In this document: positions 1 through 38,616 of the stretch, piece after piece
Layout of the letters: each line of letters opens with the position of its first letter
Numbering within the stretch: position 1 is the first letter of the stretch
Origin: a virus
DNA: 38,616 bases
Virus record (IMG/VR): IMGVR_UViG_3300030060_003958
Location: 1-38,616 of that record
Reading direction: 5' to 3' (one strand)
The notes under the pieces: model-generated
The model's input: only the letters and a program-made list of their open reading frames with translations
Database searches by the model: none
Told to the model about the DNA's origin: nothing
Position numbers and translations under genes: made by a program

Positions 1-77
1 CTATGAACGCTAACAACAAAACTATGATCTACGCGGCCTTCGCCGAGTCGCCTCTAAAATACGCCAACGCTAGGTGA
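1..77 (+). CDS. Tail fibre C-terminal end (partial, 5' truncated)
   Basis: The third forward frame is open from the window edge to a TGA at 75-77. Its last residues read IYAAFAESPLKYANAR. An AFAE-P-x(n)-NAR ending is, from my knowledge of marine phages, the usual C-terminus of long LamG/SPRY-type fibre proteins. The N-terminal half of exactly such a protein runs off the right edge of the window (37426-38616), so this is probably the end of the same gene in a circular or permuted genome. An in-frame ATG at 3 would give only a 24-residue peptide, so I read this as a 3' fragment. Direct joining of the two window ends does not preserve the frame, so sequence is missing between them. Confidence 0.6.
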   Translation, partial: MNANNKTMIYAAFAESPLKYANAR

Positions 78-93
78 ATAGAAAAAATTTATT

Positions 94-576
94 ATGTGGA
101 CACACACTGAATCAAACCGAGCCCTGCCAGCAGACAAACCTTTTTCACTTAACAATGTCAGCTACCCTGCGAACTGGCTACGAGTCTCTGGGCCAGAAGA
201 TAAAGCGGCAATCGGTCTGGAGTGGATCGTGTCGGAACCTGCGCCAGTAGTCCGTGCGCCGTTGGATCGTGAGAAGCGTGATGGCGTTGCTCGGGCCAAA
301 GACACTGCTTGTAAGCTTCTAGCTCAATCTGACTGGATGGTAGTTGCCAGTGTGGAGCGTAACCGAGTGGTGTCGGAGGATTGGGCCGAATACCGTGCTG
401 CTGTAATTGCCGAAGCGGATCGGTTGGAAGGCGAATACAACGCTGCTTCCACATACACTGACATAGATTTAATTAAGCAGAACTGGCCGATTAGCCCTAA
501 CGAAGTTGCAGTCCGAAAAGCTGACGAGGCTAAGTTGGCTCCGTCTAAGGCGAAGCGGGAGGAGAAGGATGCCTAA
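94..576 (+). CDS. Phage tail assembly chaperone-like protein
   Basis: This 160-residue protein lies directly behind the fibre end, where tail-fibre chaperones usually sit. Residues about 65-115 (an Arg/Asp-rich helix, then LLAQSDWMVV, then W-x2-YR-x3-I) match the pattern I know from the Phage_tail_APC family: LL-x2-(S/T)DW followed by W-x2-YR-x(2-3)-(L/I). The N-terminal third resembles the Asn/Pro/Trp-rich start of related fibre-assembly proteins. The C-terminus is Lys/Ala-rich and charged, and overlaps the next gene by 8 nt. An AGGTG lies about 16 nt before the ATG, so initiation signals are weak. Its likely role is to help fold or attach fibres; the exact partner is not visible. Confidence 0.6.
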   Translation: MWTHTESNRALPADKPFSLNNVSYPANWLRVSGPEDKAAIGLEWIVSEPAPVVRAPLDREKRDGVARAKDTACKLLAQSDWMVVASVERNRVVSEDWAEYRAAVIAEADRLEGEYNAASTYTDIDLIKQNWPISPNEVAVRKADEAKLAPSKAKREEKDA

Positions 577-853
577 ATCAATCGCTAGAACCACAAAGGG
601 CAAGGGAGCTAACTACCGTCCCACTAAGTCAGGGGCAGGAATGACTAAGAAAGGTGTAGCTGCTCACCGCCGAGCAAATCCCGGATCAAAGCTAAAGACT
701 GCTGTAACTGGCAAAGTTAAGGCGGGAAGCAAGGACGCTAAACGCCGAAAATCTTACTGCGCTAGATCAGCAGGACAAGCTAAGAAGTTCCCAAAAGCAG
801 CGAAAGACCCAAACTCTCGCCTCAATCAAGCCCGTAAAAGGTGGAAGTGCTAG
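569..853 (+). CDS. Small basic protein, DUF6321-like
   Basis: The 94-residue product is very rich in Lys and Arg. The ATG at 569 is chosen because a strong GGAGGAGAAGG precedes it; the same frame stays open 63 nt further upstream without a good ribosome site. Conserved-looking blocks are GVAAHRRANPGSKLKTAVTG and a C-terminal RKSYCARSAGQ followed by DPNSRLNQARKRWKC. I recall this ending from many marine and cyanobacterial phages, where it is labelled DUF6321. The function is unknown. The charge suggests nucleic-acid binding or a small virion component. It overlaps the upstream gene by 8 nt and ends 1 nt before the next ATG, so it is translationally coupled. Confidence 0.65.
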   Translation: MPKSIARTTKGKGANYRPTKSGAGMTKKGVAAHRRANPGSKLKTAVTGKVKAGSKDAKRRKSYCARSAGQAKKFPKAAKDPNSRLNQARKRWKC

Positions 854-854
854 T

Positions 855-1073
855 ATGAACGGATACAACCCAGACAGTATTGACTCTATTTTAACCCGCA
901 TGGAGGCGCGGCAAGTCGGCAACACAGAGAAGCTTGACAGAATGATTCGACAATTAGACGACCATCAGGTAAGAATTGAGAAGTTAGAGACATTCAAATG
1001 GTGGCTCTTAGGGGCTGTCGGCGCAGGATCAGCGGGTGGAGGATTAGCGTTAAGTAAACTATTCGGAGGATAA
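855..1073 (+). CDS. Small coiled-coil protein with C-terminal membrane anchor
   Basis: The product has 72 residues. Residues 1-46 are predicted to be helical and charged, with heptad-like spacing (LTRMEARQVGNTEKLDRMIR and onward). Residues 48-68 form one hydrophobic Gly/Ala-rich segment (WWLLGAVGAGSAGGGLALSK). This layout resembles XhlA-type lysis-accessory proteins and small phage membrane proteins next to holins, and a holin-like gene lies just downstream. It could also be a virion membrane peptide. The assignment rests on topology and neighbourhood only. Confidence 0.5.
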   Translation: MNGYNPDSIDSILTRMEARQVGNTEKLDRMIRQLDDHQVRIEKLETFKWWLLGAVGAGSAGGGLALSKLFGG

Positions 1074-1074
1074 T

Positions 1075-1221
1075 ATGCCAAATAAAAAAATATACAAGAA
1101 TGAGAGCAAGGCGGCGTTTAAGAACCGCATAAGTAAAACAGGCAAAGCAAGAACCGCTGCAAATAAAAAAGCAAAAGTTGCTTCAAAGAAAAAGTCAAAG
1201 AGAGGTATGGGTTATGCTTAA
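1075..1221 (+). CDS. Small lysine-rich basic protein
   Basis: This 48-residue ORF fills the gap between two coupled genes. It begins at an ATG 1 nt after the previous stop, with GGAGG at 1065-1069 as ribosome site, and overlaps the following gene by 8 nt. About 40 percent of its residues are Lys or Arg (NKKAKVASKKKSKRG near the C-terminus). It has no hydrophobic segment. Coupling on both sides and the good ribosome site argue that it is translated. The function is unknown; nucleic-acid or acidic-partner binding would fit its charge. Confidence 0.55.
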   Translation: MPNKKIYKNESKAAFKNRISKTGKARTAANKKAKVASKKKSKRGMGYA

Positions 1222-1390
1222 TAAAGACTCAATCCTTAACGGAATAATTCGTCACATCCTAACAGCGGGTGGAGGCGCATTAGTAGCTAGAGGAATGGTT
1301 GCGGAGACTGAGGTGGAAGCCTTGGTTGGCGCAGTAATTACAATCATTGGTTTGGTGTGGTCAGCACTAGCTAAAAAGAAAGCAGAATAA
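1214..1390 (+). CDS. Holin candidate, Pam3-gp28-like
   Basis: The 58-residue protein starts at the ATG at 1214, inside the end of the upstream ORF and behind GAGG at 1202-1205. The frame is open further upstream, but that extension overlaps the basic ORF and has no better ribosome site. The sequence is MLNKDSILNGIIRHILTAGG, then a short turn, then a second hydrophobic stretch (ALVGAVITIIGLVWSALA) and a basic KKKAE tail. This two-helix small membrane protein matches my memory of the Pam3-gp28 family of putative holins. Holins form the inner-membrane lesion that times lysis. No endolysin is recognisable beside it. Confidence 0.6.
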   Translation: MLNKDSILNGIIRHILTAGGGALVARGMVAETEVEALVGAVITIIGLVWSALAKKKAE

Positions 1391-1391
1391 A

Positions 1392-1955
1392 ATGCCAGAC
1401 TTAACGGGTGGTACAACATTCACATCGGGTCAATCCGTAACTCACGGTGATCTTAACAATCTAGTAGGCAATGCTACCATTAACGATAATGCAGTAGTAA
1501 CAGCTAAGATTAACAATAGTGCTGTAACAACCGCAAAGATACTGGATGCTAATGTAACTACAGCTAAGGTTGCCGATGACGCCGTTACCTACGCTAAGAT
1601 TCAGGACACTGCCACTGACAATAGATTGCTAGGTGCAGCCACGGCTGGTGAGGTAGGGGAGGTTCAGGTTGCCACAGACATGGTAGCTGATGCTGCTATA
1701 ACTACAGCAAAGATAGCAGATGACGCTATTACTCTAGCCAAAATAGGGGATGGCACTCAGGGTGACGTATTAGTTTATGGCGCAGATGGAGCACCTGAGT
1801 TGCTAGGCACTGGCACATCTGGGCAGGTACTAACCGCTGGCGGCACAGGAGCAACTCCGTCTTGGGCGAATGCTTCTGGCCCGACTTACACTTACTCAAC
1901 TAGCACTCCGTCTGGCGGCAGTGACGGCGACATTCACTTGCAGTATTACAACTAA
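1392..1955 (+). CDS. Tail fibre-like protein with repeated TAKI units
   Basis: The protein has 187 residues. Residues about 25-120 carry an imperfect repeat of 10-12 residues built around (A/T)(V/I)TTAKI (AVVTAKINNSAVTTAKI, NVTTAKVADDAVTYAKI, AITTAKIADDAITLAKI). Such repeats form trimeric beta-helical shafts in phage fibres. The part from about 125 is Gly/Ser/Thr-rich (GTGTSGQVLTAGGTGATPSW) and ends DIHLQYYN. The repeat is also visible in the DNA as recurring acagctaagat-like words. It sits between the holin candidate and a second fibre-like gene, so it is probably a short fibre or adaptor of the tail tip. It has no recognisable receptor-binding domain. Confidence 0.6.
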   Translation: MPDLTGGTTFTSGQSVTHGDLNNLVGNATINDNAVVTAKINNSAVTTAKILDANVTTAKVADDAVTYAKIQDTATDNRLLGAATAGEVGEVQVATDMVADAAITTAKIADDAITLAKIGDGTQGDVLVYGADGAPELLGTGTSGQVLTAGGTGATPSWANASGPTYTYSTSTPSGGSDGDIHLQYYN

Positions 1956-1957
1956 AA

Positions 1958-2578
1958 ATGGCGACCACATCCAACTGGGATTCAGACACCTCTACTGGCG
2001 GTAAGGGTTTTTCTCGTTGGTATGTGAATGATAGCGGCACTTGGGACAGGCTCAACGGAATGCAGGTATATGCGTCTGGCGGGTTTAAGCGTGTGCGAAA
2101 GGCGTGGACTAATGTCTCTGGAACGTGGAAGCCGATTATGTGGCATCCTGAGCTTAATGAGGTAATAGATTTAGGAACATTAACCTTTAGGTCTAGAGAT
2201 AATAGTTCTTCTTCCTGCCAAGGCTGGTTTAAGTTTGTAGGCGGAGACTTGACTAGCTCTAGCAGTTGGGAGAGCAGGGTTACTGTTTCTCAAGCAAGCG
2301 GCGGGTTTAGTAGTGATACTGGATGGGTTAGCGGAATGGCGGAGGCTAGTGCAAATCAAGCTAGAGGCGCATTTAAGTTACCGCATCCTACTGATTACAA
2401 TAGTGGCGGCTCATCCTACGCGAGTGAGTATGGTGCGTGTACTCCCGTGCTTCACGGAGGAGGAAGCCACTCTGGTAGCTATTGGGTCGTGAGGGCGTGC
2501 TATTGCAATACAGACCTAAGCAAATCCGAAACCAGTGCCTCAAGTTACGAGCCTTGGGGGTATACAGTTTTCCCATAA
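1958..2578 (+). CDS. Putative distal tail/fibre tip protein
   Basis: The 206-residue protein starts 2 nt after the fibre-like gene with no clear Shine-Dalgarno. Residues 20-60 hold repeated W-x(n)-G motifs (SGTWDRLNGMQVYASGGFKR, then AWTNVSGTWKPIMW). Such motifs recur in small phage virion proteins that decorate fibres or baseplates. The rest is Ser/Gly-rich with scattered aromatic and Cys residues, typical of a beta-rich receptor-facing domain. I recognise no enzyme motif. Its place after a repeat-shaft fibre suggests a tip or adhesin subunit; that is inference. Confidence 0.45.
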   Translation: MATTSNWDSDTSTGGKGFSRWYVNDSGTWDRLNGMQVYASGGFKRVRKAWTNVSGTWKPIMWHPELNEVIDLGTLTFRSRDNSSSSCQGWFKFVGGDLTSSSSWESRVTVSQASGGFSSDTGWVSGMAEASANQARGAFKLPHPTDYNSGGSSYASEYGACTPVLHGGGSHSGSYWVVRACYCNTDLSKSETSASSYEPWGYTVFP

Positions 2579-2579
2579 A

Positions 2580-3260
2580 ATGACACCTATACCATATTAC
2601 GGAAGGAGCTTAACCAAATCTAACTTGGCTCAGTTTATTGCTGACAAGCTACAGAAAACAGATCAAGGAAGTCTAAATTTAATTAAGTCTTTTATTGACC
2701 GTAGGTATGAAATGATCTGGAACTCTGCTATATGGCGTGAGTCTTTAGGCACAACATCTTACTCTGTATCCGCTGACACAGAAGAAGTAACTCTAAATGC
2801 AGCAGTTCAGTTTCCTATAGCAGCTTCTTGGGATGATGAAGAAATTACACCTATTGACTATTCCGCAGTGTTCAGGACTGACCCTAAACTATTCTCTGAG
2901 ACAGGTAAGGTTGCCAATTTCATTGTCCTTCCAAATGACTCCTCGGGTCAGGCAAAAATTAGGCTGCTCAGGAAGCCGAAGGAGGCTAAAACGCTTTTAG
3001 TTCTTGGCAAGGTATTTCATACAGTTCTTACTGACGATCATCGACCAGAGATAAACGGAGTAGATAACGCACTCTTATGCTTTGTAGAGGGGGATATGCT
3101 TGAGCACCTTCGCCAGTACCAAAAAGCACAGATTAAATTTCAAGAGGCTTCAGCCCAGCTAATGATAGTTAAGGACATGGAGACTCACCAATCAGCAAGT
3201 GACACTAGGATTATCCCGCAAGTAGAAGCGTCTTGGGACTTAAACGATTTCAGTAACTAA
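2580..3260 (+). CDS. Head-tail adaptor protein, short-tail type
   Basis: The start is set at the ATG at 2580, 1 nt after the preceding stop; the frame is open 45 nt earlier but overlaps the upstream gene. The 226-residue product begins MTPIPYYGRSLTKSNLAQFI, with helices near both ends (SLNLIKSFIDRRYEMIWNSA and AQIKFQEASAQLMIVKDMET) and a beta-rich middle. This helix-beta-helix plan, length and position before a nozzle-like gene match adaptor proteins of phiEco32/SU10-type and P22-type short tails, which join the portal to the tail nozzle. The following ATG overlaps this stop by 1 nt, as expected for a stoichiometric tail module. Confidence 0.55.
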   Translation: MTPIPYYGRSLTKSNLAQFIADKLQKTDQGSLNLIKSFIDRRYEMIWNSAIWRESLGTTSYSVSADTEEVTLNAAVQFPIAASWDDEEITPIDYSAVFRTDPKLFSETGKVANFIVLPNDSSGQAKIRLLRKPKEAKTLLVLGKVFHTVLTDDHRPEINGVDNALLCFVEGDMLEHLRQYQKAQIKFQEASAQLMIVKDMETHQSASDTRIIPQVEASWDLNDFSN

Positions 3261-4813
3261 TGCCTGTACACTACAACGATGGTCTTGATGACCAGCTAGC
3301 TTACGACTTGTCCGGTAGTTTTATCGGCGGTCAGGTAAGCAATGTACGCGCTAATCTCTTAAAGGAAGGCCAGTTCCACGAAGCTAAGAATATGGACATC
3401 GACAAGTTCGGTGCTATTTCTACTAGGCGGGGAACTTCCATTGTAGGCTCTACTCTGACTAATCCGATCAAGGGGCTAACCTTTTTTGACACGCCTGACT
3501 ATGAAGAGATTCTAACTGTATCTAATGGTGTCCTGTATAAGTCAACGGGATCAACCTTCTCCAGCGTATCAGGGTACACTCCATCAGCTTCTAATAATGT
3601 TGAGTTCGCTCAGTTAGTGGACAAAATGTTTATGACGGATGGGAGCGGTAACTTGCACTCCTACAACGGTTCAGCAGTTACGGACGAAGGCTCATCAATA
3701 CCTAGGGGTAAGTTTTTAATATCCCACACGAACAGGCTTTTCTCTGCAAACAATAACAACTACGACGATGAAGTTGCGGCGAGCGATATTCTAGACGGAA
3801 CTACTTGGGGAACTGGGTTTCAGTTTAGGGTTGGAGGCGGCGAAGGTGATCCTATTACTGGCATAGTAAGCTGGTATAACTTTAATTTAGTTGTATTCAA
3901 GGAACGCTCCATTCATGTAGTGGTGACTGACCCATCTCAATCATCTGCTAGTGGATGGGCGGTTAATAGAATTGATAATACTGTTGGTTGTGTTGCTGGC
4001 AGGACTATAGCACAGGCTGGGTCTGATGTGTTTTTCTTGGCACGGGATGGAATCCGCACTGTACGCACTATTCTCTCAGGTGCTCAGAGCTCTGTGTCCG
4101 AGCCTATCTCTACCCCTATTGACGATCTTATACAGAGAATTAACTGGGGCTATGCACAAAACTCATGCGCTAAGTTCTGGAACAATAGGTACATTCTTAG
4201 TGTGCCTCTAGATAGCTCGACGACCCCTGACTATACTATTGTATTTAATACTGTGACTAGGTCTTGGAGCGGATACTGGACAGGCTGGACTAATAACGTG
4301 TACGCCGAGTCTGGATTTACTAATTACCCAAAGCTCATAATGGGTGACAACAGCGGCAATGTTCTTACATGGCTTGATTATGTTAGTGAATCTAACTTGG
4401 CTTCATCCACCTATCAGGACAACTCAGTAGACATAGAAAGCTTTCTCATCAGTAGGGGTCATGTTTACGGAGACTTTTTATCACCCAAGCTGGGAAACCA
4501 TTTAGACATAGAGTTTGAGAATAGCATTGCTGGCTGTCATTGCGCGGAAGTATATGCAACCCTTGATGAAGAGGCTGGTGCTACTGATGTATTAATCGAG
4601 AACAACATTCCTACCCAGACATCATCAGTCACGCTCCCAGTTACTTTGCCATTTACTCTACCTGCTGTTGGCCCGTTCTCTCGCTCATTCTCACTAAGCA
4701 CAAAGGGTGAGTTCAATGAGGCTAGGTTTAAGATTAAGGCAAGCTCAGGTAGGCTATTAGTTAGGTCGATTAAAACCAGTGCGTTTATGAACACTATGGC
4801 TCTGGAGAAATGA
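3260..4813 (+). CDS. Tail nozzle / stabilisation protein
   Basis: The 517-residue beta-rich protein begins with a stretch (about 35-65: EAKNMDIDKFGAISTRRGTS) typical of P22 gp10-like and tail-tube-B nozzle proteins, which carry N-D-x3-G-(A/S)-(L/I)-x-(R/T)R-G. Repeated beta-blade-like segments follow (YEEILTVSNGVLYKSTGS, NRYILSVPLDSSTTPDY with a nearby aromatic YTIVFNTVTRSWSGYWTGW), as expected of a propeller. The length agrees with podovirus nozzles. It follows the adaptor gene with a 1-nt overlap and overlaps the next gene by 4 nt (ATGA). It should form the central tube end of the short tail. Confidence 0.6.
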   Translation: MPVHYNDGLDDQLAYDLSGSFIGGQVSNVRANLLKEGQFHEAKNMDIDKFGAISTRRGTSIVGSTLTNPIKGLTFFDTPDYEEILTVSNGVLYKSTGSTFSSVSGYTPSASNNVEFAQLVDKMFMTDGSGNLHSYNGSAVTDEGSSIPRGKFLISHTNRLFSANNNNYDDEVAASDILDGTTWGTGFQFRVGGGEGDPITGIVSWYNFNLVVFKERSIHVVVTDPSQSSASGWAVNRIDNTVGCVAGRTIAQAGSDVFFLARDGIRTVRTILSGAQSSVSEPISTPIDDLIQRINWGYAQNSCAKFWNNRYILSVPLDSSTTPDYTIVFNTVTRSWSGYWTGWTNNVYAESGFTNYPKLIMGDNSGNVLTWLDYVSESNLASSTYQDNSVDIESFLISRGHVYGDFLSPKLGNHLDIEFENSIAGCHCAEVYATLDEEAGATDVLIENNIPTQTSSVTLPVTLPFTLPAVGPFSRSFSLSTKGEFNEARFKIKASSGRLLVRSIKTSAFMNTMALEK

Positions 4814-5361
4814 CCAATGACGAACACAAACGATTTTCTGTATCTGATGTCATTAGCTTCATCAGGCGATATGATACCAGAGGGCTCTGTTTCGGTGGAT
4901 GGCCGGACAATATCTTGGAAATATACATCAAATTCCATCAACAAAATGGAAGTCTCTGCCTCGTCGAGCAGGATGGTGTATTGGCTGGGATGGGAGTGGG
5001 GTACAGAATCAATGAAAACGACTTGGATCGGCATTGGCAACCCTTCAACCCCGAAGGCGATAGCTTCTACTTGTCGGACATCGTATGCTCTGAAAGATGG
5101 GCAACCGCAACTTGTATCAATGAGTTTGCGGAGAGGGTTCCCGATTGGAGAAGGTTGCGAGTTCTCGCTCTTAGACATGGTAAAAGAAGAGAACTTTCAC
5201 AACAGTTAATAGAGAGGATATTCAGTGATAGTCAAAGGCACAGTTGTAAAAGGGAGGCAGTACGAGAACAAACCTCCGACAGCAAATATAAAGATGCAGA
5301 AGCCCTTGCCAGTGGGGGTGTATGTGGGGGAGGCGTACCGAACTGCCGAGCAACAGGGTAG
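4810..5361 (+). CDS. GNAT acetyltransferase-like protein with an odd overlapping 3' end
   Basis: The frame from the ATG at 4810 (ATGA overlap with the nozzle gene) gives a convincing protein for about 140 residues: a strand SLCLVEQDGVLAGMGVGYR, then SFYLSDIVCSERWATATC, then PDWRRLRVLALRHGKRREL. This order recalls acetyltransferase-like genes found beside tail genes of short-tailed phages, though the acetyl-CoA loop is weak. The last 45 residues look like random sequence and overlap the next gene by 137 nt. Relatives would be expected to stop near residue 140, so a late frameshift or loss of a stop is likely. A second frame, 4817-5209, is also open across this region and ends neatly before the next gene; I consider it less protein-like. 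Confidence 0.5.
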   Translation: MTNDEHKRFSVSDVISFIRRYDTRGLCFGGWPDNILEIYIKFHQQNGSLCLVEQDGVLAGMGVGYRINENDLDRHWQPFNPEGDSFYLSDIVCSERWATATCINEFAERVPDWRRLRVLALRHGKRRELSQQLIERIFSDSQRHSCKREAVREQTSDSKYKDAEALASGGVCGGGVPNCRATG

Positions 5362-5578
5362 CCTAGACGCAGTTGAATTAGGAAGAAGCTTTGTATGGAT
5401 AAACGATCACCAGCCAGATATAGCGGAAGCATACATAACAGGATACTGGGGGTGTCATCTGTACGGACAGTTTCTCTTTATTGAGAATTTAGTAGAACTA
5501 GACAAATCACAAATCCGAAACTTATACGACAACGCAATGAACTCTTGGGAGGAACAGTATGTACAACGAGCTTCTTGA
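5225..5578 (+). CDS. Hypothetical phage protein
   Basis: The protein has 117 residues with a GTG start, preceded by AGAGAGG at 5211-5217. The sequence is well mixed with a plausible core (GVYVGEAYRTAEQQGSLDAV, then ITGYWGCHLYGQFLFIENLV) and no signal peptide or membrane segment. It overlaps the 3' end of the acetyltransferase-like ORF and itself overlaps the next gene by 20 nt. An internal ATG at 5294 would shorten the overlap. I do not recognise the family. Its place between tail and ejection proteins suggests a virion-assembly role, but the sequence does not show this. Confidence 0.5.
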   Translation: MIVKGTVVKGRQYENKPPTANIKMQKPLPVGVYVGEAYRTAEQQGSLDAVELGRSFVWINDHQPDIAEAYITGYWGCHLYGQFLFIENLVELDKSQIRNLYDNAMNSWEEQYVQRAS

Positions 5579-6527
5579 AATAGCAAAGGGCATTACGGAC
5601 TCTTACCGTAAAAGGTATTGGGCTGCTGCTAATGCTGTCAATAAAGGCTCACCGCCCCCTCCTGCCCCTCCTAATTATGCAGAGGCCAACCGAGAAGGTA
5701 TCATGGCCGACATCCGAACCTTACCTGCCCGTAAAGCTATTGAAGCTGCGGCTAAGATGGGCGGGTTCGGGTCTATTACTGTAGGTGGCGAGACTATTGA
5801 CTACGACTTCCGTGGCATATCTGACCTAGACCAGCAGGTAACTAACCTAGAAGCCTACAGGCAGAGTGCTGACTCAATGGCTCAGACTGCCTTGGACATC
5901 CAGAAGAAGTACGGTGCTGACTTTGCTGACCAAGCGTTGAAACGTATTGAGGAGTCTGATCCTGTTGGGTTTAAGGTACGGCGGCGACTAGCTGAGATGA
6001 CATTGAATGAGCTAGAGAAGGGTACGCAGTTGTCTGACGAAGAGGTTAAGTTTGCTGAACAGGCATTCCGCCGATCCTCTGCTGCTCGCGGTGGGCCTAT
6101 GCTTGGAACTGCCCCTGCTATTCAGGAGACTCTCTCGCAGTATAACATGGGCCGACAGCTTCTTACTCAGCGCATGAACATGGCTCGCTCTTATGTGGGT
6201 CAGCCGCAGACAGCGCAGTTCGGTCAGGTGGCAGGTGCTCAACAGGGTGCTGCTCCTATGATGGGACAAGGGCTTGGTGCTGGTATCGGGCTGAATGCTA
6301 ACGCTGGTGCTCAGGCTACTTCCTTTGCCTCTAACATATTCGGGACACAGGCTCAGATATACGGCACTCAGATGGCTAACAAGAGCGATCCATTCGGTGC
6401 AGTGCTAGGAGGTGTGGCTAGTATAGGTATGGCTGGCCTTACTGGAGGTATTGGTAGTTCTATAGCCGGAGCCACTGGTGCTGGTAATTTCGCAAAAGGT
6501 TTTGGTGGAGCTTTAATGGGTAAATAA
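5559..6527 (+). CDS. Internal virion (ejection-type) protein, smaller
   Basis: The 322-residue protein starts at an ATG behind GGAGGAACAGT. Residues 1-60 include a Pro run (SPPPPAPPNYAEANREG). The middle (about 85-210) is helical and charged. Residues about 215-322 are rich in Gly, Ala, Met and Gln and end in weakly hydrophobic Gly/Ala helices (GGVASIGMAGLTGGIGSSIA). A soluble helical half joined to a Gly/Ala membrane-seeking half is common in DNA-ejection proteins of short-tailed phages, which leave the capsid and build a channel across the envelope. The two genes downstream are also ejection-like, which supports the reading. Confidence 0.5.
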   Translation: MYNELLEIAKGITDSYRKRYWAAANAVNKGSPPPPAPPNYAEANREGIMADIRTLPARKAIEAAAKMGGFGSITVGGETIDYDFRGISDLDQQVTNLEAYRQSADSMAQTALDIQKKYGADFADQALKRIEESDPVGFKVRRRLAEMTLNELEKGTQLSDEEVKFAEQAFRRSSAARGGPMLGTAPAIQETLSQYNMGRQLLTQRMNMARSYVGQPQTAQFGQVAGAQQGAAPMMGQGLGAGIGLNANAGAQATSFASNIFGTQAQIYGTQMANKSDPFGAVLGGVASIGMAGLTGGIGSSIAGATGAGNFAKGFGGALMGK

Positions 6528-6539
6528 GGAGAAATAATT

Positions 6540-8765
6540 ATGGACTTTGAAAGTGGATTTAGTATGGGCCAGCAGATTCTAAGTGAGGCCCGTCAACGCA
6601 GAAGAGATGCAGCCGCAAATGAACGCGACGAAGCATCAGCTAAGTTAATTAAGCAGGAAGCCAGAGACTTGAGGCTAAAGAATAAAGCCAAGAAAGAAGT
6701 AGGCGGCTATAAGGTAGAAGCTAGAAGCGATAAAAAACTTTCAAAGCTTGCACCTAAAGAGAAGAGGATAGAGTTAAAGGGTAAGAAGGCTGCGGCAAAG
6801 CAAGCAATGATTAAGGCTAAACTTGAAGAGGATGTTAATAAAACTTACGGAGAACCTGAGCATAAAAGAATTGGTGAGGCAAGGATTCAGCAAGAGGAAG
6901 CTGCTCCCAAAGAAACTTTAGCCAGAGCCCAGCTAACTCGAAAGCAAGCTGAGAACTACGACAGAGAGACAGATAGTAGAATCTTCGTCAATGAGTTGAA
7001 CGCTCAAAGCAACGCCATTACTGCTGACGCAAATAGAAAGAACGCTGCTACTGACAGAAAGGAGTACAATTTAAAGCGCAATGCTGCACAGGAAAGCACT
7101 GAGGAGCGTCTATTGTTGGACAAGGAATCAGAAGCACTAGCCGCCCAGATGGCAAAGCCTCCTACGAAAGAAGATGGGAGTATTGATTTTAGTAAAATAG
7201 ATGCTTGGTCAAGAGACATATACTTAGGGTTAACTGAACTCTCAGCATCGTCATCTTCATCAGCAGAGGTAAGGAATCTAGCCATTGCGACATCTGATAG
7301 TTTATCTAAGGGCTTCGGTAGGGTAATAGAAGATTACAAAAGTCAGACGGAATACGTTAACAGAAACGTGATGCTTCTGGAAAAGGGTAAGCTGGCCCAA
7401 TACGTCCAGAAATATGACCAAGGCGAGCGTTTAGAAAGAATGCGTAACCTGCACGGTAAGCAGGGGGAGGATGATGTTAACACTCGCCTTGAAGTTCTTG
7501 AGATGTTTAGGGATAAAGGGGTTCCCTTGTCTTATCTTAGGAGGGATAGTAAGGAGTTTAATAGTATATTTGCTTTTGAACAATCAGAGGCGATGCCGTT
7601 TCAGATTCTAAAAGATAAGGATGGTGGGGAGTATTCCTCTATAGACCACCCCATTATGCTTATAGACAGAACCGCTACCCTATCGTCGGCTGAAGCGTTT
7701 GCTGATGAATGGGTTGCACGAAACACGCCACCTAAAGCTGAAGTTCAACACAGGATTGGTGGGGGGCAGCAATCTGGGCAAATTTCTATCGGCCCCCAGC
7801 AACCCTCTGGGCCTCAAGTCACGACAACCCGTGTCGGTGGAAACCTGCAAACAACCGGAACTCCCATTGGCAGGGAGCTTTACCCTCACTCCAAGGCTGT
7901 CGATGTTCAGTCATTCCTTTCTGGATGGGAGGGTGGTCAGCCTCTAGTGGGTGGTAGCTTCCTTGATGGGCCAACTGCACCGCCAACGGGAAACTCGGAA
8001 CCTATGGTAGAGGGTAGCTCCACTATGCCAGAGCTTCCGCAAACGCCACCACCTTCGCCAGCACCTACGCTCCCGAAAGGGCCGACTGACAGCGACCAAG
8101 AGCTTATGCAGGACTCAGGGATCAATGCTGAACAAGCAGGAATTCTAGACGATCTTGGTATTGATTGGAGGAACTCAAGTATTGGTGGCGTACAGCTTAT
8201 TAAAAGGGAGTCAGATAGGCTGGAATCAGATATTAAATCTGGCACTGACGAGTTAAATAGATTGGAGCGTCAATTAAAAACAGGACTAAAAGATGATAGA
8301 AACTTTAAGCCAAGCCGATTGGGCCTTGGTAGTTCTAACCCAGTATTATCCCCATCCCAAAAAGCCAGCCTTAGAGAAAAAATCTCAGAAGGGAAGTCTG
8401 AGCTGGAGCAGATAAAAGCTCAAAAGGTAAAGCTTAACGACTCTATCAGGACTAAAAACCCCTCTGTCAGTCCTAAAGACGTAAGAATCCCTGAAGGTTC
8501 CCATGAGCTTCATCGTGAGTTGGAACGAATAAAGCAGCTTGCAAAGTCTAAGAGACGGGAAGCTAATGAGAGAGGAAACATAGAGCCAGTAGGCGTTACA
8601 GGTTCACGCCCAAATGCTGCCATGTACAAGGAGGCCCAAGAATTAGAGGCACGGGCTTTGGAAATTGAAAGGCAACTAGAGGGGTTGCCCGAGGAGAATC
8701 AGTCACTTATCAAGTCCAAGCGAAGATTTCCTGCGCCCCCTCCAAGGAGGAGCTATACCTACTAA
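6540..8765 (+). CDS. Internal virion protein, large coiled-coil type
   Basis: The 741-residue protein has a good ribosome site (GGAGAAATAATT before the ATG). Residues 1-280 are extremely charged and helical (Lys/Glu/Arg/Ala), suggesting a long coiled coil. Residues about 400-520 are Pro/Gly/Ser-rich and disordered (PQTPPPSPAPTLPKGP). Residues about 560-720 are again helical coiled coil (ESDRLESDIKSGTDELNRLE). There is no enzyme motif. Its size, composition and position between a membrane-seeking protein and the giant polyvalent protein match internal core or ejection proteins. A scaffold-like role inside the capsid is possible. Confidence 0.45.
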   Translation: MDFESGFSMGQQILSEARQRRRDAAANERDEASAKLIKQEARDLRLKNKAKKEVGGYKVEARSDKKLSKLAPKEKRIELKGKKAAAKQAMIKAKLEEDVNKTYGEPEHKRIGEARIQQEEAAPKETLARAQLTRKQAENYDRETDSRIFVNELNAQSNAITADANRKNAATDRKEYNLKRNAAQESTEERLLLDKESEALAAQMAKPPTKEDGSIDFSKIDAWSRDIYLGLTELSASSSSSAEVRNLAIATSDSLSKGFGRVIEDYKSQTEYVNRNVMLLEKGKLAQYVQKYDQGERLERMRNLHGKQGEDDVNTRLEVLEMFRDKGVPLSYLRRDSKEFNSIFAFEQSEAMPFQILKDKDGGEYSSIDHPIMLIDRTATLSSAEAFADEWVARNTPPKAEVQHRIGGGQQSGQISIGPQQPSGPQVTTTRVGGNLQTTGTPIGRELYPHSKAVDVQSFLSGWEGGQPLVGGSFLDGPTAPPTGNSEPMVEGSSTMPELPQTPPPSPAPTLPKGPTDSDQELMQDSGINAEQAGILDDLGIDWRNSSIGGVQLIKRESDRLESDIKSGTDELNRLERQLKTGLKDDRNFKPSRLGLGSSNPVLSPSQKASLREKISEGKSELEQIKAQKVKLNDSIRTKNPSVSPKDVRIPEGSHELHRELERIKQLAKSKRREANERGNIEPVGVTGSRPNAAMYKEAQELEARALEIERQLEGLPEENQSLIKSKRRFPAPPPRRSYTY

Positions 8766-8807
8766 AGTAGGCGGCAAAAGCAGAAAGCAACTAAAAGAAT
8801 TAAAGTA

Positions 8808-11800
8808 ATGTCTACTTCTATATTTGATTGGTGGCGGCAGCGGTATCCAAATCAGTCGCATTACACTGATGCACAGATAGGTGTTGCCATACTGAGTAAA
8901 GACCCCTCTGCGTTCACCGCGCACCCTGAGCTTAACCAGTACAGGGACGCCTACCAAAGAATCAAGGACAGAGAGAATGGTGCTGCTTTCGATAGGCAGA
9001 CTGTTCAGGGCTTCCAACAAGCAATGGAGAAACCAGAGGAGGAGCGAGGCATATTCGGCACACTGCTTAAAGACCCAGCCAAGCGCGGCATCTTAATGTC
9101 TAAGCAAGCGGATATTGTTACTTCATTCTCTGGGGTCAATAAAGAGTTTACTGTAGATGACGCTCGCAACTTAATTGAGATAAGAAAAGAGTTAGAGGAC
9201 TTAGAAGTATCTGACGAGTTTAGAGAGTTCCAAGAGGCTGATGGGTTCATTAAATCTTGGGGTGAGTTTTGGGGGCTAAAAGAAACCCCTTACATTATAG
9301 GTGAGGTAGTCACTGAATCTATGGCTGCGCTACTTCACAACGGCTGGAAGAATGTTGCTGGCGGTGCTGCTACTGGTGCTGCTACTGGTGCTGCTGCTGG
9401 TGCTATAGGTGGGCCTCTTGCTGGTGCTACTGCGGGTGTCGGTGCGTTGTGGGGTGCAGCAGGTGGCTTAGGTAAAACATCTTACGACCTATCCGCCTCA
9501 TCTAAGTTTCTTGAGACAATCGAAGCAACGGTTGGTCGCAACGTAATGGATGACCCTGAAGCTTTGTTTAATTCTCTCAATGATCCTGAAACATTAAAGA
9601 AAGCCAGAAGCAAGGCAGCAAAGTACGGCATACCTATTGCCATGTTCGACACTCTATCTATGGGCCTAGCTGGTAGAGGTGTTAATGCTGGCGTGAGAAT
9701 TGCCAATGCCGCAGGTAGTAAGGCTAAGGTTATGGTAGGCAAGGAAGGCTTACTAAATAACGCGGCAAGGATAGGATTGCTTGGAACACAAAAAGCTGCA
9801 CCGATGGCTGCACCGCTCGCCTTCCAAAGCACACTCGGAGCATCTGGGGAATTTTTCGGACAGCTTAGTTCCGAGGGTAAGATTAACGATTGGAAGAGTG
9901 TATTCCTAGAAGGCATCGCTGAGTTCGGTATGGCTCCGCTTGAGATCGGCGCAGCTAACCTGACTAAAGATATGTCTGCCGATCACTCAAAAGCCCTTAA
10001 CGGTATTATTAGGGATAGGCGAAAGGCTGGGGTGGACGCTGATTCTATTAAGGCAGAAACTCAGAAGCTAGTTAACTCAGGTTACTACACTCAGTTACAG
10101 GGCGATGTAATTAACACCCATGTAGATGAAGTGTTTGAGGCAGAAGCTCAGGGCAAGACCCCTCCAAGCGAGATGGGTGCTTTGGGCAGGATGAGTAAAG
10201 CTGACGCTAACAGGGCTTTCAATATGTGGATGGGTGATCGAGGTTATGGCCCGCCCATCAGGCCGAGTCAGCAGGTAGGGGAATCTGAGACCCAACGCAG
10301 AAGCACTGAATATATTATCGGAAAGTATTCATCCATCAACAAGTACAGGAATGCCTTAAAGGAGGGTGACGAAAAAACCGCCGATGAACTTAGGAATAAA
10401 ACTCTTGAAGATGGTGGTGTTGAAATCGAAAACGATGCTGCTCTTCAGGTTAAGGGCAATGAGTGGAGGGAGAAAAAAATAGCTGATAAAGGCTACGTTG
10501 TGCAAGTGCTCAACCGAAAAGCAGCTTTCGAGAAGGGCGAGGAAAGGTTAGTCGAGGCCCGTGCCGCCCAAGAAGAGGCTCTTTCTGGAATTAAAAGCTG
10601 GGAGGATATTACAAAGTACCAAAACCTTTCCAAGCTAGATGAGGGTAAGGCTCAAGAGCTAATCAAAAACTTAAATGACGGACTAGCTGAATATAATACT
10701 TTTGACGAAACCGCCGTTGCTGTAGTTAACGATCCGTTCTGGCAGGATAGACTTAATCCTGATGAGACAAATGCCATCATAACCATAGGTGCTCACTTAG
10801 AAAATGAAGCCCTAAAAGAAATAGCCAAAAAGGTTACACCAGCAAGCGAAGATGAAACAGCAGCGTTTGCTAGGAAAAGGAAGGGCGACCCCAATCAAGG
10901 CGAGATGTTTGCGCCAGAGCCGCCAGAGGATTCGGGTGAGCGCAGTGATTTCTATGCTCTACCAGCAGAGCTATTTCCTAATGAGCTAAGACCTACAGAG
11001 GAGGAAATGAGTCAGATAGGTGATCCCGCTACTGAGCAGGACGCAATGTTTGAGGAGTTTCCAGAGGGTGAAGATAAGCCGAAAGCTAAAAGGAGTGTTC
11101 GCAGAGTTGGCAAGAGGGGTGATGCCCAGATTCCTGATCAAGGTATTTTCGGTGGTCAACCTCAGTTCGCTAGAGAGTATGGCGGTGAGGGTGACACAAG
11201 GAGTTTAGAGCAACGCATAGGCAAGCAGTTAATGTCTGCCGACCCAGCCGAGTCATCCGAGCGTGAGCTTCTGGGCTTTACTCAGGGCAAGAGGCCAGAG
11301 CGTGAGGACTTAGTTCTTGAGCAGGAGCTTGAGATTTCCCCTGACGAACTCAACAAGCTTCTCACTGGCAATCTTCATAAGAAATCAATCGCTAGAGATG
11401 CTGAAGCTTCAGGCAGGGAGTGGCATCCATTATTTCAAAGGCTTGAGTCAAAGGACTTCCCTATATCTATTTACGGTTCTTGGGGCATTGAAAGCGATAA
11501 CTGGGGCAAGCGTTGGAACTCTATTGATCCTGAGTCGGGAACCATAGAAAAGATAAATTACTTTGAGGGTGCTCGTCGTTCTGCACTAAAGCTTGCAGCA
11601 GGTAATGTTAGAGAGTTTGGCACTGAAGCATACGACATGGCTTACGATGCTCTGCACGGATTCAACACATACGCTCAAGGAACTACAACTGAAGAGGGTA
11701 GGGTTCAGTTCAGGGCGGGCATGATTGAGGAGCTAAGACGCAGAGCAGAAGAGGTAATGGACAACGAGATAAGTCGTGGTGCTACCCCTGAGCAAGCCGC

Positions 11801-14800
11801 TCTAAGCCCTGACATAATGCGAGTAGCCAGAACCAAAGCACCTATATCCGGTGCGGCTATTCTAAAAAGAAACTTCTTGGATCAGGTTCGAGCACGGCGA
11901 AGAGAGGAGGCTAGGATCGAGTCAGTTAAGGGAGGTCAGTCAACTAAAGGTAAAAGGCTTTCAGAGCAGGAACGCAAGCGTAGGTCTAAGAAGCAGATTC
12001 GCGTAGCAGGAGGTGAGTCCCGCAACATAGCAGGAGGGACAACAGCGACCCGTACAGCGAGTGAGTTCTCAGAAGGTAGCATGACCGGATGGGACGATCT
12101 TAGAGAGGAAGGTGGATTTAGGGCTGAAGTTATTGAAGAGACTGTAACCGACGAAAGGTTTACAGATAAAGAACTTCAAGTTTTCACCTCGCAAATACCG
12201 GAACTTGTTTTTGACGGGGAGGAGTTTGTTGAAGTTGAGGAGGGTGTAGAGGGTGCTGATCTTACAAAAATAGACTCCGTTATAGAGGACTACCATTCTG
12301 GCTCCACTGAATTAGCCAACATGGGGAGCAAAAAGATACGGGCAATGGAGGCGACCAAGATTGCTGTAAGGTCTTTCTTGTCTGACTTCAGGAAAAGGTT
12401 GCATGAGGATGAGTCTCCTGAGTCTCTGTCTGGCTGGAAGGATCAACCTTGGTGGCATTACTCTAGGGTCAACCAAGATATTTACACTAAGGTTATTATT
12501 CCTGAGTTCGCCAACAGGGTTGATTGGAGGATGAAGGCCCAGAAGGATAGGCCAAAGGTCGAGTCTGATCTGTACCAGTTAAAGGAAGAGGCAATACAGA
12601 TTCGTAAGAAGATAGATGAGCTTAACGGTAAAAGGTTTAAGCAGCACGTTAGGAGGTTGGTTCTTAGCGAGATGATGAACCTGAGAGAGTTAGGCCCAGA
12701 AATATCTCCCAACAGATACAGCGAGCTAGTCAAGGAGTCTGAGGGTAAGTTCTCTGAAGCACTTAACTGGATTTCCCAAAACCTATCCACCCCCGAATCC
12801 CCCAAGTGGTCTGGTTATTTTATTAAGTGGAGTGATGACGCTATTAAAGCTCAGTTCGAGGGCTTTGAGGAAAACAATGTAGTAGCATCTGAGGCTAACA
12901 CTAAGATAAAAGTAAAGATGGGAGGCATTGGCACTGGCCCGCAGATAGGTGGCGGCTTTGTATCCCGCGACCCAGAGACGGATGCTAATATTATTAAAGG
13001 AGAGCCGTTCCAGTGGGGCATTCGCAGAGGCAAAGAGACAGTTCCTCTTACCATAGCTAGTAGGCGACCCAAATGGGCTAAGGGTGCTAAAGGATGGGAG
13101 AAAGCTAACTGGGTGGAGAGGAATGTTAAGGAATACTTGGGCGAACTATTAGCTAGGCAGTCCGTAGTTAAGAAAGAGATTTGGCGTAACCAAGTATTAC
13201 TTAAAAAGCTAAACAACGAGCTTGCAGGTCAGAAGTCCAGAGGGACACGGATGAACGAAATCCGTCGGCAGATAAACAAGATCGTCAGCATCAGGGATAG
13301 TCGCATAGAAAGAAGCAAGCGTGGCATTGAGGTGAAGATTAACGGTGAGGTAATGGAAGCTGTTCCTCCTTACCTAAACCCAATCGGTGATCCTAGCTCT
13401 AAGACAGCAAGCTATGACCCAAGGATGACCCCCGCTAAAGTTGCCAAGAAGTACAGCAATAAGCGGATCAGTAAGATGATGCTTGATATGGAGAACAGGT
13501 ATCTCCGTGCCTTCCATGATTCTCAAAGGGAGTTTCAGGATGTGTTCCTTACTAGGAAAGATTTGCGAACAGCGTTTGACGAGGTTGGTTTATTCTCAAG
13601 AGGTAGAAAGAACAGGCCATACGTCGATATGTTCACTGAAAACTCTTTGGTAAGGTATGGCAAGCAGAAGGGTAACTTTAATATCTCAGAAGCCTTTGAT
13701 ATAGTTTTCGCTCCCTTGAAGGGTGAGGCTAGGGCGAGAGCCAAGAGGATTCAACCGCTGGTAAAATATCTTTTCGAGAAAGGTCACAGCCCAGATGTTT
13801 TCCTAGCGAGCATGGAGAATCCTATTGCTGGTGCTGGTATGTACGACCAGATAAACGACCAGATTGTAATTGACCCGACACGGATAAGTGATGATGTAGA
13901 GAACTTTGACACGCTTCTTGAGGAGTTCATCCACTCTGTAACCTTCGATGTACACAAGGATAAGGGTATAAACTCTAGGCTCACAAAGCTTCGGGAACAG
14001 GTAACTGCTGAGTTAGACAAGCGTGGGTCAGACATTGATAGGTACTTCTTGCAGGACAACAGGGAGTTTATTGCTCACGCTATCTCAGACCCGCAAGTCC
14101 AAGAGTTACTATCGAGTATTCAGGTTAAGGATCAGGGCATAATCCGCACGGCTTTCAATAGAATCCTTGAGCTTATATCAGAAGCCCTTGGGTTAGACGC
14201 TGCTCGCGGTAGCATACTTGAAGAGGTGGCACTGCACCTGTCTGAATCAGTAAGGAAGAGGGCTACTTATTCTCGCAGACCTAGACTCAATGCCGAGAAA
14301 GTTCCGATCCCATTACGCTCACCGGAAGGGTACGGTAAGGTTTACGTTAATCAGTTTGCTGGTAAGACTAGCGGCTTGGTTCTGACCTACAGCAAGAATC
14401 TATACTTTGCTAATGGTTCTAGCTTTGTTCTGGATAAGGCGAGCAAGGCTAACATAAACGAGAACTTGGTTATTGAGTACAGCCCAGAGGTTTGGAAAGC
14501 AATTAGAAGTGACCTAGCATTGTTCGCTGCTGCATTCCACGGCTCACCAAAGGAGGAAAGATTCGACAGGTTTGACACTTCCTTCATGGGAACAGGTGAG
14601 GGTGCTCAAGCGTTTGGCTGGGGGCTGTACTTTTCCACACGACAGGGCGTTGCGGATTTTTACCGACTGAAGAGTGACGGAAATATTGTTATTAGCCCTG
14701 ATGACGGAAGGCAATACTTGCGCCAGAAAATGAGCAAAAAGTTGTTTGATTCGATTGAGGCTGGTACTTATATCCACTCAAACACAAGGGAAATGGGAGG

Positions 14801-17800
14801 TTGGTCAGCTTGGGTTACAGTAGCAAGCGACCCTGCTGAAAGAAAGAGCCAGTGGGAGGAAGTGGTTCGGAGGGAAAAGGGTATATGGTGGATTCAACTC
14901 AATAAACCCGCAGGTCAAGGATACAAAGTTGAACTAGCCCCAGCGGAAGATGAGTACCTGCTATTGGACGAGCCTCGCGTTAATCAAAGCGAAAAGGTTC
15001 AGCAAGCTTTAGACAATCTAGAGAACGACTTAGGAGAGTTGCTGCCAGTTAATTTGAAGAGTGGCATGGAGATATACCAAGAGGTGTCCTATCTAGCTGG
15101 GCTCAACATTCCTGAAAAACAGCCAGACTTTAGCGGGCTTTCATCTGATCCCTCTTTGAGGCTTCGCCAGATAAAAACCGCAGAGGCAAAAGCCGGATCA
15201 CTCCTCCTTCTCAAGCACGGCATTCGTGGTAATAAATATCTTGATGGGGTGAGTCGCCGCAGGGGTAAGGGAAACTACAACTACGTCATATTCGATGACT
15301 CGGACGTAGAGATAACCGGATCGTTTGCCAGAAAGAGAGAAGCTAGATCAGGCGAGGAAGTCCTCGATATAATCAAAGCAAAGACTGAGGTTCCAGAGGA
15401 GTCAAAGACTCTAGTAGAAAACTCAATGTCTACTTGGGATAAGTTTAAGAGCGCATTCGTAAGTTCTCAGCATCCTTGGGAGGTATTACAGAAGGTCGTT
15501 GATAAGACATCACTGCAAGGAAAAACAAACCTAGCCCATCTAGCGGAACTCCAAGCTGGTGCTGCACCTAAAGCGGATTGGGATGTTCAGGTTATGGAGC
15601 GTGATGTAGAGGGTGCTTTGGGTAAGGCAAGAGGAATGATAGATGATGAGTGGTCTGACTTTATTATCCTTGAGCGTATCAAGTCTCGCCTAATAGATCA
15701 GCAGACTAAGATGGGTGAGCTAGAGCCTAGGCTTAGGCAGTTCCAAGATAAGGACAACTGGATTCTGGATGATAATAAAGACCCGATTGAGTTTGATCTA
15801 AGGGATGACAACCGAGACTTCTGGGTAGTTGATGGTATTGAAAAGACTAGGGATGAACTTGAGATGGAGTACCTTAGAATACTTGGCATCTCGAAAGAAG
15901 TTTATCCATACAAAGATTGGAACTCATTCAAGGATGACTACTACTCAGGCATTAACTTCCTCAAGGATAAGATAGCTGACCCTGAAGTTCTTGATATGGT
16001 GAACGGTGAGGTTACTGGTAAGTTTGTTGACGCGCAGGAACAGTATCACTCGCACATGGAGGGAGCACTAATGAAGCTGCGTCAGGCTGGCGTACTCAGC
16101 CCCACACTGTACAACTCCATACAGAGAAGCACATCATTCTACGTTCCCTTCTATGTTGTTAGGTACTTTAACCGCAACCCAGAGGACACGTTCGGCCAGA
16201 CCATTAAGGGAATCACTGAAGCAGGAGAGACTATCGTTAAGCCGATGGATGCTGGTAGGTTTAAGATTTACTACAGTACGCTGAGAGCGGAGAAGAATGA
16301 GTACATAAAGAAGATAGACCTATGGAGAAGTGACTTTGATCCTGACGGCAATCACATCACTAGGATAATAGACCCAGAAGATTTGTCAGAAGGTTCAGGC
16401 AAGGGTGCGTTAATGTTCTACGAGAACGGACGCAAGCGTTACATTGCACTGGACAAGCGCGTTACTGATGTAGCTAACAGGTTCACGCCAGTGAGTGCAT
16501 CCCAAGCACACAGAGCAATGAAGGTGTTTGGTGATATATTTAAGATGGGTGCTACTGGTGTTAATATATTCTTCCAAGCATTTAACTTTGCAATGTTTGA
16601 CCCCATCCGCTTGCTGACTACATCTAGGGCTGGTCTGAAGAATAGAGATAAAGGTCTTAACCCGTGGGTGCTGGCGCAGCAATACATCAGAGCAATGATG
16701 GCAGCATCGTGGGCCAACCTTACACCTAACTCTATCAAGAACCTGATGTCTGAGAAGTCACCTGAGTTTACTCAAAGCTTAGACAATCTTTACAGCGAGT
16801 TCATTAACAGCGGTGCTGCGGGTTCAACCATTGCTGAATACTTCCACAAGCCTGACCACATAAGAGACGTTCTCAGTGGAGAGAAGTTGTCACGCAAGAA
16901 CCCGTTAACGGCTGTCACTGCAAAGCTCTCTCAGTTTGGTAAGACTCTTGAGCAGACATCTAAGATGGTGGGTATGCAGAGGATGATGGGCTTTGAAGAG
17001 ATAGAGAAGCTACGATCCAAGATGGATAAGGCTAAGACATCCGCCGCAAAGGTAGCCATCAAGAATCAGATTGATGAGAAGATGGACTTCATTGCCACTG
17101 AGATAAGGAACTTTGCTGGCTCCCCAGACTTCTTGAGGCAAGGTGAAGTCACTAAGAATGAGGCACTGAACGTACTGTTCTTGTTCTTTAACGCCAGAAT
17201 ACAGGGCGTTGAGCGTGACCTCAGTAGATTGTCTAAGGTGTTCAGCGGCACATCTCAGGAGAAGGGTGAGGCACTGATGGTCGGTATGAAGATTTCCGCA
17301 TTCGCAGTCCTGCCGACGATCTGGGCTTGGTCAATGAACAGAAGGAACGAGGATCGTGAGGATGATTACGACCAGATTTCTGACGAGGATAAGAAGAACT
17401 ACATACACATCCCTCTAGGCGAATACTTTGAGCATCCGTACATTGAAGGTAAGATGGTTGCTGACTACATCAGGATTCCCAGAAGGGAGACATTCGGCTT
17501 GTTCTCTTACACGATGGAGAAGGCTCTTGATTGGTACTATCAGAAAGACCCACAGGCAGTTAGCGAAATGTTAGGTCACTGGGTTGAGGCTAGTATGCCA
17601 GTTAATGTTGCTGGTATTACTGATGGTGAGGTTATCAAGACAGGTGAGAGTGTGATGTCCAGTCTTAACCCGATCCTGAAATCCCCGATAGAGGTTCTAA
17701 GTAACAGGAACTTCTTTAGGCACAAGCCAATCGTACCTCCCTCGCTGGAGAGAGCAGAAGTTAGCCAGCAGTTCTTTGACAAGACACCAAACATATACAG

Positions 17801-18422
17801 GAACGTACACTTTGGGTTGGGTGCTTTAAGAATGGAGCACATGGTCAACGGACTGACCGCTGGATTGCTTACGCAGTTCACGCCACCTGAGAACACAGGC
17901 ATACCGAATCAAGATGGAACGATGCCTATTGGTCGGACGCTTTCATCTACGCCGCTGCTGAGTAGGTTAGCCCGTAGCACATTCCTGAAAGAGACTGAGC
18001 TTGATGAGATACTGAACGACGAGAACAAGCTGGATGCTACTCAGCGTGTTATGAGACGGCGTGTGGTTGACAAGTTTATGACGGACACTAGGGGGATGAC
18101 CATTCAGGATAGGGTTAGGATGTTGCCTGTTCCTCGCAATAGTAATGAGGAGTTGGTGAACATGGCAATAATTAGAAGGTTGAGGGAAATGGCTCTTGGT
18201 CTTGAGCCTGATGAAATAAGATTGAAGAACTCATCGTCTGCCGCACGGGCATCGGTGGTGTTGAAGAAGATGCAGGGAATGCAGCCAGCAGAAGTAAAGG
18301 TCTACCTAACGGACTTGGCTAGTAAGAAGATACTGACTCAGGATGTTGCCAACGTCTTAATGGAGAAGATGGCAATGCGTGGTGAGTCCATGTCTGATTA
18401 CGTTACCGAGCCCGTTAGGTAG
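8808..18422 (+). CDS. Giant polyvalent virion protein with ADP-ribosyltransferase-like domain
   Basis: The single ORF has 3204 residues. Visible segments: 1-60, a WWRQRYP start as in other polyvalent phage proteins; about 181-225, a Gly/Ala-rich membrane-active stretch built on GAATGAATGAAAGAI; about 930-1200, a helical region with sigma-factor-like spacing; about 1660-1780, a zinc-metallopeptidase-like fold whose HExxH reads EEFIH (1705-1709), so the first His is lost; about 1908-2172, an ART-PolyVal-type ADP-ribosyltransferase with FHGSP (His1911), GTGEGAQAFGWGLYFS (Tyr1941) and NYVIFDDSDVEI; about 2545-2880, an LPD38-like C-terminal domain. Such proteins (Iyer and Aravind's polyvalent class) are packaged and ejected to modify host targets. 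The target is unknown. Confidence 0.8.
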   Translation: MSTSIFDWWRQRYPNQSHYTDAQIGVAILSKDPSAFTAHPELNQYRDAYQRIKDRENGAAFDRQTVQGFQQAMEKPEEERGIFGTLLKDPAKRGILMSKQADIVTSFSGVNKEFTVDDARNLIEIRKELEDLEVSDEFREFQEADGFIKSWGEFWGLKETPYIIGEVVTESMAALLHNGWKNVAGGAATGAATGAAAGAIGGPLAGATAGVGALWGAAGGLGKTSYDLSASSKFLETIEATVGRNVMDDPEALFNSLNDPETLKKARSKAAKYGIPIAMFDTLSMGLAGRGVNAGVRIANAAGSKAKVMVGKEGLLNNAARIGLLGTQKAAPMAAPLAFQSTLGASGEFFGQLSSEGKINDWKSVFLEGIAEFGMAPLEIGAANLTKDMSADHSKALNGIIRDRRKAGVDADSIKAETQKLVNSGYYTQLQGDVINTHVDEVFEAEAQGKTPPSEMGALGRMSKADANRAFNMWMGDRGYGPPIRPSQQVGESETQRRSTEYIIGKYSSINKYRNALKEGDEKTADELRNKTLEDGGVEIENDAALQVKGNEWREKKIADKGYVVQVLNRKAAFEKGEERLVEARAAQEEALSGIKSWEDITKYQNLSKLDEGKAQELIKNLNDGLAEYNTFDETAVAVVNDPFWQDRLNPDETNAIITIGAHLENEALKEIAKKVTPASEDETAAFARKRKGDPNQGEMFAPEPPEDSGERSDFYALPAELFPNELRPTEEEMSQIGDPATEQDAMFEEFPEGEDKPKAKRSVRRVGKRGDAQIPDQGIFGGQPQFAREYGGEGDTRSLEQRIGKQLMSADPAESSERELLGFTQGKRPEREDLVLEQELEISPDELNKLLTGNLHKKSIARDAEASGREWHPLFQRLESKDFPISIYGSWGIESDNWGKRWNSIDPESGTIEKINYFEGARRSALKLAAGNVREFGTEAYDMAYDALHGFNTYAQGTTTEEGRVQFRAGMIEELRRRAEEVMDNEISRGATPEQAALSPDIMRVARTKAPISGAAILKRNFLDQVRARRREEARIESVKGGQSTKGKRLSEQERKRRSKKQIRVAGGESRNIAGGTTATRTASEFSEGSMTGWDDLREEGGFRAEVIEETVTDERFTDKELQVFTSQIPELVFDGEEFVEVEEGVEGADLTKIDSVIEDYHSGSTELANMGSKKIRAMEATKIAVRSFLSDFRKRLHEDESPESLSGWKDQPWWHYSRVNQDIYTKVIIPEFANRVDWRMKAQKDRPKVESDLYQLKEEAIQIRKKIDELNGKRFKQHVRRLVLSEMMNLRELGPEISPNRYSELVKESEGKFSEALNWISQNLSTPESPKWSGYFIKWSDDAIKAQFEGFEENNVVASEANTKIKVKMGGIGTGPQIGGGFVSRDPETDANIIKGEPFQWGIRRGKETVPLTIASRRPKWAKGAKGWEKANWVERNVKEYLGELLARQSVVKKEIWRNQVLLKKLNNELAGQKSRGTRMNEIRRQINKIVSIRDSRIERSKRGIEVKINGEVMEAVPPYLNPIGDPSSKTASYDPRMTPAKVAKKYSNKRISKMMLDMENRYLRAFHDSQREFQDVFLTRKDLRTAFDEVGLFSRGRKNRPYVDMFTENSLVRYGKQKGNFNISEAFDIVFAPLKGEARARAKRIQPLVKYLFEKGHSPDVFLASMENPIAGAGMYDQINDQIVIDPTRISDDVENFDTLLEEFIHSVTFDVHKDKGINSRLTKLREQVTAELDKRGSDIDRYFLQDNREFIAHAISDPQVQELLSSIQVKDQGIIRTAFNRILELISEALGLDAARGSILEEVALHLSESVRKRATYSRRPRLNAEKVPIPLRSPEGYGKVYVNQFAGKTSGLVLTYSKNLYFANGSSFVLDKASKANINENLVIEYSPEVWKAIRSDLALFAAAFHGSPKEERFDRFDTSFMGTGEGAQAFGWGLYFSTRQGVADFYRLKSDGNIVISPDDGRQYLRQKMSKKLFDSIEAGTYIHSNTREMGGWSAWVTVASDPAERKSQWEEVVRREKGIWWIQLNKPAGQGYKVELAPAEDEYLLLDEPRVNQSEKVQQALDNLENDLGELLPVNLKSGMEIYQEVSYLAGLNIPEKQPDFSGLSSDPSLRLRQIKTAEAKAGSLLLLKHGIRGNKYLDGVSRRRGKGNYNYVIFDDSDVEITGSFARKREARSGEEVLDIIKAKTEVPEESKTLVENSMSTWDKFKSAFVSSQHPWEVLQKVVDKTSLQGKTNLAHLAELQAGAAPKADWDVQVMERDVEGALGKARGMIDDEWSDFIILERIKSRLIDQQTKMGELEPRLRQFQDKDNWILDDNKDPIEFDLRDDNRDFWVVDGIEKTRDELEMEYLRILGISKEVYPYKDWNSFKDDYYSGINFLKDKIADPEVLDMVNGEVTGKFVDAQEQYHSHMEGALMKLRQAGVLSPTLYNSIQRSTSFYVPFYVVRYFNRNPEDTFGQTIKGITEAGETIVKPMDAGRFKIYYSTLRAEKNEYIKKIDLWRSDFDPDGNHITRIIDPEDLSEGSGKGALMFYENGRKRYIALDKRVTDVANRFTPVSASQAHRAMKVFGDIFKMGATGVNIFFQAFNFAMFDPIRLLTTSRAGLKNRDKGLNPWVLAQQYIRAMMAASWANLTPNSIKNLMSEKSPEFTQSLDNLYSEFINSGAAGSTIAEYFHKPDHIRDVLSGEKLSRKNPLTAVTAKLSQFGKTLEQTSKMVGMQRMMGFEEIEKLRSKMDKAKTSAAKVAIKNQIDEKMDFIATEIRNFAGSPDFLRQGEVTKNEALNVLFLFFNARIQGVERDLSRLSKVFSGTSQEKGEALMVGMKISAFAVLPTIWAWSMNRRNEDREDDYDQISDEDKKNYIHIPLGEYFEHPYIEGKMVADYIRIPRRETFGLFSYTMEKALDWYYQKDPQAVSEMLGHWVEASMPVNVAGITDGEVIKTGESVMSSLNPILKSPIEVLSNRNFFRHKPIVPPSLERAEVSQQFFDKTPNIYRNVHFGLGALRMEHMVNGLTAGLLTQFTPPENTGIPNQDGTMPIGRTLSSTPLLSRLARSTFLKETELDEILNDENKLDATQRVMRRRVVDKFMTDTRGMTIQDRVRMLPVPRNSNEELVNMAIIRRLREMALGLEPDEIRLKNSSSAARASVVLKKMQGMQPAEVKVYLTDLASKKILTQDVANVLMEKMAMRGESMSDYVTEPVR

Positions 18423-18428
18423 GTTGCA

Positions 18429-19238
18429 CTAAATATCAGGTTCCAATTCCTTGATCGACTTATTGATCTTACCGATCTTGATATTCAGTTCTTTGATCTC
18501 GTCTACTTTGGTCGGCTCCCATTCCTTGAGCCTGTTGCGTTCTTCGACGAGTGTTTTCTTGTGTTCTCCTAGAGCCCACAGCTTACCTGCGTAGGTTTGC
18601 GGCTTGCCCTTACTACCCGAACCACCACCATTATTGGGGGCAAATATACCTTGCCAGCCCTTTGTCATGGTTGTCTCGATAGCTCGTATAGCAGGTTCAG
18701 CACCGCCCCACCCGCACATCTCTGACCACATCTTGCTCACTGAGATAGGCTTGAGCTTCTTCATACCGTTTTGTCTACGATACTTCTCATACTCTTCCCA
18801 TTTCATCTTGAACTCATCAGTGTCCAGCGGGGGTGGTATCTCTGGGGTGTCGTAATCTTCTGTACGTTTCTCCCAGTATTCCACACGCTTTCTTGCTGCG
18901 TCCTCTACTCTGGTGTTGACTGACTGCCACTTGTCCCAGCCCTTGATCTCTCCAGCATCGTTAACCCATTTAAGTTTCTTAAACAGTTCAATGATCCTGT
19001 CGAATCTGGCTGAGTCTCCGATACCCTCTTCGGTAAACATACCTAGAGCCTCGGCTACACCTTCCTTCTCTATCTCGGATAGCTCCCTGAGATCAGGTCT
19101 GGTGCGTTTCCAGCAGTCGGATTTGACCCACTCCCATACAGCGCAACCAGCACAGTCACGCTTCTGGAGGTAGATCATTTCCTTGTCATCCATCATGTAC
19201 ACAGAGTTCCTGTACCATACGTTTGGGGTCTTTCTCAT
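18429..19238 (-). CDS. Replication organiser-like protein
   Basis: This 269-residue protein is the last gene of the leftward block, ending 6 nt from the convergent giant gene. The N-terminus (VWYRNSVYMMDDKEMIYLQK) and following helices look like a winged-helix DNA-binding region. After a hydrophilic linker, residues about 165-200 read SVSKMWSEMCGWGGAEPAIR and then TMTKGWQGIFAPN, close to the x-A-I-x2-(S/T)-I-x2-GW-x-G-(I/L)-F-x-P signature near the end of phage replisome organisers that recruit the host helicase or loader. The rest is a charged helix. It overlaps the DnaA-like gene by 53 nt, so the two are probably made together. Confidence 0.5.
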   Translation of the reverse strand: MRKTPNVWYRNSVYMMDDKEMIYLQKRDCAGCAVWEWVKSDCWKRTRPDLRELSEIEKEGVAEALGMFTEEGIGDSARFDRIIELFKKLKWVNDAGEIKGWDKWQSVNTRVEDAARKRVEYWEKRTEDYDTPEIPPPLDTDEFKMKWEEYEKYRRQNGMKKLKPISVSKMWSEMCGWGGAEPAIRAIETTMTKGWQGIFAPNNGGGSGSKGKPQTYAGKLWALGEHKKTLVEERNRLKEWEPTKVDEIKELNIKIGKINKSIKELEPDI

Positions 19239-19617
19239 GTTTTAGTTTCTCGTATTCTTCCATAGTCCTCTTGTATAGCATCTGGAACTCGGCAAACGCT
19301 CTCTCACTAGGGTCTAGTCTCTCGTCAACGATGTTAATACCATTGATGATAGTACCGTGATCCCTGCCAAGAGCCCTACCCAGACTGCTCCGAGAGAACT
19401 CTACGTTTGCGTTCATGCAGATATGATAAACAATAAACCTAGCGTCACATACTTCAGGCCGTTTGTCTTTGTTGACAATTCTGGCTGGTGATATTCCGCT
19501 GGCTATTGCTACAGCAGCTATCGCTCTATCAAGAACGGCAGCTTGTTCTTTGTCGGGGTTATCTAACGCCCCAACCTTACCCCATTTCCTACTAGCGTAT
19601 GATGCTCTCTCGCTCAT
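19186..19617 (-). CDS. Free-standing DnaA domain IV-like DNA-binding protein
   Basis: The 143-residue protein starts behind AGGACGTT. Residues about 23-105 follow the DnaA C-terminal domain: helices, then DARFIVYHICMNANVEFSRS, then LGRALGRDHGTIINGINIV. This last stretch matches the DnaA signature (GRDHTTV followed by a helix), with Asp86-His87 kept and Thr replaced by Gly at the next position. No ATPase domain is present, so it can bind DNA but not form an ATP-dependent initiator on its own. It may mark the phage origin, or compete with host DnaA at its boxes. It sits directly upstream of the replication-organiser-like gene. Confidence 0.7.
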   Translation of the reverse strand: MSERASYASRKWGKVGALDNPDKEQAAVLDRAIAAVAIASGISPARIVNKDKRPEVCDARFIVYHICMNANVEFSRSSLGRALGRDHGTIINGINIVDERLDPSERAFAEFQMLYKRTMEEYEKLKHEKDPKRMVQELCVHDG

Positions 19618-19623
19618 AACGTC

Positions 19624-19896
19624 CTAGAATGGAGGTTGATCGTTGTCAGGCTCGTTGCTCTGCGGTGCAATGTCCTTCTTGAACTTCTCACTAATCTGGA
19701 AGCTGAAGTATTTGTCACCTGTCTTGAGCCGTGCGGTATCTTTCGATGCAGTCTTGAGCCAAGCGGCGATCTCTGCCTCCTGCTCCATACCGTTAACCGT
19801 TAATGTGCAAGGCCCAGTGTACTCTGGCTTGTTGTCACCCTCTTCTTTGTAACCGTTCTTCATCAGAACTCCGTTACCTAGTTTTTCTTGTGGCAT
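19624..19896 (-). CDS. Single-strand DNA-binding-like protein
   Basis: The 90-residue protein looks like one small beta barrel: GNGVLMKNGYKEEGDNKPEY, then TLTVNGMEQEAEIAAWLKTA, then KYFSFQISEKF. The acidic, Pro-Phe-terminated tail NEPDNDQPPF is the strongest clue, because SSB proteins end in acidic residues plus (I/L/P)PF to dock partner proteins. The position between the nuclease and the DnaA-like gene fits. AAAGGA lies 16 nt before the ATG, and a 14-bp palindrome (19893-19906) covers the start codon. An unrelated small protein with an acidic tail cannot be excluded. Confidence 0.5.
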   Translation of the reverse strand: MPQEKLGNGVLMKNGYKEEGDNKPEYTGPCTLTVNGMEQEAEIAAWLKTASKDTARLKTGDKYFSFQISEKFKKDIAPQSNEPDNDQPPF

Positions 19897-19906
19897 AATA
19901 TTATGC
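19893..19906. repeat. Perfect 14-bp palindrome at a gene start
   Basis: GCATAATATTATGC is a perfect self-complementary 14-mer covering the stop codon region of the nuclease C-terminal gene and the start codon of the SSB-like gene. It could be an operator, or an RNA hairpin that masks initiation. A small AT-rich palindrome can also occur by chance in a 38.6-kb sequence. Confidence 0.4.
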
Positions 19907-20746
19907 TTTATCCTTTCTCCAGTATTTAACTGGGTGTCCTTCTTTTATTACGGAAGAGATAAGGGTGGACAATTCCCTATCTGCTTCTTGTTCGCTGACT
20001 CCTTTATGTTCAGCAAATTGTTTCCTAAGCTTTGAGTACGACACGGTACAGGCGTTAACAAATACATCGGCTGGCAGTCCTGACTGAATCAGTGCTCCGG
20101 TTATATCTGTTATCCTCTTGGTTCCCTTGCGGGTAGACCTTGACCATCCATCTACCTCGTCGAACTCATCTCTTTTCCTTTTAACCATTTCAATGAACGA
20201 ACCGCAGACTTGAGCAACGTCACTAAACACGCCCATCGTCTTGCCGTCCGTGATTGCATCGACCTTCTCCTTGAGTATAAGCCCTTGCTTCTCAGCTACC
20301 GTCATTGCAGTAGACCTGAGTGCAGTGCAATACTCAGTATGGTGACACCAGTTACAGTAGTCACATGGGTTAGGTGATCTGGTTGGGTTGTTAACTGAAT
20401 CTACAATACGAAACGCAAGTGTCTCAGCTTCCTCCCTGCTAAATGTGAACTGGTCGATCTTACCCAGAGAAGAGTAGATCAGGTGGCAGGTAATTTGTTC
20501 TACGTTATCCCGCTGACATATAGCTGCTGCATACACAGCCATCTGCGGTACATAGTTCCTCTCCATCTGACCTGTCTTTAAGTCGAACAGATGCCCTTTA
20601 CTATATGCGTCATAGGTTCCGAATGTTATCTCTTCACCATTACGCATCAGCTTGACCTCTATCTCTGACTCGATTGGGTTATTGCCAGACACACGCTTAA
20701 TGTATTTAGCAGCTTCTACAATTTCTTGCTCGTAAGTCTTACTCAT
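19901..20746 (-). CDS. Cas4/RecB-like PD-(D/E)XK nuclease, C-terminal part (DUF2800-like)
   Basis: The 281-residue product carries the catalytic core: ESEIEVKL, TFGTYDAYSKG with Asp46, then HLFDLKTGQ with Asp55 and Lys57, followed by QMAVYAAAI as in RecB-family nucleases. Residues 128-140 have a cysteine cluster, C-x2-C-x2-C-x5-C (NPCDYCNWCHHTEYC), as in the iron-sulphur pocket of Cas4/AddB-type enzymes. The usual N-terminal part of this family is missing here but is encoded by the immediately upstream ORF in another frame. The ATG lies inside that ORF's last codons, without its own ribosome site, so translation should be coupled. It probably processes DNA ends for ERF-mediated recombination. 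Confidence 0.65.
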   Translation of the reverse strand: MSKTYEQEIVEAAKYIKRVSGNNPIESEIEVKLMRNGEEITFGTYDAYSKGHLFDLKTGQMERNYVPQMAVYAAAICQRDNVEQITCHLIYSSLGKIDQFTFSREEAETLAFRIVDSVNNPTRSPNPCDYCNWCHHTEYCTALRSTAMTVAEKQGLILKEKVDAITDGKTMGVFSDVAQVCGSFIEMVKRKRDEFDEVDGWSRSTRKGTKRITDITGALIQSGLPADVFVNACTVSYSKLRKQFAEHKGVSEQEADRELSTLISSVIKEGHPVKYWRKDKA

Positions 20747-20948
20747 TTTGTAGTAGCTCGCTTAGTTGTTCGTGTAGTTTGTTCCCCCTATCAGCAGCCG
20801 CACTACTCCCTCCTTCTCTAGACTTGTAGCAAGGGCAAGCCTCAAGGGCAGGGAATGAGGATGGTGATAGGGTTTTATGATGCCTACTAGGGGCTGTTCT
20901 CTTTTCCAGATTTTCTGGGATTAGTGTTTTTGTGCTTGTTATACCCAT
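20739..20948 (-). CDS. Cas4/RecB-like nuclease, N-terminal part in a separate ORF
   Basis: The ATG at 20948 follows a strong GGAGGAACTT and gives 69 residues; the frame extends upstream to 21002 without such a site. Residues 24-69 (KTLSPSSFPALEACPCYKSR, AAADRGNKLHEQLSELL) match the start of DUF2800/Cas4-like nucleases: S-P-S-x(n)-CP for the first Fe-S cysteine, then the RG-x2-(L/I)H helix. The stop TAA overlaps the ATG of the catalytic ORF by 8 nt (ATGAGTAA). The two ORFs together restore a full nuclease. Either the enzyme is naturally two-subunit, or a ribosomal frameshift or sequencing frameshift joins them. The 5' part lies within another small gene. Confidence 0.6.
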   Translation of the reverse strand: MGITSTKTLIPENLEKRTAPSRHHKTLSPSSFPALEACPCYKSREGGSSAAADRGNKLHEQLSELLQNE

Positions 20949-21066
20949 AAGTTCCTCCGAATCGTTTCTTGTACCACTTGTTAAAGGCACGATTAAACTC
21001 ATCGCATTCTCGTATGGTAGGGACGCGCCCCCCGTGTTCTGGTTTGGAGGACGCGCCCTTAGCCAC
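20887..21066 (-). CDS. Small hypothetical protein, overlapping the nuclease gene
   Basis: The GTG start at 21066 overlaps the last base of the ERF stop codon and is preceded by GGGAGAGG at a good distance. The 59-residue product is not compositionally random: EHGGRVPTIRECDEFNRAFN, then KWYKKRFGGTYGYNKHKN, ending KSGKENSP. It is basic and Gly/Tyr-rich, with no membrane segment. It overlaps the nuclease N-terminal ORF by 62 nt in another frame and supplies its ribosome site. The function is unknown. I accept it because of start-stop coupling, the ribosome site and the protein-like amino-acid pattern. Confidence 0.5.
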   Translation of the reverse strand: MAKGASSKPEHGGRVPTIRECDEFNRAFNKWYKKRFGGTYGYNKHKNTNPRKSGKENSP

Positions 21067-21614
21067 TACTTACCTCTCCCCTCTGAAGCTTCTGCATCGT
21101 CATCCTTGAATGCTGGGATAACCAACAGCCCAAGGTAAGACCTGCGACAAGCATAGGTGTGCTCACTAGCCATAGCCTGTTGCCCCTTACGTTCAGGGCT
21201 CATGGGCCAGTAAGACTTGCGCCACTCACCAGATGTGTGGGATAGCACAGTCTCTAGGAACATCCTTTCCTGTCCGTTGCAGGTCTTAACTACAGTTGAC
21301 TGGGTGACGCACAGACCGTTCTTAGCGAGCACAGGGGCAGCGATACTAACACCATCCTTTAGCTCAACGAACTTACTATTGAAGTGCGGGTTGTCGCCGC
21401 CAGCCATAACACCTTTAGCCCATTCAGCCTGAGCTTTGGATAGTGCAGCAGCCAGCTTTCCAGTGCCGCCACTGTATGTTGCCCAATCCTCACCCTCTTT
21501 GATCTTGGATTGCAGTTCTTCCATGTGTTCGGCCATCTCTTCAATGACCTTGTTTAGTGCATCTACTTGCTGTTCCGCAGTAACGGGAACACTCTCTTGT
21601 TTCTCTTCGCTCAT
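21066..21614 (-). CDS. erf: ERF-family single-strand annealing protein
   Basis: The 182-residue protein has an acidic helical N-terminus (residues 1-45). The ERF core follows: LAAALSKAQAEWAKGVMAG, then NPHFNSKFVELKDGVSIAAP, VLAKNGLCVTQ, a strand FLETVLSHTSGEWRKSYWP, and HTYACRRSYLGLLVIP. These blocks follow the order in P22 Erf-family recombinases (alternate NPHFKSKYAxL, GE, QxxGSxxTYxRRYxL). The C-terminus is acidic (DDDAEASEGRGK), as in proteins that interact with SSB. ERF proteins form rings that anneal complementary strands, used to circularise or recombine phage DNA. Neighbouring SSB-like, nuclease and resolvase-like genes complete a recombination module. The ribosome site is AAGGAAAATAAGT. 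Confidence 0.8.
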   Translation of the reverse strand: MSEEKQESVPVTAEQQVDALNKVIEEMAEHMEELQSKIKEGEDWATYSGGTGKLAAALSKAQAEWAKGVMAGGDNPHFNSKFVELKDGVSIAAPVLAKNGLCVTQSTVVKTCNGQERMFLETVLSHTSGEWRKSYWPMSPERKGQQAMASEHTYACRRSYLGLLVIPAFKDDDAEASEGRGK

Positions 21615-21616
21615 AC

Positions 21617-21958
21617 TTATTTTCCTTCTTGGTTAATGGGGATTTCGCCCCGTACTAGTTGAAAGAAAAGGTCGGACTCCATTGTAACCAACCAGTTCTC
21701 TCTAGATTTCTTGTGTGCTACTAACGGTGGCTTGCCATCACAATCATTCTTAGCCTGAGCCATTGCGTTAGACACATTGAGTTTCTCTACGAACTTAACT
21801 TCAAAGTGGAAAGGCAGGTTTGTTATTACATCGGGAGCCTCCTGCCCTCCTGCGAATCGGCCAGCGTTCTGACACCCTCGGATTGCATCGAATCCATGAG
21901 AGCGTATGACATCACGCCATAGCCTCTCGCCTCTAGCTCCCTTCTGTTTCGAGTTCAT
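21617..21958 (-). CDS. Holliday junction resolvase-like PD-(D/E)XK nuclease
   Basis: The 113-residue protein begins with the basic helix NSKQKGARGERLWRDVIRSH (Glu11), continues with a Gly/Arg loop, then APDVITNLPFHFEVKFVEKL. Pro42-Asp43 and Glu53-x-Lys55 form a literal PD-ExK active site. This order (GxxxER, PD, ExK) and the short length match archaeal-Hjc-like and phage resolvases or VRR-type nucleases. It should cut branched recombination intermediates made by the adjacent ERF protein, or trim DNA before packaging. It overlaps the upstream regulator gene by 26 nt and is followed 2 nt later by the ERF ORF, so the set forms one operon. Confidence 0.65.
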   Translation of the reverse strand: MNSKQKGARGERLWRDVIRSHGFDAIRGCQNAGRFAGGQEAPDVITNLPFHFEVKFVEKLNVSNAMAQAKNDCDGKPPLVAHKKSRENWLVTMESDLFFQLVRGEIPINQEGK

Positions 21959-22124
21959 CGTCTACCTCCGCGAGATGAATGAGTTCTTCAACTACTTCAG
22001 TCTTGGACTTACCCGTAGAATTAGCTAGTTCATCCAGCCTTCCGACTGTTGCGTCTGATAGTCGATAGGAACGGAGTCTCTTACCGTCCTTGTACTTGTC
22101 CTTCTTAGTGATCTTGATTGGCAC
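21933..22124 (-). CDS. Ribbon-helix-helix (CopG/Arc-type) DNA-binding protein
   Basis: Residues from KRLRSYRLSDATVGRLDELA through STGKSKTEVVEELIHLA form a canonical ribbon-helix-helix unit: a short strand RSYRLSD, helix A, a Gly-Lys-Ser turn, helix B. The C-terminus is acidic. The frame is open to a TTG at 22160, but that TTG is better explained as the -35 box of a promoter facing this gene. I therefore place the start at the GTG at 22124, giving 63 residues; no Shine-Dalgarno precedes it and it lies about where transcription would begin, so it may be leaderless. A palindrome in the promoter spacer would be a natural autoregulatory operator. Confidence 0.6.
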   Translation of the reverse strand: MPIKITKKDKYKDGKRLRSYRLSDATVGRLDELANSTGKSKTEVVEELIHLAEVDDELETEGS

Positions 22125-22130
22125 GGGCGC

Positions 22131-22160
22131 ATTATATATACGCCTGTACTTACAGGTCAA
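22131..22160 (-). promoter_or_regulatory. Sigma-70-like promoter for the recombination/replication genes
   Basis: Read on the minus strand, TTGACC at 22160-22155 is followed after 18 nt by TATAAT at 22136-22131 (perfect -10; an overlapping TATATA gives a 16-nt spacer). Predicted initiation falls near 22124, at the GTG of the ribbon-helix-helix gene. It would drive the recombination and replication genes down to 18429. The promoter lies at the 3' end of the upstream gene, in an operon that otherwise has almost no spacing. Confidence 0.55.
22143..22156. promoter_or_regulatory. Palindromic operator candidate in the promoter spacer
   Basis: CCTGTACTTACAGG has perfect 6-bp arms around a 2-bp centre and lies between the -35 and -10 boxes of the promoter above, touching the -35. 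A dimer bound here would block RNA polymerase. The adjacent ribbon-helix-helix protein is the obvious candidate binder; this is inference. I found no second copy of the palindrome in the window. Confidence 0.5.
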
Positions 22161-22348
22161 CCACGAAGTGCTCGCAATGTCTTCCCCTTACTTGGGTGTG
22201 CCATGACTTTCTTGTACACCAGCACACGAACGTCCTCCTCAACCTCGTTAAGAAACTCCTTGGATACCTGAGTGAACTTACCACCCTTGAATCTATTGGA
22301 TGTTTCTATTGCTTCCTTCTTCACATTACTAATGTTTATTAAGTGCAT
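22157..22348 (-). CDS. Small basic protein, possible DNA-binding fold
   Basis: The 63-residue product starts at an ATG overlapping the upstream stop by 3 nt (TAATG). It reads as a short helix (NVKKEAIETSNRFKGG), the turn KFTQVSKEF, one long helix FLNEVEEDVRVLVYKKVMAH and a basic end PSKGKTLRALRG. A short helix, long helix, then a (K/R)-x-K-T loop after A-x-H recalls the middle of a histone fold, as in short bacterial histones. The match is only by eye and the third helix is missing. It precedes the regulator gene and contains its promoter at the 3' end. The function is otherwise unknown. Confidence 0.5.
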   Translation of the reverse strand: MHLINISNVKKEAIETSNRFKGGKFTQVSKEFLNEVEEDVRVLVYKKVMAHPSKGKTLRALRG

Positions 22349-22482
22349 TACTCGTCCTCCATTATATGATTTCTGTAGTCCTCCATCTGACTGATGGCTT
22401 CTTTCTCATAGTCCTGTAACTCCCTAGTAGGGTGTGCCTTAGCTAGCTCCAGAACCCAATCCAATGCTTCTATGTTTTTCAT
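22348..22482 (-). CDS. Small acidic hypothetical protein
   Basis: The 44-residue ORF starts behind an excellent GAGGAGGAGG. It overlaps the upstream gene by 4 nt (ATGA) and the downstream gene by 1 nt, so it is embedded in a run of coupled cistrons. The sequence MKNIEALDWVLELAKAHPTR continues as an acidic helix ending MEDE. No family is recognised. The ribosome site and perfect coupling make it very likely to be translated. Confidence 0.6.
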   Translation of the reverse strand: MKNIEALDWVLELAKAHPTRELQDYEKEAISQMEDYRNHIMEDE

Positions 22483-22757
22483 CTCCTCCTCCTCTTGAAT
22501 TTTGTTTCTTCTGCTTTCTCAGTGTGTCTAGTAAGTAAGTCCATCAAAGACTCGGCTTCCTCCCATGTGTCAAACGGCCCCCAGCTTTTAACAAACGGCG
22601 GCGGGCTACTCTTCAGCAACCTTGGCCCAGCGGGATTGCCACTAACTGTTACCACACGATACTTGTAGTAGTCAGGCACATCTTGTTCCATAAACTTCAC
22701 TTGCATGGGTTCAACTCGGTAGGGCATAACCTGTGATATTTGACTAGTATCTTTCAT
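22479..22757 (-). CDS. Hypothetical protein with basic C-terminus
   Basis: The 92-residue protein follows the strong ribosome site GAGGAGG. The core has strands YYKYRVVTVSGNPAGPRLLK and a helix GPFDTWEEAESLMDLLTRHT, resembling small phage proteins in which a Trp-x-Glu-Glu helix follows two strands. It ends KFKRRRR, encoded by AGG codons that double as the next gene's ribosome site. The function is unknown. It is the first gene after the GC-rich hairpin at 22816-22855. Confidence 0.5.
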   Translation of the reverse strand: MKDTSQISQVMPYRVEPMQVKFMEQDVPDYYKYRVVTVSGNPAGPRLLKSSPPPFVKSWGPFDTWEEAESLMDLLTRHTEKAEETKFKRRRR

Positions 22758-22815
22758 TTGATTAACCTCCTCTCAGTCATTACAACTCTCACGACTCCTC
22801 GCTCGTAACGTCAAA

Positions 22816-22855
22816 GGAGGGGCAGGGAAATTAGGCATCAGCCCCCTGCCCCTCC
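22816..22855 (-). terminator. GC-rich hairpin, terminator-like, downstream of the DUF932 gene
   Basis: Twelve perfectly paired bases, GGAGGGGCAGGG and CCCTGCCCCTCC, enclose a 16-nt loop. On the minus strand, the direction of the surrounding genes, the hairpin is followed only by TTTG, so it would be a weak or partial terminator, or an mRNA-stabilising end for the DUF932 transcript. The plus strand is followed by ATTTCTTTT. Confidence 0.5.
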
Positions 22856-22862
22856 ATTTCTT

Positions 22863-23996
22863 TTAGTTGTTGATTGTCTCCTGTGTAGCAGCAAGAGGTC
22901 GGTGCTCTCTCACGGCGTACCCAGTGATACCACTCTTAGGTGTCTTGCTTGACTTGCGCTTGGTGACACGCTGACCAGTGAGCTTGATCTGCTCGTACTT
23001 GTCATCGTCTCTATCGCAGAAGTTAATCAGTTCCTTGAGTACACGCTGGGTTTCTACTGACCGCTTGACCAGTGAGCCATCCTCGTGCGTGAGGTGCTGT
23101 GTGATGCAGTTGAATAGATCACCAACAGCAGCGGTGGCTTCCTGATCCGTGCGCTGCGGGAACTTCCATGCTTCCTCTCTGCTAGTACCCTCATCTAGGG
23201 TGACAAGCCTGTTGTTATCGTGGAAGTGGTTGTGCCAAGTCTTACCCTCGAATGGATGTCTTTCATCCGGTATGTTATTCCACCGTGTCGGCTGCGCCCA
23301 GATGCTTTGGACAGCCTTGCGTGTGCTCTTCCTGCCGTGACCAAACAGGTTCTCAATCATGTTAAGACCTTCTTGGCAGGTAACTTGAGTGCGTAAGTCT
23401 CTGAACAAGAACCCGTACTCGTTGACTCCCATACGGAAATCCTCTAACGAATTGTTCAGTGCCTTGACTATGGTTTCTATGTTGATGTGTTTGGTGTGCC
23501 TTTGCGTAGCTCGCTTGACTACTGACCGTGTTGTCCAGCCATTCATGCAAGCCACACGGGTAACACCAGTTTCAGGTTCGACAGACCAGCTACCATCATG
23601 GCTGCTCTTGAGGCGAATATCCCATGCTAGTATGTCGCCTGTCTTTACCTCCGTCTCTTGGAACATTGGCAGACTCCAGTTCATAATGCATTTGCCTCCA
23701 TCATTTTTACCTCGCTGAGATGGGAACGTCTGCGATTGGAACGTGAGTCCGACATCGTTCATGTTTTTCTCTCCTAGGTAGAACTCGATGGCATTGTCTA
23801 CGCACTCCTTGAGGTCTGGGTATTGTACAATACCGTAGTCATCTGAGTGCTGACCTAAACATAAGCCATTGTCCTCCCTGTATATTGCTTTGTAACCCTC
23901 AATCGGACGCCCTTCTTGTGGGCCGCTGGGGTACATTGCATTTCCACTCACAACTCTGAAGTCATGAGCCATCTTGGTTTCTTGTGTATCTTCCAT
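22863..23996 (-). CDS. DUF932 family phage/plasmid protein
   Basis: I start at the ATG at 23996 (MEDTQETK), giving 377 residues; the frame extends 30 nt to a TTG, and another ATG exists at 23972. None has a strong ribosome site. The sequence follows DUF932 (TIGR03299-like): EGYKAIYREDNGLCLGQHSD, DYGIVQYPDLKECVDNAIEF, then a beta-rich middle with TGVTRVACMNGWTTRS, and helical repeats ending VKRSVETQRVLKELINFCD. These proteins are widespread in phages and plasmids without known chemistry. A role in early takeover or DNA metabolism is assumed from location. A GC-rich hairpin follows the stop. Confidence 0.65.
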   Translation of the reverse strand: MEDTQETKMAHDFRVVSGNAMYPSGPQEGRPIEGYKAIYREDNGLCLGQHSDDYGIVQYPDLKECVDNAIEFYLGEKNMNDVGLTFQSQTFPSQRGKNDGGKCIMNWSLPMFQETEVKTGDILAWDIRLKSSHDGSWSVEPETGVTRVACMNGWTTRSVVKRATQRHTKHINIETIVKALNNSLEDFRMGVNEYGFLFRDLRTQVTCQEGLNMIENLFGHGRKSTRKAVQSIWAQPTRWNNIPDERHPFEGKTWHNHFHDNNRLVTLDEGTSREEAWKFPQRTDQEATAAVGDLFNCITQHLTHEDGSLVKRSVETQRVLKELINFCDRDDDKYEQIKLTGQRVTKRKSSKTPKSGITGYAVREHRPLAATQETINN

Positions 23997-24109
23997 TGTT
24001 CTAGTTGAGTTACCTGATACTATCAAGCAACTGCATACCGCCCACGACTAGCCCTGCAGTAACAGCCAGCCATGAACGGTGTTGCAGTAGCCTAAAAGCT
24101 ACCTATTGT

Positions 24110-24568
24110 TTAAGCCCATCGGCCTCCCTTCCATTTCTTTTGCTTTTCTCTACGCTTGTAGAATCTCAGCATTTCCAAGTGCCTATTGAATATATTATCT
24201 GCATCCTCGCGGCTCATAGCAAATCGTAGATCGCCGCTTATCAGAACTTCCGCCCATGCATCATGCCGTAGCTGTTTTTCTTTTTCTTCTAGCTTCTTTC
24301 TCTCTTTCTTTTCGTATCTTTCACGCCTTGCTTCTACACCCAACCGATAGGAAGTCTTTTCAAACTTAATATCTAGAGGGCTAACTCCGTGCTTAGTCTC
24401 CATCTCCTTGCAGCATTCAGTCATACTCATCATCAATGGGTAGTAGCACACCGAGTCTCCATCGGTTATCACTACGTCATAGCGAGCTTCGCCACTGGGT
24501 TTGATTTCTTTAGACCAAGAGTCTTGAATACCTATGTCATCCTTAACTAGTTTGCCTATAATTTTCAT
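24110..24568 (-). CDS. Hypothetical protein, coiled-coil C-terminal half
   Basis: The 152-residue ORF overlaps the upstream gene stop (AGATGA) and has GGAG 11 nt before the start. The first half is mixed alpha/beta (MKIIGKLVKDDIGIQDSWSK, then YDVVITDGDSVCYYPLMMSM). The second half is a strongly charged helix (GVEARRERYEKKERKKLEEK) ending in the basic KKWKGGRWA. I recognise no family. A non-coding gap of about 80 nt follows before the DUF932 gene; it contains small inverted repeats (GTAGC/GCTAC at 24087-24102) but no convincing terminator. Confidence 0.45.
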   Translation of the reverse strand: MKIIGKLVKDDIGIQDSWSKEIKPSGEARYDVVITDGDSVCYYPLMMSMTECCKEMETKHGVSPLDIKFEKTSYRLGVEARRERYEKKERKKLEEKEKQLRHDAWAEVLISGDLRFAMSREDADNIFNRHLEMLRFYKRREKQKKWKGGRWA

Positions 24569-24867
24569 CTCTTACTTAACTCCTCATAGTATTTTGCTGC
24601 CTTCTGTTCCAACTCAAGCTCGGCTTGCAGCGAATCAATCTTAGCCAGAGCTTCCTTTAGTTTAACTTGCTTGGCTTCGTATTTAGTCCTCATAGATTGA
24701 ACATAAAACCACAAGTCAATGATCTCATCTTCTATGTCCCTGAACTTAACCCTTGTATCTAGGTTTCCTCCGTGCTCATCCTGTCCACAGTTAAACTTTG
24801 TGTGGGCTTTCAGAGTGAAGAAATGAATTGCCTCGTCCCTTATCTCATCAGGTGTTCTTTCGGCCAT
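24565..24867 (-). CDS. MazG-like / phage nucleotide pyrophosphohydrolase-like small protein
   Basis: The 100-residue protein follows AAAGG, 8 nt before the ATG. Residues 20-60 read AHTKFNCGQDEHGGNLDTRV and then KFRDIEDEIIDLWFYVQSMR. A (G)Q-x-EHGG-x-L loop followed by an E-x2-DE-x2-DLW-x-Y helix is, from memory, common in short phage proteins related to all-alpha MazG-type NTP pyrophosphatases, where the acidic residues bind Mg. The remaining 40 residues are coiled coil (LKEALAKIDSLQAELELEQK). A nucleotide-pool role would suit an early gene; the enzyme call is tentative. It overlaps both neighbours by a few bases. Confidence 0.4.
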   Translation of the reverse strand: MAERTPDEIRDEAIHFFTLKAHTKFNCGQDEHGGNLDTRVKFRDIEDEIIDLWFYVQSMRTKYEAKQVKLKEALAKIDSLQAELELEQKAAKYYEELSKR

Positions 24868-25093
24868 TGTTATACCTTTCGTCTAGTATTTCGTTTGTTA
24901 CCTTAACGACTGAATCATCTGAATACACAGACCTGAGCCGCTTCTTGCCCTCTCTTGTTGTTATCTCTGTCACCAGAATAGGGCTGAGTTCCGGTGAATC
25001 CATCGTGGCTTCTATCAATGCCCTTAACGGACATTCTTTTGACTTGGCAGGGAAGGACTTAACATCCTCGCCGCCCATCATTAGTATTTGCAT
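24848..25093 (-). CDS. Hypothetical early protein
   Basis: The start is set at the ATG at 25093, 5 nt downstream of AAAGGA; the open frame continues to a TTG at 25225, but nothing supports that start. The 81-residue product reads MQILMMGGEDVKSFPAKSKE, CPLRALIEATMDSPELSPIL, then KRLRSVYSDDSVVKVTNEIL. It is mixed alpha/beta and hydrophilic. It overlaps the MazG-like gene by 20 nt. No family is recognised. The 130 nt or so upstream, before the repeat element, hold a perfect 6-bp hairpin (CTACGG/CCGTAG at 25272-25288) and no other ORF with a ribosome site. Confidence 0.45.
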   Translation of the reverse strand: MQILMMGGEDVKSFPAKSKECPLRALIEATMDSPELSPILVTEITTREGKKRLRSVYSDDSVVKVTNEILDERYNNGRKNT

Positions 25094-25340
25094 ACGTTTC
25101 CTTTGGTTACTTGTTTGGTTTGAAATTGTCTCCTGCCCGATTAGATACCTGCATTTTTTTATTTGAAAGGAGTCGCAGGACGGACAGGAGCGCGAGATTG
25201 AGAGAGCATATAAGGTTTGTTTCAAGATGCGCCAATGACAAAGGGTAAAACCTAAACCCTCTAGACAGCATATCTACGGTTCTCCCGTAGCATCATTCCC
25301 TTACATGCTCAAAGCTCCTTACACTATATAGATATATAAT

Positions 25341-25420
25341 CTATTCTATTCTATTCTATTCTATTCTATTCTATTCTCTTGTGAGTATTGTGGAGATGTC
25401 TGGAGATAACTGGAGACAGT
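25341..25420. repeat. Dispersed element copy A: (CTATT)7 tract plus three TGGAGA iterons
   Basis: Seven perfect CTATT units (25341-25375) are followed by TGTGAGTATT (25380-25389) and then TGGAGATGTC, TGGAGATAAC and TGGAGACAGT, an exact 10-bp period (25391-25420). The same order of parts recurs at 30208-30280. An AT tract beside helically phased iterons resembles a replication origin or a multi-site operator. It overlaps the 3' end of the coiled-coil gene at 25361-25651, whose last residues and stop are encoded by it. Confidence 0.7.
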
Positions 25421-25651
25421 GTTTTGGGAATCCGTCTCCACTCTGCCAGCTTTTACCTCCTCCTCTAGCAAGGTGAGCCGCTTTCTTATCAGCTTCTCTT
25501 CTCTCTTAATGTGGTCAAAGGATTGTTTCATGGCTAGAAACTCCTTCTCCATCCGCTCGACAACCATGCTCATGCCTATGTTTGTGTCTACCATATCCTT
25601 CTCTAGCTTACATACTTTACCTACTAACTTCATATCTCTCTCTGGATTCAT
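25361..25651 (-). CDS. Small coiled-coil protein
   Basis: The 96-residue ORF has a strong GGAGG ribosome site and starts 3 nt after the upstream stop. Residues 5-70 form an uninterrupted amphipathic helix (LVGKVCKLEKDMVDTNIGMS, then MEKEFLAMKQSFDHIKREEK), likely an oligomerising coiled coil. The last 25 residues are encoded by the iteron and CTATT repeat element on the opposite strand and look unstructured; the TAG stop is itself a repeat unit. The function is unknown. Confidence 0.5.
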   Translation of the reverse strand: MNPERDMKLVGKVCKLEKDMVDTNIGMSMVVERMEKEFLAMKQSFDHIKREEKLIRKRLTLLEEEVKAGRVETDSQNTVSSYLQTSPQYSQENRIE

Positions 25652-25654
25652 TGC

Positions 25655-25852
25655 TTAGTCCTCCAATTCTTTTGTGAATAGGTCATCATCATAACAATAA
25701 TAATAATGATCCTTTTCAATGATGTTCCACATATACAACCACCATTTATTGTTTGAGATAAACGGTGTTTCGTGTCCGCCGCAACCAATCTTCCACGGGT
25801 GGTCGAATCCTTTGTCCCAATTTTTCGGCCAAAGATCTTTCTTGTCTTTCAT
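25655..25852 (-). CDS. Trp/Tyr-rich small protein
   Basis: The 65-residue product follows GGAGGACTAA and abuts the next gene. It is unusually aromatic: KKDLWPKNWDKGFDHPWKIG, then NKWWLYMWNIIEKDHYYYCY, then acidic DDDLFTKELED. It is not a membrane helix because charges are interspersed. Short acidic and aromatic early proteins are often inhibitors of host enzymes, but nothing here identifies a target. No family is recognised. Confidence 0.5.
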   Translation of the reverse strand: MKDKKDLWPKNWDKGFDHPWKIGCGGHETPFISNNKWWLYMWNIIEKDHYYYCYDDDLFTKELED

Positions 25853-26077
25853 TTAGTCCTCCTTAAATAATTGGAATTGTCCCTCCATTAAGTCCTTTTC
25901 CTTCTCACTGAGGGGTTCTTCTGAACTGTATCTTAGGTTGATGAACTGCTCTATATTATCTATGCGTTCACCTAAGCTTCTATACATCTTAACGCTACAC
26001 CTGCTTGATGATTGCAGATTCTTCTCCAGCACCTGAATCTTGCATAGTAGCTCGGTTATGTGCTGATCTTGGCTCAT
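25853..26077 (-). CDS. Small coiled-coil protein
   Basis: The 74-residue protein starts at an ATG overlapping the upstream stop (ATGA) with AGGAG 9 nt before it. Residues 5-50 are helical with heptads (ITELLCKIQVLEKNLQSSSR, then SLGERIDNIEQFINLRY) and the C-terminus is an acidic helix. The next gene follows directly. No family is recognised. It may partner the membrane peptide encoded upstream, with which it is translationally coupled. Confidence 0.5.
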   Translation of the reverse strand: MSQDQHITELLCKIQVLEKNLQSSSRCSVKMYRSLGERIDNIEQFINLRYSSEEPLSEKEKDLMEGQFQLFKED

Positions 26078-26229
26078 TTGAATGCTCCTATAATGATCAG
26101 GATTGTGCAGACAACTAGCATTAGAGTGAAACAGGCTGCTGCTACCATGCCTTGCGTCTCCTTCTCTATTCTGGCTTCATTGCTCTGCTTGATTTCTTCT
26201 TTAATCTTCTCAAGTCTCTCTATACTCAC
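26074..26229 (-). CDS. Small single-span membrane protein
   Basis: The 51-residue product from a GTG at 26229 has AAGGAGGATAATCCC in front. An in-frame ATG at 26247 gives 57 residues but has no ribosome site. An N-terminal charged helix (SIERLEKIKEEIKQSNEARI) is followed by one transmembrane segment (AAACFTLMLVVCTILIIIG). The stop overlaps the next start (ATGA). It is the first gene downstream of the structured RNA and terminator, so its expression, and that of genes further left, should depend on read-through. A membrane role in superinfection exclusion or lysis control is possible but unproven. Confidence 0.6.
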   Translation of the reverse strand: MSIERLEKIKEEIKQSNEARIEKETQGMVAAACFTLMLVVCTILIIIGAFK

Positions 26230-26253
26230 GGGATTATCCTCCTTCATTGGGTT

Positions 26254-26300
26254 TGCAATAAAAAGAGAGAGCCGAGGATGTTACTCCCCGACCCTCTCTT
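26254..26300 (-). terminator. Rho-independent terminator inside the early operon
   Basis: On the minus strand a 15-bp stem (26300-26286 with 26277-26263, including two G-U-type mismatched positions) and an 8-nt loop are followed immediately by TTTTTATT. This is a textbook intrinsic terminator for leftward transcription. It lies 15 nt after the structured RNA and about 25 nt before the GTG of the small membrane protein, so it divides the early block. Confidence 0.8.
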
Positions 26301-26315
26301 AGTTTTCTATTTAGA

Positions 26316-26438
26316 CAAGCCTTACGGGGTCATGGCGGTATTCCGGCTACACCTCGTCAGGTAATCTGCCTTGGGTTCCTTCCGCTCGCCCACTCCCTGC
26401 CATCATTCTGACGGATTGGGGAGACTAGGTAAGGCTTG
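26316..26438 (-). ncRNA. Structured RNA candidate, 123 nt, upstream of the terminator
   Basis: A perfect 10-bp stem (CAAGCCTTAC with GTAAGGCTTG) closes the element. Inside, CGUCAG (26413-26408) pairs with CUGACG (26360-26355), UGGG (26392-26389) with CCCA (26375-26372), and two further complementary pairs (CUCCC/GGGAG, AUGGC/GCCAU) would form pseudoknots or alternative folds. There is no ORF. Read on the minus strand, the apical part carries GGAAGGAA then CCCAAGGCAGAU, and later GGUGUAGCCGG, reminiscent of the apical region of bacterial SRP (4.5S) RNA, though the conserved AGCA loop is missing. It begins 7 nt after the stop of the upstream gene and runs into the terminator, like a riboswitch, antitermination element or 3'-UTR small RNA. 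Confidence 0.65.
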
Positions 26439-26444
26439 AATGAA

Positions 26445-27224
26445 TTAGTTCTGCTGATTGATTTGAATCAGTCCTTCGGCAGCGAGACGCTCCAGTTCAG
26501 CCGATGAGTATTCAGTTCCCTGAATGTCGAACGACTTGGCTGGTGCTGCTCCCTTGCGTGGCTTGACTAACGTCTGAACCATCGAGCCCTTCGTTACCTT
26601 CGTGGTGACTGTGCGGCCACCCTCGGCAATGAAGTCCTCTCTAAGTTCGCCGTGTTGTCCTTCTAGCTCAGGCATTAACTCGATGCAGCGATGTGCTAGA
26701 TTGAAGAATGCTTCACGTTCCTTAGATGAGAACAGCGTTTTGCCAGCCTTATTCCAGACCTGCTTTGGCTGTCCTGTCTTGGGGTCAATGACTTGATTCT
26801 TGTTCTTGTCCAGCAAGTCAACCAGTTCAGCTACGTTTCCGTCTGCGTCTGGAGTGATCTTGCGGTGTTCCAAGTCCATGATCTTAGCAGCATTGCGGTA
26901 GTTGTTAGGGATTAACTTAACCTCTTTAACCGCTTCAGCTTGGCTCTCTGGAGTTGGATCAGCTATCCATTCTGCACCCTTAGACGCAAGAATATCTAGC
27001 TTCATCTTGTGGTCAGGATTGTGCCACTTGTAAGTGACCTCGCGCATGACTACATTGTTTATCTTTGCACCATTCAGAGCCTTAGTTAAGGTGTCCTTTT
27101 CTAGACCACGAAGTGATGCAGTGTGTAAACCTAAGCCATCGCCGCTCGCCTCACCATTGCTATTTAGCTTGGGATCGAAGAACAACTCTGCCTTACGGAC
27201 TGATTTCTTAGTTACTTTTTCCAT
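26445..27224 (-). CDS. Hypothetical early protein, possibly abundant
   Basis: The 259-residue soluble protein starts MEKVTKKSVRKAELFFDPKL. It is mixed alpha/beta with many charged residues. A middle helix SSKEREAFFNLAHRCIELMP is followed by GELREDFIAEGGRTVTTKVT and a Lys/Pro linker before the C-terminal SAELERLAAEGLIQINQQN. The ribosome site is GAGAG. No family is recognised. It is the second gene of the early block and is followed by the structured RNA and terminator, so it and the first gene can be expressed separately from the rest. This suggests a product needed early and in quantity. Confidence 0.55.
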   Translation of the reverse strand: MEKVTKKSVRKAELFFDPKLNSNGEASGDGLGLHTASLRGLEKDTLTKALNGAKINNVVMREVTYKWHNPDHKMKLDILASKGAEWIADPTPESQAEAVKEVKLIPNNYRNAAKIMDLEHRKITPDADGNVAELVDLLDKNKNQVIDPKTGQPKQVWNKAGKTLFSSKEREAFFNLAHRCIELMPELEGQHGELREDFIAEGGRTVTTKVTKGSMVQTLVKPRKGAAPAKSFDIQGTEYSSAELERLAAEGLIQINQQN

Positions 27225-27292
27225 AGTATCTACTCTCTTATTAGTTTGTTATGGTGATTGAGGCTCACCGATGCCTTGAAGAAAGGTGTTCA

Positions 27293-27315
27293 ACCTCTCA
27301 TCTGGATCACTGACC
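27293..27315. repeat. 23-bp inverted repeat, left arm
   Basis: This arm is the reverse complement of 27667-27689 at 20 of 23 positions. All three differences become G-U wobble pairs in the leftward transcript but A-C mismatches in a rightward transcript. It lies in the gap between the first and second early genes. Confidence 0.75.
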
Positions 27316-27329
27316 GGATTGGTTTTTAC

Positions 27330-27638
27330 TTACTTGCGATCCCACATATTGTAATCGCACGCAAACACACGTTTGATACGCTCCATGTATTCTTTGATCT
27401 CACCGCTTTCCTTGCGCTTTCCTTGCGGATACTCGGGCCAAGGTGAGTATTCATTGTTGCGATGCCAGCGATTTACCTCTTCTTGTCTGAGGTTTAGCTG
27501 AGTCTGCAACTTTTCTGCTGCCTGTTTCTTGGCTGCTTCTTTCTTTGCTTTCTTAACCGCCGTCTTGCTTGGAGCTTTCGGCTTGGCTGTTGCTTTTGGT
27601 GTTTCTATTCCGTTCAGGTTGATTTGTTCTGTTGTCAT
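27330..27638 (-). CDS. First early protein, Lys/Ala-rich N-terminus
   Basis: The 102-residue ORF starts behind AAAAAGGAAAACC. The N-terminal half is low complexity (TAKPKAPSKTAVKKAKKEAA, KKQAAEKLQTQ), flexible and histone-tail-like. The C-terminal half is a more ordered module (WHRNNEYSPWPEYPQGKRKE, then IKEYMERIKRVFACDYNMW). It is the first gene of the leftward block and is bracketed by the 23-bp inverted repeat, so its mRNA would sit in a roughly 350-nt loop. A highly basic first early protein could be a nucleic-acid-binding or host-takeover factor. No family is recognised. Confidence 0.5.
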   Translation of the reverse strand: MTTEQINLNGIETPKATAKPKAPSKTAVKKAKKEAAKKQAAEKLQTQLNLRQEEVNRWHRNNEYSPWPEYPQGKRKESGEIKEYMERIKRVFACDYNMWDRK

Positions 27639-27666
27639 TGGTTTTCCTTTTTCTTGATTAGATTAA

Positions 27667-27689
27667 GGCCAGTGACCCAGATGAGAGGC
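27667..27689. repeat. 23-bp inverted repeat, right arm
   Basis: This is the partner of 27293-27315. It lies about 30 nt upstream of the first early gene's start codon, in the predicted 5' leader of the leftward transcript. With the left arm it would make a continuous 23-bp RNA duplex around that cistron. Confidence 0.75.
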
Positions 27690-27910
27690 GAGTGGCGTTT
27701 CTTAGCTGCGATCAGGTTATTGATTCCCTGACCCGCTCCACGCCGCGCACGCCTGATATGACGCGCCCACCGAAGTGGCTCTCTGTTTCAACTAATAATT
27801 TTTTCGTGGAAACCTACACGCTGCCTCGCTTCAGAATGGACTTGAGTGTCCCGCAATGCGAGGAGATGACCCGCCACGCTTGTCGACGCGACTGCATCCG
27901 AGGTTTGGAG

Positions 27911-27939
27911 TTGACTCCCTGTCCCTCTACACATATACA
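27911..27939 (+). promoter_or_regulatory. Sigma-70-like promoter for the terminase/late operon
   Basis: TTGACT (27911-27916) is followed after exactly 17 nt by TATACA (27934-27939), one or two changes from consensus at each box. Transcription would begin near 27946, about 20 nt before the small-terminase ATG. A short palindrome, GGAGT-TG-ACTCC (27907-27918), overlaps the -35 and could bind a regulator. It lies in the 330-nt divergent region 27639-27967, which also holds the right arm of the inverted repeat; no matching leftward promoter was evident there. Confidence 0.6.
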
Positions 27940-27967
27940 TACGCCACCAACTGAAATAAATCCCCAG

Positions 27968-28387
27968 ATGCCTAAAATCGCCGAACCAACCAAACTCCCG
28001 CCCGTTCCCGAGGAAAAGATCGACCAGCTTTGCGATGTGATCCGCGAGGGACTATCCGTCCAATCCGCTGCGAAATTCGTGGAGTTATCCGTGCCGCAGG
28101 TTGAGAAATGGGTGCGTATGTATCCCGCTCTGAAATTGCGGATCGACAAAGCAACCGCTGACCATGAGCATCACCTCGTCGCCCTCGCCACTGCCGCATC
28201 CCAACGTGACGGGAAATTAGCCATTGCGATCCTTGAACGCCGCCACGGCCAATGGAATAAAACGGATCGACAGGAAATAAAACAGGAAACGCAGGGAACG
28301 GTGTCGCCGGAGCTGTTAAAAGCACTGCAATCTGCCCCCGAACGCGTGACACCACGGGGGGATACCACCCCCAACGGCACGGTATAG
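27968..28387 (+). CDS. terS: Terminase small subunit
   Basis: The 139-residue protein from the ATG at 27968 follows the promoter; the frame is open to a GTG at 27692, but that extension covers the promoter and inverted repeat. Residues 15-55 (KIDQLCDVIREGLSVQSAAK, FVELSVPQVEKWVRMYPAL) form a helix-turn-helix like small terminases, followed by a helical oligomerisation region (DHEHHLVALATAASQRDGKL) and a loose C-terminus. It recognises phage DNA ends for packaging and partners the ATPase gene 40 nt downstream. Its Arg codons are all CGN, while neighbours use many AGA/AGG, and its GC is visibly higher, suggesting separate ancestry. Confidence 0.7.
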   Translation: MPKIAEPTKLPPVPEEKIDQLCDVIREGLSVQSAAKFVELSVPQVEKWVRMYPALKLRIDKATADHEHHLVALATAASQRDGKLAIAILERRHGQWNKTDRQEIKQETQGTVSPELLKALQSAPERVTPRGDTTPNGTV

Positions 28388-28427
28388 TTAATATCTACCT
28401 ACCTCAAATTATCGGAGCACCAAAAAA

Positions 28428-29924
28428 GTGGCCCTAAAGTTAAAGAAACCCCTGAGAAGTACCAAAGTTTCCCGTAAAATCACCAATGCTGTACAGTCTA
28501 AGGTAGCCAAAAAGGGCGAAAAGAAGCTCACAAAGCGTACAATCGTGGAGAGAGCAGCCCAACTGGAGAACTTTCCAGAGCTATTCCTAGGGCTAAAGGC
28601 GTATGAGTGGCAGAAACGCGTTCTAAGCGATCTTAATTTCAAGGAGGCCCGTGTAGCCATGAAGGCAGCAAACGGCTCAGGAAAGACCTCTCTCGTCGCA
28701 GCAAGCGCGGTTCTGTGGCACATGATAAGATTCCCTCAGAGTTTGACCATTACGACGGCTGGGGTATGGCGTCAGGTGGAAGATCAGCTATGGCCTAACC
28801 TGCGTAAGTACATTGCGAACCTAGGGGATGGCTGGAGAGTGACCAGTAACGAGCTAGAGTTTAATAATGGCAGCAGGGCGATTGGGTTTAGTACGAATGA
28901 TGCGGGTAAGTTTGAGGGATGGCACAGGCAGGGGCCGACAGATAACCTGCTAATGATAGTTGATGAGGCTAAGACTGTGCCTGATTCCATATATGAAGCT
29001 ATCGCTCGTTGCCAGCCAAGCAGACTGTTAGTGATGTCAAGTCCCGGCGGGCCGCAGGGTGCGTTCTACAAAGCGTTCACGAAAGAGGCTAGTTTCTGGA
29101 AGACTCATAGTGTTACTGCATTTGACTGTCCACATATACCGCAGTCGTGGATTGATGAGCAGACGGAGAAGTGGGGTATAGAGCATCCGTTGATTCGGTC
29201 TATGATATACGGGGAGTTCATGGACTTGGGCTCTGAGAATCTGGTTATACCGTATAACACCCTACAGTTCTGTTATCAGAATCCCCCGCAGAAAAGGACA
29301 GGCCAGCGGGTAGCCTTCTGTGACTTCGCTGCTGGGGGTGACGAGAATGTGCTATGTATCCGTGAGGGTAATGAGATTCTACCGCTGAAATGCTGGAAGG
29401 AGCGTAACACTATGGACTCTGTGGGTAGGTTTATTGTGGAGTTTAAGAAGGCAGACCTAGACCCAAGCTGTATATACGCTGACGCTGGAGGTCTTGGCAT
29501 ACCTATGTGTGACGCTCTGGCTGAAGCTGGCTGGGCCGTTAATAGGGTAAACAATGGTTCTAAGGCTTATGACGATAGACACTATGGGAACCGAGGGGCT
29601 GAGATGTGGTATGAGTCAGCCCGTATAATTGAGAAGGCAGAGGCTATACTGCCAGAGGACGATTTACTTATTGAGCAACTTACCACCAGATTAGGTAAGA
29701 CGAACAGTAAGGGTAAGCTAATGCTGGAGAGTAAGGACGATATGAAATCCCGTGGCATCAACTCACCGGACAGAGGGGATGCGGTTGTGGGAGCCTTAAC
29801 CTGCGGGGGCATCAACAACCCAACTGTACAGCACGGGCGGCAAAATGTGTTTGATATGATCTGGCCTGACGAGGGGGATGGATACAGTGTCACTCACGGC
29901 GTAGGAGGAATGGATGCTGGATAA
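28428..29924 (+). CDS. terL: Terminase large subunit
   Basis: The 498-residue protein has a GTG start behind CGGAG. The ATPase domain has a Walker A loop AANGSGKTS (Lys86, Thr87) and Walker B LLMIVDEAK (Asp179, Glu180). After a linker comes the RNase H-fold nuclease: FCDFAAGGDENV (Asp299), IYADAGGLG (Asp352) and DRGDAVVGAL (Asp448/Asp451), supplying the metal-binding acids. The length is normal for the family. It pumps DNA into the prohead through the portal and cuts the concatemer. A Lys-rich N-terminus of about 40 residues precedes the ATPase domain. The next gene overlaps its stop by 1 nt. Confidence 0.92.
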   Translation: MALKLKKPLRSTKVSRKITNAVQSKVAKKGEKKLTKRTIVERAAQLENFPELFLGLKAYEWQKRVLSDLNFKEARVAMKAANGSGKTSLVAASAVLWHMIRFPQSLTITTAGVWRQVEDQLWPNLRKYIANLGDGWRVTSNELEFNNGSRAIGFSTNDAGKFEGWHRQGPTDNLLMIVDEAKTVPDSIYEAIARCQPSRLLVMSSPGGPQGAFYKAFTKEASFWKTHSVTAFDCPHIPQSWIDEQTEKWGIEHPLIRSMIYGEFMDLGSENLVIPYNTLQFCYQNPPQKRTGQRVAFCDFAAGGDENVLCIREGNEILPLKCWKERNTMDSVGRFIVEFKKADLDPSCIYADAGGLGIPMCDALAEAGWAVNRVNNGSKAYDDRHYGNRGAEMWYESARIIEKAEAILPEDDLLIEQLTTRLGKTNSKGKLMLESKDDMKSRGINSPDRGDAVVGALTCGGINNPTVQHGRQNVFDMIWPDEGDGYSVTHGVGGMDAG

Positions 29925-30202
29925 TGGGCGTAAGGACACATCAGTTTAGTACGGGTAAGTTTGACATACACATACAGGACATAGACGGGCTGTGCTGCGA
30001 TTCGGATAACCCGCCGAAGGAGAAGGAGAAGTCCATAACTATAAGCCCCAAACTCAAGGGGCGGTACAGGCTGGAGGTATTGATACATGAATGCCTACAC
30101 GCAGAGTACCCGTCTATAGATAAATGCACCGAGGAGGAATGGGTTGATACTGCTGCTGCTAACATTTCTAAGCTTCTCTGGAGACTAAACTATAGAGGAT
30201 AA
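29924..30202 (+). CDS. Small zinc metallopeptidase-like protein
   Basis: The 92-residue protein overlaps the terminase stop (TAATG). The helix LEVLIHECLHAEYPS contains a complete HExxH (His55-Glu56-x2-His59), the zinc and catalytic core of SprT/ImmA-type mini-peptidases. It is preceded by strands KFDIHIQDIDGL and KSITISPKL. A downstream Glu/Asp in EEEWVDTAAANI may be the third ligand. Similar small genes occur near terminases of marine phages. Substrates are unknown; prohead processing or a defence/anti-defence function are both possible. The stop is followed by the dispersed iteron element. Confidence 0.6.
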   Translation: MGVRTHQFSTGKFDIHIQDIDGLCCDSDNPPKEKEKSITISPKLKGRYRLEVLIHECLHAEYPSIDKCTEEEWVDTAAANISKLLWRLNYRG

Positions 30203-30207
30203 TATAA

Positions 30208-30280
30208 TCTAATTTACTCTAATCTATTCTATTATATTCTAGTGTGAGTATTTTGGAGAACCTCGGAGAAAGTGGAGAAA
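30208..30280. repeat. Dispersed element copy B: AT tract plus three GGAGA iterons
   Basis: This is a degenerate TCTAT/TCTAA tract with TATTC-like units, then the identical decamer TGTGAGTATT (30243-30252), then TGGAGA, CGGAGA and TGGAGA at 10- and 9-bp spacing (30254-30278). The order and orientation match copy A at 25341-25420. It lies in a 267-nt non-coding stretch (30203-30469) of the late block. Confidence 0.7.
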
Positions 30281-30345
30281 GGGTAAAATAGTTTTCTTAC
30301 AGACAGGGGTTTTCTCCGCACCGAAATATCCGATACATAAGAAAC

Positions 30346-30374
30346 TTGAATCTTTCCGTTTATGCTAATAGTAA
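30346..30374 (+). promoter_or_regulatory. Weak sigma-70-like promoter candidate
   Basis: TTGAAT (30346-30351), a 17-nt spacer and TAGTAA (30369-30374) lie in the gap between the metallopeptidase and the spanin-like genes. Both boxes are imperfect, so the call rests mainly on spacing and on lying in one of the few long gaps of the late block. Confidence 0.25.
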
Positions 30375-30469
30375 TTCCTACAGTGCGGTGCGTATGGTGT
30401 GCGGAGAGATTCCGTAACGGCTCGCACCTCTCTCTGGGAGCCCTTGAAACAAAGCACCGTACTCTAACG

Positions 30470-30631
30470 ATGGGATACATAGAAGGAATCTTAGGCATAG
30501 CTGGGGCTGGGTTATCAATCTGGCTATGGTGGCTTAATAACAGGGCAGCGACTAAAAAGGAAATAAAGGAACAGGATGCCGCTAAAGTGCACAAGCATAC
30601 TGCTGATTATATTGACGACCAGTTGCAGTAG
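30470..30631 (+). CDS. Small membrane protein, possible inner spanin
   Basis: I use the ATG at 30470; upstream codons of the frame look random. The 53-residue product has one N-terminal transmembrane segment (YIEGILGIAGAGLSIWLWWL) and a charged helical tail (NRAATKKEIKEQDAAKVHKH). The downstream lipoprotein-like gene overlaps its end by 56 nt in another frame, the arrangement of Rz/Rz1 spanin pairs. It is short for an inner spanin, which usually has a longer periplasmic coil, so it could instead be a holin-like peptide. Between terminase and portal is an unusual but known place for lysis genes. Confidence 0.4.
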   Translation: MGYIEGILGIAGAGLSIWLWWLNNRAATKKEIKEQDAAKVHKHTADYIDDQLQ

Positions 30632-30803
30632 CCTTAAACCGCTACCGACTACTAGGTTGCCAGAAGGCAATGTTAAGCGTCTAACAGAGATGCCTGAGTT
30701 TAATTCTATAAAGGAATCAGGGGATGATGTGAAGCGATGGGCCAGAGAGGCACTTCACTCAATAAACGATTTAGAGTACCAACTAAGGAAACAAGATGAT
30801 TGA
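30576..30803 (+). CDS. Lipoprotein, possible outer spanin
   Basis: The 75-residue protein has a good ribosome site (AGGAACAGG). The N-terminus MPLKCTSILLIILTTSCSSL is a short signal peptide ending in a lipobox-like LTTSC with Cys17 as acylation site, though the -3 residue is not ideal. The mature part begins with a Pro-containing linker (SLKPLPTTRLPEGN), typical of Rz1-type outer spanins, and ends in a charged helix (DVKRWAREALHSINDLEYQL). With the preceding membrane protein it would span the periplasm and fuse the two membranes at lysis, which implies a Gram-negative host. It overlaps the portal start by 8 nt. Confidence 0.5.
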   Translation: MPLKCTSILLIILTTSCSSLKPLPTTRLPEGNVKRLTEMPEFNSIKESGDDVKRWAREALHSINDLEYQLRKQDD

Positions 30804-32640
30804 TAGACAGGAACTAAGTGACTCCATCACCGTAGACATACAAGATCGCTCCCGCTGGGAGACACGACAAAAGCTGTGGTATGAGATGCGCCACAATGGT
30901 CTGCGCCGTAAGAACAAGCCTTGGCGTAACGCCAGTGACCTACACTTCCCCTTAGCCGACTCAGTTATCGAGAGGCTCAAGCCGTTCTACTATATGCAGG
31001 TTGTGGGTATGGATACGATTGCTTCGTTCGTTCCTATGCGCCAGCAGGACAACGGCATGACTGTAACAGCCGAGCGGTGGTTTGATTACCATACTAAAGA
31101 GAAAACCAATTTCCTAACTGAGTGCCTTACTTGGATTGACCACGGACTAATGAGTGGCCGTTCAGTTATCAAGGTTTACTGGGACTCAGATAAGAAGCAG
31201 GTAAGGTACGATGCGATTGACCCGATGATGCTCGTAGTACCAGACCGCACTAAGAATCTTCAAGACTCCGAGAGGGTGGTTCACATTATGCAGATGAGTG
31301 TTGAGGCTTTCGAGAACGACCCGAAATACTCAGGCGTGGATGTGGAGCTAATACAATCCAAGAGATATAAAGCTGGCAATAGCGCGGAGAAGGAGGTCAC
31401 GACCTATCGACGAGAAGGAATCAACTACTCCTCAGATATGAGCCGCATTATTCTCTGGGAGGTGTACCACAAGAGTGAGGGCAAGGTGATCGTAGAAACA
31501 TTCTGCCCTGAGATTCCTAATATGGATGTACGTCCATCTATGGAACTCGACTACAATCACGGAGAGTATCCGTTTGTAGACTTCAGTTATGAGATTAAAG
31601 ATAAGGGCTGGTTCTCTCCTCGCGGGGTATGCGAAATCATCGCCCCGTTTGAAGCATCTCTATGTAAGATGTGGAATGACAAACACGATGCGATGACGCT
31701 GTACAATCGTCCCATGTTCAAGTCGGACAGGGATGTACCCAACAGCAGCAACATACGTCTTTCCCCAGCCCAAATTCTACCAGTTGGATTAGCACCAGTG
31801 CAGATGGCCCAGCCTCCTATCAGTTTCGATCAGGAGATTGAGACTACTCGGTTCATTGCGGAGCAGCGAATCGGTATGCCTGACTTTGGTGTTAACTCGA
31901 TGAGCAGTAAAGGAGATCGACGAACTGCTACAGAGATCAATGCTATTAGCGGGCTTATGGCAGAGTCCAATGACTTACGGGCTCGCGTGTTCCGTCTGTC
32001 TCTTGGCTCTCTATACCGTCAGTCTTGGTCGCTATACTTACAGTACAAGAAGAAAGATTTAGAGTTCCGATACCGTGAAGATAACGGGCAACTGGAACCT
32101 GACGCATTCTTTGGTGAGTATGTGATAGAACCTAAAGGTGGGCCTGACAGCCAAAACCGAGCACTCAAACTACAGCAAGCTATGGGGCGCAAGCAGTTAT
32201 TCGCTGGCTCACCCTATATCAACCAAGCTGAGTTGGATCGCTCAATACTGGAACTGGATGATCCGTCTTTGGTTCGCAGGATGTACATTGATCCGCAGTT
32301 CAAGCAACAAACAGAATCTCTTGAGGAAGCTAACAACATCGGAATTATGGAGGTGGGTATGCCAGTTCCGGTGCGTGGTGACGAGGACTTTGAAGTTCGG
32401 ATCGCCACACTGGTAGGTTACTTAGACAATAAGATGGCTGATAATGATGCCATATCTCAAACAACCCAACAACTAGTCGTTCAAAGGATAAGCCAGCTAC
32501 TTGATGCATACGAGCAGGTTGATACCAATGCAGCAAGACAGCTACGAAAACAACTCGCTGAGTCTGCTGAATCATTGGCTATGGATCGTCAGGCTCAGGT
32601 AATGGGGGCTCCTGATGCCGAACAAATCCAACAACAGTAG
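30796..32640 (+). CDS. Portal protein
   Basis: The 614-residue protein lies after terminase and before scaffold and capsid genes. The N-terminal region (WETRQKLWYEMRHNGLRRKN, then WRNASDLHFPLADSVIERLK) and centre (YDAIDPMMLVVPD, then EIIAPFEASLCKMWNDKHDA, LSPAQILPVGLAPV, NSMSSKGDRRTATEINAI) match portal proteins of podoviruses with N4-gp56 capsids: wing and stem, followed by the conserved T-A-T/E-I helix. The length is typical. Portals are dodecameric rings at one capsid vertex that pass DNA and dock the terminase and then the adaptor. The Gln-rich C-terminus overlaps the HNH gene by 26 nt. Confidence 0.8.
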   Translation: MIDRQELSDSITVDIQDRSRWETRQKLWYEMRHNGLRRKNKPWRNASDLHFPLADSVIERLKPFYYMQVVGMDTIASFVPMRQQDNGMTVTAERWFDYHTKEKTNFLTECLTWIDHGLMSGRSVIKVYWDSDKKQVRYDAIDPMMLVVPDRTKNLQDSERVVHIMQMSVEAFENDPKYSGVDVELIQSKRYKAGNSAEKEVTTYRREGINYSSDMSRIILWEVYHKSEGKVIVETFCPEIPNMDVRPSMELDYNHGEYPFVDFSYEIKDKGWFSPRGVCEIIAPFEASLCKMWNDKHDAMTLYNRPMFKSDRDVPNSSNIRLSPAQILPVGLAPVQMAQPPISFDQEIETTRFIAEQRIGMPDFGVNSMSSKGDRRTATEINAISGLMAESNDLRARVFRLSLGSLYRQSWSLYLQYKKKDLEFRYREDNGQLEPDAFFGEYVIEPKGGPDSQNRALKLQQAMGRKQLFAGSPYINQAELDRSILELDDPSLVRRMYIDPQFKQQTESLEEANNIGIMEVGMPVPVRGDEDFEVRIATLVGYLDNKMADNDAISQTTQQLVVQRISQLLDAYEQVDTNAARQLRKQLAESAESLAMDRQAQVMGAPDAEQIQQQ

Positions 32641-33178
32641 AGAAGATAATTACCCTGAAACCAGAAAAGCTTACGCAAAGAAAAATAAGAAAAAGATAGC
32701 TGCGTGGTATAAGCAATATTACGAAGAGAATAAGGAAGAGCATAAGGAAAGAAGTAGAAAATATTACAAGCAAAACAGAAAAAAGATAAGGGAGCAGCAA
32801 AAGGGTTACAGGAGTAAGTATAAGGATATAATAAGCCAAAGAAGAAAAGAGGCTTTCCTTAGCAACCCTGCCCTAAGAATTATATCAAACCTTAGAAACA
32901 GAATAAATAGGGTAATAAAAGGTAAGAGCAAATTAGCAGAAAAGACACTAGGATGTAGCAGGGAACATTTTTTGAAGCACCTTGAAGTTCAGTTTAAGAG
33001 AGGGATGACTTGGAAGAACTATGGCACTCACTGGCACGTTGACCACCACATTCCAGTATGCGCTCACGATCAATCTAATAAAAAAGAGTTTGAAGCTTGT
33101 TGGCACTTCAGCAACCTAAAGCCAATGTGGAAACTAGATAACCTAAGAAAAGGAAGTAAGATATGTTTAGAAAGATAA
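32615..33178 (+). CDS. HNH homing endonuclease
   Basis: The 187-residue protein has a very Lys/Tyr/Glu-rich helical N-terminus (residues 1-75: KKNKKKIAAWYKQYYEENKE) like DNA-binding extensions of phage HNH enzymes. The catalytic module is C-terminal: LGCSREHFLKHLEVQFKRGM, WHVDHHIPVCA (Asp143-His144-His145), then HFSNLKPMWKLDN (Asn167, Asn176). All HNH core residues are present, so it may be active. It is wedged between portal and a small virion gene, overlapping both, which suggests a mobile free-standing homing endonuclease. Its AT-rich, AAA/AGA-heavy codons differ from the portal gene. Confidence 0.75.
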   Translation: MPNKSNNSREDNYPETRKAYAKKNKKKIAAWYKQYYEENKEEHKERSRKYYKQNRKKIREQQKGYRSKYKDIISQRRKEAFLSNPALRIISNLRNRINRVIKGKSKLAEKTLGCSREHFLKHLEVQFKRGMTWKNYGTHWHVDHHIPVCAHDQSNKKEFEACWHFSNLKPMWKLDNLRKGSKICLER

Positions 33179-33477
33179 GAGCGATGCTGTTATTCGCCAG
33201 AGAGGTACAATGGACACCAGAACCGGAGTGGAAAGAGGAAGATTCCGTCAAACTACTATTATTCCTAGAGAGCGAAACGGGGCAGAAGTTTTCCAAAACA
33301 CTTGCGAATATGGTGATAAGAAATCAGTCTTATTGCTTAGAGGATAAAAAAGACCTTGTTTTCAGCGCAGGGTTTGCTAATGGTTTTAAGGGTTGTGTGA
33401 GTGCCATAGAGTCACTTGCCAACAAAGAACTTTACGAGGACTTGGAAGAGGATGAGCCAAGCGACCTCGAAACGTAA
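33163..33477 (+). CDS. Small phage protein next to portal
   Basis: The 104-residue protein follows AAGGAAGTAAGAT. After a basic start comes WTPEPEWKEEDSVKLLLFLE, then SETGQKFSKTLANMVIRNQS, then GFANGFKGCVSAIESLANKE and an acidic end. The W-x(n)-ED-x3-L-x2-FL-x-S-x2-G-x2 pattern is, from memory, shared by small proteins near portal or capsid genes in many short-tailed phages, with no assigned function. It overlaps the HNH gene by 16 nt and the next small ORF by 26 nt. Confidence 0.5.
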   Translation: MFRKIRAMLLFAREVQWTPEPEWKEEDSVKLLLFLESETGQKFSKTLANMVIRNQSYCLEDKKDLVFSAGFANGFKGCVSAIESLANKELYEDLEEDEPSDLET

Positions 33478-33589
33478 AGACATCCTAAATACGCCGAAGC
33501 TGGTGTCGGGCCTAGGCGAAACTATAAGACACACCACAGGTAAGCAACGTGCGAGCTTATCTGAAAAAATGCACAAAGATAAAAAATGA
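33452..33589 (+). CDS. Small basic protein before the scaffold gene
   Basis: The 45-residue ORF bridges two coupled genes. Its ATG lies just behind GGAAGAGG, and its TGA overlaps the scaffold ATG (ATGA). The product is hydrophilic and basic (SQATSKRKDILNTPKLVSGL, then HTTGKQRASLSEKMHKDKK). It has no recognisable domain. Because it explains an otherwise 110-nt hole in a tightly packed operon and has start and stop coupling, I consider it real; it may be a capsid-assembly peptide. Confidence 0.5.
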   Translation: MSQATSKRKDILNTPKLVSGLGETIRHTTGKQRASLSEKMHKDKK

Positions 33590-34542
33590 GTGAAGAAACA
33601 GAGGGCGTAACATTGGAGCAGCTACAGCAAATGGCTGCGGAACAGGACAAGTTATCGGGTTATGATGAGGGGTCGCACCCTGCTGAAGTTCCCACTGCTG
33701 AGATCGAGCAGAGGCGAAACGAACAGAGTCAGCCCGAACCGGAAAAACCTAAAGCTGAAGCACCTGAGCCGAAGCCAGCGGAACCGGAGAAACCTGTCGA
33801 ATCTGAACCGCAGAAAGAAGCTGGGCCTCCAGAAGTGCCTGACAGTTCTTTGAAAAGTGAAGCAGATAGCAAGTCTACTAAGTCTGAAAAACGGCTTAAC
33901 GATTCTTGGCGCAAACTGAATGACGAAAAGTCTGAGCTTGCACGGCAAAGGCAGGAGCTTGAGGAAGTCAGGCAATCGCTTAATGACCGAGGTAAGCCAG
34001 AGGAATTTGTTGATTCGGACGGCAACTCTGCGGAGGACTATGAAGCAGCAGCCAGAAACTTTGAGCTTGAAGGTGAAATGCGTTTAGCTGAGAAAGCTAG
34101 AGAGCAAGCCGAAGAGGTCAGAGGTATGGCTCAGGAACATAAGGTTTCCAAGAATGAAGGTCAGTTCAAACAAGAATGGGCCGCTAATTTTGAGGAAGCC
34201 GCTAAATCCTACCCTGAATTAAGAGAAGGAGATTCCACATTCAGGAAGGCTGTTAACCAGATTCTCCAAGAGCGACCCGTCCTAGCAACTTATTCAGGCG
34301 GCATTATAGATGCGGCAGATATTGTTGCCAATATGCAGAAAGCAGAATCAGCTAACTCGCTTCAAGAACAGATCAACGCTCTCACTGAAGAGAATGCTGG
34401 TCTAAAATCTAAACTCTCCATTGGAGGCTCTGACCCGTCTGCACTAACTGGTGATCGTTCATTTAACGAACTAGCACCGGAGGAACAGTTCGCGGAACTA
34501 CAACGCCGCGCTGCGGAAGTAGATGCAGGAGGAGGCTACTAA
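33586..34542 (+). CDS. Scaffolding-like protein
   Basis: The 318-residue protein is acidic, with a disordered Pro/Glu/Lys N-terminus (EPEKPKAEAPEPKPAEPEKP) and long central helices (LNDEKSELARQRQELEEVRQ, RLAEKAREQAEEVRGMAQEH). A second coiled coil lies near residues 255-280 (LQEQINALTEENAGLKSKLS) and a tail EEQFAELQRRAAEVDAGGGY follows. Composition, coiled coils and position immediately before the major capsid gene are those of an internal scaffold, which guides prohead assembly and leaves before or during packaging. I see no protease domain. Confidence 0.7.
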   Translation: MSEETEGVTLEQLQQMAAEQDKLSGYDEGSHPAEVPTAEIEQRRNEQSQPEPEKPKAEAPEPKPAEPEKPVESEPQKEAGPPEVPDSSLKSEADSKSTKSEKRLNDSWRKLNDEKSELARQRQELEEVRQSLNDRGKPEEFVDSDGNSAEDYEAAARNFELEGEMRLAEKAREQAEEVRGMAQEHKVSKNEGQFKQEWAANFEEAAKSYPELREGDSTFRKAVNQILQERPVLATYSGGIIDAADIVANMQKAESANSLQEQINALTEENAGLKSKLSIGGSDPSALTGDRSFNELAPEEQFAELQRRAAEVDAGGGY

Positions 34543-34565
34543 TGGATTAACTTATTGCATAAATC

Positions 34566-35573
34566 ATGGCTCTACAAAGCACATCGAATCCGTCCACAAT
34601 GGCGGATCAATACCAAACGTACTTTAGCAAGCAACTGCTAGACTACGCCGTTCAGTCTTTACGCAAGGCTGAGTTCGCTCAAACCGCAGCACTCCCCAAG
34701 AACGCGGGGGCTCAATCCATTCGGTTCTTCCGTTTTGGCGAGCCTTCTACTGCTAGTGTGCAGGACTTGACTGAGGGAGATGCGATTGCAAAGTCAGCAT
34801 ACCGTGAGTTATCGCTCGGCTACGTCGATGCCACCTTGAACCAAATCGGTCAGGTGATCGGCGTGACTGACGTTCTCAACGCTACCTCGCTCCTGAACAT
34901 CATGCAGCAAGCTATTAAGACTAATGGCGAAGATGCTGCCCTCTACATGGATGACCTTATCCGTGACGAGTTGGTGAACAAGACCGACAGCGACGAGAGC
35001 GACAGCCGCACCAAGCGTTACTCTGGTGGTGATGCTACTGCTACTTGGGCTGAGTTAGCTGCCGACACGGTTGCCAATACTAAAATTGACGCAACTGACT
35101 TGTTGGACAGTGTGACTAACCTGAAGATCAACCGTGCTCCGCAGATTGGCGGTCAGTACGTTATGGTTGCTTCCCCGCAAGTGACCCGTGATCTGATGAA
35201 CAACACTGATTGGCTGGAAGCTCACAAGTACAGCGCAGTCCAAGGATTGTTCAAGGGTGAGGTCGGCTCCTTCCACGGAGTTAAAGTCATCGAAGATACC
35301 AACCCATTCATTGAGGATTCGAGTTCCGCCAAGGGTACTTACAGTGCCTCTGGTGACATCTTCACCTCCTTCGTGATGGGTGGTCAGGCGTTTGGTGTAC
35401 CTGCCTTATCCGGTGAGTCACCTAAGTCGCCTTCGATTGTCATTACTGACACTCCTGACAAGAGCGACCCACTCAACCAGACCACCACGATTGGCTGGAA
35501 AGCATACTACACCGCTAAGGTTCTTAATGAGAACTGGTTCGTGGTGTTGCGTTCTAAGAGCGCGTATGCCTAA
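34566..35573 (+). CDS. Major capsid protein, N4-gp56 family
   Basis: The 335-residue protein begins MALQSTSNPSTMADQYQTYF. The conserved order of the N4-gp56 family can be followed: FAQTAALPKNAGAQSIRFFR, LTEGDAIAKSAYRELSLGYV, LNQIGQVIGVTDVLN, YVMVASPQVTRDLMN, GEVGSFHGVKVIED, and the C-terminal QTTTIGWKAYYTAKVLNENW ending in an R-S-x-S-A-Y. This is an HK97-fold shell protein. No prodomain is visible, so assembly uses the separate scaffold upstream. The stop is followed by a strong GC-rich hairpin. Confidence 0.9.
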   Translation: MALQSTSNPSTMADQYQTYFSKQLLDYAVQSLRKAEFAQTAALPKNAGAQSIRFFRFGEPSTASVQDLTEGDAIAKSAYRELSLGYVDATLNQIGQVIGVTDVLNATSLLNIMQQAIKTNGEDAALYMDDLIRDELVNKTDSDESDSRTKRYSGGDATATWAELAADTVANTKIDATDLLDSVTNLKINRAPQIGGQYVMVASPQVTRDLMNNTDWLEAHKYSAVQGLFKGEVGSFHGVKVIEDTNPFIEDSSSAKGTYSASGDIFTSFVMGGQAFGVPALSGESPKSPSIVITDTPDKSDPLNQTTTIGWKAYYTAKVLNENWFVVLRSKSAYA

Positions 35574-35584
35574 ACAATAACAAT

Positions 35585-35620
35585 GGAGGGGGTGGGGAAG
35601 TAAAAAGCCCTGCTCCCTCC
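35585..35620 (+). terminator. Hairpin after the major capsid gene
   Basis: Thirteen pairs (35585-35597 with 35608-35620, including three G-U pairs in the plus-strand RNA) enclose a 10-nt loop. There is no clear U-run after it (GCTTTACAG), so it may reduce read-through or protect the 3' end of the capsid mRNA. It lies in the longest gap between capsid and fibre genes. Confidence 0.55.
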
Positions 35621-35640
35621 GCTTTACAGATTGGTGTAAG

Positions 35641-35895
35641 ATGCCGATATATGTTTATGAAAATGATAAGGGCGAGAGGATAGAAGAGATACGACTCGTC
35701 AAGGACAAAGACCGATGCCCTGATGGATACTCAAGAGTGAAGGAGCCACAGGCAATGTCTTTTACAGGAAACGCTTCCAACCCTACGAACATGAAAGATG
35801 GTGTTCTCAAGGGTTATTATGCTGAAGAATGCAAAGGCGGGAGATGGAAGTCCGACTATAGCAAGAAACAAATCAAAAAAGCGTGGAGTGACTAA
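35641..35895 (+). CDS. Small protein with FmdB-like N-terminal strand
   Basis: The 84-residue protein starts MPIYVYENDKGERIEEIRLV, which looks like the beta-hairpin of FmdB-type zinc ribbons (MP-x-Y-x-Y), but the paired cysteines are replaced by charged residues; only Cys26 and Cys64 remain. The remainder is hydrophilic (MSFTGNASNPTNMKDGVLKG, then GGRWKSDYSKKQIKKAWSD). Similar cysteine-less versions occur after capsid genes of marine phages. The function is unknown. The stop overlaps the next ATG by 1 nt. Confidence 0.5.
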   Translation: MPIYVYENDKGERIEEIRLVKDKDRCPDGYSRVKEPQAMSFTGNASNPTNMKDGVLKGYYAEECKGGRWKSDYSKKQIKKAWSD

Positions 35896-36239
35896 TGGCT
35901 AGAAAAGATATTGCCGATATAGGCGAGGTGGTAAGCAACACAACTTGGGATGATGAATTGCAGGTTAGTCTTAGCGGGTGTTCCCTGCTGGGGCTTTTCG
36001 GTTCTTGTAAGGCATCTTCCGATCAGTACGTTATGGTGTTCGATAGTGCCAGTGCTGTAAGTGACGGTACTGCTCCATCAATTCATCCTATCTATGTAAA
36101 GGGTGGGGATAACTTTTTCCTAGAGGTTCCTGTTAGGGGGCTTAGGTTTACTAACGGTGTGTATGTTGCGTTCTCCTCGACAAACACAACCTTAACCAAA
36201 TCTTCAGCAGACTGCTGGTTTACGGGGGCAATAGTATGA
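35895..36239 (+). CDS. Small beta-rich virion protein
   Basis: The 114-residue protein has a good ribosome site (GGAGTGACTA). It is a predicted beta sandwich: DELQVSLSGCSLLGLFGSCK, QYVMVFDSASAVSDGTAPSI, FFLEVPVRGLRFTNGVYVAF and SSTNTTLTKSSADCWFTG. The pattern (L)-R-F-x-NG-(V/I)-x-VA-x-SST is common in small phage structural proteins encoded between capsid and fibre genes. It may decorate the head or anchor fibres. The final TGA overlaps the next ATG by 4 nt. Confidence 0.5.
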   Translation: MARKDIADIGEVVSNTTWDDELQVSLSGCSLLGLFGSCKASSDQYVMVFDSASAVSDGTAPSIHPIYVKGGDNFFLEVPVRGLRFTNGVYVAFSSTNTTLTKSSADCWFTGAIV

Positions 36240-37429
36240 GTCAAAGTCAATTAGGTCAGAGCCTTGGCGGTGGCGGTGGCGGTAGTGGAGACATTACTGC
36301 GGTTACTGCTGGAACTAATCTAGACGGTGGCGGTACTAGTGGTGCGGTAACTATTAACCTGCTTACCGAAACAGTTGAGGACATCGTTGGCGCAATGGTT
36401 GACGGTGGCACTGAAACTCGATGCACTGTTACCTACGATGATGCGGCTGGTAAGTTAAACTTTGTCGTGGATGACATGACCACTGACGCTAACACCACTT
36501 ACGGCGTGTCGGCTGTTGATGGCGATAACACTGATGAGGAAAAGATTAGACTAACTGGTAGCGACTCCTCTACGGATGACATAGTTTTAGAGGCTGGCAC
36601 TGGCCTTACTATTGCTAGGGATGGCGATAAGATTACTTTTACTAGCACTGCCGATGCTGCTGGAACAGACAACTCAACCCCTGTAACCCTAGCTGGAACA
36701 CCGGACTATTTAACTCTGAGCGGTCAGGAGATTACTCTAGCTCAAATTGATTTAACTGCTGACGTAACTGGCAACCTACCTGACGGTAATATAGCCAGCG
36801 CATCAACATGGAACGGAAAGCAAGACGCACTCACCTTTGGAATCGCAAATACCAATGCGGTCAAGGTAGACTCAGCGGATGTAGCTGATGACGAATATGC
36901 TCGGTTCACTGCAAGCGGATTGGAGAGTCGCAGCGGGTCTGAGGTATTGAGTGACATTGGTGCTGCTGCGGCGGCGCACAACCATAACTCAGCCTACCTT
37001 CAGATTACCAACAACCTGAGTGATGTGACGGCATCCACAGCCCGAACTAATATTGGGGTGGCTATCGGTTCGGATGTTCAAGCATACGATGCGGACACTG
37101 TTAAATCCGACACTGCTACAAACTTCACTGCTCCTGTTCGGGGCGGCGTGGATAGCACTCAAGCGTCTGCGGGTGTTTGTGATTTATCCGAGGCCAATAA
37201 CCACGCTGTAACTATTTCTGGAACCACAACGATTTCTGTCACTAACCCAACTGCGGGACAATCGGGCGTCATTACGATCACGCATGACGGCAGTGCGGTT
37301 AGCTTTTCCGGAATCAAATTTGAAAGCGGATCAGCCCCAACGCCATCCACATCCGGTGTTGATCTATTGGCCTACTACGTTGAGTCCGCTAGTCGGGTTT
37401 CGGCGGTGTTGCTCAAAGCCACAGCATGA
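36236..37429 (+). CDS. Tail fibre protein with beta-helical shaft
   Basis: The 397-residue protein has a Gly-rich start (LGQSLGGGGGGSGDITAVTA) used in many marine phage fibres as a flexible linker. Beta-repeat segments follow (DDIVLEAGTGLTIARDGDKI, PDYLTLSGQEITLAQIDLTA), then a fibre-repeat motif AAAAAHNHNSAYLQITNNLS and VTASTARTNIGVA, and a compact C-terminal domain (TISVTNPTAGQSGVITITHD). This order is typical of trimeric fibre shafts. It overlaps both neighbours by 3-4 nt and directly precedes the LamG/SPRY fibre. Confidence 0.65.
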   Translation: MSQSQLGQSLGGGGGGSGDITAVTAGTNLDGGGTSGAVTINLLTETVEDIVGAMVDGGTETRCTVTYDDAAGKLNFVVDDMTTDANTTYGVSAVDGDNTDEEKIRLTGSDSSTDDIVLEAGTGLTIARDGDKITFTSTADAAGTDNSTPVTLAGTPDYLTLSGQEITLAQIDLTADVTGNLPDGNIASASTWNGKQDALTFGIANTNAVKVDSADVADDEYARFTASGLESRSGSEVLSDIGAAAAAHNHNSAYLQITNNLSDVTASTARTNIGVAIGSDVQAYDADTVKSDTATNFTAPVRGGVDSTQASAGVCDLSEANNHAVTISGTTTISVTNPTAGQSGVITITHDGSAVSFSGIKFESGSAPTPSTSGVDLLAYYVESASRVSAVLLKATA

Positions 37430-38616
37430 TTATTGGCAATCCATTACTGCTCAAGAAAGCGGCTGACTCAACCCCAGCCGAAGACCCTGTGACTAGGTCG
37501 CTGCGGTTTGACCGAGCCAGCACGCAGAAGTTAACACGCACTTTTGGCACCCCCACATCTCAAAAGAAAGTGACTATATCGTTGTGGATAAAGCTGGCAG
37601 AGCAAGGAGACGGCAGCAGCACCACACCTTACGGCGGGATAATTGCTACGGGTACCCATTACACGAACTATACTGCAATAAAAGTAGGTGGAGGCGCGAC
37701 TAATTCTATTATATTCGATGAGGTATCTGGGGGTGCTTACAAAAGCCATCGGGATACATCTAGGGCATTCCGAGATATGGGGGCGTGGATGCATTGCGTT
37801 CATGTCATCGACACGACTGACTCAACAGCAGATGACCGCTCTAAATTATACATTAACGGGACTCGATACACAGGGACATTTTCCGCTTCTCATGCGAATT
37901 ATTCGCAGAACTTTGACACACAGTGGAGCGAAAGCGGGGAAACAATTACCATTGGGACTGAGGCACAAGCATATCATTTCGGAGGCTACCTAGCAGACAT
38001 TCATTACATCGACGGGCAAGCACTTGCTGCCAGCGATTTTGCGGAAACAGATTCATCAACAGGACAGTGGGTTCCAAAGGAGTATTCAGGGACTTACGGC
38101 AATCAAGGATTCCATTTAGATTTCAAGGAAGACGGAGCGACCACAAGCAGCAACTCTGGGATTGGAAAAGACGTAAGCGGCAACGGGAACTATTTTGCTA
38201 CCACAAGCATATCAAGCTCCTCACTAGACACGCCGACAAAAAATTACGCAGTTCTTAATCCTTTAGCTCAATCCACTTACACTCTTACAAACGGAAACCT
38301 AGAGTGCAAGCGAGATGCCAGTAGCGCACAGAGTTATGTAACTTCAACTATAGGCGTTAACGCCAGTTCAGCCACAACATCAAAATGGTACTGGGAGGTG
38401 TACGCCAAAACGATTTCCTCTAATTATCCGAGAATCGGGATTAGCAGCTATTATTCCCGTGGCGGAGATGAGCCAACTACCAGTTTTCTCTGCGGCGACA
38501 CCGATGGAACAGGCAGGGCTTGGGCGTCTCAAAATGGAAGCGGAGACATTGATATGGGAGGGGGAACCTCCTACGCTGGAATGAAATTCAATGGCTCTAA
38601 TAGTGGCTCGGAATTT
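37426..38616 (+). CDS. LamG/SPRY-type tail fibre, N-terminal part (3' truncated)
   Basis: The ATG at 37426 overlaps the previous stop (ATGA), and the frame is open for 397 codons to the window edge. A LamG/concanavalin-like domain spans about 45-215: VTISLWIKLA, YTAIKVGGGATNSIIFDEV, DDRSKLYINGTRYTG and FGGYLADIHYIDGQALAASD. The linker STGQWVPKEYSGTYGNQGFH then GKDVSGNGNYF is characteristic of long marine-phage fibres. A SPRY-like region starts near 320 (SKWYWEVYAKTISSNYPRIG). The missing remainder should carry several hundred more residues, and the C-terminal end is probably at 1-77. It is the likely host-recognition fibre. Confidence 0.75.
   Translation, partial: MIIGNPLLLKKAADSTPAEDPVTRSLRFDRASTQKLTRTFGTPTSQKKVTISLWIKLAEQGDGSSTTPYGGIIATGTHYTNYTAIKVGGGATNSIIFDEVSGGAYKSHRDTSRAFRDMGAWMHCVHVIDTTDSTADDRSKLYINGTRYTGTFSASHANYSQNFDTQWSESGETITIGTEAQAYHFGGYLADIHYIDGQALAASDFAETDSSTGQWVPKEYSGTYGNQGFHLDFKEDGATTSSNSGIGKDVSGNGNYFATTSISSSSLDTPTKNYAVLNPLAQSTYTLTNGNLECKRDASSAQSYVTSTIGVNASSATTSKWYWEVYAKTISSNYPRIGISSYYSRGGDEPTTSFLCGDTDGTGRAWASQNGSGDIDMGGGTSYAGMKFNGSNSGSEF

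Follow-up and report, generated by a model that had tools for sequence, protein, structure and literature searches.

A strong intrinsic terminator behind the gene of a 259-aa protein forms a conserved control point in a diverse group of phages, and an optional non-coding cassette of 134 bp occupies the same spot in the virus studied here and in one close relative. As best explanation of the locus we propose a conserved terminator together with this optional cassette, which, if it has a role, most likely acts as a 3'UTR RNA; we give this reading about an even chance. The conserved control point can now be set apart from the RNA cassette.

The window, which is the whole stretch of DNA that was analyzed, is a virus record of 38,616 bases. 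On its minus strand, the 259-aa gene (26445..27224; identified by its open reading frame and homologues) ends with a TAA stop codon and carries in its 3'UTR a structured non-coding RNA segment of 123 nt (26316..26438). A spacer of 15 nt separates this segment from the terminator hairpin (26263..26300) and its U-rich tail (26255..26262), behind which follows the gene of a single-span membrane protein of about 51 aa (26074..26229). The start of this gene, GTG at 26229, is preceded by the ribosome-binding site AAGGAGG and aligns with the ATG of the relatives. In all these points the initial annotation was accurate, as sequence and coordinates, the perfect 10-bp closing stem of the RNA, the spacer, the terminator and the gene start check out. 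Neither tRNA nor tmRNA was detected in the window. All homologues of the 259-aa protein that were found come from related phage contigs, neither PHROGs nor Pfam has a matching family, and its predicted structure (mean pLDDT 61) was too weak for use.

Two further elements were noted. The 22-nt sequence GGYCAGTGAYCCAGATGAGAGG is present in inverted orientation at 27294-27315 and 27667-27688, on both sides of a 102-aa gene, so that the copies precede the 259-aa gene and the gene of the terminase small subunit. It also occurs in L002, L003, L005 (the other end of the L004 contig) and L020, no such inverted pair arose in shuffled sequences, and the pair is a candidate for a divergent promoter or operator. 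A compound motif is found twice in the window (25340-25416 and 30200-30280) and is kept in the distant L031, L036, L064, L066 and L069. It consists of a (TCTAT)n pentamer tract, behind which mostly come GTGAGTATT and, at intervals of about 10 nt, three TGGAGA-like units, a composition suggestive of a replication origin or of a regulatory site specific to the phage.

The terminator has a GC-rich stem of 16 pairs with a 6-nt loop, followed by the U-rich tail, as expected for an intrinsic terminator. A strong intrinsic terminator was found at the same position, directly after the 259-aa homologue, in every relative with readable sequence, even where this homologue is only 25-39% identical; in L064, which a scripted scan had missed, it was seen by folding the record. 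In L003, a compensatory double change from G-C to A-U affects positions 26286 and 26277, which are paired in the stem (their sum, 52563, equals that of the two ends of the stem, 26300 and 26263). The stretch from the terminator to the following gene contains no promoter-like site. The terminator would end most transcripts of the 259-aa gene, while some polymerases would pass into the leftward operon; such partial readthrough is plausible as a trait of the whole group that is independent of the RNA. The earlier claim that the leftward genes depend on escape from the terminator is credible across the family, but the RNA plays no part in it. Elsewhere in the leftward operon, a 105-nt gap contains a 15-bp inverted repeat (22813-22858) that folds into a very stable hairpin with about 12 uninterrupted, G-C-rich pairs; the T run that follows is weak. 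A variant of the terminator was observed in L069 (3552-3690), with an additional hairpin of about 45 nt at its apex.

Among the close relatives L002, L003 and L004, which share the upstream gene or parts of it at 97-98% identity, the RNA was found in L002 only, a contig 97% identical over this region. In L003 and L004 the flanks (about 96-98% identical) join directly, and the BLAST junctions together with the distance from stop codon to stem delimit a presence/absence segment at 26309..26448 on the minus strand. The absence is precise, with a net difference of 134 bp: the stop codon is separated from the terminator stem by 144 nt in the window and by about 10 nt in L003 and L004. A core of 128 nt (26315-26442) lies between the imperfect direct repeats CTAATT (26443-26448) and CTAAAT (26309-26314), one copy of which is left in L003 and L004. 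Such a pattern could arise in two ways, by an insertion that duplicated a few bases or by the loss of DNA lying between short repeats. Since the more distant relatives, except L061 and L062, also have short distances between stop codon and terminator (11-40 nt; 10-40 nt in most relatives overall), insertion is mildly favoured, with the long version as the probable derived state.

The two exceptions belong to another lineage and carry a different segment of 171 nt between the homologous gene and the terminator (L062: 3754-3927). Its sequence is unrelated to the RNA, its fold is not clearly better than that of shuffled sequences, and it has no match in Rfam. Two small open reading frames of the window, one of 65 aa (25655-25852) and one of 39 aa (near 22361-22483), are likewise cleanly missing from some relatives. 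Turnover of small cassettes is usual here, and the RNA cassette behaves in the same way.

The RNA is predicted to form a three-way junction, composed of the closing stem, a two-part hairpin and a long irregular hairpin. Its minimum free energy of -44.9 kcal/mol (z -2.64) was reached by only one of 200 shuffled sequences, and the copy in L002 folds even better (-49.5 kcal/mol, z -3.91; 0 of 200). The closing stem pairs CAAGCCTTAC with GTAAGGCTTG over 10 perfect base pairs (26429-26438 and 26316-26325). Taken alone, such a repeat means little, because the window contains six perfect 10-bp inverted repeats with a spacing of 80-150 nt and shuffled genomes contain 0 to 6. Here, the presence/absence segment extends beyond the repeats by 4 nt on one side and 1 nt on the other, and a stem of this type within 6 nt of both ends occurred in 2 of 20,000 shuffles. 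The folded unit coincides with the unit that was gained or lost.

Over their 123 nt, the two copies of the RNA are distinguished by four substitutions and a one-base insertion. About nine substitutions would be expected from the fourfold sites of the neighbouring genes (7.1%), a difference that is not significant (Poisson P ~0.07), so there is no clear constraint on the cassette. All four substitutions fall on bases that are unpaired in the centroid structure, with a probability of about 0.02 as estimated from 47 unpaired positions among the 123, and the changes in L002 lead to a more stable fold. Substitution pattern and stability faintly suggest a structural RNA, in a comparison of two nearly identical copies.

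An exact-pattern search of IMG/VR, which by design misses diverged copies, recovered L002 as the only homologue, and a scan of the same database for the pattern of the inverted ends gave nothing but chance pairs apart from L002. No homologue of the RNA was detected by blastn in collections of phages, plasmids and E. coli, and a covariance model run on 37 loci, 30 phage records and 299 Pseudomonadota genomes returned only L002. The search for phage homologues suggested earlier thus yielded one copy and no further one. In Rfam, nothing in the window reached the gathering score, and the matches around the RNA site up to an E-value of 10 were due to chance; the proposed cmscan check, RF00169 included, assigned the RNA to no known family and to none of the SRP families. 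In the literature that was searched, neither a phage mimic of SRP RNA nor a comparable cassette was found to be described.

The first reading of the locus had raised the possibility of a phage SRP-RNA mimic, and the local alignment of the RNA to E. coli ffs is indeed roughly colinear and outscores about 19,996 of 20,000 dinucleotide shuffles. A mimic or relic of 4.5S RNA is nevertheless barely credible. The hallmark of SRP RNA is a GGAA tetraloop with a conserved asymmetric loop (GGAAGG.AGCAGCC). In the predicted fold, the GGAAGG of the RNA lies outside any tetraloop, and the invariant GCAG is missing. Up to an E-value of 10, the RF00169 model found nothing in the record, but it matched 13 of 14 control genomes, and the aligned stretch belongs to a part of the E. 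coli RNA that is variable among bacteria and specific to enterics. When 21 other gammaproteobacterial SRP RNAs were aligned to the RNA, 20 of them scored within the range of shuffles, and none of 369 sampled gammaproteobacterial genomes contained the motif in its E. coli form. Moreover, the comparison with SRP RNA was chosen after the resemblance had been noticed. Since a genuine descendant would be expected to retain the invariant part above all, we read the likeness as an after-the-fact coincidence, and the suggested mimic is not upheld. Genome matches to an SRP-like motif lacking GCAG were also considered and turned out to be unrelated chance sequences. A riboswitch or attenuator, in which folding of the RNA decides on terminator formation, is suggested by a closed, aptamer-like fold immediately ahead of terminator and gene and, in a truncated transcript, by a weak pairing of the 5' arm of the terminator with the upstream cassette. 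This pairing amounted to 0.12 once half of the 3' arm had been made and then to 0.00, with the fold of the cassette intact, and it is weaker in L002. In both copies, folding of the growing transcript showed that the finished terminator wins completely and leaves the cassette undisturbed, and no mutually exclusive antiterminator fold was found. Together with the lack of a match to known aptamer families in Rfam and the presence of the RNA in two copies only, not conserved among close relatives, this makes such a switch highly unlikely. An RNA of the put type suppresses termination by binding RNA polymerase, and the position of the cassette, transcribed directly before the terminator of an early-type operon, would suit such a cis-acting element driving polymerase through the terminator. 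Its probability is slim, however: L003, L004 and the wider family lack the RNA and keep both the terminator and the downstream genes, and the phage collection contained no DNA match. HK022 put is a ~70-nt RNA with two stem-loops, lies near early promoters and acts over kilobases (PMC9378689), as opposed to one closing stem in 123 nt here. Because the terminator outcompetes other pairings and relatives without the RNA keep terminator and downstream genes, control of either type is improbable; among the layouts initially listed, the 3'UTR RNA before a real terminator agrees with anatomy and comparison, while the riboswitch and the put-like element do not agree with L003, L004 and the folding. 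A coding function is very unlikely. The longest open stretches of the RNA, 19 and 23 codons, are uninterrupted in L002 as well, and most of their length is free of substitutions; frames of this length are expected by chance, though, and no ribosome site lies at a usable distance. The one-base indel and the missing spaced ribosome site argue against coding, in line with the earlier statement that the RNA contains no open reading frame.

The weightiest alternative is a neutral or selfish insertion, either MITE-like or a product of illegitimate recombination, in which the hairpin results from the inverted ends and has no function as RNA; we consider it doubtful, but it retains a substantial share of the probability. 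It is favoured by the presence/absence pattern with inverted 10-bp ends and a 6-nt imperfect direct repeat (CTAATT/CTAAAT) at the junction, by the lack of significant constraint and by the restriction to a single site, with no homologues beyond L002. Typical IS elements and MITEs have flush ends, however, whereas the inverted repeats are offset from both ends of the segment; the same pattern would result from a deletion. In addition, neither a second copy nor a transposase was found, and the internal fold is better than that of shuffles and is kept in L002. Because of this fold, the placement directly before the terminator and the substitution pattern, we slightly prefer a 3'UTR RNA to a neutral cassette. 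A more far-reaching version, a mobile structured-RNA cassette that inserts between phage stop codons and terminators and uses promoter and terminator of the recipient mRNA to produce a trans-acting, terminator-tailed sRNA, has in our view only a small probability.

For the preferred 3'UTR RNA, we infer the following sequence of events. The cassette sits between stop codon and terminator and is acquired or lost whole. Where present, it would be transcribed into the 3'UTR and fold into a closed RNA with a three-way junction. Processing might then release a stable, terminator-tailed RNA, which could act in trans as a phage sRNA; alternatively, the structure could shield the 3' end of the mRNA. 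Predicted pairing of the RNA to phage gene starts was not convincing, as the best prediction was equalled by 3 of 60 shuffles. Should the cassette give rise to a stable RNA, its natural presence in some strains and absence from others offers a ready-made comparison. If it does not, the locus is an example of the turnover of non-coding cassettes beside small genes in phage operons.

Compared with known systems, the RNA shares with bacterial small SRP RNA (RF00169) the short stretches GGAAGGAA and CCAAGGCAGAT of E. coli 4.5S RNA, but it differs in its predicted fold, in the absent GCAG internal loop and in having no match to the model. Like HK022 put, it is a structured cis RNA near a terminator in a phage operon; unlike put, it forms a three-way junction, lies behind at least one gene and is absent from relatives with the same terminator. 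Inverted terminal repeats, presence/absence and a short direct repeat at the junction recall MITEs and other small inverted-repeat insertions, from which the cassette is distinguished by its single copy, the lack of a parent transposase and ends that are not flush with the direct repeats. sRNAs derived from 3'UTRs have been described, including the phage-linked CisR (PMC13250501), and phage sRNAs have been reviewed (PMC12197685). In contrast to these, the RNA described here is predicted from sequence and is optional among close relatives; like them, it follows a stop codon and precedes an intrinsic terminator, at which it would end.
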